Positions 1 to 64,000 of a stretch of 64,000 nucleotides of DNA are shown in pieces. Origin of the DNA: Alitabrizicola rongguiensis (GTDB taxonomy: Bacteria > Pseudomonadota > Alphaproteobacteria > Rhodobacterales > Rhodobacteraceae); contig NZ_JAKENF010000003.1 of NCBI RefSeq assembly GCF_021491355.1, forward strand, positions 186,001-250,000. The letters are read 5' to 3'. Made by a program: the position numbers and the translations under genes. The notes under the pieces are model-generated. The model had not been told where the DNA came from. It searched no databases and saw only the letters and a list, made by a program, of their open reading frames with translations. Each line of letters opens with the position of its first letter. The first letter of the stretch is position 1.

Positions 1-1112
1 TTTGCCGCCGTGCCAAGACGCGAGATAAAGCCTGCCTTGCCAACTTCCGTTTCGGTCACCAGCGGCAGGCGGGCATCGGGAAGATCGGGGACGTGGATCA
101 CCAGCTCGGCCGCCTGCGTGCCGGCCGGGATCGGCGCCATGAGCGGGCCGGTATAGCTGACCTCGGCCGTCACCGCCTCCTGCACCTGCGACGGCACGAG
201 CAGCGAGATATCCTCTGCCGGCACCAGCCCGACCGAAGGCGCGTCGCCCAGCCAGACATTGGCCGAGGCGATGCGCTGGCCCTTCTTGGCGACGGTCTTC
301 TCGACGAACTGGCGGAAGGCCCAGTTGACGATCTTCTCGGCTTCCTGGGACCGGGCGGTGTCGCTTGGCAGGCCGCTGATCACGAGGATGATGCGGCGGT
401 CGCCCTGCACGACCGATCCGACAAGGCCATAGCCCGCTTCGGTCGTGTGCCCGGTCTTCAGGCCATCCGCGCCGATGTTCAGCTTCAGAAGCGGGTTGCG
501 GTTGAAGCGGTTGGCGGGCGAGCGGTCCTTGTAGTCGAATTCGGTCTCCTTGAAGACCGCGTATTCCTCGGGGAACTGGGTGATGAGGCGCAGGGCGAGG
601 ATGCCTAGGTCATGCATGCTCATGCGCTGGCCAGGGTCGGGCCAGCCCGAGGCGTTGGCGAAGGTCGAATTGGTCATGCCAAGCGCCTGCGCCCGCTCGG
701 TCATCTGGCGGGCAAAGGCCTCTTCCGACCCCGCAAGCCCTTCGGCCACGACGACGCAGGCATCGTTGCCTGAATTGATGATGATGCCGTGGATCAGTTC
801 GCGCACGCTCGGCCGGTCCAGTTCGTTCAGGAACATGGTCGAGCCTTCCATCGACTTCGCCTTGGTCGAGACGGCAAAGGTCGTATCCATCGTGACGCGG
901 CCGTCCTGAAGCGCCTCGAACAGCATGTTCAGGGTCATCAGCTTCGACATCGAGGCGGGCGGCAGCGGCACGTTGGCATTCTTGTCCATAAGCACGGTCT
1001 GCGTCCCGACGTCATAGACCCAAGCCGAGGTCGCCGCCGTTTCGAAGGCCCGTGCGGGCAGGGCCATCACGACAAGCGCGGCAAGCGTCAGGCGGAGGAG
1101 GCGTTTGAACAT
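1..1112 (-). CDS. dacC: D-alanyl-D-alanine carboxypeptidase (PBP5/6 type), partial at left edge
   Basis: Penicillin-binding DD-carboxypeptidase that trims the terminal D-Ala of peptidoglycan stem peptides in the periplasm. Reading leftwards from the ATG at 1110-1112, the first ~22 residues form a signal peptide ending in ALPARA. The three active-site motifs are in order: SMSK (residues 54-57), SGN (114-116) and KTG followed by HT (219-221). The frame stays open to base 1, so the C-terminal end lies outside the window; about 370 residues are visible, close to the usual length. The start lies 23 bp after the stop of the SPOR lipoprotein gene, so the two are probably co-transcribed. The family assignment is secure; the choice of paralogue name is an inference. 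Confidence 0.93.
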   Translation of the reverse strand, partial: MFKRLLRLTLAALVVMALPARAFETAATSAWVYDVGTQTVLMDKNANVPLPPASMSKLMTLNMLFEALQDGRVTMDTTFAVSTKAKSMEGSTMFLNELDRPSVRELIHGIIINSGNDACVVVAEGLAGSEEAFARQMTERAQALGMTNSTFANASGWPDPGQRMSMHDLGILALRLITQFPEEYAVFKETEFDYKDRSPANRFNRNPLLKLNIGADGLKTGHTTEAGYGLVGSVVQGDRRIILVISGLPSDTARSQEAEKIVNWAFRQFVEKTVAKKGQRIASANVWLGDAPSVGLVPAEDISLLVPSQVQEAVTAEVSYTGPLMAPIPAGTQAAELVIHVPDLPDARLPLVTETEVGKAGFISRLGTAA

Positions 1113-1135
1113 GCGTCCGGTCCTTTCAACAGTCG

Positions 1136-2239
1136 TCAGCGCGACACGTAATACGCGTCCTTGAACCCAAGCCCCTTGACCTTGGCCATCAGCGCCTCGC
1201 GTTCGGCGGGGGTGTTGGCCGGCCCGGCGACGACGGTCCAGAAGATCTTGCCGTTGCTGCGCTCGGTGCGCACGGTGGCAGAGCTGCCGGCCTTTTTCAC
1301 CATCTCTGCGGCCCGGTTTGCGTTGGCCTCGACGCTGAAGATGCCGAGCTGGATCATGCTCTTGCCGCCAGATGCCGCGGGGGTGGCCGGTGCCGGCGCC
1401 TTGGCAGGGGCAGGTTTAGCGGCGGTGGTGGCAGTGGCGAGCGGCGCCGTCGCGACCGCGGCCGGAGCAGCGCTCGAAGGCTTGGCTCCGGGGGCTGCCG
1501 CGTCCGCAGTTGCCGTTGCCGCATCAGCCTCGGGCGTCTTGTCGCGCTGCCACCAGCGTTTCTTCTTGGGCGGTTCGGCGGTTGCCTCGGCTTCGGCGCC
1601 CGCGGTGGCTGGAGCAGCAGTGGCGGCCGCAGCAGTCGCCATCGCCGCGCCAGCGGCTGCAGGTTTCGCGGCGGGCTTTGCCTCGGCCTTGTCGATTGCG
1701 GCCGAAACGGCGGTCGCATCCATTCCTTCGGCACTGACCGTTTCGGCCGAGTCGAGGATCGGAGCGGCCGCTGCATCCGCGGCGGGGCCTTCCTCGCGCC
1801 GGAGCGCCGTGATGTTCAGTTTGGCCGGCTTGCCCGCGATCATGCCGAGCGCATCGGCCGCGTCCGAGGAGATCTGGATCTTCGGCCCGGGATTGTCGCG
1901 TTCTCGCCGGAACAGGGCGCCGATGACGAACTTGCCGTTGTCGGTGTTGCGGATGATGACACGTTCGGGGTCCTTCGCATCAGGCGAGGCCGCCCAGACG
2001 CCGCCAAGCGACGGACGTCCATCCCAAAGGCCCTGCTCGGTGGTCTGGAACACCTCCGGAGCCTCGACATCGCGGTCGACGAGTCGGGTCGAACTCCTGG
2101 TCGGGGCCGCCGTGGCGGAGGCCGGCTTGTCCGAGGCGCCGACGCCGCCTGTCGGCGAGGTGCCTTCCTGGCAGGCGCTTAGCGCCAGAACCGAAACCGT
2201 CATGAGTGCGATGAGACGCGCGCTTGCCCGCATGGTCAT
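1136..2239 (-). CDS. SPOR-domain lipoprotein
   Basis: Predicted 367-residue lipoprotein of the cell envelope. The N-terminus is a lipoprotein signal with lipobox LSAC (Cys at residue 23). The middle (~residues 110-290) is Ala/Pro/Lys-rich low-complexity linker. The last ~75 residues form a SPOR fold (IQLGIFS, then VVAGP), which binds denuded septal glycan. I chose ATG 2237-2239 because AAAGGGA precedes it and the signal peptide starts there; the frame is open further upstream (to 2473) but that part is Arg-rich with no signal. It immediately precedes the DD-carboxypeptidase gene, consistent with a septal peptidoglycan role. Confidence 0.88.
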   Translation of the reverse strand: MTMRASARLIALMTVSVLALSACQEGTSPTGGVGASDKPASATAAPTRSSTRLVDRDVEAPEVFQTTEQGLWDGRPSLGGVWAASPDAKDPERVIIRNTDNGKFVIGALFRRERDNPGPKIQISSDAADALGMIAGKPAKLNITALRREEGPAADAAAAPILDSAETVSAEGMDATAVSAAIDKAEAKPAAKPAAAGAAMATAAAATAAPATAGAEAEATAEPPKKKRWWQRDKTPEADAATATADAAAPGAKPSSAAPAAVATAPLATATTAAKPAPAKAPAPATPAASGGKSMIQLGIFSVEANANRAAEMVKKAGSSATVRTERSNGKIFWTVVAGPANTPAEREALMAKVKGLGFKDAYYVSR

Positions 2240-2309
2240 TAGTCCCTTTCTTGCCGCGCGTTCTTCGCCGCGCTTTCTCGCTCCCCGCGCACCCCGCGGG
2301 GACCTGCCC

Positions 2310-2521
2310 GCGCGCATCATATCGACCTGTATCGGCGCTGGAAAGAGTGGCAGGCGCCTTCGGCGGATTTCCTCTGTCCTTGGCGCGGAGATGTGATCGA
2401 CAGCGAGGCGGTGCTCGACCGCGACGAGATCGGTCTTTCGCAGGCAGTTGCGCGCCGGCGCCAGATCGACCATAAGCCTGCCCGATCACCGATGTTCCGG
2501 AAGTGTGGCCGAGTGGTTTAA
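2310..2521 (+). pseudogene. Possible C-terminal gene remnant running into tRNA-Ser
   Basis: A plus-strand frame with protein-like composition (HIDLYRRWKEWQAPSADF, then a CPWRGDVID stretch and several acidic/basic blocks) ends at a TAA (2519-2521) inside the 5' half of tRNA-Ser. There is no usable start codon or ribosome site close upstream, and the frame dissolves into Arg/Pro-rich sequence before about 2310. It may be the tail of a truncated gene or a chance open frame. I do not recognise the family. Low confidence. Confidence 0.2.
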
Positions 2522-2588
2522 GGCTCTAGTCTTGAAAACTAGCGTGCGGGGAACCGCACCGTGGGTTCGAATCCCACCGCTTCCGCCA
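2499..2588 (+). tRNA. tRNA-Ser (anticodon UGA)
   Basis: Complete 90-nt class II tRNA. The acceptor stem GGAAGTG pairs with CGCTTCC (one G-T pair). The anticodon stem CTAGT/ACTAG encloses the loop CTTGAAA, giving anticodon TGA. A variable arm follows, then the T arm with GGTTCGAATCC. The discriminator is G and CCA is encoded (2586-2588). It marks the left border of a lower-GC accessory segment, and tRNA-Ser genes are common integration sites. No second copy of the tRNA 3' end was seen inside the window, so an att site is not demonstrated. Confidence 0.97.
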
Positions 2589-2666
2589 TTGTTGCCAAGT
2601 TCGTTTGAGCGTCGGAGCCCGCGACTTGTCTGTGCAGTACTTTCCCCCTAATTGAGCCTCGTTCAC

Positions 2667-2685
2667 AAAGGCTGTCGCCTTTTCG
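2667..2685 (+). terminator. Weak hairpin after tRNA-Ser
   Basis: AAAGGC (2667-2672), loop TGTC and GCCTTT (2677-2682) form a 6-bp hairpin ending in a short T run. It lies about 80 bases after tRNA-Ser and about 90 bases beyond the stop of the convergent sulfotransferase gene, so it may serve either. The stem is short. Confidence 0.3.
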
Positions 2686-2776
2686 CCGCCACAAAAATAG
2701 ATAAGCATTTAGAACCCGGAGCGTCCAAAGGGGCATAAGGCTGCCTGACTTCGTCTCACCGATTGTGGGCATCTCG

Positions 2777-3859
2777 CTAGAGATAGCTGGGCTGAACCTT
2801 TTCAATCTTTGGCGGGTTCAGGCGGCCTTCTTCCCATTCCACTATACTACCTCCCAAAAGCCGGCTGAGTTCACTGGTCGCATTCCTGAAAAATCGCGCA
2901 TTGAGTTCGACAACTTCGTCTATTGTCAACGAGGTGGTCATGGACTCATAGTGTCCAAGATATCGTCTCTTGGTTGCGACGTCTAGGTTTCTTATTACTG
3001 AAATATGGCGGGGATCCCTTTCGATGATGATATCGCCACGAGAAAACGAGTCGCCTTTCTGGCTTACCCCGTCGGAGTCGACCCGGTACACTGCGGGCAG
3101 ATAAGCTCGGTTCGCCCGTATATCTGCAAGGGTTCCAGGTCCCCTCCATTCAGTAACAATTTCTTGACTTTCGATGCGTTCGCTGGAAGTGATTCCCCGA
3201 ATTGGCTCGAAGTTGGCGGGATCAATCGAGAGTAGATTGCAGATCTTGGAGTATGCAATCGAAAGGTCCGGGCCCACATCCCGTTCATAGATGAGGATTA
3301 GTAGATTCCGACGGGCAATCGGTCCCCAAAAGGTGCGCTTCAAAAATCTTACCTGATCTTCAAAGGTGACGAGTTTTCCGCTTGATTGCCTTTCCTCGAG
3401 GTAGGCTTCAAACGACCCCGTTGCCGGAGGCAATGCGCGGAAACCATCGACATTTCTTACACGATGCAAGTAGTGAGACCAATGCCACATAAGGGGGTGC
3501 CGGATGCATGTGCTGAAGTAAGTATGCCTTGGCGTTCTTGTTTTAAAGATGCGCCCGATGCATTTCTTGTACTCATCACCGGAAGAGTAACTCGGTGAAT
3601 AGATATAGCTGGTTGAGAAATCGCCGGCTATCTTCTCGCCCTTATAGTGAGAGAATCGATCCTTCCAAAAATATCCCTCACCCCTGGAATAATACTCGTC
3701 ATCGTAATAGAAGTTTGGCTCTTTACCTCGCGCTGCGCAAAAATCGCGATGTTTGCTAAGGATGTAGTAAAGCGTAGTGCTCCCAGTTTTGGGGGCACAG
3801 TGAAAATAGTTTGGGGCCTCGAGCGGCCAACGCGGCTTTTGAGAAAGTCCCCTGAGCAT
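2777..3859 (-). CDS. Sulfotransferase family protein
   Basis: Predicted 360-residue PAPS-dependent sulfotransferase. Near the N-terminus, PKTGSTTL (residues 23-30) matches the 5'-phosphosulfate-binding loop of the family, and FSTSYIYSP with CIRHPLMWHWSHY further in resembles the 3'-phosphate-binding region. No signal peptide or membrane segment is visible, so it is probably cytosolic; the acceptor (polysaccharide or other glycan) is unknown. GAGG lies just upstream of the ATG at 3859. Base composition is clearly lower in GC than the surrounding chromosome, and it sits between tRNA-Ser and two broken insertion sequences, which suggests horizontal acquisition. Known relatives often lie in surface-polysaccharide islands, but no partner genes are left here. 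Confidence 0.8.
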   Translation of the reverse strand: MLRGLSQKPRWPLEAPNYFHCAPKTGSTTLYYILSKHRDFCAARGKEPNFYYDDEYYSRGEGYFWKDRFSHYKGEKIAGDFSTSYIYSPSYSSGDEYKKCIGRIFKTRTPRHTYFSTCIRHPLMWHWSHYLHRVRNVDGFRALPPATGSFEAYLEERQSSGKLVTFEDQVRFLKRTFWGPIARRNLLILIYERDVGPDLSIAYSKICNLLSIDPANFEPIRGITSSERIESQEIVTEWRGPGTLADIRANRAYLPAVYRVDSDGVSQKGDSFSRGDIIIERDPRHISVIRNLDVATKRRYLGHYESMTTSLTIDEVVELNARFFRNATSELSRLLGGSIVEWEEGRLNPPKIEKVQPSYL

Positions 3860-3985
3860 TGCCCTCTAGCCTTTCAGTCTCTTTCGAAATTACGCACATA
3901 ACGCCGGTGCAATCAAGGCTCCTCCGGTTATCCAAATCCATCTATCGACCCATTCATTCTGCAGCTGGGTTCAGGCTCATTCCGT
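3860..3985. other. Intergenic stretch of the island
   Basis: Holds the ribosome-binding region of the sulfotransferase gene (AGGCTAGAGGGC before its ATG) and the presumed terminal sequence of the decayed IS5-type element. No other feature was recognised. Confidence 0.4.
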
Positions 3986-4390
3986 TCAGAGCCAGAGGTT
4001 GACAGTTGCGTCGAGTTCGATGGTGTAAGGAAGATGGCTGAGTACGGATCGTTTCGCGTCACGCTCCGGCGCCATTCGCCAAGGTTGCGAACATGATTCG
4101 GGTGTCATTGTGCTAGCTATGGCGTCTGAGCACGTAGTGGACCCTGGCTTGCAGTTTCTTCTGGCCTTGGATGCGGGATCCTAACCCCTGGTCTTTCAAG
4201 GCATTCGGATACCTCTCAATTCGTCATGGCCCCTGCCCGGTATGAGATGCTTCACCTCCAGAATGTTGCGAAGGATCATGGTGTTTCCTGTGTAGTCACT
4301 GACCTGACCCCTCGTGATGAGAAATTTCATTGATCTGCCGTGGCATCCACCATAGTGCGAGGCTGGGTGTTTGGCGCGGTTTTTGTGCAC
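3986..4390 (-). pseudogene. Decayed IS5-family (IS427-like) transposase
   Basis: Minus-strand remains of a DDE transposase split over several frames. In order they read: KFLITRGQVSDYTG (compare the family's FFITAGQVSDYTG), a region matching the D-R-G-Y-D segment but reading GRGHDE, then NALKDQGL (family DALKDKGI), IMFATLANG, WRRSVTRNDPYSAIFL and finally ELDATVNLWL followed by TGA (family LAATVIFWL). At least three frameshifts and in-frame stops separate these pieces, so no protein can be made. The N-terminal third is missing or unrecognisable. The recognition rests on remembered family consensus, not an alignment. Confidence 0.7.
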
Positions 4391-4832
4391 CCATTAATGG
4401 CCTATCCGCGCCATTTTCATTGCTTAGCGGGACGCGCTACGGTGGGCTTTCAGGGGCGGCGAATTGACCATCTCCCGCGTCTGTTTGGGAAGGTTTGAGG
4501 CTTTGCCCGTTGTGATACTTGCATAGCGTCAATCCTTCTGCCGCGCTCCTGACGGCGTGGAGGGCGTGCGGCGGCACTTGCTAAGTGGCATCGAGGCAGG
4601 GCGACTGAGATATCTCCTTGAAGCCTTGGCGCTTTAAAGGGGCGCTAGTGGGTTTGTTTGCATCGTAAGAATCCGTGATCTCGCGAAGTTCGCTTACCAC
4701 CAAGCAGGTTCCTTGTCTCCTGATCCCTCATGTCCAACATGGTGAACTAGAGCATACTTCACGCAACTGTCCCTCAGATATCCTAGCCCTTGAAGTGACG
4801 GCGCATCCCAGAAATCGGGCTCTGGAAAAGCT
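4391..4832. other. Unassigned island DNA, no intact gene
   Basis: About 440 bases with no convincing open frame, RNA gene or repeat. A short plus-strand frame ending at the TAA near 4636 (SGIEAGRLRYLLEALAL) looks protein-like and may be debris of another gene, but its family was not recognised. Together with the two broken insertion sequences this looks like decaying accessory DNA. Confidence 0.4.
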
Positions 4833-4858
4833 TGACCTGCTCCCCGGATTGTCCTCGT

Positions 4859-5179
4859 TCAGAAGTTAGTTCTGTTCAGGGTTTGGTCATTTAGTGACCG
4901 GTTGAGGAACTCCCGCGGCGTGAGCCCTTCGAGGCTCGTGTGCGGGCGGTGATAGTTGTAGTTGTCACGCCATGCGACGATCAACTGTCGCGCGTGGCGC
5001 AGACTGGTGAACAGGTGCTCGTTGAGGCATTCGTCTCGAAGTCGGCCATTGAAGCTTTCGACGATGCCGTTTTGCATGGGCTTGCCCGGCGCGATGTAAT
5101 GCTTTTCGACATTCCGGTCCTGTTGCCAGGTCAGGATCGTGTTCGAGGTCAGTTCCGTGCCGTTGTTGCTGACCACCAT
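4859..5179 (-). pseudogene. IS3-family transposase orfB, C-terminal fragment
   Basis: About 106 residues of the catalytic (rve-type integrase) domain. It begins at the region around the second acidic residue (SNNGTELTS, where the family has DNGTE) and runs through the glutamate motif ([17 protein letters not shown]) to the C-terminal [13 protein letters not shown] segment. The first catalytic Asp and the N-terminal half are absent, and the second catalytic Asp reads Asn. It is therefore inactive. It is joined directly to the orfA fragment by an internal deletion. Confidence 0.85.
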
Positions 5180-5346
5180 CTAGGGACAGCCTCGCTGACC
5201 TCCATGCCGCCATACGTAGAGCGCCAGTTGTAGAACGTCGCATCACTGATTCCGTGCCTCCGGCAAAGCTGCGACGCGCTCAAACCAGCCTGATGCTCCT
5301 TCAGGATGCCGATGATCTGTTGTTCCGTGAACCTGCTGCGCTTCAT
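5149..5346 (-). pseudogene. IS3-family transposase orfA, N-terminal fragment
   Basis: The first ~50 residues are the helix-turn-helix part of an IS3 orfA (RFTEQQIIGILKEHQAG, then LCRRHGISDATFYNWR). After YGGMEVSEA, near the deletion junction at about 5180-5190, the frame continues into unrelated residues and stops at residue 65, so the leucine-zipper half is lost. The ATG at 5344-5346 is the normal family start. The fragment overlaps the reading frame of the orfB remnant. Confidence 0.85.
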
Positions 5347-5526
5347 GTCCGTCTCCTTCGCTGGAGAACAGACTAACCTAAAAGTGCGGACGCTTCAGGG
5401 GGGCAGGTCAAGCGGAGTGCGATTGAGGCGATTTGCGAAGTCTCGGCCTGTTTGACCAGTTGGAATGGATCGCCAAGTCAAAGGGCCGGTAGGAGACGCA
5501 TGGCAAGAGACCGACGAGGTTGATAA

Positions 5527-6585
5527 GTGATAGTTTCGAACCGCACGGAAACCAGAGCCTTGTTACGAACGCAACTCCCTGATGTTGGGAGCACCTCACT
5601 TGTCCGCTCTGCCGCGCGCCTTTCCGTCGCGCCGATGATGGACTGGACGGACCGTCATTGCAGGTACTTCCACCGGCTGATGACCCGTCGCGCGATGCTC
5701 TACACCGAAATGGTGACTTCGGCGGCGATCGTTCATGGTCCAAAGGCCCGGCTTCTTGATTATTCGGGCGAAGAGCATCCGGTCGCGCTGCAACTCGGCG
5801 GGTCAGAGCCAGCAGAGCTGGCGCAGGCGGTCCGGATCGCCCGTGACTGGGGCTATGACGAGATCAACCTGAATGTCGGCTGTCCGTCGGACAGGGTGCA
5901 ATCAGGCTGCTTCGGTGCAGTGCTGATGAAGGAGCCACAGCTGGTGGCCGATTGCGTGGCCGCAATGATCGATGAAAGCCCGGTGCCGATTACGGTCAAA
6001 TGTCGCATCGGTGTGGACGATCAGGTTCCAGAGCAGGTATTGCCTGCGTTTCTGGAAACGGTCAGCCAGGCAGGGGTCGATCATTTCATCATCCATGCCC
6101 GCAAAGCCTGGCTTCAGGGGCTGAGCCCGAAGGAAAACCGCGAGATTCCGCCGCTCGACTACCCGCTTGTCCTGGAGATGAAGCGCGCGTTCCCGCATCT
6201 GACGATCGCGATCAATGGTGGGATCACATCTCTCGAGCAGGCAGACGGCCTGCTTGAACAGGGGCTCGATGGCGTGATGATCGGCCGGGCGGCCTATCAC
6301 GAACCGGGCAACACGCTGATCGGGGCGGATGGTCTCTGGGGCGACGGACCGGGGCGGGATGCCTTTGCCGTGGTCGAGGCGATGCGGTCCTATATCGGGC
6401 GGCATCTGGAGCAGGGTGGCCGGCTTCACCAGGTCACTCGCCACATGCTCGGCCTGTTCCATGGCCGCCCAGGCGCGCGGGGCTGGCGGCGTGTCCTGTC
6501 CGAAGGTGCGAGCCGACCCGGCGCGGGACTGGAGCTGATCGACGCGGCCCTTGCGGAACTGCAACCTCAGCCTGCAACCTCCTGA
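5527..6585 (+). CDS. dusA: tRNA-dihydrouridine synthase A
   Basis: FMN-dependent enzyme that reduces uridine at positions 20/20a of tRNAs. The core begins with SVAPMMDWTDRHCR, the hallmark FMN-binding start of DusA. It continues with EINLNVGCPSDRVQ, the catalytic Cys region SGCFGAVLM, TVKCRIGVD, IHARKAWLQGLSPKENR and INGGI, then GVMIGRAAY. Length from the GTG at 5527 is 352 residues, about 20-25 residues longer at the N-terminus than relatives I recall. The start is uncertain: a well-placed AGGAG-ATG at 5500 is in the same frame but is followed by TGA TAA after seven codons. GTG 5527 or TTG 5560 may be used. The gene borders the IS-containing island. Confidence 0.92.
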   Translation: MIVSNRTETRALLRTQLPDVGSTSLVRSAARLSVAPMMDWTDRHCRYFHRLMTRRAMLYTEMVTSAAIVHGPKARLLDYSGEEHPVALQLGGSEPAELAQAVRIARDWGYDEINLNVGCPSDRVQSGCFGAVLMKEPQLVADCVAAMIDESPVPITVKCRIGVDDQVPEQVLPAFLETVSQAGVDHFIIHARKAWLQGLSPKENREIPPLDYPLVLEMKRAFPHLTIAINGGITSLEQADGLLEQGLDGVMIGRAAYHEPGNTLIGADGLWGDGPGRDAFAVVEAMRSYIGRHLEQGGRLHQVTRHMLGLFHGRPGARGWRRVLSEGASRPGAGLELIDAALAELQPQPATS

Positions 6586-6709
6586 CGGCGCAGCCTGCAC
6601 GAGACGCTGCCGACGCCGACGCCAATCTGCCCACAACCGTCGAATTTCGTGCGGTGCCGAGGGAAATTCGTCGCTAGGGTCAAAGGCCACGAAGGCAGCA
6701 GGACGCACG

Positions 6710-7489
6710 ATGTCATCGCCGATACCAGAGGCGCTTGCCGGAACGGGCTGGGCCCGGCTTCCCTACGATCCGGCGGTGCTGGGCTGGGTTCAGGCGGCGC
6801 TGCCACTGGCCCGCAAGGCCATCGAAGACCCTTCCGGCGAATGGCGTTGTCGCGGCACGTGGTTTCCGGGTGTGGATGCCCTGGCGAACGACGAGACGGG
6901 CGCAGTGGCCGGCAAACCCTTGCCGCCCAGCCTCCGCCGGGCGCTGCCCATGGCGGTCGAGACATGGCACCGGGCGCAGCTGTCGGTGCTCCGGCCCGGG
7001 TATCCGCGCCCCTCGCCAGAGGAAAGCGAGGCGGCCTTCCGCTTTCGCCGGGACCGGGACGCCGCCCATGTGGACGGTCTACTGGCGGTCGGGCCGCGGA
7101 AGCGGCGGATGATCCGCGAGCCGCATGGCTTCATCCTCGGCCTGCCGCTGACCGATGCCGATCCGGATGCGGCGCCGCTTGTCGTCTGGGAAGGCAGTCA
7201 CGAAGTCCTGCGCCGCGCCTTCGCGGGGGCACTGGCCCCGCATTCACAGGCCGAATGGCCAGGAGTCGATCTGACCGACATCTATCAGGCCGCGCGCCGT
7301 GAGGTTTTCGCCACCTGCCGACGGGTCGTGCTTTCCGCGCGACCGGGCGAGGCGCTGTTACTCCACCGACTGGTCTTGCATGGCATGGCCCCCTGGGCCG
7401 ATGGGTCCGTGGCCGATCCGATCGGGCGGGTGAATGCCTATTTCCGTCCCGAGTTGCCCACGGTCGCCGATTGGCTCAGCCAGCCCTGA
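6710..7489 (+). CDS. Putative phytanoyl-CoA dioxygenase-like / 2OG-Fe(II) oxygenase
   Basis: 259-residue protein, probably a cytosolic non-heme iron oxygenase of the cupin-fold superfamily. The HVDGLL motif (about residue 118) fits the H-x-D part of the iron triad; LLLHRLVLHGMAPW near the C-terminus supplies a candidate distal His, and the nearby RVNAYFRPE an Arg that could hold 2-oxoglutarate. ATG 6710 was chosen because AGGA lies just upstream and the predicted protein begins cleanly there; the longer frame overlaps dusA. It follows dusA by 124 bp. The substrate is unknown, and the fold assignment is by motif only. Confidence 0.6.
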   Translation: MSSPIPEALAGTGWARLPYDPAVLGWVQAALPLARKAIEDPSGEWRCRGTWFPGVDALANDETGAVAGKPLPPSLRRALPMAVETWHRAQLSVLRPGYPRPSPEESEAAFRFRRDRDAAHVDGLLAVGPRKRRMIREPHGFILGLPLTDADPDAAPLVVWEGSHEVLRRAFAGALAPHSQAEWPGVDLTDIYQAARREVFATCRRVVLSARPGEALLLHRLVLHGMAPWADGSVADPIGRVNAYFRPELPTVADWLSQP

Positions 7490-7495
7490 GCTGGG

Positions 7496-7726
7496 TCAGC
7501 GATCTAGCCGGCCGATGCGCCCGCCCCGCCGGCGGGCCAGACGCGGGGCGCGCGAGGGCAGGTCGGCGATGATGGCGCTGCGTTCCTCGGGCGTCAGGCG
7601 CGACCAGGCCGAGATTTCCTCGATGCTGCGGTAGCACCCGACGCAGATGCGTTCCTCGGGATGGACGACGCACAGCTTGACGCAGGGCGACTCGATCTCC
7701 TGCCGCTTCCAGACGTCCTGCTTCAC
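7496..7726 (-). CDS. DUF1289 domain protein
   Basis: 76-residue protein with four spaced cysteines (SPCVKLC then CVGCYRS), typical of the small DUF1289 family, presumed metal-binding and of unknown function. The family signature continues as EEISAWSRLTPEER. Its ATG overlaps the stop of ruvX by 4 bp (ATGA), so the two are translationally coupled and form the tail of the ccmI-ruvX transcript. The C-terminal ~15 residues are Arg-rich. Confidence 0.88.
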   Translation of the reverse strand: MKQDVWKRQEIESPCVKLCVVHPEERICVGCYRSIEEISAWSRLTPEERSAIIADLPSRAPRLARRRGGRIGRLDR

Positions 7727-8208
7727 GCGCCATTCTCCTGCGCAAGAAATCCCAGCCGATCCAAGGCCCCCTGCAGGATATAGCCGGCTGCGACATGGTC
7801 GATCACCTCGGAACGACGCTTCCGCGACGTATCCGCCTCCAGAAGTGCCCTTTCTGCCGCAACGGTCGACAGGCGTTCGTCCCAGAACACAATCGGCAAG
7901 TCGGTCAGGCGCATCAGGTTCCGGGCAAAGGCGCGGGTCGATTGTACGCGCGGGCCTTCTGTGCCGTCCATGTTCAGGGGCAGGCCGAGCACCAGCCCCT
8001 TGAGATCGCGGGCGCGCACGATCTTCAGGAGTTCCTCGGCATCGGTGGTGAACTTCACCCTCCGGATGGTCAGAAGCGGCGTCGCCACCTGCCGCAGCCC
8101 GTCCGAGACCGCGACACCGATGGTCTTGTCGCCCAGATCGAGGCCCGCCAGCGCGCCATGCCGGGGCAGGGCGGCGGCGAAATCGGAGATCTGGTCAATG
8201 ACCGTCAT
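7723..8208 (-). CDS. ruvX: Putative Holliday junction resolvase / pre-16S rRNA nuclease YqgF
   Basis: 161-residue RNase H-like protein acting on the 5' end of pre-16S rRNA and proposed to resolve Holliday junctions. Visible motifs are LAGLDLGDKTIGVAVSD (first catalytic Asp), GLVLGLPLNMDG and FWDERLSTVAAER (second acidic cluster), with DHVAAGYILQ at the C-terminus. The ATG (8206-8208) overlaps the stop of ccmI by 3-4 bp, and its own stop overlaps the DUF1289 start. It is of normal length. Confidence 0.95.
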   Translation of the reverse strand: MTVIDQISDFAAALPRHGALAGLDLGDKTIGVAVSDGLRQVATPLLTIRRVKFTTDAEELLKIVRARDLKGLVLGLPLNMDGTEGPRVQSTRAFARNLMRLTDLPIVFWDERLSTVAAERALLEADTSRKRRSEVIDHVAAGYILQGALDRLGFLAQENGA

Positions 8209-9431
8209 GGGGCCACCCCTGCGCCGAGGGCGGCATCGCGGATCGTCGCCAGCGCATTGTCCTGCCCCGCAAAGGCCGTCTGAGCCTCGTCCCAGGTCGC
8301 CTTGGCCTTGTCGGTTTCGCCCAGCACGGCATAGGCCGTGACAAGCCGCGCCCATTCCTCGGGCGAGCCGCCCTGACTTGCCAGCCGGTCGTTGAGTTGC
8401 TCGACCATGCCGCGGATCATCTGCTGGCGGTCCTCGGCCGACATCTCGCCGGCGGCCTGCACATCGGCCGCCGAGGGGCCGGGCGCTCCGGGTTCGAGCG
8501 GGAGCGTGTATTGTTCGCCAGCAGCCTCGGCTACCATCTCGATATTGGCGCGGATCGGCTCGACCCATGGGTCGTCCTTGCCCGACCGGTCGAGAAGCGG
8601 CGCCCAGAGCTGGAAGGTGCGGTCGGGGCGACCGTTCTGCAGGAACATCAGGCCTGCGTAATAGATGGCCGTGCCGTTACCCGGATCGAGCTGCAGCGCC
8701 TTCGACAGTTCGGCCTCAGCCTCGGGGGAAACGAATCCGCCGGCGTTCAGGATCATCATCTCTGCCAGCACAGCGTGATCCTCGCCCGTGGCCTTGTCGC
8801 CACTGATCGAGATCACCTTGTCCTGCGCCGCTATTGCCGCGTCGAAATTGCCGAGCGACGCCTCGTTGCGCGCCAGAAGCCGGTGGCCCTCGGCGTCATC
8901 GGGCCGGTCCTTCAGGGCCGCGCGAAGCTTGTCCATCAGCCCGAGGAATTCGGCCGAGGCCTGTGGCGGGGCAGGGCGATTGGCGGCGGCGGCCTTTACG
9001 GCTTCGGCCTGGGTTGCACGGTTGGCATGGGCTTCCTCGGCCATCGCCAGGCGTTCGGCGATCGGCAGGTCGGGATAGCCGGGCGCGCCGAGCCGGACAT
9101 AGGCCCAGACCCCGCCCAGCATCAGGGCCAGCACCGCGACCGAAAGGGCCATCTGCGCCGAGCGCGGCGGGGCCACATCGCCAGTGGCGGCTGCGCGGGC
9201 GCGGTCAGCCTCCAGCACCTTGCGGCCAAGCTCGGTCTTCAGCCGCGCCGCATCCTCGGCGCCGATCACGCCGCGCGCCTCGTCGCGGTCGACCTCGCGC
9301 AACTGGTCGCGATAGACCTGCAGGTCGAATTCCGCCGCCGGAGCGGCCGAGCCGCCCGCCCGCAAACCGGCCAGCAGCAGGATCGCCCCGACTGCCAGAG
9401 TGATCCCGCCTGCCGCGATCCAGAACAGCAT
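8205..9431 (-). CDS. ccmI: Cytochrome c maturation protein CcmI
   Basis: 408-residue inner-membrane chaperone that holds apocytochrome c for heme ligation. Two membrane segments are visible: residues ~3-25 and ~98-115 (MALSVAVLALMLGGVWAYV). The cytoplasmic loop between them carries the YRDQLREVDRDEARGVI signature. A periplasmic TPR-rich domain follows (for example AEGHRLLARNEASLGNFDAAI). The start at 9431 is preceded by a strong GGAGG; the longer frame adds only an untranslated leader. The rest of the ccm set is not adjacent: ccmABCDG lies at 34730-37487, and ccmE, F and H are outside the window. Confidence 0.93.
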   Translation of the reverse strand: MLFWIAAGGITLAVGAILLLAGLRAGGSAAPAAEFDLQVYRDQLREVDRDEARGVIGAEDAARLKTELGRKVLEADRARAAATGDVAPPRSAQMALSVAVLALMLGGVWAYVRLGAPGYPDLPIAERLAMAEEAHANRATQAEAVKAAAANRPAPPQASAEFLGLMDKLRAALKDRPDDAEGHRLLARNEASLGNFDAAIAAQDKVISISGDKATGEDHAVLAEMMILNAGGFVSPEAEAELSKALQLDPGNGTAIYYAGLMFLQNGRPDRTFQLWAPLLDRSGKDDPWVEPIRANIEMVAEAAGEQYTLPLEPGAPGPSAADVQAAGEMSAEDRQQMIRGMVEQLNDRLASQGGSPEEWARLVTAYAVLGETDKAKATWDEAQTAFAGQDNALATIRDAALGAGVAP

Positions 9432-9623
9432 GACACCTCCGCATTCTGCCGCTTCCATGTAATGCGGCGGGCCCCCGGACAAAAGCCGCATTCGACTGCG
9501 CGATCCTGTCGCGGCAGCGTGATGGGTAATGTCGCATTTTTCCCGATTGTGCCGCTTGCGGGTGCGGCTAAAACTCGGCCCCGTTCCAGAAGCAGGGACA
9601 CCCGGAAACAGGGGGCAGGTCCG

Positions 9624-10871
9624 ATGTCACGCTATTCCGTCTTCGCCATCGCCCGCGAGGCGCTGCGCTTCCACCAGGGATGGGAGCGCGCCTGGCGCAG
9701 CCCCGAGCCAAAGCCGCGTTACGATGTCATCATCGTCGGCGCCGGCGGGCATGGCCTTGCAACCGCTTATTATCTTGGGAAAAACTTTGGCATCACCAAT
9801 GTCGCGGTGATCGAGAAGGGCTGGCTCGGTGGCGGCAATACCGGCCGGAACACCACCATCATCCGCTCGAACTACCTGCAGGACCCGTCCGCCGCGATCT
9901 ACGAGAAGGCCCGCAGCCTTTACGAGACGCTGAGCCAGGACCTGAACTACAACGTCATGTTCAGCCCGCGCGGCCTTCTGATGCTCGCCCAGACCCATCA
10001 CGAGGTGCGCGGCTACCTGCGCACGGTCCATGCCAACGGTCTCCAGAATGTGACCACCGAATGGATCGGGCCGGAGCGGGTCAAGGAACTGGTGCCGATC
10101 ATCAACATCGACGGGCCGCGCTATCCGGTCCTCGGCGCGCTTTACCAGGCGCGCGGCGGCACCGCGCGGCACGATGCCGTCGCCTGGGGCTATGCGCGGG
10201 CCTGCTCGGCCATGGGCATGGACATCATCCAGCAATGCGAGGTGAAGGGCGTCCGGTCGGAAGGTGGCAAGGTCACCGGCGTCGAGACGACCAGGGGCTT
10301 CATCGGCTGCAGCAAGCTCGGCATCGTCGTGGCCGGCCATTCGGGGCAGGTGGCCGAGATGGCGGGCTTCCGCCTTCCGATCGAGGCGGTGGCGCTGCAG
10401 GCGCTGGTCTCCGAGCCGATCAAGCCCTGCATGGACGTGGTCGTGATGGCCAATACCGTGCATGGCTACATGAGCCAGTCCGACAAGGGCGAGATGGTGA
10501 TCGGCGGCGGTACCGACGGCTTCAACAACTTCACGCAGCGCGGCTCCTTCCAGCATATCGAGGAAACGCTGCGCGCGCTGATCGAGACCTTCCCGATGAT
10601 CAGCCGGCTGAAGATGCTGCGGCAATGGGGCGGGATCGTCGACATGACCGGCGACCGCTCGCCCATCATCTCGAAGACGCCGCTCGGCAACTGCTTCATC
10701 AACTGCGGCTGGGGCACCGGCGGCTTCAAGGCGATCCCCGGCTCGGGCTGGGCAATGGCCGAACTGATGGCCAAGGGAGAGCCCGGGCCGCTGGCCGCCG
10801 AGTTCAACCTCGGGCGCTTCCGTGAAGGCCGCTTCATCGACGAATCCGTCGCAGCCGGGGTGGCGCACTGA
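9624..10871 (+). CDS. soxB: Sarcosine oxidase beta subunit
   Basis: 415-residue flavoprotein subunit of heterotetrameric sarcosine oxidase, which oxidises sarcosine to glycine and passes the methyl group to tetrahydrofolate. The N-terminal Rossmann motif VIIVGAGGHGLATAYYL (about residues 35-50) binds FAD. The family block GNTGRNTTIIRSNYL follows, and GWGTGGFKAIPGSG near the end is also typical. ATG 9624 follows a GGGGGCAGG ribosome site. First gene of soxBDAG. Confidence 0.96.
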   Translation: MSRYSVFAIAREALRFHQGWERAWRSPEPKPRYDVIIVGAGGHGLATAYYLGKNFGITNVAVIEKGWLGGGNTGRNTTIIRSNYLQDPSAAIYEKARSLYETLSQDLNYNVMFSPRGLLMLAQTHHEVRGYLRTVHANGLQNVTTEWIGPERVKELVPIINIDGPRYPVLGALYQARGGTARHDAVAWGYARACSAMGMDIIQQCEVKGVRSEGGKVTGVETTRGFIGCSKLGIVVAGHSGQVAEMAGFRLPIEAVALQALVSEPIKPCMDVVVMANTVHGYMSQSDKGEMVIGGGTDGFNNFTQRGSFQHIEETLRALIETFPMISRLKMLRQWGGIVDMTGDRSPIISKTPLGNCFINCGWGTGGFKAIPGSGWAMAELMAKGEPGPLAAEFNLGRFREGRFIDESVAAGVAH

Positions 10872-10881
10872 TGACCCCCGC

Positions 10882-10934
10882 GATTTTTCTGCGAAAAATC
10901 AGCACCCTGTTCCCGAATTTTCGCATGAAAATTC
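10882..10934 (+). repeat. Two adjacent perfect hairpins between soxB and soxD
   Basis: GATTTTTC/GAAAAATC (10882-10889 and 10893-10900, loop TGC) is followed 14 bases later by GAATTTTC/GAAAATTC (10915-10922 and 10927-10934, loop GCAT). Both stems are perfect 8-bp, unusually AT-rich repeats in an otherwise GC-rich operon. Neither is followed by a proper U tract, so they may be mRNA processing or stability elements or copies of a dispersed repeat rather than terminators. Confidence 0.7.
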
Positions 10935-10965
10935 GTCTCTTTCCCTCGCATGTGAAGGCTCGCCA

Positions 10966-11289
10966 ATGCTGACGCTCACCTGCCCATATTGCGGCGTGAA
11001 GGCCGAGGAAACCGAACTCGCCCCCGGCGGCGAGGCGCATCTGAAGCGCTTCGGGCCGGGTTCGTCGGATGACGAGTTCGAAAGCTACATGTTCGCTCGC
11101 CGCAACGAGAAGGGCGTGCATTTCGAGCGTTGGCGCCATGCCTATGGCTGCGGCAAGTGGTTCCTCGCTGCGCGCGACACCGCGACGCTCGAGGTGTTCG
11201 CGACCTATCCGGCGCAGACGCCCGAGCCGCCGCCCGAGGTTGTGGCCGCGATCAAGGCCCGCCGTCCCGACTGGAAGGGGTACAAATGA
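10966..11289 (+). CDS. soxD: Sarcosine oxidase delta subunit
   Basis: 107-residue zinc-binding subunit. Cys residues in LTCPYCG near the N-terminus and the later YGCGKWF give the family's metal site, and RFGPGSSDDEFESYMFAR is characteristic. ATG 10966 is chosen over the longer frame, which begins inside soxB. The stop overlaps the soxA start (ATGA at 11286-11289), indicating translational coupling. The gene is separated from soxB by 94 bp containing two hairpins. Confidence 0.95.
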   Translation: MLTLTCPYCGVKAEETELAPGGEAHLKRFGPGSSDDEFESYMFARRNEKGVHFERWRHAYGCGKWFLAARDTATLEVFATYPAQTPEPPPEVVAAIKARRPDWKGYK

Positions 11290-14200
11290 GCACGCGTCTT
11301 GCCCGCGGCGGCCGGCTGATCGACCGCAGCGCCGCCCTCGACTTCACCTTCAATGGCAAGCGCCTCAAGGGGTATGCCGGGGATACGCTGGCCTCTGCGC
11401 TCTTGGCCAACGACCAGATGATGGTCGGCCGGAGCTTCAAGTATCACCGTCCGCGCGGCGTGGTTGCCGCCGGTCCGGAAGAGCCGAATGCGCTGGTCAA
11501 CCTTGGCTCCGGTGCGCGGCTTGAGCCGAACCAGCGCACGACCACGACCGAGCTGTTCGACGGACTGGAAAGCGCCAGCCAGAACCATTGGCCGAGCCTC
11601 GAATTCGATGTGGGCGTGGTGAACAACTACGTCGCCCGGATGTTGCCGGCCGGCTTCTACTACAAGACCTTCATCCACCCGCGCGCGGCGTGGAAGCACC
11701 TGTTCGAGCCGATCGTCCGCCAGTCGGCGGGTCTCGGCCGCGTGCCCAAGGATCGCGACGTTGACCGCTACGAGCAGGCCTATGCCTTCTGCGACGTGCT
11801 GGTCGTGGGCGGCGGTATCGCGGGGCTGCAGGCCGCACTCTCGGCGGCCCGGGCCGGGGCGAAGGTCTGGCTGGTCGAACAGACCGCCCATTGGGGCGGC
11901 CGCGCGCCGGTTGACGGGGTCGAGATCGACGGCAAGCCCGCCGAAGCCTGGATCGACGCGACAGTCGCGGCCCTTGCGAAGATGGAGAACGTGACGCTCC
12001 GCATCCGCACGACGGCGGCGGGCGTCTATGACCACGGCTATGTGCTGGCCGACGAGAAGGTGGCGGACCATACCCCCGGCGACGGGCGTCCGAAGCACCG
12101 CCTCTGGCGGCTGCGCGTCGGGCGGATCATCAGCGCGACCGGCAGCATCGAGCGGCCTCTGTCCTTTGCCGGCAACGACATTCCCGGCGTGATGCTGGCC
12201 GCATCGCTGCGCGACTACGTGGTGAACTACGGCGTCAGCGTTGGCGACCGCACCGTGGTCGTGACCAACAACGACGACGCCTATCGCACGGCACTGGCGC
12301 TGAAGGCCGCGGGCCTGTCCGTGCCGGCGATCATCGACGCCCGTGCGGTCGTGACCGGTGAGCTGGCCGACATGGCCCGTGCTGCCGGCATCCGGGTCGA
12401 GGCCGGGCGCGCCGTGGTCAAGGTCAAGGGCGGCCGTCGCGTGACCGGCGTGCAGATCGGTCTGCAGGCGGGCGAGGGCGCTGTGATGGAAGAGATCGCC
12501 TGCGATGCCGTCGCCATGTCGGGCGGCTGGTCGCCGGTGGTCCATCTCTGGAGCCATTGCGGCGGCAAGCTGCTGTGGGATGACAGGATCGCTGCCTTCC
12601 GCCCCGACGCGACCCGTCCGCCGACCGGCGCCGAAGGCCAGCCGATGGTCATTGTCACCGGCGCCGCGAACGGAACCGAAGAGGCCGGGCTTCTGGCCGA
12701 TGCCGATGCCGCCGGTCGCGCCGCTGCCGAGGCGACCGGCCACAAGCCGAAGAAGGCCGAGGCTGCATCCATCTCCAACCCCGCTTCCATCGCCACCGAG
12801 GCGGTCTGGGTCATGCCGCAGGGCGCGGGTCCGGCGCTGAAGATGAAGATGTGGCTCGATTACCAGAACGACGTGAAGGTGTCCGACGTGCAGCTTGCGG
12901 CGCGCGAGGGGTACGAGAGCGTCGAGCATACCAAGCGCTATACCACGCTCGGCATGGCGACAGATCAGGGTAAACTAAGCAATATCAACGGTCTGGCGGT
13001 TCTTTCTCAGGCGTTGAATGAACAGATCCCGCAAGTCGGCACCACCACCTTCCGCCCGCCCTATACCCCGGTCACCTTCGGGGCGCTGGCGGGCGAGGCG
13101 CGGGGCGAGATATTCCAGCCGCTCCGCCGCACGCCGATCCATGAATGGCACGAGGCAAATGGCGCCTATTTCGAGCCGGTCGGCCTCTGGCGCCGGCCCT
13201 ATTGCTACACCCGCGACGGCGAAAGCCACGAAGACGCGGTGAAGCGCGAGGTGCTGAATGTCCGCAAGGGCATCGGCCTGCTTGACGCCTCGACGCTTGG
13301 CAAGATCATCGTCAAGGGCCCGGATGCGGGCAAGTTCCTCGACATGCTCTATACGGGCGTGATGTCGACCTTGCCGGTCGGCAAGTGCCGCTACGGCCTG
13401 ATGTGCAGCGAGAACGGCTTCCTGATGGATGACGGTGTCGTGGCGCGGATCGACGAAGAGACATTCCTCTGCCACACCACCACGGGCGGTGCCGACCGCA
13501 TCCACGCGCATATGGAGGACTGGCTCCAGTGCGAATGGTGGGACTGGCAGGTCTATACCGCCAACGTGACCGAGCAATATGCCCAGGTCGCAGTCGTCGG
13601 CCCCAATGCGCGGAAACTGCTGGAGAAACTCGGCGGGATGGATGTCTCGAAAGAGACGCTGCCCTTCATGCAATGGGCCGACGGCACGCTTGGCGGGTTC
13701 CCGGTGCGTGTCTACCGGATCAGCTTCTCGGGCGAACTCAGCTACGAGATCGCGGTCCCGGCCAGCCATGGCCGGGCCTTCTGGGATGCCTGCGTGGCAG
13801 CGGGCGCGGAGTTCGGGGCGATGCCCTATGGAACCGAGGCGCTGCACGTCCTGCGCGCCGAAAAGGGCTTCATCATGATCGGCGATGAAACCGACGGCAC
13901 CGTGATCCCGCAGGACCTGAACCTCGGCTGGGCGATCTCGAAGAAGAAGGCCGACTACCTCGGCAAGCGCGGGCAGGAGCGGACCTATCTGGCCGATCCG
14001 AACCGCTGGAAGCTGGTGGGGCTCGAAGCGCTGGATGGCTCTGTCATCCCGGATGGCGCCTATGCGGTGGATATCGGCGTCAACGCCAACGGCCAGCGCA
14101 ACGTGCAGGGGCGGATCACCTCGACCTATTTCTCGCCGACGCTCGGGCGCGGCATCGCCATGGGTCTGGTGAAACGCGGGCCGGAGCGGATGGGCGAGAC

Positions 14201-14294
14201 GCTGGAATTCACCAAGCTCGACGGCAGCCTGATGAAGGTGCGGATCGTCGATCCGGTCTTCTATGACAAGGACGGGGAGAAGCAGAATGTCTGA
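11286..14294 (+). CDS. soxA: Sarcosine oxidase alpha subunit
   Basis: 1002-residue large subunit. The N-terminal part carries a ferredoxin-like fold (KGYAGDTLASALLAND and the GRSFKYHRPRG motif). An NAD-binding Rossmann domain (VLVVGGGIAGLQAAL, about residues 175-190) follows. The last ~380 residues are GcvT/aminomethyltransferase-like and hold the folate site. Length is normal for the family. It starts at ATG 11286, overlapping soxD by 4 bp, and ends 8 bp inside soxG. Confidence 0.97.
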   Translation: MSTRLARGGRLIDRSAALDFTFNGKRLKGYAGDTLASALLANDQMMVGRSFKYHRPRGVVAAGPEEPNALVNLGSGARLEPNQRTTTTELFDGLESASQNHWPSLEFDVGVVNNYVARMLPAGFYYKTFIHPRAAWKHLFEPIVRQSAGLGRVPKDRDVDRYEQAYAFCDVLVVGGGIAGLQAALSAARAGAKVWLVEQTAHWGGRAPVDGVEIDGKPAEAWIDATVAALAKMENVTLRIRTTAAGVYDHGYVLADEKVADHTPGDGRPKHRLWRLRVGRIISATGSIERPLSFAGNDIPGVMLAASLRDYVVNYGVSVGDRTVVVTNNDDAYRTALALKAAGLSVPAIIDARAVVTGELADMARAAGIRVEAGRAVVKVKGGRRVTGVQIGLQAGEGAVMEEIACDAVAMSGGWSPVVHLWSHCGGKLLWDDRIAAFRPDATRPPTGAEGQPMVIVTGAANGTEEAGLLADADAAGRAAAEATGHKPKKAEAASISNPASIATEAVWVMPQGAGPALKMKMWLDYQNDVKVSDVQLAAREGYESVEHTKRYTTLGMATDQGKLSNINGLAVLSQALNEQIPQVGTTTFRPPYTPVTFGALAGEARGEIFQPLRRTPIHEWHEANGAYFEPVGLWRRPYCYTRDGESHEDAVKREVLNVRKGIGLLDASTLGKIIVKGPDAGKFLDMLYTGVMSTLPVGKCRYGLMCSENGFLMDDGVVARIDEETFLCHTTTGGADRIHAHMEDWLQCEWWDWQVYTANVTEQYAQVAVVGPNARKLLEKLGGMDVSKETLPFMQWADGTLGGFPVRVYRISFSGELSYEIAVPASHGRAFWDACVAAGAEFGAMPYGTEALHVLRAEKGFIMIGDETDGTVIPQDLNLGWAISKKKADYLGKRGQERTYLADPNRWKLVGLEALDGSVIPDGAYAVDIGVNANGQRNVQGRITSTYFSPTLGRGIAMGLVKRGPERMGETLEFTKLDGSLMKVRIVDPVFYDKDGEKQNV

Positions 14295-14844
14295 ACCTGT
14301 CAGCGCATTGGGCGGCAAGACCTACCGCGGCTTCGCCACGATCCGCGAAATCGGGCCTCTGGGCATGATCACGCTGCGGGCCAAGCCGGGGACGGCGGGG
14401 CTCGACAAGGCGATCAAGGCGGCGACCGGCTGTGCCCTGCCGGAGCAACGCCGGATCGTGATCGACGGCGACCGGGCCGCGGGCTGGATGAGCCCGGACG
14501 AATACCTGCTGGTCGTGCCCTATGCCGAGGTCGGCAAGGCGCTCGACGCAGTGGCGAAGGCGCTGAAGGGCCAGCATCACCTGGCCGTCGACGTGTCGGA
14601 CGCCCGCGCGGTGTTTGATGTCGAGGGACCGCTGGCGGCCGAGGTGCTGATGAAGCTCTCGCCGGTGGATCACGGCACGCTGGCCGAGGGCGAGTTGCGC
14701 CGTACGCGCCTCGCGCAGGTGGCAGGTGCCTTCTGGCGGCAGGGGAGCGGCTACCGCATCGTCTGCTTCCGCTCGGTCGCAGGCTATGTCTTCGGCCTTC
14801 TGGAGCATTCCGCGCAGCCCGGCAGCGAGCTGGGTCTGGCCTGA
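14287..14844 (+). CDS. soxG: Sarcosine oxidase gamma subunit
   Basis: 185-residue subunit with the family's YRGFATIREIGPLGMITLRA start, WMSPDEYLLV centre and C-terminal FRSVAGYVFGLLEH. Its start overlaps the soxA stop by 8 bp, so the four subunits are made from one message. It is the last gene of the operon; no folate-metabolism genes follow, unlike in some relatives. Confidence 0.94.
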   Translation: MSEPVSALGGKTYRGFATIREIGPLGMITLRAKPGTAGLDKAIKAATGCALPEQRRIVIDGDRAAGWMSPDEYLLVVPYAEVGKALDAVAKALKGQHHLAVDVSDARAVFDVEGPLAAEVLMKLSPVDHGTLAEGELRRTRLAQVAGAFWRQGSGYRIVCFRSVAGYVFGLLEHSAQPGSELGLA

Positions 14845-15023
14845 CTCTACCCGGCTGTCGCCTCGCAATGCGGTCGGCGGGAGCCTGTCCGCGCCCGGAG
14901 TGTTTACCCCTCCGACTGAGGAGAAGGCTTGTCCTTTCGCCATTCCGCGACAGATTGACCTTGACCCCGGCCGCGCGGCGACAAAGATGCCGCCCGAGCG
15001 AACAGAAGCGAAAGGATGCTCCG

Positions 15024-15626
15024 ATGGCTTTCACCCTTCCCGATCTTCCCTATGCCCATGATGCGCTGGCCTCCCTCGGCATGTCGAAGGAGACGCTGGA
15101 GTATCACCATGACCTGCACCACAAGGCCTATGTCGACAACGGCAACAAGCTGATCGCAGGCACCGAGTGGGAATCGAAGTCGCTCGAGGACATCGTCAAA
15201 GGCACCTACCAGGCCGGTGCGGTGGCCCAGAACGGTATCTTCAACAATGCCAGCCAGCACTGGAACCACAACCAGTTCTGGGAATGGATGGCGCCGGGCG
15301 AGAACAAGAAGATCCCGGGTGCGCTGGAAAAGGCGCTGACCGAGGCCTTCGGTTCGGTCCAGAAGTTCAAGGACGATTTCGCGGCCGCCGGTGCCGGCCA
15401 GTTCGGTTCGGGCTGGGCTTGGCTCGTCAAGGACAAGGACGGCAGCCTGAAGATCACCAAGACCGAGAATGGCGTGAACCCGCTGTGCTTCGGACAGACC
15501 GCGCTTCTGGGCTGCGACGTGTGGGAGCACAGCTACTACATCGACTTCCGCAACAAGCGCCCTGCTTACCTGACCAACTTCCTGGAAAAGCTGGTGAACT
15601 GGGAAGCAGTCGCGGCGCGGCTCTGA
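15024..15626 (+). CDS. sodB: Superoxide dismutase [Fe/Mn]
   Basis: 200-residue cytosolic superoxide dismutase. The metal ligands are visible: His in TLEYHHDLHH (about 28), His in QHWNHNQFW (about 80), and Asp and His in CDVWEHSYY (about 160-166). AGNG/QNGIFNNASQ and the FGSGW block favour the iron type. It has its own promoter region (14845-15023) containing a TTGACCTTGACC repeat. A second, broken copy of its 3' half lies at 16793-17091. Confidence 0.96.
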   Translation: MAFTLPDLPYAHDALASLGMSKETLEYHHDLHHKAYVDNGNKLIAGTEWESKSLEDIVKGTYQAGAVAQNGIFNNASQHWNHNQFWEWMAPGENKKIPGALEKALTEAFGSVQKFKDDFAAAGAGQFGSGWAWLVKDKDGSLKITKTENGVNPLCFGQTALLGCDVWEHSYYIDFRNKRPAYLTNFLEKLVNWEAVAARL

Positions 15627-15719
15627 ACCCGGCGCGTGATTGGTTGACGCAAGTCAAGGCGCGGCCCTGTCGCGCATGAAACAGTTTCTCTGGGCAGGAA
15701 CCTGCCCGGAGGACAAATC

Positions 15720-16628
15720 ATGGTCGCGGATTTTGATCTGGCGTTCCTGAGTGTCGGGCCTGTCACCCTCTACTGGTATGGCGCGGTCTATACGCTCGGA
15801 TTTCTTGGCATATTTGCATGGTTCATGATGCGGCGGGAGTGGCTTGGGCTAACCGCCAAGGATGTCTTTGAGCTGTCGAACCTGCTTGCGCTCGGCGCGC
15901 TGGTCGGCGGACGGGCCTTTGACATCGTCGTTTACGAAGCAGAGTGGTACAAGGCGCACCCTTCGGCGGCGATCGACTGGTGGCAGGGGGGCATGGCGTC
16001 GCACGGCGTTCTGCTTGGCTCGCTCGCCGGACTGGCGGTGTTCTCGTGGTGGCGGAAGGTGCCACTCATGGCCCTGCTGGACGAGACCGTCGTGCCAGGG
16101 GCTTTCCTGATGGCCGTCGGTCGCGTCGGCAACTTCATCGAGGGCGGGGTTATCGGCAGCCCGAGCAACCTGCCTTGGGCCGTGATCATTCCTGGTGTCG
16201 AGGGCGCGCGGCATCCGGTCGCGCTCTATGACAGCCTGAAGAACCTGCTGCTAGTGCCGGTGCTATGGGCCGTTTTGCGGCTATGGCCGGCGGGCAAGGG
16301 GGTCTCGACGGGGCTGTTCCTGCTGCTTTATGCTGGATTGAGGACCGCGATTGACTTCATGCGCGATTATGAATCCGCGCTGTTCGGCCTGCCGCCTGGG
16401 CAGATTTTCAACCTGGCCATGGCGGGAGCGGGGCTGGTCTTGCTGATCGTGGTCGCAATCCGACCGCCCGGGTCCTGGACGCCGACGCCTGCAAGGCCGT
16501 CGCCAGTGCCGCTGATCCAGGTGCTGCTGTTCGTGGCGTTGCTTCTCTATCCGCTTGGCATTCCGACCAGCTGGACTCGCGCGCATATCGAGGAGATGCG
16601 GGCCGCCGTGGCCTCCGGGACCGGCTGA
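15720..16628 (+). CDS. Prolipoprotein diacylglyceryl transferase (Lgt) family protein
   Basis: 302-residue polytopic membrane protein of the Lgt family. The characteristic blocks are present: WYGAVYTLGF, the GGRAFDIVVYE region, GGMASHGVLLG, GRVGNFIEGG (the Arg and Asn of the catalytic loop), RHPVALYD and RTAIDFMRDYE. About seven membrane helices are evident. Whether this is the housekeeping Lgt or a paralogue is not certain; a second, more divergent Lgt-like gene lies at 58295-58945. It occupies the space between sodB and a duplicated sodB/LOG scar, so it may have been inserted there. Confidence 0.82.
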   Translation: MVADFDLAFLSVGPVTLYWYGAVYTLGFLGIFAWFMMRREWLGLTAKDVFELSNLLALGALVGGRAFDIVVYEAEWYKAHPSAAIDWWQGGMASHGVLLGSLAGLAVFSWWRKVPLMALLDETVVPGAFLMAVGRVGNFIEGGVIGSPSNLPWAVIIPGVEGARHPVALYDSLKNLLLVPVLWAVLRLWPAGKGVSTGLFLLLYAGLRTAIDFMRDYESALFGLPPGQIFNLAMAGAGLVLLIVVAIRPPGSWTPTPARPSPVPLIQVLLFVALLLYPLGIPTSWTRAHIEEMRAAVASGTG

Positions 16629-16636
16629 TCCCGTAA

Positions 16637-16797
16637 TCAGGCGAAGTCGGCCCGCAGGCGTTGGGCGAGCGTGGTCACGTCGTGAACCAGTGAAGAACAG
16701 CTCCGCATCGCGTCCTCGGCGATGACATGGTTGCCAAGCGCGATCAGCGGATTCCATTGGCCCTCGGTATTGAGCAGGCAGATCGGCTTCTTGCGAG
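16637..16797 (-). pseudogene. 3' fragment of a LOG-family gene (duplicate of the gene at 18078)
   Basis: The minus strand reads KKPICLLNTEGQWNPL, then LGNHVIAEDAMRSCSSLV and LAQRLRADFA before TGA (16637-16639). This matches the C-terminal third of the intact LOG protein encoded at 18078-18641 (KKPIFLLNTDGYWNPL, HVIAEGFAEDAMRSYSSLV) with four residues (GFAE) deleted. There is no start codon; the homology breaks off at about 16793-16798, exactly where the sodB fragment begins on the other strand. Confidence 0.88.
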
Positions 16798-17091
16798 GCG
16801 TTGACCGAGGCTTACGGCTCGGTACAGAAGTTCAAGGACGATTTCGCCGCCGCCGGTGCGGGCCGGTTCGGTTCGGGCTGGGTCTGGCTTGTCAAGGACA
16901 AGGCCGGCAGCCTCAAGATCACCAAGACCGAGAACGGCGTGAACCCGCTCTGCTTCGGTCAGACCGCGCTGCTGGGCTGCGACGTGTGGGAACACAGCTA
17001 CGACATCGACTTCCGCAACAGGCGTCCGGCTTAGGCCACCAACTTCCTCGAGAAGCTGGCGAACTAGGAAGCGGTCGCGGCCAAGCTCTGA
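16793..17091 (+). pseudogene. 3' fragment of sodB with two amber stops
   Basis: The frame corresponds to the last ~98 residues of SodB (from ALTEAYGSVQKFKDDF to the terminal KL), differing at only about 11 positions including two internal TAG codons: at 17032-17034 (Tyr in sodB) and 17065-17067 (Trp in sodB). The Asp and His ligand segment CDVWEHS remains, but the N-terminal half carrying the other two ligands is missing. It cannot encode an active enzyme. See the duplication finding. Confidence 0.92.
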
Positions 17092-17184
17092 CCGCTTGCC
17101 GCTGATCGTCTAATCTGCAAATCCTCATTCCGTCGCCCGGCAGTCCAGGCGGCGGTTTTCATTGGGGCATTTCCAGGGGGCAGG

Positions 17185-18141
17185 GTGGTGAGCGAGGGAA
17201 CCAAGGGCGTGCTCGCCATGCTGGCCGCCGCGGTAATCTGGGGCCTCTCGCCGCTCTATTACAAGGCGCTCGCGCAGGTGCCGCCGCTGGAGGTGCTGAG
17301 CCACCGCACGATCTGGTCGGCAGTGTTCTTCGCCGTGGTGCTGCTGGTGAAGGGGCGGCTCAGCGAGGTCGGCAGCCTGATCCGGTCGCATGATGTCTGG
17401 GTCGTGGCGCTGGCGGCGCTGATGATCTCGACCAACTGGTTCCTGTTCATCCTGTCGGTCCAGATCGGCATGGCGACCGAGGCAAGCCTTGGCTACTACA
17501 TGTTCCCGATCGTCGCGGTGGTCATCGGCGTCGTGTTCTTCGGCGAAAAGCTCTCGGCCCTGCAGGCGGTTGCGGCGGTGGTCGCGGGGATCGCCGTGGC
17601 TCTGTTGACCTGGGGGCTGCATGTGCCGCCCTGGATCGCTCTGACCCTGGCCATCACCTTCGGCATCTACGGGCTGGTGAAGAAACGGCTCAAGGCGGAC
17701 CCGATCGCCTCGGTGACGGCGGAGGTGACGCTGCTTGCGCCGCTTGCGCTGATCTGGATCGCCGGCGTTCAGGCAGGATGGTTCAGCGAAGGCGGCCGGC
17801 CCGGCGGGCATTTCATGGGCCACAATCCTGGTGACGGCTGGGAGACCACGCTGCTCTTGCTCGGCTCGGGCGTCATCACCGGCGGGCCGCTGATCCTTTT
17901 CGCGGCCGCCACGCACAAAGCGTCGATGGCGACTGTCGGACTGGTGCAGTTCGTGAACCCGACGCTGCAGTTCCTCTGTGCCGTCGTGGTGTTTGGCGAG
18001 CCCTTCACCATCTGGCACAAGGCCGCCTTCGCCCTGATTTGGGTTGCCGTCGCGATCTATTCGCTCGCATCCTTCCGTCAGGAAAGCGCCTCTCGCAGCC
18101 GGTCGGCCAGCGTCGCGACGTCGGGAACCAGCGAAGAGTAG
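17185..18141 (+). CDS. rarD: RarD-type EamA/DMT transporter
   Basis: 318-residue inner-membrane protein with ten predicted helices in two EamA halves, the usual drug/metabolite transporter plan. The N-terminal AAVIWGLSPLYYKAL with SHRTIWS, and later TNWFLFILSVQIG with ASLGYYMFPI, are diagnostic of the RarD subgroup. The start is GTG 17185 or the adjacent GTG 17188, after CAGGGGGCAGG. The substrate is unproven. Its last 64 bp overlap the 3' end of the convergent LOG gene, and the C-terminal tail (SRSRSASVATSG) is the antisense of LOG codons. Confidence 0.88.
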   Translation: MVSEGTKGVLAMLAAAVIWGLSPLYYKALAQVPPLEVLSHRTIWSAVFFAVVLLVKGRLSEVGSLIRSHDVWVVALAALMISTNWFLFILSVQIGMATEASLGYYMFPIVAVVIGVVFFGEKLSALQAVAAVVAGIAVALLTWGLHVPPWIALTLAITFGIYGLVKKRLKADPIASVTAEVTLLAPLALIWIAGVQAGWFSEGGRPGGHFMGHNPGDGWETTLLLLGSGVITGGPLILFAAATHKASMATVGLVQFVNPTLQFLCAVVVFGEPFTIWHKAAFALIWVAVAIYSLASFRQESASRSRSASVATSGTSEE

Positions 18142-18641
18142 CTGCGCATCGCATCCTCGGCGAAGCCTTCCGCGATGACATGGTCGCCAAGCTCGGCAAG
18201 CGGGTTCCAGTAGCCGTCCGTGTTGAGAAGGAAGATCGGCTTCTTGTGAAGTCCGATCTGGCGCCAGGTCAGCACCTCGAAATATTCGTCGAGCGTTCCG
18301 GCGCCGCCCGGAAGGACCACGATCGCGTCCGAGTTCATGAACATGACCTTCTTGCGTTCATGCATGTCCTCGGTGATGACGAACGAGGTCAGGTCGCGCT
18401 TGCCCTTTTCGCGCAAAAGCAGATGCGTGGGGATGACGCCAAGCGAGCGAGCCCCGTCGGCCTGCGCGGCGCGCGCGACCTCGCCCATCAGGCCGACATC
18501 ACCTGCACCATAGACCAGCCTCCATCCTTCGGCCGCGATCAGTCGGCCAAGCTCGCGTGCGGCTTCGGCATAGGCGGGACGGGCGCCGGGGCGTGAGCCG
18601 CAGAACACGCAGACGGAACGAAGCGGAATCATCGGTGGCAT
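18078..18641 (-). CDS. LOG-family protein (TIGR00730 type)
   Basis: 187-residue Rossmann-fold protein of the LOG (cytokinin riboside 5'-monophosphate phosphoribohydrolase) family, which releases a base from nucleoside monophosphates. The signatures SVCVFCGSRPGARP, LVYGAGDVGLMG and the catalytic PGGAGTLDEYFE are intact. In bacteria the physiological substrate is usually unknown. Its 3' end overlaps rarD convergently, and a broken partial copy lies at 16637-16797. Confidence 0.92.
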   Translation of the reverse strand: MPPMIPLRSVCVFCGSRPGARPAYAEAARELGRLIAAEGWRLVYGAGDVGLMGEVARAAQADGARSLGVIPTHLLLREKGKRDLTSFVITEDMHERKKVMFMNSDAIVVLPGGAGTLDEYFEVLTWRQIGLHKKPIFLLNTDGYWNPLAELGDHVIAEGFAEDAMRSYSSLVPDVATLADRLREALS

Positions 18642-18734
18642 TGGTCCTGAAATCTGTTGCGTTGCGGATTGTTATCTGGGTTGCTACGGGAAGGACAAGC
18701 ACGGGTCGGCAACAGACCCGGCAGGGGGATTGGA

Positions 18735-20081
18735 ATGTCGGGGTGGAAAGAATTGGGCGCTGGCGCGAAGACGCTGGCGATTGCGGGCGGCGCGGCGGTC
18801 GTGGTGGGCGTTGGCGCGCTGATCTGGAAAGGCCAGGCACCGGCGCCGCAACCGGCCGAGACGGCGGCTCCGGCACCTGAGCCGGAAAAGGCGACGGCTG
18901 CGGAACCCCCTGCGGAAACCGCGCCGGCAGCGGAACCTGCCGCGACAGAGTCAGCGCCCGCAACGGAACCGGCAACGGAACAAGCGACGACCGCAGAGGC
19001 ATCTGCGGCCGAACCGCCCGCCTTCGACGTCGTCCGCGTCTCACCCGAGGGCGATGCGCTGGTAGCGGGCCGTGCCCTGGCCGAGGCCGAGGTATCGGTC
19101 ATGGTGGATGGCGTGGCGACTGCAAGTGCCGTGGCTGACCAGCAGGGCAAGTTCGTGGCAATGTTCACCCTGCCGCCAAGCGAAGCGCCCCGTGTCGTGA
19201 AGCTTTCGATGAAGCCGGAAACGGGGGCGGCGATCGCCTCGGTCGACGAGGTGGTGCTGGCACCGACACCGGCGACCGCGACTGCCGAGCCCGCCGGAAC
19301 CGAGACGGCGCAGGCAAGCGAAGCCGTTGCCGAGACGGCCCAATCCGAGACGGCCCAGACCGAGACGGCCCAGACCGAAGCCGCTGCGACGGCACCCGAG
19401 GGCACCGAGGTGGCTGCCGCCGAAACGACCGAAGCCATGGGTGCGGATACGTCCGAAGCGGTTCAGCCCGCTGCAACAGGCACTGGGGCTCCAGCCGCAA
19501 CAACGGCGGCTGGAGCGACCGAGGATGACAGCGAGCCTGAAACAGAGCCGACGACAGCCACCGCCGTGCTGGTGACGGATGAAGGTGCCAAGGTCGTGCA
19601 AGGCGCAACGGCGCTGCCCGACAACGTGACGATCGGCGCCATCTCCTATTCCACGACCGGCGCGGTTCAACTGTCCGGCCACGGCAAGGCGGGATCGCCC
19701 TTGCGGCTTTATCTCGACAACACGCCCGTGCTCGAAACGTCGGTCGGCACCGATGGCAGCTGGAGCGGAACGCTCGGCGAAGTCGCGCCGGGCATCTACA
19801 CCCTGCGCGCCGATCAGTTGGACGCGGCAGGTGACGTGACCTCTCGCTACGAGACGCCGTTCCAGCGCGAGGCCCCGGATGCTCTGGCCGCGCTGCGGTC
19901 GAAAACCGGCAAGCCGGTCAACATCACCGTCCAGCCCGGCTTTACCCTGTGGGAGATCGCCAAGGAGAACTACGGCGACGGCGTGATGTATGTGCGGGTG
20001 TTCGAGGCCAACAAGGCGCAGATCAAGGACCCGGACCTGATCTATCCCGGTCAGGTCTTCTCGGTTCCAAGGAAGGACTAG
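18735..20081 (+). CDS. LysM-domain envelope protein
   Basis: 448-residue protein anchored by an N-terminal membrane segment (about residues 12-32, AIAGGAAVVVGVGALIW). An Ala/Glu/Thr/Pro-rich linker follows, including near-perfect ETAQ-x-type repeats around residues 195-215. There are two Ig/BON-like stretches, and a single LysM domain at the end (VQPGFTLWEIAKENYGDG, then IYPGQVF), which binds peptidoglycan. ATG 18735 starts the membrane segment cleanly; the frame extends upstream without a signal. Role in envelope integrity is inferred. Confidence 0.85.
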   Translation: MSGWKELGAGAKTLAIAGGAAVVVGVGALIWKGQAPAPQPAETAAPAPEPEKATAAEPPAETAPAAEPAATESAPATEPATEQATTAEASAAEPPAFDVVRVSPEGDALVAGRALAEAEVSVMVDGVATASAVADQQGKFVAMFTLPPSEAPRVVKLSMKPETGAAIASVDEVVLAPTPATATAEPAGTETAQASEAVAETAQSETAQTETAQTEAAATAPEGTEVAAAETTEAMGADTSEAVQPAATGTGAPAATTAAGATEDDSEPETEPTTATAVLVTDEGAKVVQGATALPDNVTIGAISYSTTGAVQLSGHGKAGSPLRLYLDNTPVLETSVGTDGSWSGTLGEVAPGIYTLRADQLDAAGDVTSRYETPFQREAPDALAALRSKTGKPVNITVQPGFTLWEIAKENYGDGVMYVRVFEANKAQIKDPDLIYPGQVFSVPRKD

Positions 20082-20200
20082 GCGGCCCGAATCGCGACCT
20101 GGCCGTGGGTTGTCCCGACGCCCGGCGCAGACGGTCGTGACATCGCAGCCCTGAGGCGGTTTCGTCGGGCGCCAGTTGTCTTGGTGGTTCGAGACGGAGC

Positions 20201-20545
20201 CTAGGGCCCGTTGTCTTCCGGCTGTCCCGAAGCCTCGCGGCAACAGGCCATCACCTTGGCATCGCCCTTGCAGCAATCGGCGAGCAGGAAGCCGAGGGTG
20301 CGGCCAATGCCTTCACGGTCGACGACATAGATCACGTTGCGCGACGCGCGCCGCGACCGGATCAGCCCGGCCTGTTCCAGTGCCGACAGGTGGAAGGACA
20401 GCCGCGATGCCCCGATGCCGAGTGCTTCGCCTATCGCGCCCGCAGCAAGCCCTTCGTCGCCCTTGTCCATGAGCAGCCGGATCAGCTCCAGCCGCGATTC
20501 ATGGGATAAGGCCGACAGGGCGGCGAGGACTTTACTTTGCTCCAT
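20201..20545 (-). CDS. ArsR/SmtB-family repressor
   Basis: 114-residue winged-helix regulator. The helix-turn-helix LGIGASRLSFHLSALEQAGLI (about residues 45-65) is typical of ArsR. The C-terminus has Cys pairs ADCCKG and VMACCRE, a plausible arsenic or heavy-metal sensing site. It is divergent from an Atm1-type exporter and has a dyad (20548-20571) over its own ribosome site, suggesting autoregulation and control of the exporter. Confidence 0.9.
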   Translation of the reverse strand: MEQSKVLAALSALSHESRLELIRLLMDKGDEGLAAGAIGEALGIGASRLSFHLSALEQAGLIRSRRASRNVIYVVDREGIGRTLGFLLADCCKGDAKVMACCREASGQPEDNGP

Positions 20546-20547
20546 CC

Positions 20548-20571
20548 TTCAACTACTCGTGAATCGTTGAA
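20548..20571. promoter_or_regulatory. Candidate ArsR operator dyad
   Basis: TTCAAC (20548-20553) and GTTGAA (20566-20571) form an inverted repeat spaced by 12 bases, within the 5' leader of the arsR-type gene and upstream of the divergent exporter. TTGAA-type half-sites are common for this family. This is sequence inference only. Confidence 0.4.
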
Positions 20572-20646
20572 TAGTGGGTTTCTACTCCAGAACCGTCCCG
20601 CGAACAACGTAATCCTCTCCCGTTCAGGGATTTCTGGGAAAGTTCC

Positions 20647-22491
20647 ATGCGCAAGCCCTCTGCCAGCGCCACCAGCGCCGATGTTTCCGACCGCCCGACG
20701 AAAGGGTGGGAAACCATCCGCCGCGTCGCCCCATATCTCTGGCCGGCGTCGCCGGAACTGGGCTGGGTCAAGCGCCGCGTGATCCTTGCGCTGTTGTTCC
20801 TTGTCGTCGCGCGCCTTGTCTCCGTCTTCACGCCATTCCTCTACAAGGCGGCAGTGGATGCGCTGACAAACGAGCATCGCGACGACAGCTGGCTGCTCCT
20901 CTACGGCGCTGTCGGGCTGACAGTGGCCTACGGCGTGGCGCGGCTCGCCTCGGTCGCGTTCAACGAATTGCGGGATGCGGTTTTCGTGCGCGTGGGGCAG
21001 CGCGCGCTGCGCCAGCTCGCGCTCGAGACCTTCACGCATATCCACCGCCTGTCGCTGCGCTATCACATCACGCGCAAGACCGGGGGCCTGAGCCGCATCA
21101 TCGAACGCGGGGTGAAAGGCGTCGATTTCCTCCTGCGCTTCCTGCTCTTGTCGATCGGGCCGCTCATCATCGAGCTGGTGCTGGTTTCGGCGATCTTCGC
21201 CGTGATGTTCGGCTGGCAATACACGGTGGTCGTGGTCGTCACGATCGCGATCTACGTCACCTTCACCTTCCGCATCACCGAGTGGCGCGTGAAAGTCCGC
21301 AAGGAGATGAACGATCAGGATACGGATGCGAACCAGAAGGCCATCGACAGCCTTCTGAACTTCGAAACCGTCAAGTATTTCGGCGCCGAGACGCGAGAAG
21401 CGGCGCGTTACGACGTGGCGATGCAGCGTTACGAGAAGGCGGCGGTCAAGACCGGCCTGTCGTTGAGCGTGCTGAATGCGGGCCAGGCCTTCATCATCAC
21501 CGTGGGGCTCGTGATCGTCATGGTCATGGCGGCGATGGGGGTGCAGGCGGGCAAGCTGACCGTGGGCGACTTCGTCATGGTCAACGCCTACATGATCCAG
21601 ATCACCATGCCGCTGAACTTCCTTGGCACGGTCTACCGCGAGATCCGGCAGGCGCTGGTCGACATGGGCGAGATGTTCGGCCTTCTGGGCCAGCCCGCCG
21701 AGGTCAAGGACAAGCCCGGTGCGCCGGACCTAAAGGTGTCGGCGGGCGAGGTGACCTTCGACAAGGTGGAATTTGCCTACGATCCCGAGCGGCAGATCCT
21801 GAAGGGCATCTCCTTCCGCGTCGGGCCGGGCGAGACGGTCGCGCTTGTCGGTCCTTCGGGGTCGGGCAAGTCGACCATCGGACGGCTGCTGTTCCGCTTC
21901 TACGACGTGACGGGCGGGGCGATCCGTATCGACGGTCAGGACCTGCGCGATGTGACGCAGGATTCCATCCATGCCCAGATCGGCGTGGTGCCGCAGGATA
22001 CCGTGCTGTTCAACGATACCGTCTTCTACAACATCGCCTATGGTCGCCCCGAGGCAACCCGGCAGGAGGTCGAGGCGGCAGCGAAGGCGGCCAAGATCCA
22101 TGACTTCATCACGGCGCTGCCGGCCGGCTACGAGACGACGGTGGGCGAGCGTGGGCTGAAGCTTTCGGGCGGCGAGAAGCAGCGCGTCGGCATTGCCCGC
22201 ACGCTGCTGAAGAACCCGCCGATCCTGCTTCTGGACGAGGCAACGAGCGCGCTCGACACTCAGACCGAGCGCGACATCCAGGAAAGCCTCAAGGCGATGG
22301 GCAAGGGCCGCAGCGTCATCACCATCGCGCACCGGCTGTCCACCATCGTCGACAGCGACCGGATCATCGTGCTCGAGGCCGGCCGGATCGTCGAGGAAGG
22401 GCGCCACGAGGAACTGGTCGCGCTCGGCGGGCGATATGCGGCGATGTGGGCGCGGCAATCGGCTGAAGAGGAAGAAGCCGAGGCAGCCTGA
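20647..22491 (+). CDS. Atm1-type (ABCB7-like) ABC exporter
   Basis: 614-residue half-transporter with an N-terminal six-helix membrane domain and a C-terminal ATPase. Walker A GPSGSGKST, signature LSGGEKQR, Walker B ILLLDEATSALD and the H-loop AHRLSTI are all intact. ETVKYFGAE and the SRIIERG segment are typical of the Atm1/heavy-metal-tolerance subfamily, which exports glutathione-linked sulfur species or metal-glutathione conjugates. Divergence from an ArsR-type gene supports a role in metal or thiol stress. The start follows a GGGA ribosome site 10 bp upstream. Confidence 0.93.
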   Translation: MRKPSASATSADVSDRPTKGWETIRRVAPYLWPASPELGWVKRRVILALLFLVVARLVSVFTPFLYKAAVDALTNEHRDDSWLLLYGAVGLTVAYGVARLASVAFNELRDAVFVRVGQRALRQLALETFTHIHRLSLRYHITRKTGGLSRIIERGVKGVDFLLRFLLLSIGPLIIELVLVSAIFAVMFGWQYTVVVVVTIAIYVTFTFRITEWRVKVRKEMNDQDTDANQKAIDSLLNFETVKYFGAETREAARYDVAMQRYEKAAVKTGLSLSVLNAGQAFIITVGLVIVMVMAAMGVQAGKLTVGDFVMVNAYMIQITMPLNFLGTVYREIRQALVDMGEMFGLLGQPAEVKDKPGAPDLKVSAGEVTFDKVEFAYDPERQILKGISFRVGPGETVALVGPSGSGKSTIGRLLFRFYDVTGGAIRIDGQDLRDVTQDSIHAQIGVVPQDTVLFNDTVFYNIAYGRPEATRQEVEAAAKAAKIHDFITALPAGYETTVGERGLKLSGGEKQRVGIARTLLKNPPILLLDEATSALDTQTERDIQESLKAMGKGRSVITIAHRLSTIVDSDRIIVLEAGRIVEEGRHEELVALGGRYAAMWARQSAEEEEAEAA

Positions 22492-22569
22492 CGCGCGTCG
22501 GGGCGGAGGCGGGCTTGCGCGGCGGCAGGGCCGCCGGTAAGACGGGTCAAAACCACGGAGTCCCCGCGC

Positions 22570-23217
22570 GTGAGCAATCCGGATAGTTTCATCGACGAGG
22601 TGACCGAAGAGGTCCGCCGCGACAAGCTCTTCGCCCTGATGAAGAAATACGGCTGGATCGGCATCCTGCTGGTTCTGCTGATCGTGGGTGGTGCCGCCTG
22701 GAACGAATGGCAGAAGTCCCAGAGACAGGCGGCCTCGGAAGCCTTCGGCGATGCCGTCCTGGGTGCGCTGGATAATGACGATCCGGCCGCGCGGCTCAAG
22801 GCGCTGGCGGCGATCGGGGCGACCGGCGATCGCGGGGCTATCCTCGATCTTCTTCTGGCCGGCGATCCGGTGACTGACAAGGCCGGTGCGCTGGCCGCGC
22901 TCGACAAGGTCGCGGCAGATGCGACGCTGTCGGACGCCTATCGCGATCTTGCCGTGCTGCGGCGGGTTCTGATCGCGGGCAAGGACATGCCTCTCGCCGA
23001 ACGGCGGACCGCGCTGGAGGCGATTGCAATCGCTGGCCGGCCCTATCGTCCGCTGGCGCTGGAGCAGCTGGCCCTTCTTCAGGTCGAGGACGGCGACGCG
23101 CCGGGCGCGATCAAGGCGCTGACGGAGCTCGTCCAGTTGCAGGAGGCGACGCAGGCGACCCGCGCGCGGGTCGGGCAGTTGATCGTGGCACTGGGCGGCG
23201 AGCCGCCGGCACAATAA
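22570..23217 (+). CDS. YfgM-like tetratricopeptide membrane protein
   Basis: 215-residue protein with one N-terminal membrane segment (residues ~27-43, WIGILLVLLIVGGAAW) and a periplasmic TPR-like domain, the plan of YfgM, an ancillary SecYEG/chaperone partner. The GTG start at 22570 follows a GAG-containing leader. It is followed by bamB and der, the same order as yfgM-bamB-der in many proteobacteria, which supports the assignment. Confidence 0.85.
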   Translation: MSNPDSFIDEVTEEVRRDKLFALMKKYGWIGILLVLLIVGGAAWNEWQKSQRQAASEAFGDAVLGALDNDDPAARLKALAAIGATGDRGAILDLLLAGDPVTDKAGALAALDKVAADATLSDAYRDLAVLRRVLIAGKDMPLAERRTALEAIAIAGRPYRPLALEQLALLQVEDGDAPGAIKALTELVQLQEATQATRARVGQLIVALGGEPPAQ

Positions 23218-23262
23218 ACCGCAATGGCCGGTCGGGCAGGACAGGCAAGGGCAGGGGCAGGG

Positions 23263-24603
23263 ATGCAGAGCAGGGCGATTGCGGGACTGGCGCTGGTGGC
23301 GGCCTTGGCCGCCTGCGCACCGAAGGAAGTAATCCTGCAGGGCGAACGCCTCGATGTGCGTGCGCCGCTGGAGAACCAGGTGACGACGGAAGGCGCGCCC
23401 GCGCCAACCGATGAGACGGGGGCGGTCAACCGCTCGGTCCCGATCAGCCTTGGCGCGCCGGTATCGCTGTCGGAATGGACGCATCGCGGCAGCAACGTGC
23501 GCCATCTCGCTCCGCACAATGCGCTGTCGCCCAGCCCGCAACTCATCTGGTCCAGCACGATCGGCGAGGGCGATTCCCGCCGCTACCGTGTGGCGACGAC
23601 GCCGGTGGCCGCGGGGGGACGCGTCTTCACCATCGACGCGCGGTCGACGCTGACGGCTACCTCGACCGGCGGCGGAACTCTGTGGTCAATCAGCCTTACG
23701 CCGCCGCTCGATCCGGGCAGCGAGGCTGCGGGCGGCGGGCTGGCCTATGGCGACGGCAAGCTGTTCGTGACGACGGGCTATGGCGAGCTTCTGGCGGTCG
23801 AGCCGTCGAACGGCGCGATCCTGTGGCGCCAGCGCTTCTCGTCTGCGGCGACCGGGACACCGGCCGTGGCGGATGGCACCGTCTATGTCACGGCGCGCGA
23901 CAGCTCGGCCTGGGCCATCGATGCCTCGAATGGCAAAGTCCGCTGGCAGTTGGCGGGGCTTCCGGCGCAGACCTCCTATGTCGGCGGTGGCGGCCCGGCA
24001 CTGACCGACCGGTACGCGCTGTTCCCGTTCTCGAGCGGCAGCCTTGTGGCGGCGTTCCGCACCGGAGGGATGCAGATGTGGTCGGCGCCGGTCCTCGGGA
24101 ACCGTATCGCGCGCGGCTATTCCAAGATTCAGGATATCGCCTCTGATCCCGTCGTTTCGGGCAATACCATCTTCGTCGCCAATGCCAGCGGCCGAACTGT
24201 GGCCATCGATGCCACCACCGGAAAGCGCAAGTGGGAGGCCACGGAAGGCGCGGTCAACACCATCGCGGTGGCGGGCGGATCGATCTTCCTCGTCAACGAC
24301 GAGAACCGGATCGTCCGGCTCGATGCTGCGACGGGCGATGTGATCTGGGCGACGGAAATGCCGCTCTATCCCCAGGAGAAACCACGCAAGCGCAAGTCGA
24401 TCTTCGCCCATTACGGGCCAGTGATGGCGGGCGGGCATCTGGTTGTCGCCTCGTCGGACGGGCTCTTGCGGCTTTTCAACCCGACGAACGGCGCGTTGGT
24501 CGGCACGTCGCAGATGCCGGCTGGGGCGGCGACGGCGCCGATTGTGGTTGGCGGCACGCTGTTCGTCGTGGGCGAGGACGGGAAACTTCACGCTTTCCGT
24601 TGA
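23263..24603 (+). CDS. bamB: Outer-membrane assembly lipoprotein BamB (PQQ-like beta-propeller)
   Basis: 446-residue lipoprotein of the Bam complex that inserts beta-barrels in the outer membrane. The signal ends in lipobox LAAC (Cys about residue 18). Repeated propeller blades follow, for example DGTVYVTARDSSAWAIDASN and GRTVAIDATTGKRKWE. ATG 23263 follows a GGGGCAGGG ribosome site; the frame is open 39 bp upstream but that would add a non-signal leader. Sits between the yfgM-like gene and der. Confidence 0.92.
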   Translation: MQSRAIAGLALVAALAACAPKEVILQGERLDVRAPLENQVTTEGAPAPTDETGAVNRSVPISLGAPVSLSEWTHRGSNVRHLAPHNALSPSPQLIWSSTIGEGDSRRYRVATTPVAAGGRVFTIDARSTLTATSTGGGTLWSISLTPPLDPGSEAAGGGLAYGDGKLFVTTGYGELLAVEPSNGAILWRQRFSSAATGTPAVADGTVYVTARDSSAWAIDASNGKVRWQLAGLPAQTSYVGGGGPALTDRYALFPFSSGSLVAAFRTGGMQMWSAPVLGNRIARGYSKIQDIASDPVVSGNTIFVANASGRTVAIDATTGKRKWEATEGAVNTIAVAGGSIFLVNDENRIVRLDAATGDVIWATEMPLYPQEKPRKRKSIFAHYGPVMAGGHLVVASSDGLLRLFNPTNGALVGTSQMPAGAATAPIVVGGTLFVVGEDGKLHAFR

Positions 24604-24670
24604 CGGGTGAAGCGTGTAAGGCGAGCGGCTTGAATGATGACGGCCCGGGAACGGGCCGCGGAGTGCGCCC

Positions 24671-26140
24671 ATGACCTTTACCCTTGCCATCGTCGGCCGG
24701 CCCAATGTCGGCAAGTCGACGCTGTTCAACCGCCTTGTCGGGCGGAAGCTCGCCCTGGTCGATGACCAGCCGGGCGTGACGCGCGACCTGCGCGAAGGCG
24801 ACGGGCGCATCCATGACCTCAGGTTCACCGTGATCGACACGGCCGGGCTCGAGGATGTGACCGACGACAGCCTGCAGGGGCGGATGCGGCGCCTGACCGA
24901 GCGCGCGGTCGACATGGCCGATGTCTGCCTGTTCCTGATCGACGGCCGGGCCGGGCTGACCGCCACCGACCGGGTGTTCGCCGAGATCCTGCGCCGCAAG
25001 AACGCCCGCGTCATCCTTGGCGTGAACAAGGCCGAGGGGCGGGCAGGCGAGGCGGGCGTGATCGAGGCCTGGGAACTGGGCCTGGGCGAGCCGCTGGCGC
25101 TGTCGGCCGAGCATGGTGAGGGGATGGACGAGCTTTACCACGTCCTGCGCCCGATCGGCGAGGAGTTCCGCGAACGTGCCGAGGCCGATGCGCCGGTCGT
25201 GGACATCGACGTGCCCGAGGACGAGGCCGAAGAGGAAGCTGATCCGCAGGCCCACAAGCCGACCGAGAAGCACCCGCTGCAGATTGCGGTGATCGGCCGG
25301 CCGAATGCCGGGAAATCCACGCTCATCAACAAGATCCTCGGCGAGGACCGCCTGCTGACCGGGCCCGAGGCCGGGATCACCCGCGACGCGATCTCGATCC
25401 GGGCCGACTGGATGGGCACGCCGATCCGCATCTTCGACACCGCCGGAATGCGCAAGAAGTCGAAGATCGACGACAAGCTGGAAAAGCTCTCGGTCGCCGA
25501 TGGCCTCCGCGCCGTGCGCTTCGCCGAGGTGGTCGTCGTGCTTCTGGACGTGGAAATCCCCTTCGAACAGCAGGACCTGCGCATCGCCGACTTCGCCGAG
25601 ACCGAGGGGCGGGCTGTGGTCGTCGCGGTCAACAAGTGGGACCTAGAGGACGAGAAGCAGGAAAAGCTCGCCGAGCTGAAGGAGATGTTCGAACGCCTCC
25701 TGCCGCAACTCCGCGGCGCGCCGCTGGTCACCGTTTCGGCCAAGACCGGGCGCGGTCTCGACCGGCTGCATGACGCGATCCTGAAGGCGCATGACATCTG
25801 GAACCGCCGCGTTCCGACCGCGCGGCTGAACTCCTGGCTCGGCGCGATGACCGAGGCGCATCCGCCGCCCGCGCCGGGCGGCCGCCGCATCCGCCTGCGC
25901 TACATGACCCAGGTGAAGACCCGCCCGCCGGGTTTTGTCGTGATGTGCAGCCATCCCGAGGACATGCCCGACAGCTACAAGCGCTATCTTGTCAATGGCT
26001 TGCGCGACCATTTCGACATGCCGGGCACGCCGATCCGTCTGACGCTGCGCAGCCAGGGCGACAAGAACCCCTACAAGGAAAAGAAAAACTGGGGCGCCCC
26101 GTCACGGCTCAGGAAGCACCTGGACAAGAAGAAGGACTGA
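24671..26140 (+). CDS. der: Ribosome assembly GTPase Der (EngA)
   Basis: 489-residue essential GTPase for 50S maturation with two tandem G domains: GRPNVGKST (about residues 8-16) and GRPNAGKST (about 210-218), each followed by G3 (DTAG) and NKxD-type motifs. A KH-like C-terminal domain ends in a Lys-rich tail. An acidic linker separates the G domains ([13 protein letters not shown]). It is of normal length and ends the yfgM-bamB-der cluster. Confidence 0.97.
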
Positions 26141-26198
26141 CGCGGCCATGCCGCTGTGCCCCTGATCTTCTTCTGTTCACAAATATCCTGCAGGGGGT

Positions 26199-26221
26199 CC
26201 GGGGGACGCAAAGTCCCCCGG
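26199..26221 (+). terminator. Strong hairpin after der
   Basis: CCGGGGGAC (26199-26207), loop GCAAA and GTCCCCCGG (26213-26221) form a perfect 9-bp GC stem, between the stops of the convergent der and aldolase genes. No U tract follows, so termination may be intrinsic-like or the element a dispersed repeat. Confidence 0.6.
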
Positions 26222-26249
26222 CGCCTGGACCGATCGGGCCACCCGACGA

Positions 26250-27008
26250 TCAGCTCGCGTAGTCTGACCCTTCCGCATCCAGCAGCGCCTTCAGCTCGTG
26301 CAGATGCGCTTCGGCAAAGCCCGGATAGGCTTCCCATTCCCGCGCGGTCTTCTCGGCAACCTCTTCGGGCAGGACGCGCAGGGGGCGGCCGGTCTGCAGG
26401 GCGCGGATATATGTCTCGGCGGCGCGTTCGAAGTAGTAAAGGCGGTTGAAGGTCTCGGCCACGGTCCGGCCCACGACCAGCACGCCGTGATTGCCCATGA
26501 CCATCGTCGTGACCTTGGGATCGGACAGGAGCAGCGCACAGCGTGCCGCCTCGTCCTCGAAGGCCATTCCGCCGTAGTGTTCATCGACGACGGTGCGGTT
26601 GTGGAACATCGCGCTGTTCTGGTCGATCGCCGGCAGGCGGCTGTCGGCGAGGCTGGCGAGTACAGTGGCGTGGATCGAATGGACATGCATAACGCAGACC
26701 GCATGCGGGCACTCGCGGTGGATCGTGCCATGCAGGCCCCAGGCGGTCGGATCCGGCGCGTCGGGGCGGTCCATCGTCGTGGGATCGTCGGCGTCGAGGA
26801 GCAGAAGATCCGATGCGCGGATGCGGGCGAAGTGCCGGCCGTTCGGGTTGATGAGGAAGCGTTTGCCGCCATTGCCGACCGCCAGCGAGAAATGGTTGGC
26901 GACCGCTTCGTGCATGTCGAGCTTGACCGTCCAGCGAAAGGACGCCGCGAGATCGACGCGTTCGGGCCAATGGGCGATGTTACGGAGCGGCGTGGCAGTG
27001 GCGGTCAT
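26250..27008 (-). CDS. Class II aldolase/adducin family protein
   Basis: 252-residue zinc-dependent aldolase-fold protein. The metal-binding histidines are visible in CVMHVHSIHA (about residues 105-115), and GNHGVLV carries the third His segment. The ATG at 27008 has a strong AGGAGGA five bases upstream; a longer start (MIARAKEDP) has no such site. Relatives act on phosphorylated or free sugar acids, or as epimerases, but no pathway partners lie nearby. Confidence 0.85.
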   Translation of the reverse strand: MTATATPLRNIAHWPERVDLAASFRWTVKLDMHEAVANHFSLAVGNGGKRFLINPNGRHFARIRASDLLLLDADDPTTMDRPDAPDPTAWGLHGTIHRECPHAVCVMHVHSIHATVLASLADSRLPAIDQNSAMFHNRTVVDEHYGGMAFEDEAARCALLLSDPKVTTMVMGNHGVLVVGRTVAETFNRLYYFERAAETYIRALQTGRPLRVLPEEVAEKTAREWEAYPGFAEAHLHELKALLDAEGSDYAS

Positions 27009-27224
27009 CGGGTCCTCCTTCGCTCGGGCGATCATGATCAGCGTAGCGCGGAATCCCTTGCGGTGGTTCGGCTTTCCCGACCTGTCGATGTCGGGGTTCG
27101 GATGTGCGGGAAAACGTCGGTTGCAGAGACAAAGAGGCGGATTTCCGCATGTTCACAATCGTTTGTTCGGGGAAGCTCGCGCCGTGCGGTGGACAGCGCG
27201 GGGCGCCTGTGCGATTCCGCTCGC

Positions 27225-27602
27225 ATGACCTCCCTCCGATCCCTCATGATCGTCTGTCTGGTGTTGGCGACGCTGCCGTGGCGCGCCTATCTCGGTGCGG
27301 GCGTCGGCGCAGCCGCGGCCATCGCGACGCCAGCCGTCGCCGTTGCCGCGAGCCTTGATCGGTTGCCCGAGACAGAGCGGCCTGTAACCATTGACAGCGA
27401 CGCAGCCAGGCCAGTGGCGCTGACGGTCCCTTGCCCGGGGCCGAAGTTGCCGGGATCGGTCTGTCCCGCTCCGGTGGCGATCCTGCCCGGCGAGGCGGTA
27501 TTGCCCGTTCGCCCCGGCTCCGACATCCAGATCGCAGCAGAGACCGTGTCGCGCGATCTTTGGCAGCCCGAGCGGCCCCGGGACCCGCCCAGATCCTGCT
27601 GA
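27225..27602 (+). CDS. Small secreted protein of unknown function
   Basis: 125-residue protein with a hydrophobic N-terminus (ATG 27225, or 27246 starting MIVCLVLATLPW) followed by an Ala-rich stretch that looks like a signal peptide. The mature part is Pro-rich with two close cysteines (TVPCPGPKLPGSVCPAP). No family was recognised. It precedes the L,D-transpeptidase gene by 52 bp on the same strand and may be co-transcribed. Its promoter would lie in 27009-27224. Confidence 0.5.
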   Translation: MTSLRSLMIVCLVLATLPWRAYLGAGVGAAAAIATPAVAVAASLDRLPETERPVTIDSDAARPVALTVPCPGPKLPGSVCPAPVAILPGEAVLPVRPGSDIQIAAETVSRDLWQPERPRDPPRSC

Positions 27603-27654
27603 TCACCCGAGCGCCGCCGCTGGCGGCTTTCAAGATCAGCCAAAAGGATGTCCC

Positions 27655-28371
27655 ATGCTGACCCGTCGATTTTTCGTTGCCGCTGCACCGGCCGCGCTCC
27701 TCGCCGCCTGCGTCAGGCCGCAGGAGGTCACCCGCGCGGCGCCCGCCGCAGTGCCGCCCCCGGTCCCGATGCCCGCGCGCTACGGCGCCCTCACCGATGA
27801 ACCCCATCCCGTTCCCGCCGTCCCCGACGGCATCGTGCCGCCCCAGTTCTGGCGGCAGGAAATCGACAGCCCGTTTCCCAACCTTGCCGTGCCCGAGCCG
27901 AACCTGCCGGTGGGCACGGTGGTCGTCGATGCGGATGCGAATTTCCTCTACCTGATCCAGCCCGGTGGGAAGGCCCTGCGCTATGGCGTGGGCACCGGCG
28001 CGGCGGCCTATGCCTGGAGCGGCGAGGCGCGGATGCAGTGGAAGCAGCAATGGCCGCGCTGGAAGGCGCCAGACAGCATGATCGCGCGCCGCCCTGAATT
28101 CGCGCCCTACTCGGTGGCCAATGGCGGCATGGCGCCGGGGCCGGGCAATCCCCTTGGCGCGCGGGCGCTCTACCTGTTTCAGAACGGCGAGGACACGCTT
28201 TACCGCATCCACGGCGCCTGCGAGCCGCAATATGTGGGCAAGGCCGTGTCCTCGGGCTGCATCCGTCTGCTCGATCAGGATGCGATCGACCTTTACGACC
28301 GGGTCAGGGAGGGGGCGCGTGTGATCGTTCTGCCGTCGACGAAACCGGCGGGACTGGCGAGCATCTACTGA
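27655..28371 (+). CDS. L,D-transpeptidase (YkuD domain) lipoprotein
   Basis: 238-residue peptidoglycan cross-linking or protein-attachment enzyme. A twin-Arg-like start (LTRRFF) leads to lipobox LAAC (Cys about 19). The YkuD domain ends with the catalytic stretch HGACEPQYVGKAVSSGCIRL, containing the essential Cys and His. ATG 27655 follows AAAGGA. It resembles the ErfK/YbiS/YnhG group. Confidence 0.93.
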   Translation: MLTRRFFVAAAPAALLAACVRPQEVTRAAPAAVPPPVPMPARYGALTDEPHPVPAVPDGIVPPQFWRQEIDSPFPNLAVPEPNLPVGTVVVDADANFLYLIQPGGKALRYGVGTGAAAYAWSGEARMQWKQQWPRWKAPDSMIARRPEFAPYSVANGGMAPGPGNPLGARALYLFQNGEDTLYRIHGACEPQYVGKAVSSGCIRLLDQDAIDLYDRVREGARVIVLPSTKPAGLASIY

Positions 28372-28403
28372 GGAAGGCGCCGGGGCGCGGGTATCGCGCC
28401 CCG

Positions 28404-29117
28404 TCACGCGGCCTTGTTCAAGGCCCGCACGGCATAGATCGCAACCAGAACGATGCCGATCAGGGCAAGGCCCGAGACAGTCGGCACTGCAGTGCCGTTC
28501 GCGACGATGATTGCCGCCAGCGCCCAGATCAGCGCCAGCCCGTATTCCGTTGCGCGGGTCAGGCGCGACAGCACGTAAAGCGCGAGGTTCAGCACGACGA
28601 GAAGCATCGCATAGGCGGCGATGCGGTCGTCCAGCAGTCCGAAGCCCGAGATCAGCACGCCCCAGGACACGCCGTTGGCCGCCGTCAGCCAACCGGCAAA
28701 AAGCGCGATGGGTCCAGCGAGAAACCAGTGGTCAGGGGCATCGCGCGTCGGCTTCAGCGCCAGAAGCGCGCCGACAAGCATCACCACGATCAGGATGCTG
28801 GCCCAGAACGGCGAGCGTACGGCGACGGCAAGCCAGATCGCCCCGACCGCCAGAGAGACGAGCAGCGGCAGGCGTGTTGCGTCCCAGACCGGGTCCTCGG
28901 CCCGCTTCCACAGGCCGTAGCCGGCATGCACCAGCAGCCAGAGATAGATGAGCCCCCAGATCGAGAAGGCGTAGCCCGCCGGCAGGATCGACGGCCGCCC
29001 GGCCTGCACCGGCAATTGTGATGGATCGTAGCCGCGGAAATCGGGGGTGAAGATCGGCGACAGCCCGAAGGCCAGCGCCGCGATCAGGACGAGAAGGGCA
29101 CGCAGGCGCGGGGCCAT
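28404..29117 (-). CDS. TspO/MBR-like tryptophan-rich membrane protein
   Basis: 237-residue protein with about seven predicted membrane helices and a Trp-rich sequence. The block LPAGYAFSIWGLIYLWL is reminiscent of TspO/MBR-family proteins, and WLTAANGVSWGVL is a second family-like segment. The ATG (29115-29117) lies one base after the serS stop, so it is probably co-transcribed with serS. Function (tetrapyrrole or lipid handling) is inferred from weak family resemblance. Confidence 0.65.
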   Translation of the reverse strand: MAPRLRALLVLIAALAFGLSPIFTPDFRGYDPSQLPVQAGRPSILPAGYAFSIWGLIYLWLLVHAGYGLWKRAEDPVWDATRLPLLVSLAVGAIWLAVAVRSPFWASILIVVMLVGALLALKPTRDAPDHWFLAGPIALFAGWLTAANGVSWGVLISGFGLLDDRIAAYAMLLVVLNLALYVLSRLTRATEYGLALIWALAAIIVANGTAVPTVSGLALIGIVLVAIYAVRALNKAA

Positions 29118-29118
29118 C

Positions 29119-30408
29119 TCAGACAAGCACGCCGTCGGCGCCGATCCGGGTCTTGCCGCCCAGATAGGGATGCAGGGCTGCCGGCAAGTCGACCGAGCCA
29201 TCCTCCTGCTGGCCATTCTCCAGCACCGCGATCAGCGCACGGCCCACGGCAAGGCCCGAGCCGTTCAGCGTATGGACGAATTCCGGCTTGCCGCCCGCGG
29301 GACGGAAGCGCGCATTCATCCGCCGCGCCTGAAAATCGCCGCAGACCGAGACGGAGGAGATTTCCCGATAGGTGTTCTGTCCCGGAAGCCAGACTTCGAG
29401 GTCATGGGTCTTCTGCGCGCCAAAGCCCATGTCGCCGGTGCAAAGGACGATGGTGCGATAGGGCAGGCCCAGCTTTTCCAGGATGGCTTCCGCGCATTTC
29501 GTCATGCGCTCGTGCTCGGCAAGCGAGGTGTCGGGCGTGGTGATGGACACCATCTCGACCTTCTCGAACTGGTGCTGGCGGAGCATCCCGGAGGTGTCCT
29601 TGCCCGCCGAGCCTGCTTCCGAACGGAAGCACTGGGTATGGGCGGTCATGCGGATCGGAAGCTGGCCTTCGTCGAGGATTTCGCCCGCGACCGAGTTGGT
29701 GAGCGTGACCTCGGACGTCGGGATCAGCCACCAGCCGTTGGTGGTCTGGTAGCTGTCCTCGGCGAATTTCGGCAGCTGGTTCGTGCCGTACATCGCGTCC
29801 TCCTTGACGAGGACCGGGGTCCAGGTCTCGGTCAGGCCATGCTCGGTGATGTGGGTGTCGAGCATGAACTGCGCCAGCGCGCGGTGGACGCGGATCACCG
29901 CGCCTTTCAGCACCACGAAGCGGCTGCCGGAGAGTTTCGCCGCCGTCTCGAAATCCATCCCCGGCTTCACCCCGGCGATGTCGAAATGCTCCTTCGGCTT
30001 GAAGGAAAAGCTGCGCGGTGTGCCCCACCGACGGATCTCGACATTGCCGCTTTCATCCTCACCGTCAGGCACATCGGCGAGCGGCAGGTTCGGGATGGTC
30101 AGGAGGAGGTCGCGGAGGCGGGCATCCTCGGTCGCGGCCTCGTCGGTCAGGCGGGCGATCTCGGCCTTCTTCTCGGCCACCAGCGCGCGCAGGCGCTCGA
30201 ATTCTGCATCGTCGCCGCGCGCCTTGGCGGCGCCCACGTCCTTGCTGGCGCGGTTCTGCTCGGCCTGCGCGGTCTCTGCCGCGAGGATCTTGGCGCGGCG
30301 GCCCTCGTCGATGGCGAGGATCTCCGACGACATTCCGGCCAAGCCCCGGCGCGCGAGTGCGGCGTCAAAGGCGGCGGGATTTTCGCGGATGGCGCGAATG
30401 TCGTGCAT
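29119..30408 (-). CDS. serS: Seryl-tRNA synthetase
   Basis: 429-residue class II aminoacyl-tRNA synthetase. The N-terminal ~100 residues form the antiparallel coiled coil that binds the tRNA variable arm. The catalytic core shows motif 2 ([21 protein letters not shown]) and motif 3 ([18 protein letters not shown]). The start ATG (30406-30408) begins [11 protein letters not shown], the usual family start. It charges tRNA-Ser, of which one gene lies at 2499. Confidence 0.98.
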
Positions 30409-30475
30409 GATGGCGTCCTCGGGTTTGGCCTCGTCGGCCCCATATGCCGCAGGCCAAGGCGCAATGCAAACGGCG

Positions 30476-31168
30476 CTACGGCGCGGCGCTCGACGCAACG
30501 GCGGTGCGCAGGCCCAAACGAGGACGGGCCGCCCAGCTACCGATCAGTCCGCTGCGTCGGTCACGGGCGACCATCACCCCGGCGACGGCCCAGCCCGGTC
30601 CGTCCGCCACCAGGAGCGGAGCGCCGGAATTGCCCGAGACCGCCGGACAGGTCAGGGCGAAGAGGGCCGGGGTCGTCGACAGGATGCCGCAGTCCGGCTC
30701 GACCGTGGGCAGGTGCGGGTCGTCGCGGCGATAACTGACCATGACGAGAAGGTTCACACCTTCGGCTTCGGCAAAGGGCAGGGGGGCGATGCCGGGCAGG
30801 GGATGGTCGAGGCGCAGGAGGCCCACATCCCCGGCGATCGAAGGCTCGCCCTGCGGAACCGTCTGGGGAAAGAGCGACTCGCGTCCCTTTGCCTCGGCCA
30901 CGACCGCATCGCCGTTGCGCCCGGCCGAAAAGCGGATCGTGGCCGGATCAACCGGAGGACCGCCTTCATGATGGCGCAGACAATGTCCGGCGGTAACGAC
31001 GAGATCCGGGGCGACCAGCGTACCGGTGCAGATCGCCGCGCCGGGCTTTTCGCCATAGGTGATTTCTCCGACGGCGGCCGGGGGGGCGATCGCCTCGCCC
31101 CAACCCTGCGTCAGGACAGCGAAGGTCAGCAGGCTGCCCACGACAAGAGCGATGGCGATCTGTTTCAC
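30476..31168 (-). CDS. Trypsin-like serine protease
   Basis: 230-residue exported protease. The catalytic triad is visible: His in VTAGHCLR, Asp in GDVGLLRLD and Ser in VSGNSGAPL; cysteines around the His loop suggest disulfides. An N-terminal hydrophobic stretch ([18 protein letters not shown]) is the signal. I prefer the GTG at 31168, preceded by AAGGGG; an in-frame GTG at 31192 adds eight residues and has no ribosome site. The substrate is unknown. Confidence 0.82.
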
Positions 31169-31352
31169 GCGACTGTCAGCCCCTTGCGCCACGCGCTGAA
31201 TTGCACCGGCGACAGGAATTCTCTACAGGATCGCAACGCAAGCCGGGAAGCCCCGGCGGGCGGGGGGCTTGCCTTGCCATCCCCCGACCCCCCAGATAGG
31301 GTGCGCAACCAGTTTTTCCGGGGGTCCCCCCGACGAGCCGAGAGGACGACAG

Positions 31353-31676
31353 ATGTTCGTAACCCCCGCCTTCGCACAGGCCGCCGGTGGCGGCGGCGCC
31401 GCGGCAATCACCAGCTTCATGCCGCTGATCCTGATCTTCGGGATCATGTATTTCCTTCTCATCCGTCCGCAGCAGAAAAAGCTGAAAGAGCACAAGGCCA
31501 TGGTCGAGGCCTTGCGCCGCGGTGATCAGGTGCTGACGCAGGGCGGCATCATCGGCAAGGTGACCAAGGTGAACGAGGACGGCATCCTCGAGGTCGAGAT
31601 CGCCGATGGCGTCCGCGTTCGTACTCCGCGCAGCACCATCGCCCAGGTGATGTCGAAAACCGAACCGGCGGCCTGA
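31353..31676 (+). CDS. yajC: Sec translocon accessory protein YajC
   Basis: 107-residue single-span membrane protein that associates with SecDF. One helix (MPLILIFGIMYFLLIRPQQKK) is followed by the conserved RRGDQVLTQGGIIGKV. ATG 31353 was chosen over a longer frame because it starts the typical FVTPAFAQA leader and follows GAGAGGA. It begins yajC-secD-secF. Confidence 0.95.
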   Translation: MFVTPAFAQAAGGGGAAAITSFMPLILIFGIMYFLLIRPQQKKLKEHKAMVEALRRGDQVLTQGGIIGKVTKVNEDGILEVEIADGVRVRTPRSTIAQVMSKTEPAA

Positions 31677-31701
31677 GCCGGCCCCCTTCACGGACACGTC
31701 C

Positions 31702-33369
31702 ATGCAAACCCCGCTCTGGAAGCGCCTGCTGATCTGGGCCGTCGTGGCCGCCGGTCTGCTCTATGCCATGCCGAACGCGTTCTACTCGCGCGTCGAGAAA
31801 CACAATGACGCAACCGCGGCGATCGAGAAGGCCGCCGGGGCCGCGACACCCGCCCAGGAGGCGGACGTGGCACTTTGGCCGAACTGGCTGCCGTCCGGGC
31901 TGGTCAATCTTGGTCTCGACCTGCGGGGCGGGGCGCATCTTCTGGCCGAGGTGCAGGTTGCCGATGTCTATGCCGACCGGATCGACATCCTCTGGCCCGA
32001 AGCGCGCGACAGCTTGCGGCAGGCGCGCGACGCGGTGGGCAATGTCCGGCGACTGGATGCGCCTCCGGGTGAGCTGAAGATCAAGATCAGCAACCCTGAC
32101 GGCATGGCGAAGGCCGTCGAAATCGTGCGGGGGCTGGCGCAGCCGGTGACGACGCTGACGGGGGTGGGTCAAAGCTCGCTCGAGGTCAGCGCCGAGGGCG
32201 ACACGATCACGATCCAGCTTTCGGCCGCCGAAAAGGCCGCCACCGACGAACGAACGATGGCGCAGTCGCTGGAAATCGTCCGCCGCCGGATCGACGAGGC
32301 TGGCACGCGCGAACCGACGATCCAGCGCCAGGGCGCCGACCGAATCCTGATCCAGGTTCCGGGCATCGGTACCGCCGCCGAACTGAAATCGCTGATCGGC
32401 ACGACGGCGCGCCTGACCTTCAACCCGGTTGTCGGGCGGGCCTCCAACGCAAATGCCGATCCCGGCAGCCCGCGCAACGTGGTCTTGCCGGAACGGGGGC
32501 GACCGGGCAGCTTCCTCATCATCGAGCGGACGCCTGTCGTCGGCGGCGAGGATCTGGTCGATGCCCAGCCCGCCTTCGACCAGAACGGCGGCCCTGCCGT
32601 GAACTTCCGTTTCAACCCGGCAGGCGCGCGCGCCTTCGGGGACTACACCGCCAACAACATCGGGTCGCCCTTCGCCATCGTGCTCGACAACGAGGTCGTC
32701 TCGGCGCCGACGATCCAGAGCCACATCGCAGGTGGCTCGGGCATCATCACCGGGAACTTCACGGTCGAGGAATCGACTGAGCTTGCGGTGCTGCTGCGCT
32801 CCGGCGCTCTGCCAGCCAAGCTGAACTTCCTCGAAGAGCGCACCATCGGACCGGAACTGGGGCAGGACAGCATCGATGCCGGCAGGGTTGCCGCCATCAT
32901 CGGCATGGTCGCGGTCTCGGCGTTGATGATCGCCTGCTATGGCCTCTTCGGCGTCTTCGCGACCGTCGCTCTGGCAATTAACATGGCGCTGATCTTTGCC
33001 GTGCTGTCCATCATCGGCGGCACTCTGACGCTGCCGGGTATCGCCGGTATCGTGCTGACCATCGGCATGGCGGTTGACGCCAACGTGCTGGTCTATGAAC
33101 GCATCCGCGAGGAATTGCGGGTGCAGAAGGGTCCTGCGCGGGCCATCGAGATCGGGTACGAGCGCGCCATGTCGGCGATCATCGACGCCAACCTGACGAC
33201 GATGATCACCGCGCTGGTGCTGTTCTTCATGGGGGCAGGCCCCGTGCGCGGCTTCGCGATCACGCTGGCCATCGGCATTGTCACATCGGTCTTCACGGCG
33301 CTTCTGGTGACGCGCCAGCTGATCGAGATCTGGTACGGCTGGCGCCGTCCCAAGACCATCGTGGTTTGA
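31702..33369 (+). CDS. secD: Protein translocase subunit SecD
   Basis: 555-residue RND-type membrane protein using proton motive force to aid Sec export. An N-terminal helix is followed by GLDLRGGAHLL, a large periplasmic region, and the C-terminal six-helix domain with the signature AVDANVLVYERIREE. Start ATG 31702 lies 25 bp after yajC. It is followed directly by secF. Confidence 0.97.
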   Translation: MQTPLWKRLLIWAVVAAGLLYAMPNAFYSRVEKHNDATAAIEKAAGAATPAQEADVALWPNWLPSGLVNLGLDLRGGAHLLAEVQVADVYADRIDILWPEARDSLRQARDAVGNVRRLDAPPGELKIKISNPDGMAKAVEIVRGLAQPVTTLTGVGQSSLEVSAEGDTITIQLSAAEKAATDERTMAQSLEIVRRRIDEAGTREPTIQRQGADRILIQVPGIGTAAELKSLIGTTARLTFNPVVGRASNANADPGSPRNVVLPERGRPGSFLIIERTPVVGGEDLVDAQPAFDQNGGPAVNFRFNPAGARAFGDYTANNIGSPFAIVLDNEVVSAPTIQSHIAGGSGIITGNFTVEESTELAVLLRSGALPAKLNFLEERTIGPELGQDSIDAGRVAAIIGMVAVSALMIACYGLFGVFATVALAINMALIFAVLSIIGGTLTLPGIAGIVLTIGMAVDANVLVYERIREELRVQKGPARAIEIGYERAMSAIIDANLTTMITALVLFFMGAGPVRGFAITLAIGIVTSVFTALLVTRQLIEIWYGWRRPKTIVV

Positions 33370-33380
33370 GGAGATCGGAT

Positions 33381-34352
33381 ATGGCTTGGCGTCTGCATCT
33401 GGTTCCCGAAAAGACCAACATCGACTTCTTCCGGTGGCAATGGATCACCTTTGGCGGTTCGATGATGCTCATGGTTCTGGCCTTCATCGCCTGGGGCGTG
33501 ATGGGCCTGAACTTTGGCATCGATTTCAAGGGCGGCACGACGATCCGCACCGAATCCACGCAGGCCGTGGATGTGGGCGCCTTCCGTCAGGCGCTGGAAA
33601 AGCTGCCGCTTGGCGACATCACCATCACCGAGGTCTTCGACCCGAGTTTCCGGGCTGACCAGCACGTGGCGCAGATCCGCATCTCGGCGCTGGACAAGAC
33701 CGAGTCGGTCACGCCGGAAACGATCGAGCAGGTCGAAGTTGCGCTGAAGGCCGTTGATCCCGGGATCACCTTCCCGTCGATCGAGTCGGTCGGGCCGAAG
33801 GTTTCGGGCGAGTTGGTCTGGTCCTCGGTGCTGGCGGTCGCGGCGACCAGTATCGGCATCATGCTGTACATCTGGCTTCGCTTCGAATGGCAGATGGCGC
33901 TTGGCGGGGTGCTGGCGCTTCTCCATGACGTCTTCATCACCATCGGCATATTTGCGCTGTTCCAGATCAAATTCGACCTGACCATTGTCGCGGCACTGCT
34001 GACCATCCTTGGCTATTCGATCAACGATACGGTCGTCGTGTTCGACCGGCTGCGGGAGAACTTGCGCAAGTACAAGACCATGCCCCTGCGCGATGTGATG
34101 AACCTTTCCGTGAACGAAACCCTCAGCCGGACGGTGATGACCTCGCTGACCACCCTGATCGCGGTTGGCTCCATGCTGGTCTTCGGCGGCGACGTGATCC
34201 GCGGCTTCAGCTTCGCGATCTTCATGGGTGTGTTGCTGGGGACCTATTCCTCGGTCTATGTCGCAAAGAACATCGTCCTGATGATCGGCCTTGACCGCAG
34301 CGAGAAGCCGAAGGGTGGCAAGGGCAACGAATTCGCCCATATCGACGCCTGA
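33381..34352 (+). CDS. secF: Protein translocase subunit SecF
   Basis: 323-residue partner of SecD. Visible features are GLNFGIDFKGGTTIRT, the periplasmic P1 region, and the C-terminal signature GYSINDTVVVFDRLRENLR. The start ATG 33381 has a GAGGAGAT ribosome site. It overlaps the transcript of secD and leads into the Mth938-like gene. Confidence 0.97.
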   Translation: MAWRLHLVPEKTNIDFFRWQWITFGGSMMLMVLAFIAWGVMGLNFGIDFKGGTTIRTESTQAVDVGAFRQALEKLPLGDITITEVFDPSFRADQHVAQIRISALDKTESVTPETIEQVEVALKAVDPGITFPSIESVGPKVSGELVWSSVLAVAATSIGIMLYIWLRFEWQMALGGVLALLHDVFITIGIFALFQIKFDLTIVAALLTILGYSINDTVVVFDRLRENLRKYKTMPLRDVMNLSVNETLSRTVMTSLTTLIAVGSMLVFGGDVIRGFSFAIFMGVLLGTYSSVYVAKNIVLMIGLDRSEKPKGGKGNEFAHIDA

Positions 34353-34370
34353 CGCGAACGAGGGGCAGGA

Positions 34371-34724
34371 ATGCGCCTGACCGAGATCACCTATCCGGAA
34401 GCGCTGCCGATCGAGAGCTATGGCCCCGGCTTCTTCCGGCTTGGCGGCCAGGTCTTGCGCGGCCCGGTGGTGATTTCGCCATGGTCGGCAGTGGGGTGGG
34501 GCGGTCTTGACGATACGGAGACGCCGCTCAGGCTTGCTGGTCGCATTGATGTGCTGTTCGTCGGCATGGGGGCAGAGCTTGCACCTGTTCCGCGAGCCTT
34601 CCGCACTGTGCTGGAAGAAGCCGGGATCGGTGTCGAGCCGATGAACTCGCCCGCCGCCTGCCGCACCTACAACGTGCTTCTCTCGGAAGGGCGGCTGATC
34701 GCGACCGCCCTGATCCCGGTCTGA
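34371..34724 (+). CDS. Mth938-like domain protein (DUF498)
   Basis: 117-residue small protein of the Mth938/NDUFAF3-like fold. Family landmarks include [33 protein letters not shown] and [21 protein letters not shown]. Mammalian relatives help assemble respiratory complex I; the bacterial role is unclear. It commonly follows secF in alphaproteobacteria, as here, and the ccmA start is five bases downstream. Confidence 0.88.
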
Positions 34725-34729
34725 CCCGC

Positions 34730-35368
34730 ATGGAGCCGGCCGAGCTGCAGGTTCGCGATGTGTCCTGCGCCCGGGGCGGGGTTACCGTGCTGGAAGGGGT
34801 GAGCTTCACACTTGCGGCAGGGCAGGCCCTGGTCCTGCGCGGCCCCAACGGCATCGGCAAGACGACGCTTCTGCGCACGGTGGCAGGGCTTCAGCCCGCC
34901 GTTGCCGGCGAGGTATCGCTTCCCCCCGAGACTCTGGCCTATGCCGGACATGCGGACGGGGTGAAGGCGACGCTGACCGTGGCCGAGAACCTGGACTTCT
35001 GGGCGGCAGTCCACGGGCAGGGCGGTGTGCCGGGGGCGCTTCTGGCGATGAACCTAGACGGCCTGAAGGACCGCGCGGCAAAGAACCTGTCGGCCGGGCA
35101 GCGCCGCCGTCTTGGCCTTGCGCGCCTGATCGTCACCGGGCGGCCGATCTGGCTGCTTGATGAGCCCACCGTGTCGCTCGATGCGGCTTCCGTCGCGTTG
35201 TTCGGAGCGGTGCTGCGCAGCCATCTCGCACGGGGGGGCGCGGCACTGATCGCGACCCATATCGACCTTGGCCTGCCGGAAGCGCAAGTGCTGGACCTCA
35301 CGCCCTACAAGGCCCGTGCGCCGCAAGGCCGCCAGAGCCGCGATGCCTTTGCCGAGGCCATCGAATGA
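34730..35368 (+). CDS. ccmA: Heme exporter ATPase CcmA
   Basis: 212-residue ABC ATPase of the cytochrome c maturation system that drives release of heme-CcmE. Walker [10 protein letters not shown], signature LSAGQRRR and Walker [13 protein letters not shown] are clear. The last codons overlap the ccmB start by 4 bp. First of ccmABCDG. Confidence 0.95.
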
Positions 35369-36021
35369 TCGCGCTGATCCTTCGCGACCTCAGGCTGGCC
35401 GTGCGCAGCGGCGGAGGCTTCGGCCTTGGGCTCGCCTTCTTCCTGCTCGTCGCCGTGCTGGTGCCGCTCGGCGTCGGGCCGGAGCCTGCGACGCTGGCGA
35501 AGATCGCGCCGGGCATCCTTTGGGTCGGTGCGCTCCTGTCCTGCCTCCTGTCGCTCGACCGGATCTTCGCGCTCGATTTCGAGGATGGCTCGCTTGACCT
35601 GCTCGCCACCGCGCCGATGCCGCTGGAGGGGGTCGTGGCGGCCAAGACGCTGGCGCACTGGCTTGTGACCGGTCTGCCGCTGACGCTGGTCGCGCCGGTT
35701 CTGGCGGTGCTGCTGAACCTGCCGGCGCAGGGGTATCTCTGGCTGGTCGCGTCGCTGGCGCTTGGCACGCCGGCGCTCAGCATGATCGGGGTCTTTGGCG
35801 CGTCGCTGACCGTCGGGTTGAAGCGCGGCGGCCTCCTCTTGTCGCTGCTGGTGCTGCCGCTTTACGTGCCGACGCTGATCTTCGGGGCCGAGGCGGTACG
35901 ACGCGGGGCGATGGGCATGGCGGCGGGAACGCCGCTTTTGCTGATGGCCGGGATCACCGCCGGATCGCTGGCGCTTCTGCCCTTTGCCGCCGCTGCGGCA
36001 ATCCGCGTCAATCTGCGGTGA
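35365..36021 (+). CDS. ccmB: Heme exporter membrane protein CcmB
   Basis: 218-residue membrane partner of CcmA with about six helices (for example [19 protein letters not shown]). [19 protein letters not shown] is the family block. ATG 35365 overlaps ccmA by 4 bp. Confidence 0.95.
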
Positions 36022-36074
36022 GCGCTACCATGTTAGGGTTGATCTCTGCCTCGGGGAGGGACTAGCTGGCGGTC

Positions 36075-36803
36075 ATGTCGATCTGGGAATATGCCAATCC
36101 GAAGAAGTTCATGGAGACCTCGGGCAAGGTTCTGCCCTGGGTTGCCATTCCCGCTGCCGTGCTTTGCGCGGTCGGTCTGATCTGGGGTTTCTTCTTCACC
36201 CCGGAGGCCGAGAATTTCGGTTCGACCGTCAAGATCATCTATCTGCATGTTCCCGCCGCGATGATGGCGATCAACGTCTGGCTGATGATGCTGGTGACGT
36301 CGCTCGTCTGGATCGTTCGCCGCCACCATGTCAGTGCGCTTGCGGCGAAGGCCGCGGCGCCAATCGGTCTGACGATGACGTTGGTCGCGCTTGTGACCGG
36401 CGCGCTCTGGGGGCAGCCGATGTGGGGCACATGGTGGGCCTGGGACCCGCGGCTGACCTCGTTCCTGATCCTGACGCTGTTCTACCTTGGCTACATGGCG
36501 CTCTGGGCGGCGGTCGAGGAGCCCGACACCGCCGCCGATCTGACGGGCGTTTTGTGCATCGTCGGTTCGGTCTTTGCGCTTCTGTCGCGCTATGCCGTCA
36601 ATTTCTGGAACCAGGGCCTGCATCAGGGCGCATCGCTGTCGCTCGATGCGCGCGAGAACGTCGCGGATGTCTACTGGGTTCCGCTGGTGATCTGCATCGC
36701 GGGTTTCGTGCTCATGTTCGTGACGCTGGTGCTCCTGCGGACGCGGACCGAGATCCGCGCCCGCCGCCTGTCGGCGCTTCTCGCGCGGGAGCGGATGGCA
36801 TGA
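36075..36803 (+). CDS. ccmC: Heme-binding protein CcmC
   Basis: 242-residue six-helix protein that presents heme to CcmE. The tryptophan-rich WWAWDPRLTS motif is plain, with the flanking histidines in IYLHVPAAMMA and the LHQGASLS region. ATG 36075 follows ccmB by 53 bp. The stop overlaps the ccmD start by 4 bp. Confidence 0.96.
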   Translation: MSIWEYANPKKFMETSGKVLPWVAIPAAVLCAVGLIWGFFFTPEAENFGSTVKIIYLHVPAAMMAINVWLMMLVTSLVWIVRRHHVSALAAKAAAPIGLTMTLVALVTGALWGQPMWGTWWAWDPRLTSFLILTLFYLGYMALWAAVEEPDTAADLTGVLCIVGSVFALLSRYAVNFWNQGLHQGASLSLDARENVADVYWVPLVICIAGFVLMFVTLVLLRTRTEIRARRLSALLARERMA

Positions 36804-36961
36804 TGCCGGCTCTGGGGAAATATGCGGGCGTCGTTCTGGGGGCTTACGGGCTGTCGCTGGCGCTGATCGTGGTGCTGATCCTGGCGACCCTGTGGCGCGG
36901 CGCGAAGACGCGCCAGGCGCTCCGCGAGGTCGAGGATCGTCAGGGAAAGACTCATGGCTAA
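36800..36961 (+). CDS. ccmD: Heme exporter small protein CcmD
   Basis: 53-residue single-span protein (helix KYAGVVLGAYGLSLALIVVLI). CcmD stabilises the CcmC-CcmE-heme complex. The ATG ATG pair at 36800 overlaps the ccmC stop, and the 3' end overlaps ccmG by 8 bp. It is assigned by position and size together with the typical helix. Confidence 0.9.
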   Translation: MMPALGKYAGVVLGAYGLSLALIVVLILATLWRGAKTRQALREVEDRQGKTHG

Positions 36962-37487
36962 ACCGCTTCTGTTCGTGCCTGCCATCGCGGTGGCGGGCTT
37001 TGTCGCGCTTGCCTTCCTCGGCATGAACCGCTCGGATCCCGACGCGCTGCCCTCGACGCTGGAGGGGCGCGAGGTGCCGGCGGTCAAGGTCGACCCCTTG
37101 GGTGATGCGCCAGTGCCGACCGATGCTGCCCTGCGGGCGCCGGGGGCGAAGCTTGTCAACTTCTGGGCCAGCTGGTGCGCGCCCTGCCGGGCCGAACATC
37201 CGATGCTGGAAAAGCTCGCGGCCGAGGGCGTGCAGATCGTCGGCATCAATTACAAGGACAAGCCGGACGCGGCGCTTGCCTTCCTGGCAGAACTCGGATC
37301 ACCCTATGCCATGATCGGGGCGGATACATCGGGGCGTATGGGCATCGACTGGGGCATCTACGGCGTTCCCGAAACCTTCGTCATCAATGGCGAGGGCACG
37401 GTGATCCTGCGCCTGCCGGGTCCGATCACTGCAGAAAATCTTGAAAGCACAATCCGTCCGGCGCTGGCCAAGGCCGCAGCGCCATGA
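36954..37487 (+). CDS. ccmG: Thiol:disulfide oxidoreductase CcmG (DsbE)
   Basis: 177-residue membrane-anchored thioredoxin that reduces the apocytochrome haem-binding cysteines. The N-terminal anchor (AIAVAGFVALAFLGM) is followed by NFWASWCAPCRAEHP, with the WCAPC active site, and the cis-Pro region YGVPETF. The start overlaps ccmD and the stop overlaps the next gene by 4 bp. Confidence 0.95.
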   Translation: MAKPLLFVPAIAVAGFVALAFLGMNRSDPDALPSTLEGREVPAVKVDPLGDAPVPTDAALRAPGAKLVNFWASWCAPCRAEHPMLEKLAAEGVQIVGINYKDKPDAALAFLAELGSPYAMIGADTSGRMGIDWGIYGVPETFVINGEGTVILRLPGPITAENLESTIRPALAKAAAP

Positions 37488-37912
37488 CCGGCAGGGCGAC
37501 GGCTTTTCCTGTGGGACTTGCCATCGCCCTTGCGGGGCTCCTGCTGGGCGAGGCCGCCGCGGCAAAGCCGGGAACGCCGGGACCGGACTATTTCACCGGC
37601 ACATATCAGCGCATCGGCCGCAGCGGCGGCGCGGAACCCGGTCTGATTGACGACAAGGTTGCGATCGCCCCTGACGGCGACCGGGTGACAATCCGCGGCT
37701 GCACAGGGCCAGAGACCCTCATGGGCTTTGGTCCGGCCTTCGAGATCGTGAACTTGATGACCGGACAGCAGGCCGGAATCGGCGTCGAATGCCTGTTTCA
37801 CAACAACGGATACAACCGGCCGATCCTGACCTGCCAGACGCAGGATGGTGCGGCCTGGACGCTCTGGCCGACCAGCTTTGGCGGACCCGGCGCGCCTCTG
37901 GTCTGCGGTTAG
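37484..37912 (+). CDS. Periplasmic protein of unknown function downstream of ccmG
   Basis: 142-residue protein with a signal peptide ending near EAAAAKPG. The mature part has cysteines at RGCTGPET, VECLFHN, LTCQTQ and the terminal LVCG, an even pattern that suggests disulfides. No known family was recognised. It overlaps ccmG by 4 bp, so it shares the ccm operon and may serve cytochrome biogenesis; that link is positional only. Confidence 0.6.
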   Translation: MTGRATAFPVGLAIALAGLLLGEAAAAKPGTPGPDYFTGTYQRIGRSGGAEPGLIDDKVAIAPDGDRVTIRGCTGPETLMGFGPAFEIVNLMTGQQAGIGVECLFHNNGYNRPILTCQTQDGAAWTLWPTSFGGPGAPLVCG

Positions 37913-38016
37913 CCCTTCATCGTCACGACGATCAGCAGAAGGAATCCTGCCGTCTCGATCCAGGGCATCGAGGGCAGCGGCAGGCGGCGCGCGGCGCGCA
38001 GGACCCGGACGGTCAT
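37909..38016 (-). CDS. Small membrane peptide, 35 residues
   Basis: ATG (38014-38016) with GGAGAA eight bases upstream opens a frame of 35 codons ending at TAA (37909-37911). The protein has a basic start (RVLRAARR) and one hydrophobic helix (ETAGFLLLIVVTM). Its stop overlaps the stop region of the convergent periplasmic gene by 3 bp. It lies on the same strand as acnA but beyond the acnA terminator. No family recognised; it may be a real small protein or chance. Confidence 0.4.
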   Translation of the reverse strand: MTVRVLRAARRLPLPSMPWIETAGFLLLIVVTMKG

Positions 38017-38076
38017 GGGCAGATTCTCCAGTCAGGACCGTCAGAGGGTACGCGGCGAGAAGCTAAGAAGAACAAA

Positions 38077-38100
38077 AGGCCCGGGGGCGACCCCGGGCCT
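38077..38100 (-). terminator. Rho-independent terminator of acnA
   Basis: AGGCCCGGGG (38077-38086), loop GCGA and CCCCGGGCCT (38091-38100) form a perfect 10-bp stem. Read on the minus strand it is followed by TTTGTTCTTC, a T-rich tract, directly downstream of the acnA stop at 38126. Confidence 0.88.
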
Positions 38101-38125
38101 TCTGCTTCAAATTGTACGGATCGGA

Positions 38126-40882
<2,757 letters not shown>

Positions 40883-40965
40883 TCGGGCCTCCTTGGCGAA
40901 ATGGCTCGGGCGGAACTCTGACGCTGCAACTGCACAAGCACAAGGCCGCAGCGGAGTCGCAGGCT

Positions 40966-40983
40966 TTGTATGCAATTGTATGC
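40966..40983. promoter_or_regulatory. Direct repeat upstream of acnA
   Basis: TTGTATGC at 40966-40973 and again at 40976-40983, separated by AA, in the region divergent between acnA and the DUF1223 gene. Short tandem copies in this place could be an operator; the regulator is unknown. Confidence 0.35.
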
Positions 40984-41135
40984 CGAAAATCCAGCCCTAT
41001 TGTGCGCCTTTTGCCGACTTGGACTGCGGCTCTCGCGTCGCAGTCGCGCAACTGCACGAGACAATCGCAATTCATTGATTGGAGCTTGCAGACGCGCCGC
41101 ACTAGAACAGGCGTCACGACCCTTGGAAAGACCAG

Positions 41136-41846
41136 ATGCGCCACCTTCTCGCCGCCAGTTTTGGATTTTGCGCCGCCATTGGCAGCGCCGCCGTCTCTGA
41201 TGAGGTGAAAAGCCGGACTGGAGTTGTGGTAGAACTCTACACCTCGCAGGGCTGTTCTTCCTGTCCGCCGGCCGATGATTTCTTCGCCGTCCTTGCGCAG
41301 ACGCCAGGCGTGATTCCTCTGGCGCTGCATGTCGACTATTGGGACTACATCGGCTGGGAAGACCAGTTTGCCAATTCCACCTATACCGACCGGCAGAAGG
41401 CCTATGCCCGTGCCACCGGCAGCCGGATGATCTATACGCCGCAGATGATCGTCGGCGGGACAGAACGCGTCGAGGGCAACCGGCCCGACGAAGTGTCAAA
41501 GATCATCCACCGCCAGATGGAGGTGCCGCAGCCAGTGGCACTCAAGCTCGACCGGATCGGCGATTCCATCGACATCGCCGCACGGGCGCTCGCGCCACTC
41601 GATGGTCCGGTTCGCGTGCAGCTCGTGCGATATCGTCCCGAGCAGACGGTCGTGATCGAGCGGGGGGAAAACGCCGGGCGCACGGTGACCTATCGCAACA
41701 TCGTCACCTCTTGGGAACCCCTGGGCGACTGGACCGGCGAGGAGCCGTTGAATCTCAAGGTCTTTTCGCCGGGCGAGGATCCGGTGGTCGTGCTGCTGCA
41801 GAAGACCGGGCCGGGCGAAATCGTCGCGGCGGCAACGACGGACTGA
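41136..41846 (+). CDS. DUF1223 exported thioredoxin-like protein
   Basis: 236-residue protein of the DUF1223 family. The N-terminal ~20 residues are a signal peptide. The family motif YTSQGCSSCPPADDFF carries a CSSC redox-type pair in a thioredoxin-like fold, and HVDYWDYIGWEDQFA is also diagnostic. Role unknown, probably periplasmic redox. It is transcribed divergently from acnA. Confidence 0.88.
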   Translation: MRHLLAASFGFCAAIGSAAVSDEVKSRTGVVVELYTSQGCSSCPPADDFFAVLAQTPGVIPLALHVDYWDYIGWEDQFANSTYTDRQKAYARATGSRMIYTPQMIVGGTERVEGNRPDEVSKIIHRQMEVPQPVALKLDRIGDSIDIAARALAPLDGPVRVQLVRYRPEQTVVIERGENAGRTVTYRNIVTSWEPLGDWTGEEPLNLKVFSPGEDPVVVLLQKTGPGEIVAAATTD

Positions 41847-41850
41847 TCCG

Positions 41851-42723
41851 TCACGGCTTCCAGCGCCGGTGGATCCAGAACCACTGATCCATGTGCTTTC
41901 GCACCAGCGCCTCGAGGCTGTCGTTCAGCGCCTGGGTCATCTCTTCGGGCGAGCTGTGCGGAATGGGGCGTTCGACGATGATGTCGAAGTCGAGCCCGTT
42001 CTCGCGGCGGATGGCATAGATCGGCACCAGCAGGGCATCGTATTTCAGCGCCATCTCGGCCGCGGACAGCGCGGTCAGCGCCTGATGTCCGAAAAAGGAG
42101 AGCCGCGCGCCCTGTACCATGCGCTGGTCGATCAGCAGGCCAAGGAAACCGCCCTGGCGGAGATAGCGGATCATCTCGCCAAGGCCGCGGTTGCCGCGGG
42201 CGAACATCGGCTTGCCGATCGTCTCCATCGCCGCGACGTAGTGGTCGTTGAAATAGGGGTTCTCCATCGGTCGGTAGAGCCCGGCGATGCGGTAGCCGCG
42301 CTGGATCAGGTTGGCCCGAGCGGCAAGGTAATTGCCGAAATGGCCGGTCACGATCACGACCGGCTTGCCCTCGGTCCTGGCTTGCGCGATCGCGGCCAGC
42401 CCCTCGCCCTTGGGTTCAAAGCGGGCGGCGCGGTCGATGAACTGCTGGCCCGAATACATCTCGATCAGGTTGCGACCGACATTGTTCGGTACGGCGCGGA
42501 CGATGCGGTCGACCTCCTTTGGGTCGAGATCTGGCAGGATGCTGTTCAGGTTCTCGCGGATCCGCCGGTCATAGCCGGCGATCGGGGCGATGATGCGGCT
42601 GGTGATCCAGCCGAAGAACTGCACGCGCCAGGCATAGGGCAGGCAGCGCATCAGCCAGATGACGGCACGGAAGGCGCGATCCTGAAGCCACAGACGTCTC
42701 TGATGGGGGATCGGCTCCGCCAT
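41851..42723 (-). CDS. LpxL/HtrB-like lysophospholipid acyltransferase
   Basis: 290-residue inner-membrane acyltransferase of the lipid A lauroyl/myristoyl transferase family. TGHFGNYLAA marks the active-site region, but the acidic residue of the H-x4-D/E motif reads Leu. GLYRPMENPYFN and LLIDQRMVQGARLSFFG follow as usual blocks. Size is normal. It lies 12 bp downstream of an EamA transporter gene. The acyl acceptor is inferred only from the family. Confidence 0.82.
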   Translation of the reverse strand: MAEPIPHQRRLWLQDRAFRAVIWLMRCLPYAWRVQFFGWITSRIIAPIAGYDRRIRENLNSILPDLDPKEVDRIVRAVPNNVGRNLIEMYSGQQFIDRAARFEPKGEGLAAIAQARTEGKPVVIVTGHFGNYLAARANLIQRGYRIAGLYRPMENPYFNDHYVAAMETIGKPMFARGNRGLGEMIRYLRQGGFLGLLIDQRMVQGARLSFFGHQALTALSAAEMALKYDALLVPIYAIRRENGLDFDIIVERPIPHSSPEEMTQALNDSLEALVRKHMDQWFWIHRRWKP

Positions 42724-42735
42724 GCCTTCTTTGCC

Positions 42736-43632
42736 TCATGCGGCAGCGCGGGCCGCCTTCGTTTCGCGGTGCCAGACATAAAGCCCCGCACCCGCGATCA
42801 CAAGCGCGCCGACGATGGTCCAGAGATCGGGGTATTCGTCGTAGAGCAGGATGCCCCAGCCCGTGGCGCAGATGATCCCCACATAGGAAAAGGGCGCGAT
42901 GGCCGATGCCTCGGCAATCGAGAAGGCCTTGATGATGCAAAGCTGTCCCGCCGCGCCGAGCGCGCCGACCAGGGCGAAAAGCCATAGATCCGCAAGGTCG
43001 ATCGGTGTCCAGAGCCAGGGCAGTGTGAAGCTGCTGAGGATTGCGCCGAAGGCGCCGCCAAGGATCATCGTGGTCCAGACGCTTTCGCGCGTGCCGACCA
43101 CACGGGTCAGCAGCGCGTTGCCGGCATAGCTGACCGCCGAGAGGAACGGCAGAAGCGCCCAGGGCGTGAACATGCCGAAGCCGGGGCGAATGATGATAAG
43201 CGCGCCGATCATCGCCGCCACGACGCCGGCGATCCGGCGGGGGCCGAGCTTTTCACCCAGAAACAGCGCCGCGCCAAGGGTGATGAGCAGCGGGCTCGTA
43301 TCGCCGATCGCCGTCGCTTCCGCCAGGCCGATATGGTTGAGGCTGGCGAAGAAGAAGCCGATGGCACCGAACTGGAACAGCGAGCGGAAGATCTGCTGGA
43401 TCGGATGACGGGTCCGGGCCAGCGCGAAGGTGCGGCCCCGAAGGATCAGCACGACGATCAGGAACTGGCCGAGGAAGCGTGCCCAGATCACCTGAAGCGC
43501 AGGATACTCCCGCACCAGACCTTTGGCGGTAGCATCCATGCCGGTGAAGAAGAGCACCGCCAGAAGCATCAAAAGGATGCCCCTGCCGACGTGGCTGACC
43601 GGCGCTGTGCCGGCGGTGACTGAGGTTGACAT
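42736..43632 (-). CDS. EamA-family DMT transporter
   Basis: 298-residue polytopic membrane protein with ten helices in two EamA repeats. GLAEATAIGDTSPLLITLGAALFLGE is a typical EamA block, and the second repeat ends in GIICATGWGILLYDEYP. ATG 43632 follows AGGA; the frame extends upstream without a plausible N-terminus. Substrate unknown. It precedes the acyltransferase gene. Confidence 0.85.
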   Translation of the reverse strand: MSTSVTAGTAPVSHVGRGILLMLLAVLFFTGMDATAKGLVREYPALQVIWARFLGQFLIVVLILRGRTFALARTRHPIQQIFRSLFQFGAIGFFFASLNHIGLAEATAIGDTSPLLITLGAALFLGEKLGPRRIAGVVAAMIGALIIIRPGFGMFTPWALLPFLSAVSYAGNALLTRVVGTRESVWTTMILGGAFGAILSSFTLPWLWTPIDLADLWLFALVGALGAAGQLCIIKAFSIAEASAIAPFSYVGIICATGWGILLYDEYPDLWTIVGALVIAGAGLYVWHRETKAARAAA

Positions 43633-43716
43633 GATCCTGCCCGTCCGGCGCGAACGGGCCGGTCGCCGGACAGTAGGATGCCGCCGGATCGGCCACAAGG
43701 GGCGCCGGAGAGGGGG

Positions 43717-44793
43717 TCAGTCCTCGGGCCGGATCAGGGTTATCTCACCGATCCCCTCAAGCTGGCGGATCTGCAGCAGAATCGCGGTCATCGCCTCTTC
43801 CGCCTCCTTCTCCTTGACGGGGCTGCGCTCGGCGATCTCTTCCTGCAGGGTCTGGGCCAGCCGCTGCGACAGGTTGGCCAGCACGAATTCCGCCACCGGG
43901 GCCAGTGTTCCGGCTTGCGCCGCCTTGAGCGCCGTAACCAGCACCGCCTGGTCTACGCTGCGGGCAAGTTTCGGCACGTCGCGCGGGGACAGGCGTTCGG
44001 GGATATGGGCAAAGGTGAAGATCGCCTTGCGTACCTTCTCGGCGAAGGCGCCGTCCGTCTCGTCCAGCCCCTGCAGAACCTCGTCGCGGGTCTGCGTGGC
44101 CGAGACATTCAGGATCGCGCCAACCCGCTCGACCGGACCCGCCTCGAACGCCCGCACCGGCACGGTGTCAAGCTGCGCCGCCAGCGCCTGACCGATGCGG
44201 CGCACTGTCTCCGGATCGACATTGCCGGTCAGCGACATGGCATAGGCGATGCGTCGCGCCCGCTCGCCCGAGAGCCGCCCCAGCATCTCCGCCGCCTTGG
44301 GGACGGGCAGTTTCGACAGCATGACGGCCGCGACCTCGGTGCTTTCCTCGTCCAGGAGCGGCAGCAGGCGGTCAATGTCGAAATTGACGATCCTGTCCCA
44401 GGGATCGGCCTTGGCCGAGGCGCCGGCCAGCCGCCGCAGGCGGTTCGCGGCGGTCTGGCTGATATGGCCATCCATCATCGACAAGGCGCCTTCTATCCCG
44501 CCGGGAAAGGCGAGGCCAACCTGATCGAGTTCGGACAGGAATTCCTCGACCACGGCGCCAAGGGTGGTGCGGTCGACCAGCCGCATCTGGCCGATCTGTT
44601 CGGCAAGCGCGGCCTGCATGTGCTCAGGAAGGGCCGAGAGGGGAAGGCTCGCTCCCTCGGCCAGAAGCAGCCGCACGATCACCGCCGCCTTCATCCGACC
44701 GTTCAGCGCCGGAGCAGCAAGCGATTGGTTCGCCGTGCGGGCGACCGCGACGGCCATCTTCACAGGGGTGATGCGGGCAAGCGTGGTAGACAT
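43717..44793 (-). CDS. fliG: FliG-like flagellar motor switch protein (orphan)
   Basis: 358-residue protein with the three-domain plan of FliG, the rotor protein that meets the stator. KAAVIVRLLLAEG resembles the N-terminal domain; the middle and C-terminal parts show ARRIAYAMSLTG and IRQLEGIGEITLI. No other flagellar gene lies within the window, so it stands alone. It may be a second, specialised FliG or the only copy removed from its cluster. Confidence in the family is good, in the role moderate. Confidence 0.75.
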   Translation of the reverse strand: MSTTLARITPVKMAVAVARTANQSLAAPALNGRMKAAVIVRLLLAEGASLPLSALPEHMQAALAEQIGQMRLVDRTTLGAVVEEFLSELDQVGLAFPGGIEGALSMMDGHISQTAANRLRRLAGASAKADPWDRIVNFDIDRLLPLLDEESTEVAAVMLSKLPVPKAAEMLGRLSGERARRIAYAMSLTGNVDPETVRRIGQALAAQLDTVPVRAFEAGPVERVGAILNVSATQTRDEVLQGLDETDGAFAEKVRKAIFTFAHIPERLSPRDVPKLARSVDQAVLVTALKAAQAGTLAPVAEFVLANLSQRLAQTLQEEIAERSPVKEKEAEEAMTAILLQIRQLEGIGEITLIRPED

Positions 44794-44852
44794 TGTGGCG
44801 CTCCTTCTGGATGCGCCAAGCTTGCCCTTCCCGCCTTAACGGACGGTTTGCG

Positions 44853-45020
44853 TCAGCTATTGACCGCCGTCACGCAAGTCTGCTGCGCCGTATCCCAGAC
44901 CTGTCCGGTCGGGCATTGCGCGGCCGACTTGATCGCCTCGTGCGGGCAACCGGGACCGGCCATCGCGGCAACGGGCGCAAGGGCCAGAACAAGAGCGGCG
45001 AAGATCTTCTTCTTCATCAT
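44853..45020 (-). CDS. Small secreted protein with CxxGxVWDxAxQxC motif
   Basis: 55-residue exported peptide. Signal peptide MMKKKIFAALVLALAPVAAMA, then a mature part with three cysteines including CPTGQVWDTAQQTC. The same pattern (CTDGKVWDEAKQSC) occurs in the product of the next gene upstream on this strand. The spacing between the two genes is about 22 bp, so they form an operon. No known family was recognised. Confidence 0.55.
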   Translation of the reverse strand: MMKKKIFAALVLALAPVAAMAGPGCPHEAIKSAAQCPTGQVWDTAQQTCVTAVNS

Positions 45021-45042
45021 CTGCCTTTCCTTTCCGTCGGTT

Positions 45043-45576
45043 TCAGTAGTTGGTCGTCTGGCCGGTCCGGATCGCCTCGGCCAGGGATTGCGCGGGCCAG
45101 CCAGTACTGCCGCCCCGGGCAACGATCTCGTCCAGCTGCGCCTGAGCCAGCTGCAACTCGCCCATCTCGACCAGAGCCTGGCCATAATAGGAGCGGGCGA
45201 GAAGATTGTCGGGGTTCCGGTCGAGCGCCTTGTCGTAATAGCTCAGGCCGATCTCGAGGTTGCCGGCCTTGCGGTTGGCGAATCCGAGATAGGTCAGCAC
45301 CCGGTCGCTTTCGCCTTCCTTCATCGCAGCAAGCGCGTTCAGGGCGTTCTGCGGTTGGCCGACATAAGCGAATTCGCGGGCGGCGCGGAACAACGTCTCG
45401 TCATCCAGTTGTCCGCTTTTCGGCTCTTCGCAGGATTGCTTGGCCTCGTCCCAGACCTTGCCATCCGTGCAGGTCTTGGTCGTGTTGGTCTGGGTCGGCG
45501 GATCGTTGTCGTCTGACCCTGCTGCCAGTGCGGCGAAGGGCAGGGTGCAAAGGACAAGAGCGAGGGCGTGGCGCAT
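45043..45576 (-). CDS. Periplasmic TPR protein with CxxGxVWDxAxQxC motif
   Basis: 177-residue protein. A signal peptide (ending ALAAGS) is followed by a short linker with TKTCTDGKVWDEAKQSCEE, then about three tetratricopeptide repeats (for example YDKALDRNPDNLLARSYYGQAL). TPRs suggest protein binding in the periplasm. The Cys/Trp motif is shared with the small gene just downstream, hinting that they work together or derive from one duplicated module. Confidence 0.75.
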   Translation of the reverse strand: MRHALALVLCTLPFAALAAGSDDNDPPTQTNTTKTCTDGKVWDEAKQSCEEPKSGQLDDETLFRAAREFAYVGQPQNALNALAAMKEGESDRVLTYLGFANRKAGNLEIGLSYYDKALDRNPDNLLARSYYGQALVEMGELQLAQAQLDEIVARGGSTGWPAQSLAEAIRTGQTTNY

Positions 45577-45644
45577 CGGCAGTCTCTCCCCGGAAACAAT
45601 CCTGAAAAGAATAGCACGATTTACGCAACGGCAAGATCACGAAA

Positions 45645-46949
45645 TCAGGCGGCGAACACCCGGGCAAAGATCGTGTCCACATGCTTGGTGTGATAGCCGA
45701 GGTCAAACTTTTCCTCGATCTCGGCAGGCGACAGGGCGGCGGTCACTTCCGGGTCGGCCAGAAGCTCGGTCTTGAAGTCGGCGCCCTTCTCCCAGACCTT
45801 CATCGCGTTGCGCTGGACTAGGCGATAGGCGTCCTCGCGGCTGACACCGGCTTGGGTCAGGGCAAGCAGCACGCGCTGCGACATGACCAGCCCTTTGAAC
45901 TTGTTCATGTTCTTCAGCATGTTCTCGGGGTAGACCACCAGCTTTTCCACCACGCCGGCCAGACGGTGCAGAGCGAAATCGAGCGTGATCGTCGTGTCCG
46001 GCCCGATCGCGCGTTCGACCGATGAATGGCTGATGTCGCGCTCGTGCCAGAGCGCCACGTTTTCCATTGCCGGGACGACCGACATGCGGATCAGGCGGGC
46101 AAGGCCGGTCAGGTTCTCGGTCAGGACCGGGTTGCGCTTGTGCGGCATGGCCGACGAGCCCTTCTGGCCGGGGCTGAAGAATTCTTCCGCCTCCAGCACC
46201 TCGGTGCGCTGCATGTGGCGGATCTCGATGGCGATGTTCTCGATGGAGCTTGCGATCACGCCGAGGGTTGCGAAGAACATCGCGTGGCGGTCGCGGGGGA
46301 TGACCTGGGTGCTGATCGGTTCGGGCTTGAGGCCCATCTGGGCGCAGACATGCGCCTCGACCGCCGGATCGATATTGGCGAAGGTGCCGACGGCGCCCGA
46401 AATCGCGCCCGTCCGCACCTCTTCGCGCGCGGCTTCGAGCCGCGCACGCCCCCGCGCCATCTCGGCATAGAAGCGGGCGAAGGTCAGGCCCATGGTGGTG
46501 GGTTCGGCATGGATGCCGTGGCTGCGGCCGATCCGCACCGTATCCTTGTGCTCAAAGGCGCGGGTCTTCAGCGCCGCCAGCACCCGGTCCATACCCTTCA
46601 GCAGCAGGTCCGAGACGCGGACGAGCTGCACGTTCAGCGTCGTGTCTAGCACGTCCGACGAAGTCATGCCCTGATGCACGAAGCGTGCCTGATCCGATCC
46701 GACATGCTCGGCGAGATGGGTCAAAAAGGCGATCACGTCATGCTTGGTCACCGCCTCGATTTCGTCGATGCGGGCCACGTCGAACTCCACGTCCTTCGCG
46801 CGCCAGACGGCTTCGGCATTTTCCTTCGGGATCACGCCGAGCGCCGCCTGCGCGTCACAGGCATGGGCCTCGATCTCGAACCAGATGCGGAACTTGGTCT
46901 CGGGCGACCAGAGGGCGACCATCTCGGGGCGGGAATAGCGCGGAATCAT
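45645..46949 (-). CDS. purB: Adenylosuccinate lyase
   Basis: 434-residue fumarase/aspartase-superfamily enzyme cleaving SAICAR and adenylosuccinate in purine synthesis. The signature SSAMPHKRNPVLTENL (active-site loop) is intact, with TSSDVLDTTLN and GRSHGIHAEPTT earlier. ATG 46949 starts the conserved MIPRYSRPEM; the open frame upstream is non-coding. It diverges from the small periplasmic pair at 47049. Confidence 0.97.
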   Translation of the reverse strand: MIPRYSRPEMVALWSPETKFRIWFEIEAHACDAQAALGVIPKENAEAVWRAKDVEFDVARIDEIEAVTKHDVIAFLTHLAEHVGSDQARFVHQGMTSSDVLDTTLNVQLVRVSDLLLKGMDRVLAALKTRAFEHKDTVRIGRSHGIHAEPTTMGLTFARFYAEMARGRARLEAAREEVRTGAISGAVGTFANIDPAVEAHVCAQMGLKPEPISTQVIPRDRHAMFFATLGVIASSIENIAIEIRHMQRTEVLEAEEFFSPGQKGSSAMPHKRNPVLTENLTGLARLIRMSVVPAMENVALWHERDISHSSVERAIGPDTTITLDFALHRLAGVVEKLVVYPENMLKNMNKFKGLVMSQRVLLALTQAGVSREDAYRLVQRNAMKVWEKGADFKTELLADPEVTAALSPAEIEEKFDLGYHTKHVDTIFARVFAA

Positions 46950-47048
46950 GGGGCAGGGTCCGTTCGGGCTGATGACGGGGACGCGCGGCTGCCTTAAACT
47001 CATGGGCGGCGGCTGACAAGCGGTCGGCCGCCGCAAGGGGAGGCAAGC

Positions 47049-47414
47049 GTGACCTTCGCCAGAATGCTTGGGTTGGCGGCACTCGCCGGGTTGGCCTCGG
47101 CTGCCGCTTGGGCGCAGGATCCGCGTATCCTGCAGGGCGATGAGCTGTACGAAGCCTTTCGGCAGCAGCAGCTCGAATACTCGAACGGAGCGGTCCAGAA
47201 TTTCAATGCCGATGGCACCACCCGATATCGAAAGGAACCCGACTGGGATCTGTCGGGCTTCTGGTGGGTTGATGCCAATCTGCTTTGTTTCGCGCTGCAG
47301 CCGGGCGAGCAGGACCACTGTTTCAAGGTTCACCGCGACGTTGGAGGCATGACGCTGAATCTCGATGCGTCTGGCGGCGGGAGGCTCACCCTCCGCTATC
47401 GTTTGTCGCAATGA
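47049..47414 (+). CDS. Small periplasmic protein, first of a tandem pair
   Basis: 121-residue exported protein. GTG 47049 starts a signal peptide ending AAAWAQ. The mature part has YSNGAVQNFNADGTTRYRK, then FWWVDANLLCFAL and HCFKV with two cysteines. The neighbouring gene product follows the same plan (DGTVQEFKADGTT, YCSQW and ACYRV). It overlaps that gene by 4 bp. The pattern is reminiscent of DUF995-type envelope proteins; function unknown. Confidence 0.65.
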   Translation: MTFARMLGLAALAGLASAAAWAQDPRILQGDELYEAFRQQQLEYSNGAVQNFNADGTTRYRKEPDWDLSGFWWVDANLLCFALQPGEQDHCFKVHRDVGGMTLNLDASGGGRLTLRYRLSQ

Positions 47415-47773
47415 GAGGGGCGAAAGTCCTGTCGATTGCCGGGCTGATGGTGGCGCTGGCGGCTCCGGTTGGCGGCGAAACCTGGCTGCCGCTTGACGGA
47501 GGGCAGGTCGGTTCGGCCTTGACGGCGCGCGTGCTCGGCTACGCGGATGGCACGGTGCAGGAATTCAAGGCCGACGGCACCACGCTTTTCCAGACCTTCT
47601 GGTCTCTGCGTCATGGTCTTTGGAAGATCGAGGGCGAACGCTATTGCTCACAATGGCCACCCGGAACGGACTGGGCCTGTTACCGTGTGGAGCGCGAGGC
47701 GAGAGGGCTCGACCTGCGCTTTGTCGACGAGGCTGGAACCGTCTCGGCAGGACGCTACATGGATTTGAAATGA
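47411..47773 (+). CDS. Small periplasmic protein, second of a tandem pair
   Basis: 120-residue paralogue of the preceding protein. It has a signal peptide (ending APVGG), the YADGTVQEFKADGTTLFQ block, a GLWKIEGERYC segment and ACYRVEREARGLDL. The ATG overlaps the upstream stop by 4 bp (ATGA), so the two are translated together. Probably arisen by tandem duplication; function unknown. Confidence 0.65.
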   Translation: MRGAKVLSIAGLMVALAAPVGGETWLPLDGGQVGSALTARVLGYADGTVQEFKADGTTLFQTFWSLRHGLWKIEGERYCSQWPPGTDWACYRVEREARGLDLRFVDEAGTVSAGRYMDLK

Positions 47774-47785
47774 GGGGGATTTGCC

Positions 47786-48424
47786 ATGGTCGAAACGGTA
47801 AAGGGACGCGAGGTCACCGTCATCTTCGACGGTTCACGCTGCATCCATTCGCGTCACTGCGTTCTTGGCCATCCCGAGGTCTTCGTCCCGAACGTCAAGG
47901 GTGACTGGATCTTTCCCGATGCCGCCCCCGCCGAGGCGGTGTTGCGGATCGGCTTTGACTGCCCCTCGGGCGCGATCCGTGTGTTGCGGAATGATGGTAG
48001 CGCGGGCAGCGATGCCGCTCCGGTGGTGAATACCGTGCATGTCCGCGAGAACGGGCCGCTGGCGCTCGAGGCGCCGATCCTGATCCGCGGCGAGGCGTTC
48101 GACACGCCCCGGGCAACGCTTTGCCGCTGCGGCCAGTCGAAGCGCAAACCCTTCTGCGACGGAAGCCATGCCGAGGCGGGCTTCGCCGCGACCGGAGAGC
48201 CCGCGACCAAAGCCAGCGAACCTCTGGCGGCCCGGAATGGCGCTGTCGATGTCCTGCCCCAGCCGAACGGGCCGCTTAAGGTCGTCGGCAACCTCGAGAT
48301 CGTCTCGGGGACCGGGCGCACGATCAACCGTGTCACGCAGACCTTCCTCTGCCGTTGCGGCCATTCGAAGAACAAGCCCTATTGCGACGGCAGCCACAAG
48401 GCGGCAGGGTTCGAGGCAGAGTGA
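47786..48424 (+). CDS. CDGSH iron-sulfur protein with ferredoxin-like N-terminus
   Basis: 212-residue protein with three candidate cluster sites. The N-terminal part (CIHSRHCVLG, later DCPSGAIRV) fits a divergent mono-cluster ferredoxin domain. Two CDGSH domains follow: CRCGQSKRKPFCDGSH (about residues 112-127) and CRCGHSKNKPYCDGSH near the end, both with the C-x-C...C-D-G-S-H ligands. Such proteins carry [2Fe-2S] clusters; the role is electron transfer or cluster handling, not established. Confidence 0.9.
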   Translation: MVETVKGREVTVIFDGSRCIHSRHCVLGHPEVFVPNVKGDWIFPDAAPAEAVLRIGFDCPSGAIRVLRNDGSAGSDAAPVVNTVHVRENGPLALEAPILIRGEAFDTPRATLCRCGQSKRKPFCDGSHAEAGFAATGEPATKASEPLAARNGAVDVLPQPNGPLKVVGNLEIVSGTGRTINRVTQTFLCRCGHSKNKPYCDGSHKAAGFEAE

Positions 48425-48468
48425 ACCGCCGATCCATGATCCGGTCCTGACACGCCGCGAGGGGACGC

Positions 48469-49020
48469 ATGGAAGAATTCGGCATGATCGCCCCCGTCCT
48501 ATCCCTGATCCTGGGACTGGGCATCACACGGCTGCTTCTCGGCTTCGTGACGGTCTTCCGCATCCGCAATTCGGCGCCGGTGGACTGGCTGCCTCTGGCC
48601 TGGGCCGGTATCCTGTTTGCCGAACAGATCCAGTTCTGGTGGGCGATCAATGGCCTGTCGCGCATACAGTCGGCCTTCACCTTTCCCGACTTCCTGGTTC
48701 TGATCCTGTTGCCGCTTCTGTTGTTCCTGTCGGGCGCGCTGATCCTGCCAAGCCGGTCGGAGGATGAATCGCATGGCATCCGCGAGTATTTCGAACGCGA
48801 CGGTCGCTATGGCCTTCTCCCCTTCGCGATGTATCTGGTAATTGCAGTCGCGGTTGACGTGACCTTTTTCCGCGCGCCGATCAGCGGAGTGGCAAGCCTC
48901 AATCTTCTAATGGCCGTAGCAACCTTGATGGTCTTCGCGGCGCGCTCGCGCCGGGTTCAGGCCGGCCTGACACTTGCCGCCATACCGCTGATGGCGATAG
49001 CGATCGGACTTTCGATCTAG
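48469..49020 (+). CDS. Membrane protein of unknown function
   Basis: 183-residue protein with five to six hydrophobic helices (for example IAPVLSLILGLGITRLLL and FLVLILLPLLLFLSGALIL). A charged cytoplasmic loop SRSEDESHGIREYFERDGRYG lies in the middle. GGGG(AC) precedes the ATG. Frames of this kind are annotated as hypothetical in relatives; no family was recognised. Confidence 0.65.
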   Translation: MEEFGMIAPVLSLILGLGITRLLLGFVTVFRIRNSAPVDWLPLAWAGILFAEQIQFWWAINGLSRIQSAFTFPDFLVLILLPLLLFLSGALILPSRSEDESHGIREYFERDGRYGLLPFAMYLVIAVAVDVTFFRAPISGVASLNLLMAVATLMVFAARSRRVQAGLTLAAIPLMAIAIGLSI

Positions 49021-49059
49021 GGTTGTCAAACGCGCCGGAGGACTTCGGCCTCCTGGGCG

Positions 49060-50400
49060 TCAAGCTCCCATCAGCCGTTCGTCGAACGGATAGCGGGTCA
49101 GGTTCTCGTGTCCGGTCTCGGTGATGAGGACCTGATCCTCCAGCTTGATCGAGAAATCGCCGCCCTCGGGGCTGACCAGCGCTTCCACGCACAACACCAT
49201 GCCCGGCTGCAGCACCGCATCGAAGGCGCCCTCGGTCCAGCCATCGGGATAGGTGACATAGGGCCACTCGTCGCACAGACCCACGCCGTGCATCTTGCAG
49301 CTGTATTTCTGCGCCCAGTACTGGTCTTCAAGCTGGTGGCCGCCGAAGACCAGCTCCTTGATCGAGACGCCCGGCTTCAGCATCGCCATATTCTCGCGGA
49401 TGTGGTCGCGGGCATGGTGCATCGCGCTGACCATGGCATTCGTCGGGCGCTGGTCGCCGACCCACCAGGTGCGGCTGATGTCGATGCAGATGCCGTAGCT
49501 GCCGATCAGGTCGGTGTCGAAGGCCACGATCTCGTTCGGTTGCACGATCCGGGGGCCGCATTCCTGGAACCAGGGGTTGGTCCGGGGGCCGGAGGCGAGA
49601 AGCCGCGTCTCGATCCATTCGCCGCCGCGCTTGATGTTGCCCTTGTGCAGCTCGGCCCAGATGTCGTCTTCGCTGACGCCGCCGAGCGGCACATGGGTCC
49701 GGGTGAAACGCTCCATCTCGGCCATGGCGGACTCGCAGGCATGGTGGGCGCAGCGCATGGCGAGCATCTCGTCCGGCCCCTTGATGGCTCGGGTCCGCTC
49801 GGTGACCTCCTCGCCCTCCATCACCTCGAAGCCGCGCCGCTCCAGGGCACGGAGGCCGGCGATCATGATCTTGTCGACGGCGAGACGGCGGTTCGTGCCG
49901 GCATGGGCGCGCATCACCTCTTCGACCTGCGCGGCGAAACCGGCCGCGGCCGCATCGCCCTTGTCGCCCGTGGAGTTGTAGAAGAACGTCGCGCCCGAGC
50001 GCAGTTCCTTGATGAGCGGGTTGAAGGTCACGAGGAAGGGGGAGTTCTTGTACTCCCAGATCACCATGTGGCCATCGGCACAGAGCAGCACCGCCCGGAA
50101 CGGGTTGTGGGTGTTCCACAGCTGCATGTTGGTGGTGTCGGTGGCGTAGCGAATGTTCAGGGGATCGAACAGCAGCAGCCCGCCATAGTCGCGCTTGACC
50201 AGTGCCTCGGTCAGCTTCCGCCACCGGTATTCCCGCATCCGCTCGAGGTTCGGAGGCGTCAGACCTGCCGCCTCCCATTCGCGGAAGGCAAGCTGGGTTG
50301 GCCCGATCTCGACCCGATCGTTGTCGTTCGGGGTCCCGTCGCCCAGCCGGTCGCCACGAGTAGGGTCGATCTTGCGACGGTCGGCGTAGTGGATGGCCAT
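49060..50400 (-). CDS. dddP: DMSP lyase DddP (M24 peptidase fold)
   Basis: 446-residue enzyme cleaving dimethylsulfoniopropionate to dimethyl sulfide and acrylate. It has the pita-bread (M24 aminopeptidase) fold with two metals. The six ligands described for the family are at exactly the expected numbers: D295, D297 (AFDTDLIG), D307 (CIDIS), H371 (KMHGVG), E406 and E421, and the proposed catalytic base D377 (LCDEW) is present. The N-terminal block IDPTRGDRLGDGTPNDN is characteristic. Length is normal. The region 50401-50543 upstream is its likely promoter, shared divergently with the DUF3445 gene. It implies access to marine or saline DMSP. Confidence 0.93.
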   Translation of the reverse strand: MAIHYADRRKIDPTRGDRLGDGTPNDNDRVEIGPTQLAFREWEAAGLTPPNLERMREYRWRKLTEALVKRDYGGLLLFDPLNIRYATDTTNMQLWNTHNPFRAVLLCADGHMVIWEYKNSPFLVTFNPLIKELRSGATFFYNSTGDKGDAAAAGFAAQVEEVMRAHAGTNRRLAVDKIMIAGLRALERRGFEVMEGEEVTERTRAIKGPDEMLAMRCAHHACESAMAEMERFTRTHVPLGGVSEDDIWAELHKGNIKRGGEWIETRLLASGPRTNPWFQECGPRIVQPNEIVAFDTDLIGSYGICIDISRTWWVGDQRPTNAMVSAMHHARDHIRENMAMLKPGVSIKELVFGGHQLEDQYWAQKYSCKMHGVGLCDEWPYVTYPDGWTEGAFDAVLQPGMVLCVEALVSPEGGDFSIKLEDQVLITETGHENLTRYPFDERLMGA

Positions 50401-50543
50401 GGTCTGTCCTCACGCGGCTTGGGTCCGGCCAGATTGGGCCGGGGCGTTTGGCGTTGTCGGACAGGAATGCGACATGCGCGCGTCGTTTCGTGGCGTGGCA
50501 TCGACGCGCTTTCCCCTGGCTCCGCCTTTGGGTATGAGGCGGC

Positions 50544-51329
50544 ATGACCATGATCCTGCAAGACAAACTGCCCTTTATCCCTTGGATGGACGCTCGCACG
50601 GCACGCCTTCCCGGCATCCAGCCGCTGGAGCCCGGCGACTGGCTGCGGGTGGACGAGGCGTTCGCCGCCCAGATGGCCGAGCGCGACCGGCTGATCGCGA
50701 ACGTGCCGCAGGATGTCTGGGCCGAGACGCCGCAGGGCCACGCCGCCGCGCGGGAGCTTTACGCGATGGTGCTGGACAAACTGCGTACGACGCCGGGCTA
50801 CGACATTCGACTTACCGAAGTGCTTCGCCCCGACGGTGTGGTCGTCCCGCTCGACCCGGACAGCCCGATGCGCACCCTCGGGCGGCTGGTTCAAGAGGAC
50901 CTCTGTCTGATGGAGGCGAATGGCAGTGGCGAACACGTTCTGACGGCTGCGGTCCTGTGCTTTCCTGCAAGCTGGACCCTGGCGCAGAAGATCGGCCGGC
51001 CGCTGACCGCGATCCATGTCCCGGTCAAGGCCTATGATCAGGCGATGGCAAGGCGGGTCCAGCGCCTGTTCGACGCGATCAGGGTCGAACAACCGATGTG
51101 GCGGATGAATTTCCTGATCTACGACGATGCCGAACTGCATCAGCCTCGCCGCGAGGGGTTCCCGCGGCCGCGCCCGGTCAGGCGGGATCTCGTGCGGGTC
51201 GAACGGCAATGCCTCGTCCGGCTGCCTCGGACACAGGCTGTGCTGTTCTCGATCCACACCTGGGTGGTGCCCATAAGGAAACTGCCGCCGGATGCGGCGG
51301 CAGCGCTTCTTGAGCTTTATCCGGCCTGA
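50544..51329 (+). CDS. DUF3445 (heme-dependent oxidative N-demethylase-like) protein
   Basis: 261-residue protein of the DUF3445 family, whose relatives bind heme and demethylate amines. The central block LCFPASWTLAQKIGRPLTAIHVPV is the clearest family landmark, with RVERQCLVRLPRTQAVLFSIHTWV near the end. ATG 50544 lies 143 bp from the divergent dddP. Whether it acts on methylated amines here is inferred only. Confidence 0.82.
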   Translation: MTMILQDKLPFIPWMDARTARLPGIQPLEPGDWLRVDEAFAAQMAERDRLIANVPQDVWAETPQGHAAARELYAMVLDKLRTTPGYDIRLTEVLRPDGVVVPLDPDSPMRTLGRLVQEDLCLMEANGSGEHVLTAAVLCFPASWTLAQKIGRPLTAIHVPVKAYDQAMARRVQRLFDAIRVEQPMWRMNFLIYDDAELHQPRREGFPRPRPVRRDLVRVERQCLVRLPRTQAVLFSIHTWVVPIRKLPPDAAAALLELYPA

Positions 51330-51338
51330 GCCCGGGGG

Positions 51339-52424
51339 TCAGGTTCCGATCGCGGCCATCACCTGATGCGCCATGGGCGTGTTCGTCAGCGCAAGGAAGG
51401 CGCCGGCGAGCGCCATCATCCGGCCGCTCAGGCGCATGTCTTCGCCCTTGAGGATCGAATAGGTCATCACGGCGGCCCCGACCGGAGCGTAAACGGTGAT
51501 GAGCGTGGCGTTCATCGCATGGACCGCAAGCCGCATGGCCGTTGTCGGCCGCGCGGTTTCCTCGGCCGTCGTCACCGGCTCTTCCGGGTAGAGGGCGGCG
51601 CGTAGGCGGGCGAGTTCGTCGATCATCGGAAGCGGCAGGTCTGGCCGGTCATTGGCAGCAACGGCGGCAGGGACGGTCACGGTCTGGTCCGTGACAGAAA
51701 CGGCTGCGGCTGGCACCGCCTCGACCGTTTCGAGTTCCGCTTCTTCTGCAAGTTCCGGCACCGTAATGCGACGGCTCCGCGCGGCAGCCGCCGCTTCCGA
51801 TTTCTGGCGCGCCATGGCGAAGGCGCGCTGTGCGATGTCGGTGTCGAGGAGTGCCGACCAGAAGCCGGGCGCCTCGGCGCCGGTCGGTTCGACAGAGGCC
51901 TCGATGACGAGTTCCGAGTCGTGTTCGGGCGCGCGGGCCCGCAGTTCGTCGTCAAGCCGTGCCATCAACCGGTCGAATTCGGCGGCGGTCGGCGGGGCAA
52001 TCTCGGGCGCAGGCAGTTGGTCGAGCAGCCGGTCGATGGTTTCGGCCGTCGTCACCTCTTCCTGTTCATGCCAGACCACTTCGTCCGCAGGATAGCGGCC
52101 GGAAATCCGGTCGAGGATCAGGCGGCAGAGCGATGCCCGGCGACGCAGCAGGGGCGGCGCCGTGACGCTGGAGGCCGGCCCGTGGCCGACCGAGATGCTG
52201 AGGCAGGCGCGATAGCCGCCGGGTAGGTCATCGGCATAGCCTAGGGCGATCCGTGCCGCATCCAGGTCGAAGACTGCCACGTCATCGCAGTCCCACGACA
52301 GCGACCGGCGATCAGCCGGGCAACGCAGCAGGGCCGCATCGAGTTCGCGCACGACATGCGCGAAGTTCATCGGTGGGCGCTTCGTGTACAGAAGCTGTGC
52401 AATCGTGGTGCTCGTGTCGCTCAT
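51339..52424 (-). CDS. Hypothetical protein with a C-terminal hydrophobic region
   Basis: 361-residue protein with a globular N-terminal domain (RELDAALLRCPADRRSLSWD, later SISVGHGPAS), an Ala/Glu-rich middle, and two hydrophobic stretches near the C-terminus (NATLITVYAPVGAAVMTYSIL and MMALAGAFLALTNTPM). ATG 52424 follows GGGAG. No family recognised; relatives are annotated as hypothetical. It may sit at the membrane with the globular domain in the cytoplasm. Confidence 0.7.
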   Translation of the reverse strand: MSDTSTTIAQLLYTKRPPMNFAHVVRELDAALLRCPADRRSLSWDCDDVAVFDLDAARIALGYADDLPGGYRACLSISVGHGPASSVTAPPLLRRRASLCRLILDRISGRYPADEVVWHEQEEVTTAETIDRLLDQLPAPEIAPPTAAEFDRLMARLDDELRARAPEHDSELVIEASVEPTGAEAPGFWSALLDTDIAQRAFAMARQKSEAAAAARSRRITVPELAEEAELETVEAVPAAAVSVTDQTVTVPAAVAANDRPDLPLPMIDELARLRAALYPEEPVTTAEETARPTTAMRLAVHAMNATLITVYAPVGAAVMTYSILKGEDMRLSGRMMALAGAFLALTNTPMAHQVMAAIGT

Positions 52425-52747
52425 GGCGCATCTCCCGCCTTCGTCCTGCATCCTTGATGCGCCGTGATTCGGGCCGGGATTGGGCGCGGATTGTGAAATT
52501 AACGTGGAATTCACCAAGCCCGGCGGTTTGTTGCCGCGCAGCGAACGGCAGCCCGAAGCACGTGGTTTTGTTGCCTACCGCAACGTGGTGCGCTGAAAGG
52601 GACTAGTCCAAAAGGACAGGTCGGACGGCCGGTCCCCGTTAACCAGATCGCCTCCGGTAGCCACCCCCACAGCGCTATTGTTGCCGACCGGCGACCAGTG
52701 GACGGCACAGGATCGCCGCGACGGACCTGGCCGCGCTGCAACACAGA
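52425..52747. other. Non-coding gap between the hypothetical gene and glnA
   Basis: About 320 bases with no convincing gene. It holds the leader of the minus-strand hypothetical gene (GGGAGATG near 52435) and AT-richer promoter-like sequence around 52490-52520 (GAAATTAACGTGGAATTC). Nothing resembling a structured RNA was recognised. Confidence 0.4.
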
Positions 52748-52777
52748 AAAAGGGCGCGTCGATCGACGCGCCCTTTT
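52748..52777 (-). terminator. Bidirectional terminator after glnA
   Basis: A perfect 30-base palindrome, AAAAGGGCGCGTCGA (52748-52762) and TCGACGCGCCCTTTT (52763-52777). It ends 26 bases from the glnA stop, with A/T runs on both sides of the GC stem, so it can act on either strand. Confidence 0.9.
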
Positions 52778-52803
52778 CCGGATACAGATTGTTTCCTGAG
52801 GAC

Positions 52804-54213
52804 TTAGCAGGAGTAGTACATCGCGTACTCGATCGGGTGGGGCGTATGCTCGTAGGCGTACACTTCCTCCCATTTCAGCGCCATGTAGCCCTCGAGCTGG
52901 TCCTTGGTGAACACGTCACCGGCCAGCAGGAAGTCGTGATCCTTCTCGAGTTCTTCCAGCGCCTCGCGGAGCGAGCCGCAGACCGTGGGGATCTGCGCCA
53001 GTTCTTCCGGAGGCAGGTCGTAAAGGTCCTTGTCCGAGGCCGGACCCGGGTCGATCTTGTTCTTGATCCCGTCGAGGCCGGCCATCAGCAGGGCGGCGAA
53101 GGCGAGATAGGGGTTGGCCGAGGGATCGGGGAAGCGGGCTTCCACACGCTTGGCCTTCGGCGACTCGGTCCACGGGATCCGGACGCAACCCGAGCGGTTG
53201 CGGGCCGAGTAAGCGCGCAGAACCGGGGCTTCGAAGCCGGGGATCAGACGCTTGTAGCTGTTGGTGCCGGGGTTCGTCAGGGCGTTCAGCGCCTTGGCGT
53301 GCTTCAGGATGCCGCCGATGAAGTAGAGCGCTTCCTGGCTGAGGTCGGCATATTTGTCGCCGGCGAAAAGCGGCTTGCCGTCCTTCCAGATCGACATGTT
53401 GACGTGCATCCCCGAGCCGTTGTCGCCCTTCATGGGCTTCGGCATGAAGGTCACGGTCTTGCCATAGGCGGCCGCGACGTTGTGGATGACGTACTTGTAC
53501 TTCAGGATGTTGTCGGCCTGCTCGGTCAGCCCGCCGAAGATCAGCCCAAGCTCGTGCTGGGCGGTCGCCACCTCGTGGTGGTGCTTGTCGACCTTCATCC
53601 CCATCCGCTTCATGGTCGAGAGCATCTCGCCACGGATGTCCTGGCTCGCGTCGATCGGGTTGACCGGGAAGTAGCCACCCTTGTGGGCCGCGCGGTGGGC
53701 GAGGTTGCCGCCCTCGATGTCGGCGTCGGTGTTCCAGGCGGCGTCTTCGGCGTCGATCTGGAACGACACCTTCTGCGGCGTCACCGAATAGCGCACGTCG
53801 TCGAAGATGAAGAATTCGGCTTCCGGGCCGAAATAGGCGGCGTCACCGATGCCCGAGGACTTCAGGTAGGCTTCGGCCTTCAGCGCGGTGCCGCGCGGGT
53901 CACGCGAATAGGGCTCGCCGGTATCGGGTTCCACGACGTTGCAATGCACGCACATGGTCTTTTCGGCATAGAACGGGTCGATATAGACCGAACTCGCATC
54001 CGGGATGAGCTTCATGTCGGACTGGTCGATCGACTTCCAGCCGGCGATGGACGAACCGTCGAACATGAAGCCTTCCTCGAAGAAGTCTTCGTCGACGAGG
54101 TCGGCCACCAGCGTCACGTGCTGGAGCTTGCCTTTCGGATCGGTAAAGCGGATGTCGACGTATTCGACCTCCTCGTCCTTCATCAGTTTTAGAGCGTCCT
54201 TGACCTTGCTCAT
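52804..54213 (-). CDS. glnA: Glutamine synthetase type I
   Basis: 469-residue dodecameric enzyme making glutamine from glutamate and ammonia. [29 protein letters not shown], the metal-binding EAEFFIFDD and [11 protein letters not shown] segments, and [10 protein letters not shown] are intact. The adenylylation tyrosine lies in [11 protein letters not shown] near residue 398. ATG 54213 begins MSKVKDALK. It follows glnB (73-bp gap) in the typical glnBA order, and the PII product controls its adenylylation. Confidence 0.98.
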
Positions 54214-54286
54214 CTCGGGGTCATTCCTTCTGCTTGAGGATTTCGTAGGCCCGGATGCGGCGCCCCCGCCGAACCGGGAGAGGGGT

Positions 54287-56323
<2,037 letters not shown>

Positions 56324-56797
56324 TCAGGCGGTCTGAGCGACCGGGATCGCCAATGTCGCGACTTCCAGCGTGCCGGCATAGATCACCGAGGCGCGCGGCA
56401 GGGTCAGGCGGATCATGCGGATGCGCTCGACCGGTTCGGGACGGATATACTGCCCATCTACCAAGCGCTTCAGCGGCACTGTCGCCTGCATGGCCCCGAA
56501 AAGCGCACGGGCGCGCCAGTCCCGGATAAGGATCGGCTGACCTGCCGGAAGCAGCATGTCCTCGTCCGGGCGGTCATGACCGAGCGCACGGGCCGACACA
56601 CGAAGAAGGTCGGGCGCGACAACCTCATCCGAGGCGATGTCGGTCAGAAGCACGCTGCCCGCGCGGGTGATGATCCGGTCCTCGGGCAGAAGATGCTCGA
56701 CCGGCATCTCGCCTTCCAGCGTCAGGACCGGCGTTCCGACCGGCAGATCGACGACGAACATCGTCTCGGTTCTGGTGTCAGAGCTCAGATCAGGCAT
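56324..56797 (-). CDS. Stand-alone Hint-like domain protein
   Basis: 157-residue protein made almost entirely of a Hint-type fold. VVDLPVGTPVLTLEGEMPVEHL with RIITRAGSVLLTDI aligns in plan with the Hint block of the neighbouring larger protein (CLTPGTMIATPDGDRRIETL). The N-terminal catalytic Cys is replaced (VDLPVG), and the C-terminal His/Asn features are absent, so self-cleavage is unlikely. ATG 56797 follows GGAGAC. Function unknown. Confidence 0.65.
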   Translation of the reverse strand: MPDLSSDTRTETMFVVDLPVGTPVLTLEGEMPVEHLLPEDRIITRAGSVLLTDIASDEVVAPDLLRVSARALGHDRPDEDMLLPAGQPILIRDWRARALFGAMQATVPLKRLVDGQYIRPEPVERIRMIRLTLPRASVIYAGTLEVATLAIPVAQTA

Positions 56798-56908
56798 CTC
56801 GCGTCTCCGCCGTCCTTCGGTCACACCAGTGTTCCTGTCGAAATGGGGCGAAAATGTGCCCGTCCCGCGACAAGATGCGTTTCCGCTCGCCTGCCGGCTC
56901 ATGCTTTG

Positions 56909-58087
56909 CTAATGGGACGCGCGTGCGGGCGTGGCGAAACTGGTAGACGCACCAGATTTAGGTTCTGGCGCCGAGAGGCGTGGGGGTTCAAGTCCCTTCG
57001 CCCGCACCATTTTCCGGCGGCCCGAGGTCACGGTTGCGGCCGATTCCCAGCCGCGCAGGCAGGGGCGGACCGGCGTGGCGAAGGGTCCGGCGCCGCCTGC
57101 GAGTTCGGGGAAGAGTGCCAGGACTTCATTCCATTGGTCGCGCGAGAGCGTCAGCCGCTCGCTGAAGGTCGGGCGGAAGCTTTCGGTTTCGGCTCCGTCC
57201 GCCCAGATCAAGTGGTGGCAGTCGAAGAGGAGATGCAGGTAGGTCACCTCGGCCGCATGTTCGTCGATGCGGATGCCGGGGCGGCCGACCAGATGGCGCG
57301 CGGCCACCAGCACTTCGGGGCAACCCGCCATCAGCTCGGCCTGCCAGCCGGTGACAAGCATCCGGTGCTGCTGCGACACGACCAGATCGCGCGATGGCAC
57401 ACCCGGCCCGAGCGCGCCTGCCGAGATCCTCACCGGACGAAACTGCGGCTCCATCCGCAGGCGGCTGCCCGGAACGGTGAGCGCGCCAACCCAGACCAGC
57501 GGCTGCGGGCCTGCGTCGCGGGTCAGGACCAGATCGCCCGCCTTGAGCGTTTCAATGCGGCGGTCACCGTCCGGCGTCGCGATCATCGTGCCCGGGGTCA
57601 GGCAGGGCGGGAAGGCAAGCTTGTCATAGCCGACAGTCGGTTGTCCCGAAGAGCCCGGTCCCTCGCTGGCGGAAATGACCTTCAACGCCACCCCGACCGG
57701 CGGGAAGCCGCCCTCGCCGCCGAAGAAAGACAGCCCTTCGATCGTCGCGAAGCTGGGGCTGGAGTTGTTGACGTTGTAGCCGTAGACCGTCCAGGTCTTG
57801 CCCGTCGGATCCTGCAGGACGAGCTTGTACTCCGCCTCGACCGCTGTCCCCGAGCCATAGGTGACCTCGTTGATCGTCTGCGCGCCCGACAGCTTCTGGG
57901 TCGTATCGTTGTCGTCGAAGGTCGTGTCGTTGTCGTTGATCTTGGTGCCGGTCCAGCCGTTTGAATTCAGCGTGATGGTCTGACCCAGAAGATGGCTGCC
58001 ATCGCCCTGGGTCATACCACTCAACGATTGGCCGCCCGAAACGCTGATCTGCGTTGCGGAAAGCATCCAGACAGTGAAATCGGCCAT
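56909..58087 (-). CDS. Hint-domain protein reading through antisense tRNA-Leu
   Basis: 392-residue protein. The N-terminal ~165 residues are Thr/Gly/Asp-rich and carry a repetitive beta-like segment (for example DNDTTFDDNDTT). A Hint_2-type domain begins at PPCLTPGTMIATPDGDRRIE, with the presumed catalytic Cys, and includes VSQQHRMLVTG and YLHLLFDCHHLIWADG. The last ~29 residues (from RAKGLEPPRLSAPEPK) are the antisense of tRNA-Leu, so the natural end of the protein is doubtful. Start ATG 58085-58087. Such proteins are common, exported or surface-associated, in roseobacters. Confidence 0.75.
   Translation of the reverse strand: MADFTVWMLSATQISVSGGQSLSGMTQGDGSHLLGQTITLNSNGWTGTKINDNDTTFDDNDTTQKLSGAQTINEVTYGSGTAVEAEYKLVLQDPTGKTWTVYGYNVNNSSPSFATIEGLSFFGGEGGFPPVGVALKVISASEGPGSSGQPTVGYDKLAFPPCLTPGTMIATPDGDRRIETLKAGDLVLTRDAGPQPLVWVGALTVPGSRLRMEPQFRPVRISAGALGPGVPSRDLVVSQQHRMLVTGWQAELMAGCPEVLVAARHLVGRPGIRIDEHAAEVTYLHLLFDCHHLIWADGAETESFRPTFSERLTLSRDQWNEVLALFPELAGGAGPFATPVRPCLRGWESAATVTSGRRKMVRAKGLEPPRLSAPEPKSGASTSFATPARASH
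56925..57009 (+). tRNA. tRNA-Leu (anticodon UAG)
   Basis: Complete 85-nt class II tRNA. Acceptor GCGGGCG pairs with CGCCCGC. The anticodon stem CCAGA/TCTGG encloses TTTAGGT, giving anticodon TAG. A variable arm (GCGCCGAGAGGCGT) and T arm (GGGGTTCAAGTCCCT) follow. The discriminator is A and CCA is encoded (57007-57009). It lies entirely opposite the 3' end of the Hint gene. Confidence 0.97.
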
Positions 58088-58294
58088 GTGAAACCTTCAG
58101 TTTTGTCCGGTGTTCTGACTGAACTCTGCGGCTCTTTCGCGGCATGAGGCGGGCAATTTGGGGCGACGGGTGCGATCGGGCAGCGTTCGGCTTGACTTGC
58201 CGGCCCCATCGGCTCCGATGGACGGCAACGGGCCGGGGAGGGCGGCATCCTGGACATCCATCGCGTCTTCGATCTGCTGGCGGCTGCCTTTGCC

Positions 58295-58945
58295 GTGGCG
58301 CTGATGCTCGCCGTGTCGCGCTGGCGCCTGCGCGGCGTGGCGCGGACGTCCGAGGATTTCGGTCTGCCCTACATGGCGGCGCTGGCGGCGGGGGCGATCC
58401 TCGGCGGCTTCGGCTTCGGCACGCTGAACCTCTGGGTCAGCGGCATTCCGGGGCTCGGGCGCAGCATCCTCGGCGCCTTGGCGGGGGCCATCCTCGCCGT
58501 AGAGATATACAAGGCAAGGGCAGGGATCCGGGGCAGCACCGGCCTCGTCTTCGTTGCCGGCTTCTCGGCCAGCGTGGCGGTCGGGCGGATCGGTTGCTTC
58601 CTGTCGGGGATCGGGGACAACACCCATGGCACGCTGACGGCGCTGCCCTGGGGCCATGACTTCGGCGACGGGCTGCTACGCCATCCGGTCCAGCTTTACG
58701 AAAGCCTGTCGATGGCGCTGTTCCTGGCCTTTTTCCTTTGGGCGCTGTGGCGGCGCGTGCCCTTCGTGATGGCGAACGGCTTTTACCTGATGGTCGGCTG
58801 GTATGGGTTCCAGCGCTTCCTGTGGGAATTCCTCAAGCCCTATGCCCCGGTCGCCGGGCCGCTCAACATATTCCAGTTCCTTTGTCTTGCCCTGATGTTC
58901 TACGCTCTCTTCATGATCCGCCGGAGCCGCCATGTTCGAGCGTAA
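58295..58945 (+). CDS. Divergent Lgt-like membrane transferase
   Basis: 216-residue polytopic membrane protein of the prolipoprotein diacylglyceryl transferase family. GRIGCFLSG stands where Lgt has GR-G-N, so the Asn reads Cys; RHPVQLYES is intact. GTG 58295 is the only standard start after an in-frame stop; the coding-like frame extends upstream (LDIHRVFDLLAAAFAV), so the start may lie further left. It overlaps the radical SAM gene by 14 bp, making this the first gene of the four-gene operon. Function as a transferase is inferred. Confidence 0.7.
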   Translation: MALMLAVSRWRLRGVARTSEDFGLPYMAALAAGAILGGFGFGTLNLWVSGIPGLGRSILGALAGAILAVEIYKARAGIRGSTGLVFVAGFSASVAVGRIGCFLSGIGDNTHGTLTALPWGHDFGDGLLRHPVQLYESLSMALFLAFFLWALWRRVPFVMANGFYLMVGWYGFQRFLWEFLKPYAPVAGPLNIFQFLCLALMFYALFMIRRSRHVRA

Positions 58946-60356
58946 GTCCGCCCCTTACCTGTTCCACGGCCAGACGACCTCGCTTTGCGACCAGTGCCTC
59001 GCGCCGGTCCCGGCCAAGATCGTGATCGAGGGGAACCTGGTCTATTACCTCAAGCGCTGCCGCACCCACGGGGTCAGGAAGGCGCTGATCTCGACCGACG
59101 CCGCCTACTGGAAGCGGACGCTCGACTGGCTGAAGCCCGGCGACCGGCCCGAGACGGCGCAGACCCGCATCGACCTGGGCTGCCCCTATGACTGCGGCCT
59201 TTGCCCGGACCACGAGCAGCATTCCTGTCTCGCGCTGATCGAGGTGAACGAGCACTGCAACCTGACCTGCCCGGTCTGCTTTGCCGGATCGTCGCCGCAG
59301 CACACGGGCACAAGGACACTGGCCGAGATCGAGCGGATGCTCGATGCGCTGGTGGCCAGCGAGAAGGAGCCGGACCTGCTGCAGATATCCGGCGGCGAGC
59401 CGACGCTGCACCCGGAGATCCTGACGATCCTGCGCATGGCGAAAGCGCGCCCGATCCGCCACCTGATGCTGAACACCAACGGCCTTCGGATCGCGCGCGA
59501 CCGGGATTTCGTCCGCGAACTGTCGACGCTGAAACCTGGTTTCGAGGTCTACCTGCAGTTCGACAGCCTGCGCCCCGAGGTGCACAAGACGCTGCGCGGC
59601 GCCGACCTGACCCGCATCCGCCAGCAGGCGCTGGAGAACCTTGAGGCGGAAGGCATATCGACCACGCTGGTCGCCACCATCCGCAAGGGGCTGAACGACG
59701 ATGAAGTCGGCGCGATCATCGACCACGCGCTGGAGTGGCCTTGTGTGCGTGGTGTCACATTCCAGCCGGTCCAGGATGCGGGCCGGAACGAGGGGTTCGA
59801 GGCGAACAGTCATCGCGCGCTGCTGTCCGACATCCGTCGCGCGGTGATCGAGGCTGATAACCCCTTCGGCGAGGCGGACATGATCCCCTTGCCCTGCAAC
59901 CCGGAATCGATCTCGATCGGCTACGCGCTGCGGCGGGGGCGACAGCTTGCGCCGATCACCGGCATGATGCCGCGCGAAACGCTTGTGGACGTGCTGCCGA
60001 ACACGGTGACCTTCGAGCGCTATCCGGGCCTGCGCCAGCGCATCTTCGACTTCTTCTCGCTCTCGTCTGGCGAATGCAACGCGCCCGACCGGCTTGAGGC
60101 GCTGCTCTGTTGCTTGCCCGAGGTGCAGGTGCCGGCCGACATCGGCTACACAGACCTCTTTCGCATTGCGATCGTCGAATTCCTTGATCCGCACAATTTC
60201 TGCCTGTCGCGGGTCAAGCGCTCTTGCGTCCATTTCGTGACGCCCGAAGGGAAGATCGTGCCCTTCGACACCTACAACCTGTTCTACAGGGATGCCGAGG
60301 CCAAGGCGCGCCGCGCGGCCTCGCTTGCGGCGCGGGTCGTGCAGATGGGAGGCTGA
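58932..60356 (+). CDS. Radical SAM protein similar to tetraether / membrane-spanning lipid synthases
   Basis: 474-residue radical SAM enzyme. The SAM cluster motif CNLTCPVC (C109, C113, C116) is complete. Extra cysteines at C19, C22 and C43 suggest a rubredoxin-like site, and C84, C88, C91 and C99 (GCPYDCGLCPDHEQHSC) suggest an additional cluster. The run GCPYDCGLCPDH followed by LIEVNEHCNLTCPVCFA is the pattern of archaeal tetraether synthase and MJ0619-type proteins. Further cysteines occur near the C-terminus (SGECNAPD, LLCCLPE). The Lgt-like gene overlaps it, and two mini lipoproteins follow. The family link is from remembered motifs. Confidence 0.8.
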   Translation: MFERKSAPYLFHGQTTSLCDQCLAPVPAKIVIEGNLVYYLKRCRTHGVRKALISTDAAYWKRTLDWLKPGDRPETAQTRIDLGCPYDCGLCPDHEQHSCLALIEVNEHCNLTCPVCFAGSSPQHTGTRTLAEIERMLDALVASEKEPDLLQISGGEPTLHPEILTILRMAKARPIRHLMLNTNGLRIARDRDFVRELSTLKPGFEVYLQFDSLRPEVHKTLRGADLTRIRQQALENLEAEGISTTLVATIRKGLNDDEVGAIIDHALEWPCVRGVTFQPVQDAGRNEGFEANSHRALLSDIRRAVIEADNPFGEADMIPLPCNPESISIGYALRRGRQLAPITGMMPRETLVDVLPNTVTFERYPGLRQRIFDFFSLSSGECNAPDRLEALLCCLPEVQVPADIGYTDLFRIAIVEFLDPHNFCLSRVKRSCVHFVTPEGKIVPFDTYNLFYRDAEAKARRAASLAARVVQMGG

Positions 60357-60357
60357 G

Positions 60358-60606
60358 ATGCGAAACTTTTTCGGGATCTTTCTGCTGCTGCTTGCGGTCC
60401 TTTCGGGCGGCTGCTCGCTTGCCTTCGCGACCATGGCATTCGGTGACCTCAGTGACGATCCTGGCGCCCTGGCGCTCTGGCTCGGCGGTGTCATAATCGC
60501 CGCCGCTTCGATCTGGGGCGCGGTAGCCCTGCTTCGCAGCCCCGCAGTGCGGTCGGTCGCGCCCGCTGACGCCCCGAAACCGGCTAGTCCTGAGGACAAA
60601 CCGTGA
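60358..60606 (+). CDS. Mini membrane lipoprotein, first copy
   Basis: 82-residue protein. The N-terminus (RNFFGIFLLLLAVLSGGCSL) carries a lipobox-like LSGGC, and a second hydrophobic segment follows (LALWLGGVIIAAASIWGAVALL). It ends in a short Pro/Ala tail. ATG 60358 lies one base after the radical SAM stop. The downstream gene encodes a clear paralogue. No family was recognised. Confidence 0.7.
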   Translation: MRNFFGIFLLLLAVLSGGCSLAFATMAFGDLSDDPGALALWLGGVIIAAASIWGAVALLRSPAVRSVAPADAPKPASPEDKP

Positions 60607-60848
60607 GAACGTTTGGCGCGATGATCCTGATCCTGCTGGCCGTGATGACCGGCGGCTGTTCGCTGCTCTTCAGCCCTTATGGCCTGCAGGACGTCTTTCA
60701 GGGCTTCTCGGGCGGAGTCGGGTGGATCTGGCTGGTCGGTGTCGGAATCACTCTCTTGGCCATTCGCGGGGCGGTGCGGTTGCTGCGGCGGCCGGCTCCA
60801 GCCACTCCCCCACTCCCGAGGAACGACTCTGGTCCGACCGAGCGCTGA
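60603..60848 (+). CDS. Mini membrane lipoprotein, second copy
   Basis: 81-residue paralogue of the preceding protein: MILILLAVMTGGCSLLF (lipobox-like TGGC) and a second helix VGWIWLVGVGITLLAIRGAVRLL. The start is GTG 60603, overlapping the upstream stop (GTGA), so the pair is translationally coupled. It closes the operon of the Lgt paralogue and radical SAM protein. Confidence 0.7.
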   Translation: MRTFGAMILILLAVMTGGCSLLFSPYGLQDVFQGFSGGVGWIWLVGVGITLLAIRGAVRLLRRPAPATPPLPRNDSGPTER

Positions 60849-61061
60849 CGCTCACCGAAGCTTGCGAGGGCTGGCTCAATTTCCCCCTCGCGCGCGCCCG
60901 GAAGCTTTGCTAGAAGGCGCGGGATTTGGCGCCCTGGGCCTTGTCCGGGGCGCTGGTGTTTTGCCTGAGGCCCCGCGGCCGGATGGTGACGACAGAATGG
61001 TCTGGCGGCGGTTCGGGCGGTGAGGGCCCGGCAGGTCGCCGAGAGAAAGAAGGACGAGAGA

Positions 61062-62396
61062 ATGCAGGTCACCGAGACCCTGAACGAAGGTCTGAAGCGC
61101 GGCTACACGATCACCGTGACCGCGGCCGAGCTGGACGCGAAGGTCACCGAGAAGCTCCTCGAGGCCCAGCCGGAAGTCGAGCTTAAGGGCTTCCGAAAGG
61201 GCAAGGTGCCGATGGCCATGCTGCGCAAGCAGTTCGGCACCCGTCTTCTGGGCGACGCGATGCAGGATGCCATCGACGGCGCGATGAAGGACCATTTCGA
61301 AAAGACCGGCGACCGCCCGGCGCTGCAGCCCGAGATCAAGATGGTCGGCGGCGAGGAGTGGAAGGAAGGCCAGGACGTGGTCGTGGAAGTCGCCTACGAG
61401 GCGCTGCCGCCGATCCCGGATGTCGATGCCGGCAAGATCAAGCTTGAGCGTCTGACCGTCGCCGCCGAACCGGAAGCTGTCGAAGAAGCGCTGAAGAACC
61501 TCGCCGCCTCGGCGCAGGTGTTTGAGGACCGCAAGAAGGGCTCCAAGGCCAAGGACGGCGATCAGGTCGTGATCGACTTCAAGGGCTCGGTCGATGGCGA
61601 GCTGTTCGAAGGCGGCTCGGCGGAGGACTATCCGCTGGTGCTCGGCTCGAACTCGTTCATTCCGGGCTTCGAGGCGCAACTCGTCGGCGCCAAGGCCGGT
61701 GACGAGGTTTCGGTCAATGTGACCTTCCCGGAAAACTACGGCGCCGCGCATCTGGCCGGCAAGGCCGCGGTCTTTGCCTGCACGGTCAAGGAAGTGAAGG
61801 CCCCGAAGGCCGCCGAGATCGACGAGGAACTGGCGAAGAAATACGGCGCCGAGAGCCTCGAGGCGCTCAAGGGCCAGATCGCCGAGCGTCTGGAAGCAGA
61901 GTACAAGGGCGCCTCGCGCGCGGTGCTGAAGCGTTCGCTGCTGGACCAGCTTGACGGGCTGGTGAAGTTCGACCTGCCGGCTTCTCTGGTCGAAGCCGAA
62001 GCGGCCCAGATCGCCCACCAGCTTTACCACGAAGAGCATCCCGACGATCACGGCCACCACCACGGCAATATCGAGCCGACCGACGAGCACAAGAAACTCG
62101 CCGAGCGTCGCGTGCGTCTGGGCCTGCTTCTGGCCGAGATCGGCCGCAAGGCCGAGATCAACGTGACCGATGCCGAGATGACCCAGGCGGTTCTTGCCCA
62201 GGCCCGCCAGTATCCGGGTCAGGAGCGCGCCTTCTTCGAATTCGTGCAGAAGAATCCGCAGATGCAGCAGCAACTGCGCGCGCCGATCTTCGAGGACAAG
62301 GTCGTCGACCACATCGTCGAACAGGCCAAGGTTTCCGAAAAGAAGGCCAGCAAGGAAGATCTCCAGAAGGCTGTCGAGGCGCTGGACGAACTCTGA
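61062..62396 (+). CDS. tig: Trigger factor
   Basis: 444-residue ribosome-associated chaperone and prolyl isomerase. The ribosome-binding block GFRKGKVP (residues ~44-51), the FKBP-type domain ([20 protein letters not shown]) and the C-terminal chaperone arms are present. ATG 61062 lies just after AGGACGAGAG. It is followed by a strong terminator. A His-rich insert ([11 protein letters not shown]) lies in the C-terminal part. Confidence 0.97.
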
Positions 62397-62401
62397 TCCT
62401 G

Positions 62402-62430
62402 AAAGGCCCGGCTCTGCGCCGGGCCTTTTC
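62402..62430 (+). terminator. Rho-independent terminator of tig
   Basis: AAAGGCCCGGC (62402-62412), loop TCTGC and GCCGGGCCTTT (62418-62428) form a perfect 11-bp stem followed by TTC. It lies six bases after the tig stop. Confidence 0.9.
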
Positions 62431-62460
62431 GTTTCTGCCCTGAGCCTGTCGCGAGATCGC

Positions 62461-63750
62461 ATGACGGCCGCCGAGGATACCGATCCGCGGGATAACGACC
62501 GACGTGGCCTTCTGGGCCTCGCGGTGCTTTCGGCCTTGGCGGGCATGGCCACCGGCCTTGTGGTGGCAGTCTTTCGCCTTGCGCTTTACCATGCCGAGAA
62601 CCTGCGGGCCCGGTTGACCGGATCGGTCGGGCAGGACCTGGGCCCTCTGCCCGATATGCTGGTTGCGGGTGCGCTGATCGCGCTGGCGCTGTGGCTGGTG
62701 CGGACCTTCTCCCCCCAAAGTGCGGGCAGCGGCATCCCCAATGTCGAAGCGACGATCGAAGGCGAGCTGCGGCCGGTCGGCATCCGCTTGCTGCTGGTGA
62801 AGTTCACCGGCGGACTTTTCGCCATGTCGGGGGGCCTTGCGCTTGGTCGAGAAGGGCCGAGCGTCCAGATGGGATCGAGCCTTGCCCATCTGACCAGCCG
62901 GCTGTTCCGGGTCGCCTGGGGCGATGAGCGCATCCTGATCGCCTCTTGTGCCGGGGCAGGGCTGGCGGCGGCATTCAACGCCCCGATCGCAGGCGCGGTC
63001 TTTGTGCTTGAAGAGCTCGTGCGCCGCTTCGAGACGCGCATCGCCGTCGCGGCCCTGATGGCCTCGGGCGGGGCGATCGCCGTGACCCGTGCGGTGCTTG
63101 GCGCTGCACCCGATCTGCCGACCGAAGCCGTTGTCCAGAACCTGCCGACCGTGCATCTGAGCTTCCTCGGGCTGGGCCTGATCGCGGGGCTGATGGCCGT
63201 GCTTTACAGCCGGATGCTGATCGCCACTGTCGACAGGGTCGAGCGTCTGTCCTGGTCGCCCGTGTTGCGGGGCATGATCGTCGGGTCCGGCGTCGGTCTG
63301 CTGACCTGGGCACTGCCAGGCCTGACCGGACCGGGGGATGCCCTGACCTTGCGGGCCCTCCATGCAATCGAGCCGCTGGAATGGTTGCCCTGGCTGATCG
63401 CCTTCCGGCTGCTATTCAGCGTGGCCTCCTATGCGGTCGGAACTCCAGGGGGCATTTTTGCGCCGCTTCTGGTCCTTGGGGCCGAACTCGGGCTTGTGGT
63501 CGGCCTGGGGATCGAGGCGGTGTTCCATCTTGGCTACGATCCGCGGGCCTATGCCGTGGCCGGGATGGCGGCGCTGTTTTCGGGCGTAGTGCGTGCGCCG
63601 CTGACCGGCATGATCATCGTGGTCGAGATGACGGCGTTGCCGCAACTGATGCTGCCGCTGATGCTCGCTTCGGCCGCGGCGATGGGCGTGGCGACGGCGG
63701 CAGGCGTGCCGCCCATCTACACCTCGCTGCGCGACCGACTGAAGATCTGA
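62461..63750 (+). CDS. CLC chloride channel/antiporter
   Basis: 429-residue CLC-family protein with the usual 10+ helices. Selectivity-filter motifs GSGIP (about residues 90-94), GREGPSVQ with the gating Glu, GTPGGIFAP and a Tyr near the end (PPIYTSLRD) are visible. A Glu in FVLEELVRRF is at the place of the internal proton Glu, favouring Cl-/H+ exchange. It starts at ATG 62461 after the tig terminator. Confidence 0.92.
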   Translation: MTAAEDTDPRDNDRRGLLGLAVLSALAGMATGLVVAVFRLALYHAENLRARLTGSVGQDLGPLPDMLVAGALIALALWLVRTFSPQSAGSGIPNVEATIEGELRPVGIRLLLVKFTGGLFAMSGGLALGREGPSVQMGSSLAHLTSRLFRVAWGDERILIASCAGAGLAAAFNAPIAGAVFVLEELVRRFETRIAVAALMASGGAIAVTRAVLGAAPDLPTEAVVQNLPTVHLSFLGLGLIAGLMAVLYSRMLIATVDRVERLSWSPVLRGMIVGSGVGLLTWALPGLTGPGDALTLRALHAIEPLEWLPWLIAFRLLFSVASYAVGTPGGIFAPLLVLGAELGLVVGLGIEAVFHLGYDPRAYAVAGMAALFSGVVRAPLTGMIIVVEMTALPQLMLPLMLASAAAMGVATAAGVPPIYTSLRDRLKI

Positions 63751-63790
63751 CGCGACAGAAGGGTCCGAAAGTCGGCCATGCAAAAGGAAA

Positions 63791-63819
63791 GGGCCGCACC
63801 CGTTGCACCGGCGCGGCCC
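63791..63819 (-). terminator. Terminator of rplI
   Basis: GGGCCGC (63791-63797) pairs with GCGGCCC (63813-63819). On the minus strand the stem is followed by TTTCCTTTTG, a T-rich tract, 26 bases after the rplI stop. The 15-base loop can form an inner CCGG pairing. Confidence 0.75.
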
Positions 63820-63844
63820 CTGATCTTGGATCTGCCGTCGGGAA

Positions 63845-64000
63845 TCAGGCGTCTTCCGACGCGGCCCCGCCGATGTCGTCGAAGAGTTCGGCAATCTCGA
63901 ACTCGGCCGCAGCTTCGGCTTCGGCAGCGAGATCCTGGATCGATTTGCCCGAAGCCTGAAGTTCGGCTTCCTCGACCGAACGCGCGACGTTCAGCGAAAC
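63845..64000 (-). CDS. rplI: Ribosomal protein L9, C-terminal part (cut by right edge)
   Basis: The minus strand reads [18 protein letters not shown], then an acidic tail with [13 protein letters not shown] before TGA (63845-63847). The NVARS-x-EEAE pattern with an acidic alphaproteobacterial extension suggests the end of 50S protein L9. Only 51 residues are visible, so the assignment rests on a short stretch. Confidence 0.7.

Follow-up and report, generated by a model that had tools for sequence, protein, structure and literature searches.

An Lgt paralogue and a tetraether synthase-like radical SAM enzyme as parts of a candidate lipid-modification cassette for small bacterial membrane proteins

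Across bacterial phyla, an Lgt paralogue and a radical SAM enzyme resembling tetraether synthase (Tes) co-occur, mostly with a small helical membrane protein encoded beside them. We suggest that the three constitute a lipid-modification cassette for small integral membrane proteins, a reading to which we give a probability of about 0.4. The cassette was studied from a locus of four genes in the window, i.e., the whole stretch of 64,000 nucleotides that was analysed (Table 1).

Results

Organization of the locus

All four genes are on one strand, with the overlaps and the gap that had been described in the first-pass annotation. For the Lgt paralogue, that annotation took a GTG as the start, which is probably wrong. 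The N-terminal motif 'IHxVFDLLAA', whose His is found in 52/52 aligned paralogues, is encoded 5' of this codon, and no in-frame ATG, GTG or TTG is available upstream for it, either in the window or in the same-genus relative L065. Translation therefore likely begins at a rare codon such as CTG at 58250. The two small proteins, s1 and s2, are paralogues (43% over 79 amino acids), and the only good matches to s2 in its own genome are s2 itself and s1. Pfam gave nothing above a cut-off for either of them, and NCBIfam only sub-cut-off matches to other families, with the MYXO-CTERM model not reached.

Table 1. Genes of the locus, in positions of the window
Product	Position	Strand	Evidence
Lgt paralogue	58250..58945, start uncertain (GTG of the first-pass annotation at 58295)	+	PF01790, 67.1 bits; 52-member alignment; conserved N-terminal motif encoded 5' of 58295
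Tes-like radical SAM enzyme, 474 aa	58932..60356, 14-bp overlap with Lgt paralogue	+	PDB 7tol, E 1.6e-63; model versus 7tom, TM 0.81; 49-member alignment
s1, two-helix small membrane protein, 82 aa	60358..60606, 1-bp gap after radical SAM gene	+	helix 1 with Cys predicted at its outer end (SGGCSLAF)
s2, two-helix small membrane protein, 81 aa	60603..60848, 4-bp overlap with s1	+	predicted Cys placement as in s1 (TGGCSLLF)

Co-conservation and distribution

We collected 97 loci that encode the radical SAM protein or a relative. The loci from genome_contigs (n = 80) are the best 80 of 585 confirmed stretches, and they therefore lean to the clade of the window protein; L058 and L088 are one and the same locus, and L066, an orphan Lgt paralogue, is outside the 97. 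With these best 80 of 585 included, the Lgt paralogue is on the same strand in 92 of the 97 loci and, as scripted, upstream within 300 nt in 84, mostly directly upstream. In L116, 3.3 kb of upstream sequence is without Lgt. The first-pass annotation had proposed a shared system and named a lack of co-conservation as the outcome that would speak against it; co-conservation is what we observed. The distances of the two partner enzymes are also correlated (r = 0.933 over 91 loci, the best 80 of 585 again included), and among the matches listed the loci span Proteobacteria, Bacillota, Bacteroidota, Cyanobacteria, Planctomycetota, Acidobacteria and Melainabacteria. Clustering of neighbouring ORFs of at least 80 amino acids recovered both enzymes and one further cluster, which is the small protein itself (12 loci). 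We rejected chance adjacency of the enzymes, given their co-conservation across phyla and the downstream small-protein control described below.

Of the other neighbourhood clusters, some are common to close relatives, and the rest resemble broad superfamilies and occur at scattered positions; the latter include, with names given by inspection, an ABC ATPase-like cluster (17 loci) and a sensor-like cluster (11 loci).

In whole-genome draws, the own genome was counted every time, and some genomes are common to several draws. Of the genomes of the family, 4/295 gave high-scoring matches (E up to 4.5e-114); at E 0.001, 201/295 match, those beyond the four being far weaker radical SAM proteins. With E up to 1e-30, matches were found in 4/337 genomes of the class (one match only 30% identical), 10/349 of the phylum and 3/61 relatives, the last including 2/7 within the genus. 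Ten plasmid records carry a relative, nine of them covering at least 80% of the query and all under 60% identity. The more distant plasmid relatives L150-L152, which may be TrsS-type, have an adjoining methyltransferase gene and no Lgt. Viral carriage was rejected: 10 pattern matches in viral_contigs included no relative, and the phage collection gave no match.

The radical SAM enzyme belongs to the Tes/TrsS group

The protein matches Pfam Radical_SAM (77.6 bits, cut-off 29.5) and Zn_ribbon_HMPTM (57.5 bits, cut-off 27). In the PDB sequence search it hits 7tol, and its model is closest to 7tom, at 28% identity. The Tes of 7tom couples lipid tails (PMC9433317), and we count this resemblance in favour of our main reading. 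The best NCBIfam match is the radical SAM (seleno)protein TrsS (NF045646), with 305.3 bits over residues 14-455, yet its cut-off of 490 is not reached; the score for Tes (NF045702) is 264.7 bits versus a curated cut-off of 450. In the tree, the protein falls in a branch of its own, apart from Tes. Together, the PDB search, NCBIfam and the model place it in the tetraether-synthase/TrsS group, in line with the resemblance to Tes noted in the first-pass annotation. A position among known peptide or cofactor maturases, the other outcome that this annotation had named as speaking against a shared system, was looked for and not found.

The cysteine pattern listed in the first-pass annotation is real, each residue of it being invariant. 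C19, C22, C43, H46, C84, C88, C91, C99, C109, C113, C116, C322, C393, C394 and C432 are all conserved in 49/49 aligned proteins. In the model, residues 354-401, which hold C393 and C394, have a pLDDT under 50. With Tes (GDGT-MAS, MJ0619; 7tol, 7tom) the enzyme shares the fold, the rubredoxin-type C-x2-C-x20-C-x2-H, the N-terminal cluster C-x3-C-x2-C and the radical SAM motif, its ligands comparing with those given in PMC9433317. It differs from Tes in its low identity and score, in its linkage to Lgt and small proteins, and in several residues: the position of Tyr459 is never Tyr (F, I or M in 49/49), 'PFC' is 'PF[DE]' in 49/49, and the labile Met439 is Met in 16/49 and Val in the window protein. 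Tes variants Y459F and M439A remain active (PMC9433317), and thus the absence of Tyr459 and Met439 bears on membership, not on ability.

Peptide maturation is a frequent role of radical SAM enzymes. The enzyme could be RiPP-like, modifying residues of the small proteins (e.g., by a thioether or C-C crosslink), with the Lgt-like protein anchoring, lipidating or exporting the product. Small, fast-varying genes, often in tandem, do adjoin the modifying enzyme here. However, the nearest structure is that of a lipid enzyme, SkfB, SuiB and similar peptide maturases match the model over the core only (TM 0.37-0.38), and a leader/core layout is not obvious on inspection, so we regard this explanation as improbable.

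A second alternative starts from the resemblance to Tes. The enzyme would couple free phospholipid tails into membrane-spanning lipids, the Lgt-like protein would deliver or remodel phosphatidylglycerol, and the small proteins would be scaffold or accessory subunits. Such bulk lipid synthesis has been proposed for bacterial Tes homologues (PMC8941075; PMC11868695). Against it stand the separate branch of the radical SAM protein and the presence of a dedicated Lgt paralogue, which is absent from the Tes picture in the cited parts of the published work; moreover, an enzyme of free lipids needs no recurrent, varied small proteins with similarly placed Cys. We consider it a possible but rather unlikely account.

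The Lgt paralogue retains lipid-side residues of Lgt

The window paralogue matches Pfam LGT (PF01790) at 67.1 bits (gathering cut-off 24.9) and E. coli Lgt at E 1.1e-14 in a profile comparison, whereas its score for the TIGR00544 equivalog (26.1) is far under the cut-off of 118.9. Its model is confident (pLDDT 92.6); a Foldseek search of the PDB with it gave no match with E up to 0.001, and E. coli Lgt (5azb) is absent among the 50 matches listed. R143, Y235 and R239 of E. coli Lgt, which sit on the lipid side of that enzyme (PMC4728403), are retained as R113, Y185 and R189 in 52/52 paralogues. The change of Asn to Cys reported for the catalytic loop is borne out by the family alignment, in which 'GRiGC' aligns with the E. 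coli 'GRLGN': the N146 column is Cys (C116 in the paralogue) in 52/52. The column of H103 (HGGL, the proposed acceptor site) is V, A, E, M, L or I and never His, and that of R246 is Lys in 51/52. In E. coli, function is lost on mutation of H103 or on change of R246, even to Lys (PMC4728403), and we count both differences against our main reading.

The invariance of C116 raises the alternative that this residue and the Cys of the small protein form a redox or metal site, with no lipid transfer. Methyltransferase-linked relatives of the radical SAM enzyme do lie near redoxin or CcdA genes, but these relatives are without Lgt, and the paralogue has kept the lipid-side residues. A thiol device of this kind is therefore very doubtful.

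A recurrent, cysteine-bearing small membrane protein

In 78 of 95 loci (best 80 of 585 included), the gene next downstream of the radical SAM gene encodes a small protein with at least two helices; among control genes, this holds for 11 of 539. By a looser test over the same 95 loci (best 80 of 585 included), there are 16 in which the radical SAM gene is not directly followed by a small hydrophobic ORF; on inspection, 11 of these have a small membrane protein elsewhere in the operon, and in five it is missing or doubtful. Pfam searches of nine of the small proteins gave one match over the cut-off, a B-box zinc finger in a Paenibacillus form.

Nearly all non-redundant small proteins carry Cys (56/58, the exceptions being L138 and L145). 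According to a topology scripted from hydropathy and positive-inside rules, the Cys lies in the predicted outer helix-end zone in 48/58, versus 24.6 expected, and is outside this zone or absent in 10/58. The control small proteins (3 of 11 with Cys in the outer zone versus 2.6 expected) are too few to judge placement.

In the first-pass annotation, s1 and s2 were twin mini lipoproteins with a lipobox-like 'GGC'. They are indeed a variant of the small membrane protein that recurs in these loci, but not ordinary lipoproteins. Their GGC does not fit the strict lipobox pattern, [LVI][ASTVI][GAS]C near the N-terminus, which we found in 2/56 non-redundant small proteins (6/56 with a PROSITE-like pattern; one Cys per protein was counted, picked by a score favouring Gly, Ala or Ser at -2). 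The residue preceding the Cys in relatives is most often Leu (19/56), and in 18/56 the Cys picked lies within the C-terminal third. Since the relatives also vary in sequence and predicted topology, processing by signal peptidase II cannot be general.

A separate strong Lgt is present in 17/17 genomes tested. With the lipobox counts, this led us to reject the ordinary lipoprotein pathway. It likewise weighs against the idea that the paralogue is an ordinary duplicate Lgt for ordinary lipoproteins, next to an unrelated radical SAM gene; its membership of PF01790 and the lipobox-like look of the window GGC sites would fit this idea, but with the two enzymes co-conserved across phyla as well, we find it hardly credible.

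Discussion

A possible mechanism

For the cassette that we favour, we infer the chemistry (lipid attachment, change to the acyl chain and type of bond) as follows. The substrate would be the Cys of the small protein, which is predicted to lie where a helix ends on the extracytoplasmic side, the side on which Lgt acts. The Lgt-like enzyme would bind phosphatidylglycerol or a similar lipid through its retained Arg/Arg/Tyr set and move a diacylglyceryl or related group onto this Cys; the loss of the HGGL acceptor motif agrees with an acceptor other than a lipobox peptide. Cleavage by signal peptidase II would not be a general next step, because the Cys is near the C-terminus in several lineages. 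The least certain step is that of the cytosolic Tes-like enzyme, which may abstract a hydrogen from an acyl tail, either of the attached lipid or of a partner lipid; through the new C-C or C-S bond that it then makes, the anchor would become altered, cross-linked or membrane-spanning. In a bolder and unlikely version, the products would be membrane-spanning lipoproteins: the tail of a diacylglyceryl group on an outer-leaflet Cys would be joined by the Tes-like enzyme to a lipid tail of the inner leaflet, and this covalent lipid bridge would fix the protein across the membrane.

Two known systems come close to such a scheme. Like the small proteins, MYXO-CTERM substrates of myxosortase have a Cys that is invariant and adjoins a membrane helix without being part of a lipobox, and lipidation of this Cys by an Lgt-like enzyme has been predicted (PMC11980579). 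However, MYXO-CTERM is a C-terminal sorting tag of larger proteins that is cut by a CPBP protease, and the cited sections describe no radical SAM enzyme. DAG-RiPPs are peptides that are likewise small and gene-encoded; they bear diacylglycerol on a Cys and are modified by a metalloenzyme, but they use the ordinary signal-peptidase II pathway and MNIO enzymes, with neither an Lgt paralogue nor a Tes-like enzyme in the sections cited (PMC12636315).

Significance

Bacterial Tes homologues figure in published counts of potential producers of membrane-spanning lipids, with 456 homologues in one study (PMC8941075) and 281 bacterial metagenome-assembled genomes carrying them in another (PMC11868695). 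A bacterial subfamily within the Tes group has its own Lgt paralogue and a Cys-bearing small membrane protein; counts of this kind could therefore be misleading, and the enzyme may act on a protein substrate. The cassette suggests an undescribed route for attaching or reshaping lipids on proteins. If the proposed mechanism is true, it would amount to bacterial protein lipidation without a lipobox, with radical chemistry added to the lipid anchor.

Genomic setting

The four genes, which the first-pass annotation had read as an operon on one strand, do run head to tail in the same orientation, and trigger factor is the next gene downstream.

Genes of the cassette, in window coordinates
Feature	Position	Strand	Remark
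Lgt paralogue	ends 58945; start uncertain	+	PF01790
Radical SAM gene	58932-60356	+	474 aa
s1, small gene	60358-60606	+	
s2, small gene	60603-60848	+	

Just before the operon lie two adjacent Hint_2-domain genes on the minus strand (56324-58087); a forward-strand tRNA-Leu (56925-57009) overlaps the end of the second Hint_2 ORF. The window belongs to contig C7 of a 4.2 Mb genome (G000) with three PF01790 proteins, which score 238.3 bits (contig C8), 151.6 bits (window, ~15720-16628) and 66.2 bits (the cassette paralogue). The second of these genes (15720-16628), separate from the cassette paralogue, keeps the GRVGN Asn and has a His in the HGGL region. It sits between two copies of a 296-nt piece of a Fe/Mn superoxide dismutase gene (~14868-15626): one within the gene (15331-15626), the other, 89% identical, downstream at 16796-17091.

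The two enzymes form a conserved cassette

We collected 97 loci (96 distinct) that encode this radical SAM enzyme or one of its relatives: L051-L068 except L066, which makes 17, and 80 from genome_contigs, the best 80 of at least 585 confirmed stretches. Lgt was not selected for, since the radical SAM protein was the sole query in these searches; loci from one further search, which did select for Lgt, were excluded from the count. The co-conservation check proposed in the first-pass annotation came out in favor of a conserved cassette: with an iterated profile, the Lgt paralogue was found at 92 of the 97 loci (including the best 80 of at least 585), on the same strand in all 92. It lies upstream within 300 nt, as scripted, in 84. 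The remaining eight are L080 (an ORF call over-extended by the script), L103 (346 nt) and six others, with Lgt 640-3200 nt upstream (L064, L135, L147, L124) or downstream (L055, L121). Among the five loci without Lgt, the radical SAM gene starts less than ~330 nt from a contig end in four (L071, L105, L120, L145); in the fifth, L116, none was found in 3.3 kb upstream. The protein distances of the partners correlate (r 0.933, 91 loci, reached by 0 of 999 permutations), as shared descent alone would also cause them to do.

Plasmid relatives from Persicobacter and Nonomuraea have the Lgt paralogue; those from Mycolicibacterium, Salinirubellus and Haloarcula are without it and are adjoined by a methyltransferase gene. 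Redoxin, DUF547 or CcdA genes lie near the distant relatives L150, L151 and L152 (Mycolicibacterium and haloarchaeal plasmids). L066 (G240:C28, ~8081-8731, minus strand) has an orphan relative of the Lgt paralogue that is 58% identical to it and apparently truncated, with no radical SAM gene in the stretch examined and with nearby ORFs that look integrase/transposase-like by eye.

A relative of tetraether synthase

Among solved structures, archaeal tetraether synthase (Tes) GDGT-MAS is nearest in sequence to the radical SAM protein (7tol, E 1.6e-63; profile E 4.4e-86). The fold predicted by AlphaFold2 on the basis of 49 sequences, from the window and the loci (pLDDT 84.2), matches 7tom (TM 0.81, 496 columns, 28% identity); MoaA, the next protein of another kind, reaches TM 0.42. 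Invariant in all 49 are C19, C22, C43, H46, C84, C88, C91, C99, C109, C113, C116, C322, C393, C394 and C432, and the first ~10 of these residues are spaced in agreement with the ligands reported for the rubredoxin, N-cluster and radical SAM sites of Tes (PMC9433317). The cassette proteins differ from Tes in having F, I or M at Tyr459 and 'PF[DE]' for 'PFC' (both 49/49); at Met439, 16 of 49 have Met. Both NCBIfam cut-offs were missed (TrsS, 305.3 bits versus 490; Tes, 264.7 versus 450), and assignment to Tes or TrsS was rejected because defining features among those tested were missing. A tree of 37 rows groups 31 Lgt-linked ones on a single branch (95/96), which excludes Tes and three relatives linked to a methyltransferase. 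L055 and L153 (Nonomuraea) are Lgt-linked, yet fall outside the main branch on very long branches, and their placement is unsure. The main rival explanation, bulk synthesis of membrane-spanning lipids, is the role that has been conjectured in print for bacterial Tes homologues (PMC8941075; PMC11868695).

An Lgt relative with an altered putative peptide side

A profile of 52 paralogues matches E. coli Lgt (5azb) with E 1.1e-14; Foldseek comparison of the paralogue model with the PDB gave 0 matches with E <=0.001 and adds nothing to the sequence evidence. R113, Y185 and R189 (E. coli R143, Y235 and R239) are kept in 52/52, and C116 stands in place of E. coli N146 in all of these; the H103 column has V, A, E, M, L or I. 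In E. coli Lgt, R143 and R239 are described as part of the catalytic network around the lipid, and H103, of the HGGL motif, as essential and at the proposed binding place of the lipobox peptide (PMC4728403). Judged from the alignment, the paralogue would keep the lipid side and lose the peptide side, as a different acceptor would require. Counting against this reading, E. coli Lgt mutated at H103 or at R246, even to R246K, is reported to give no complementation (PMC4728403). Assignment of the paralogue to Lgt itself was rejected because defining features among those tested were missing; a separate strong Lgt (237-272 bits) is present in 17/17 genomes tested. The GTG at 58295, first annotated as the start, is probably not the true one: because the N-terminal 'IHxVFDLLAA' common to relatives is encoded upstream, translation probably begins before it, and no in-frame ATG, GTG or TTG upstream for this motif was found in the window or in same-genus L065.

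Small membrane proteins as putative substrates

Of the 95 loci that extend at least 250 nt past the radical SAM gene, 79 have a hydrophobic ORF of 45-160 aa whose start is no more than 90 nt from the stop of that gene. Requiring at least two helices leaves 78/95, versus 11 of 539 control genes (other genes of at least 250 aa at the same loci); 49 of the 78 start with a 4-bp overlap with the radical SAM gene. By inspection, 11 of the 16 loci failing the looser test encode a small membrane protein at another place in the operon: before Lgt in L064, L083, L135 and L144 and, in the form of a zinc finger with a single helix, in L130, L146 and L148; between the two enzymes in L139 and L147; farther downstream in L070; and in L121 as a tandem of three zinc-ribbon membrane proteins ahead of the downstream Lgt. 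The same inspection gave none, or a doubtful one, in L078, L116, L120, L124 and L134. A zinc-ribbon-like/B-box zinc-finger stretch precedes the helix in the putative substrates of L121 (8172-9740) and of L130, L146 and L148, upstream of Lgt.

Reduction at 60% identity left 58 of the 78 small proteins, 56 with Cys. A Cys occurs in the predicted outer helix-end zone in 48/58, where residue fractions would give 24.6, and in the predicted inner zone in 17/58, where they would give 25.1; the ten without outer-zone Cys include L138 and L145, which have none at all. Gly or Ala stands two before the chosen Cys in 49/56, the choice of one Cys per protein itself having favored Gly, Ala or Ser at that position. 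Two of the 56 fit a strict lipobox, and in 18/56 the chosen Cys is in the final third of the protein. Alphaproteobacterial forms mostly have a predicted N-in topology and a Cys close to where helix 1 ends; flavobacterial forms have a predicted N-out topology, and most carry 'GICG' or a similar motif past the last helix; and many Paenibacillus forms have 'NAACFG' within the last helix. Because such unlike proteins share its placement, the data suggest this cysteine as the target of the enzymes.

Literature searches of open-access PMC papers, some of them directed at related topics, listed none with a title or abstract beginning on this combination of Lgt paralogue, radical SAM enzyme and small protein. 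Among the closest ideas in print are the Lgt-like lipidation predicted for MYXO-CTERM proteins (PMC11980579) and the DAG-RiPPs (PMC12636315). We propose that the Lgt-like enzyme would lipidate the cysteine of the small protein, and that the Tes-like enzyme would then perform radical chemistry on an acyl tail.
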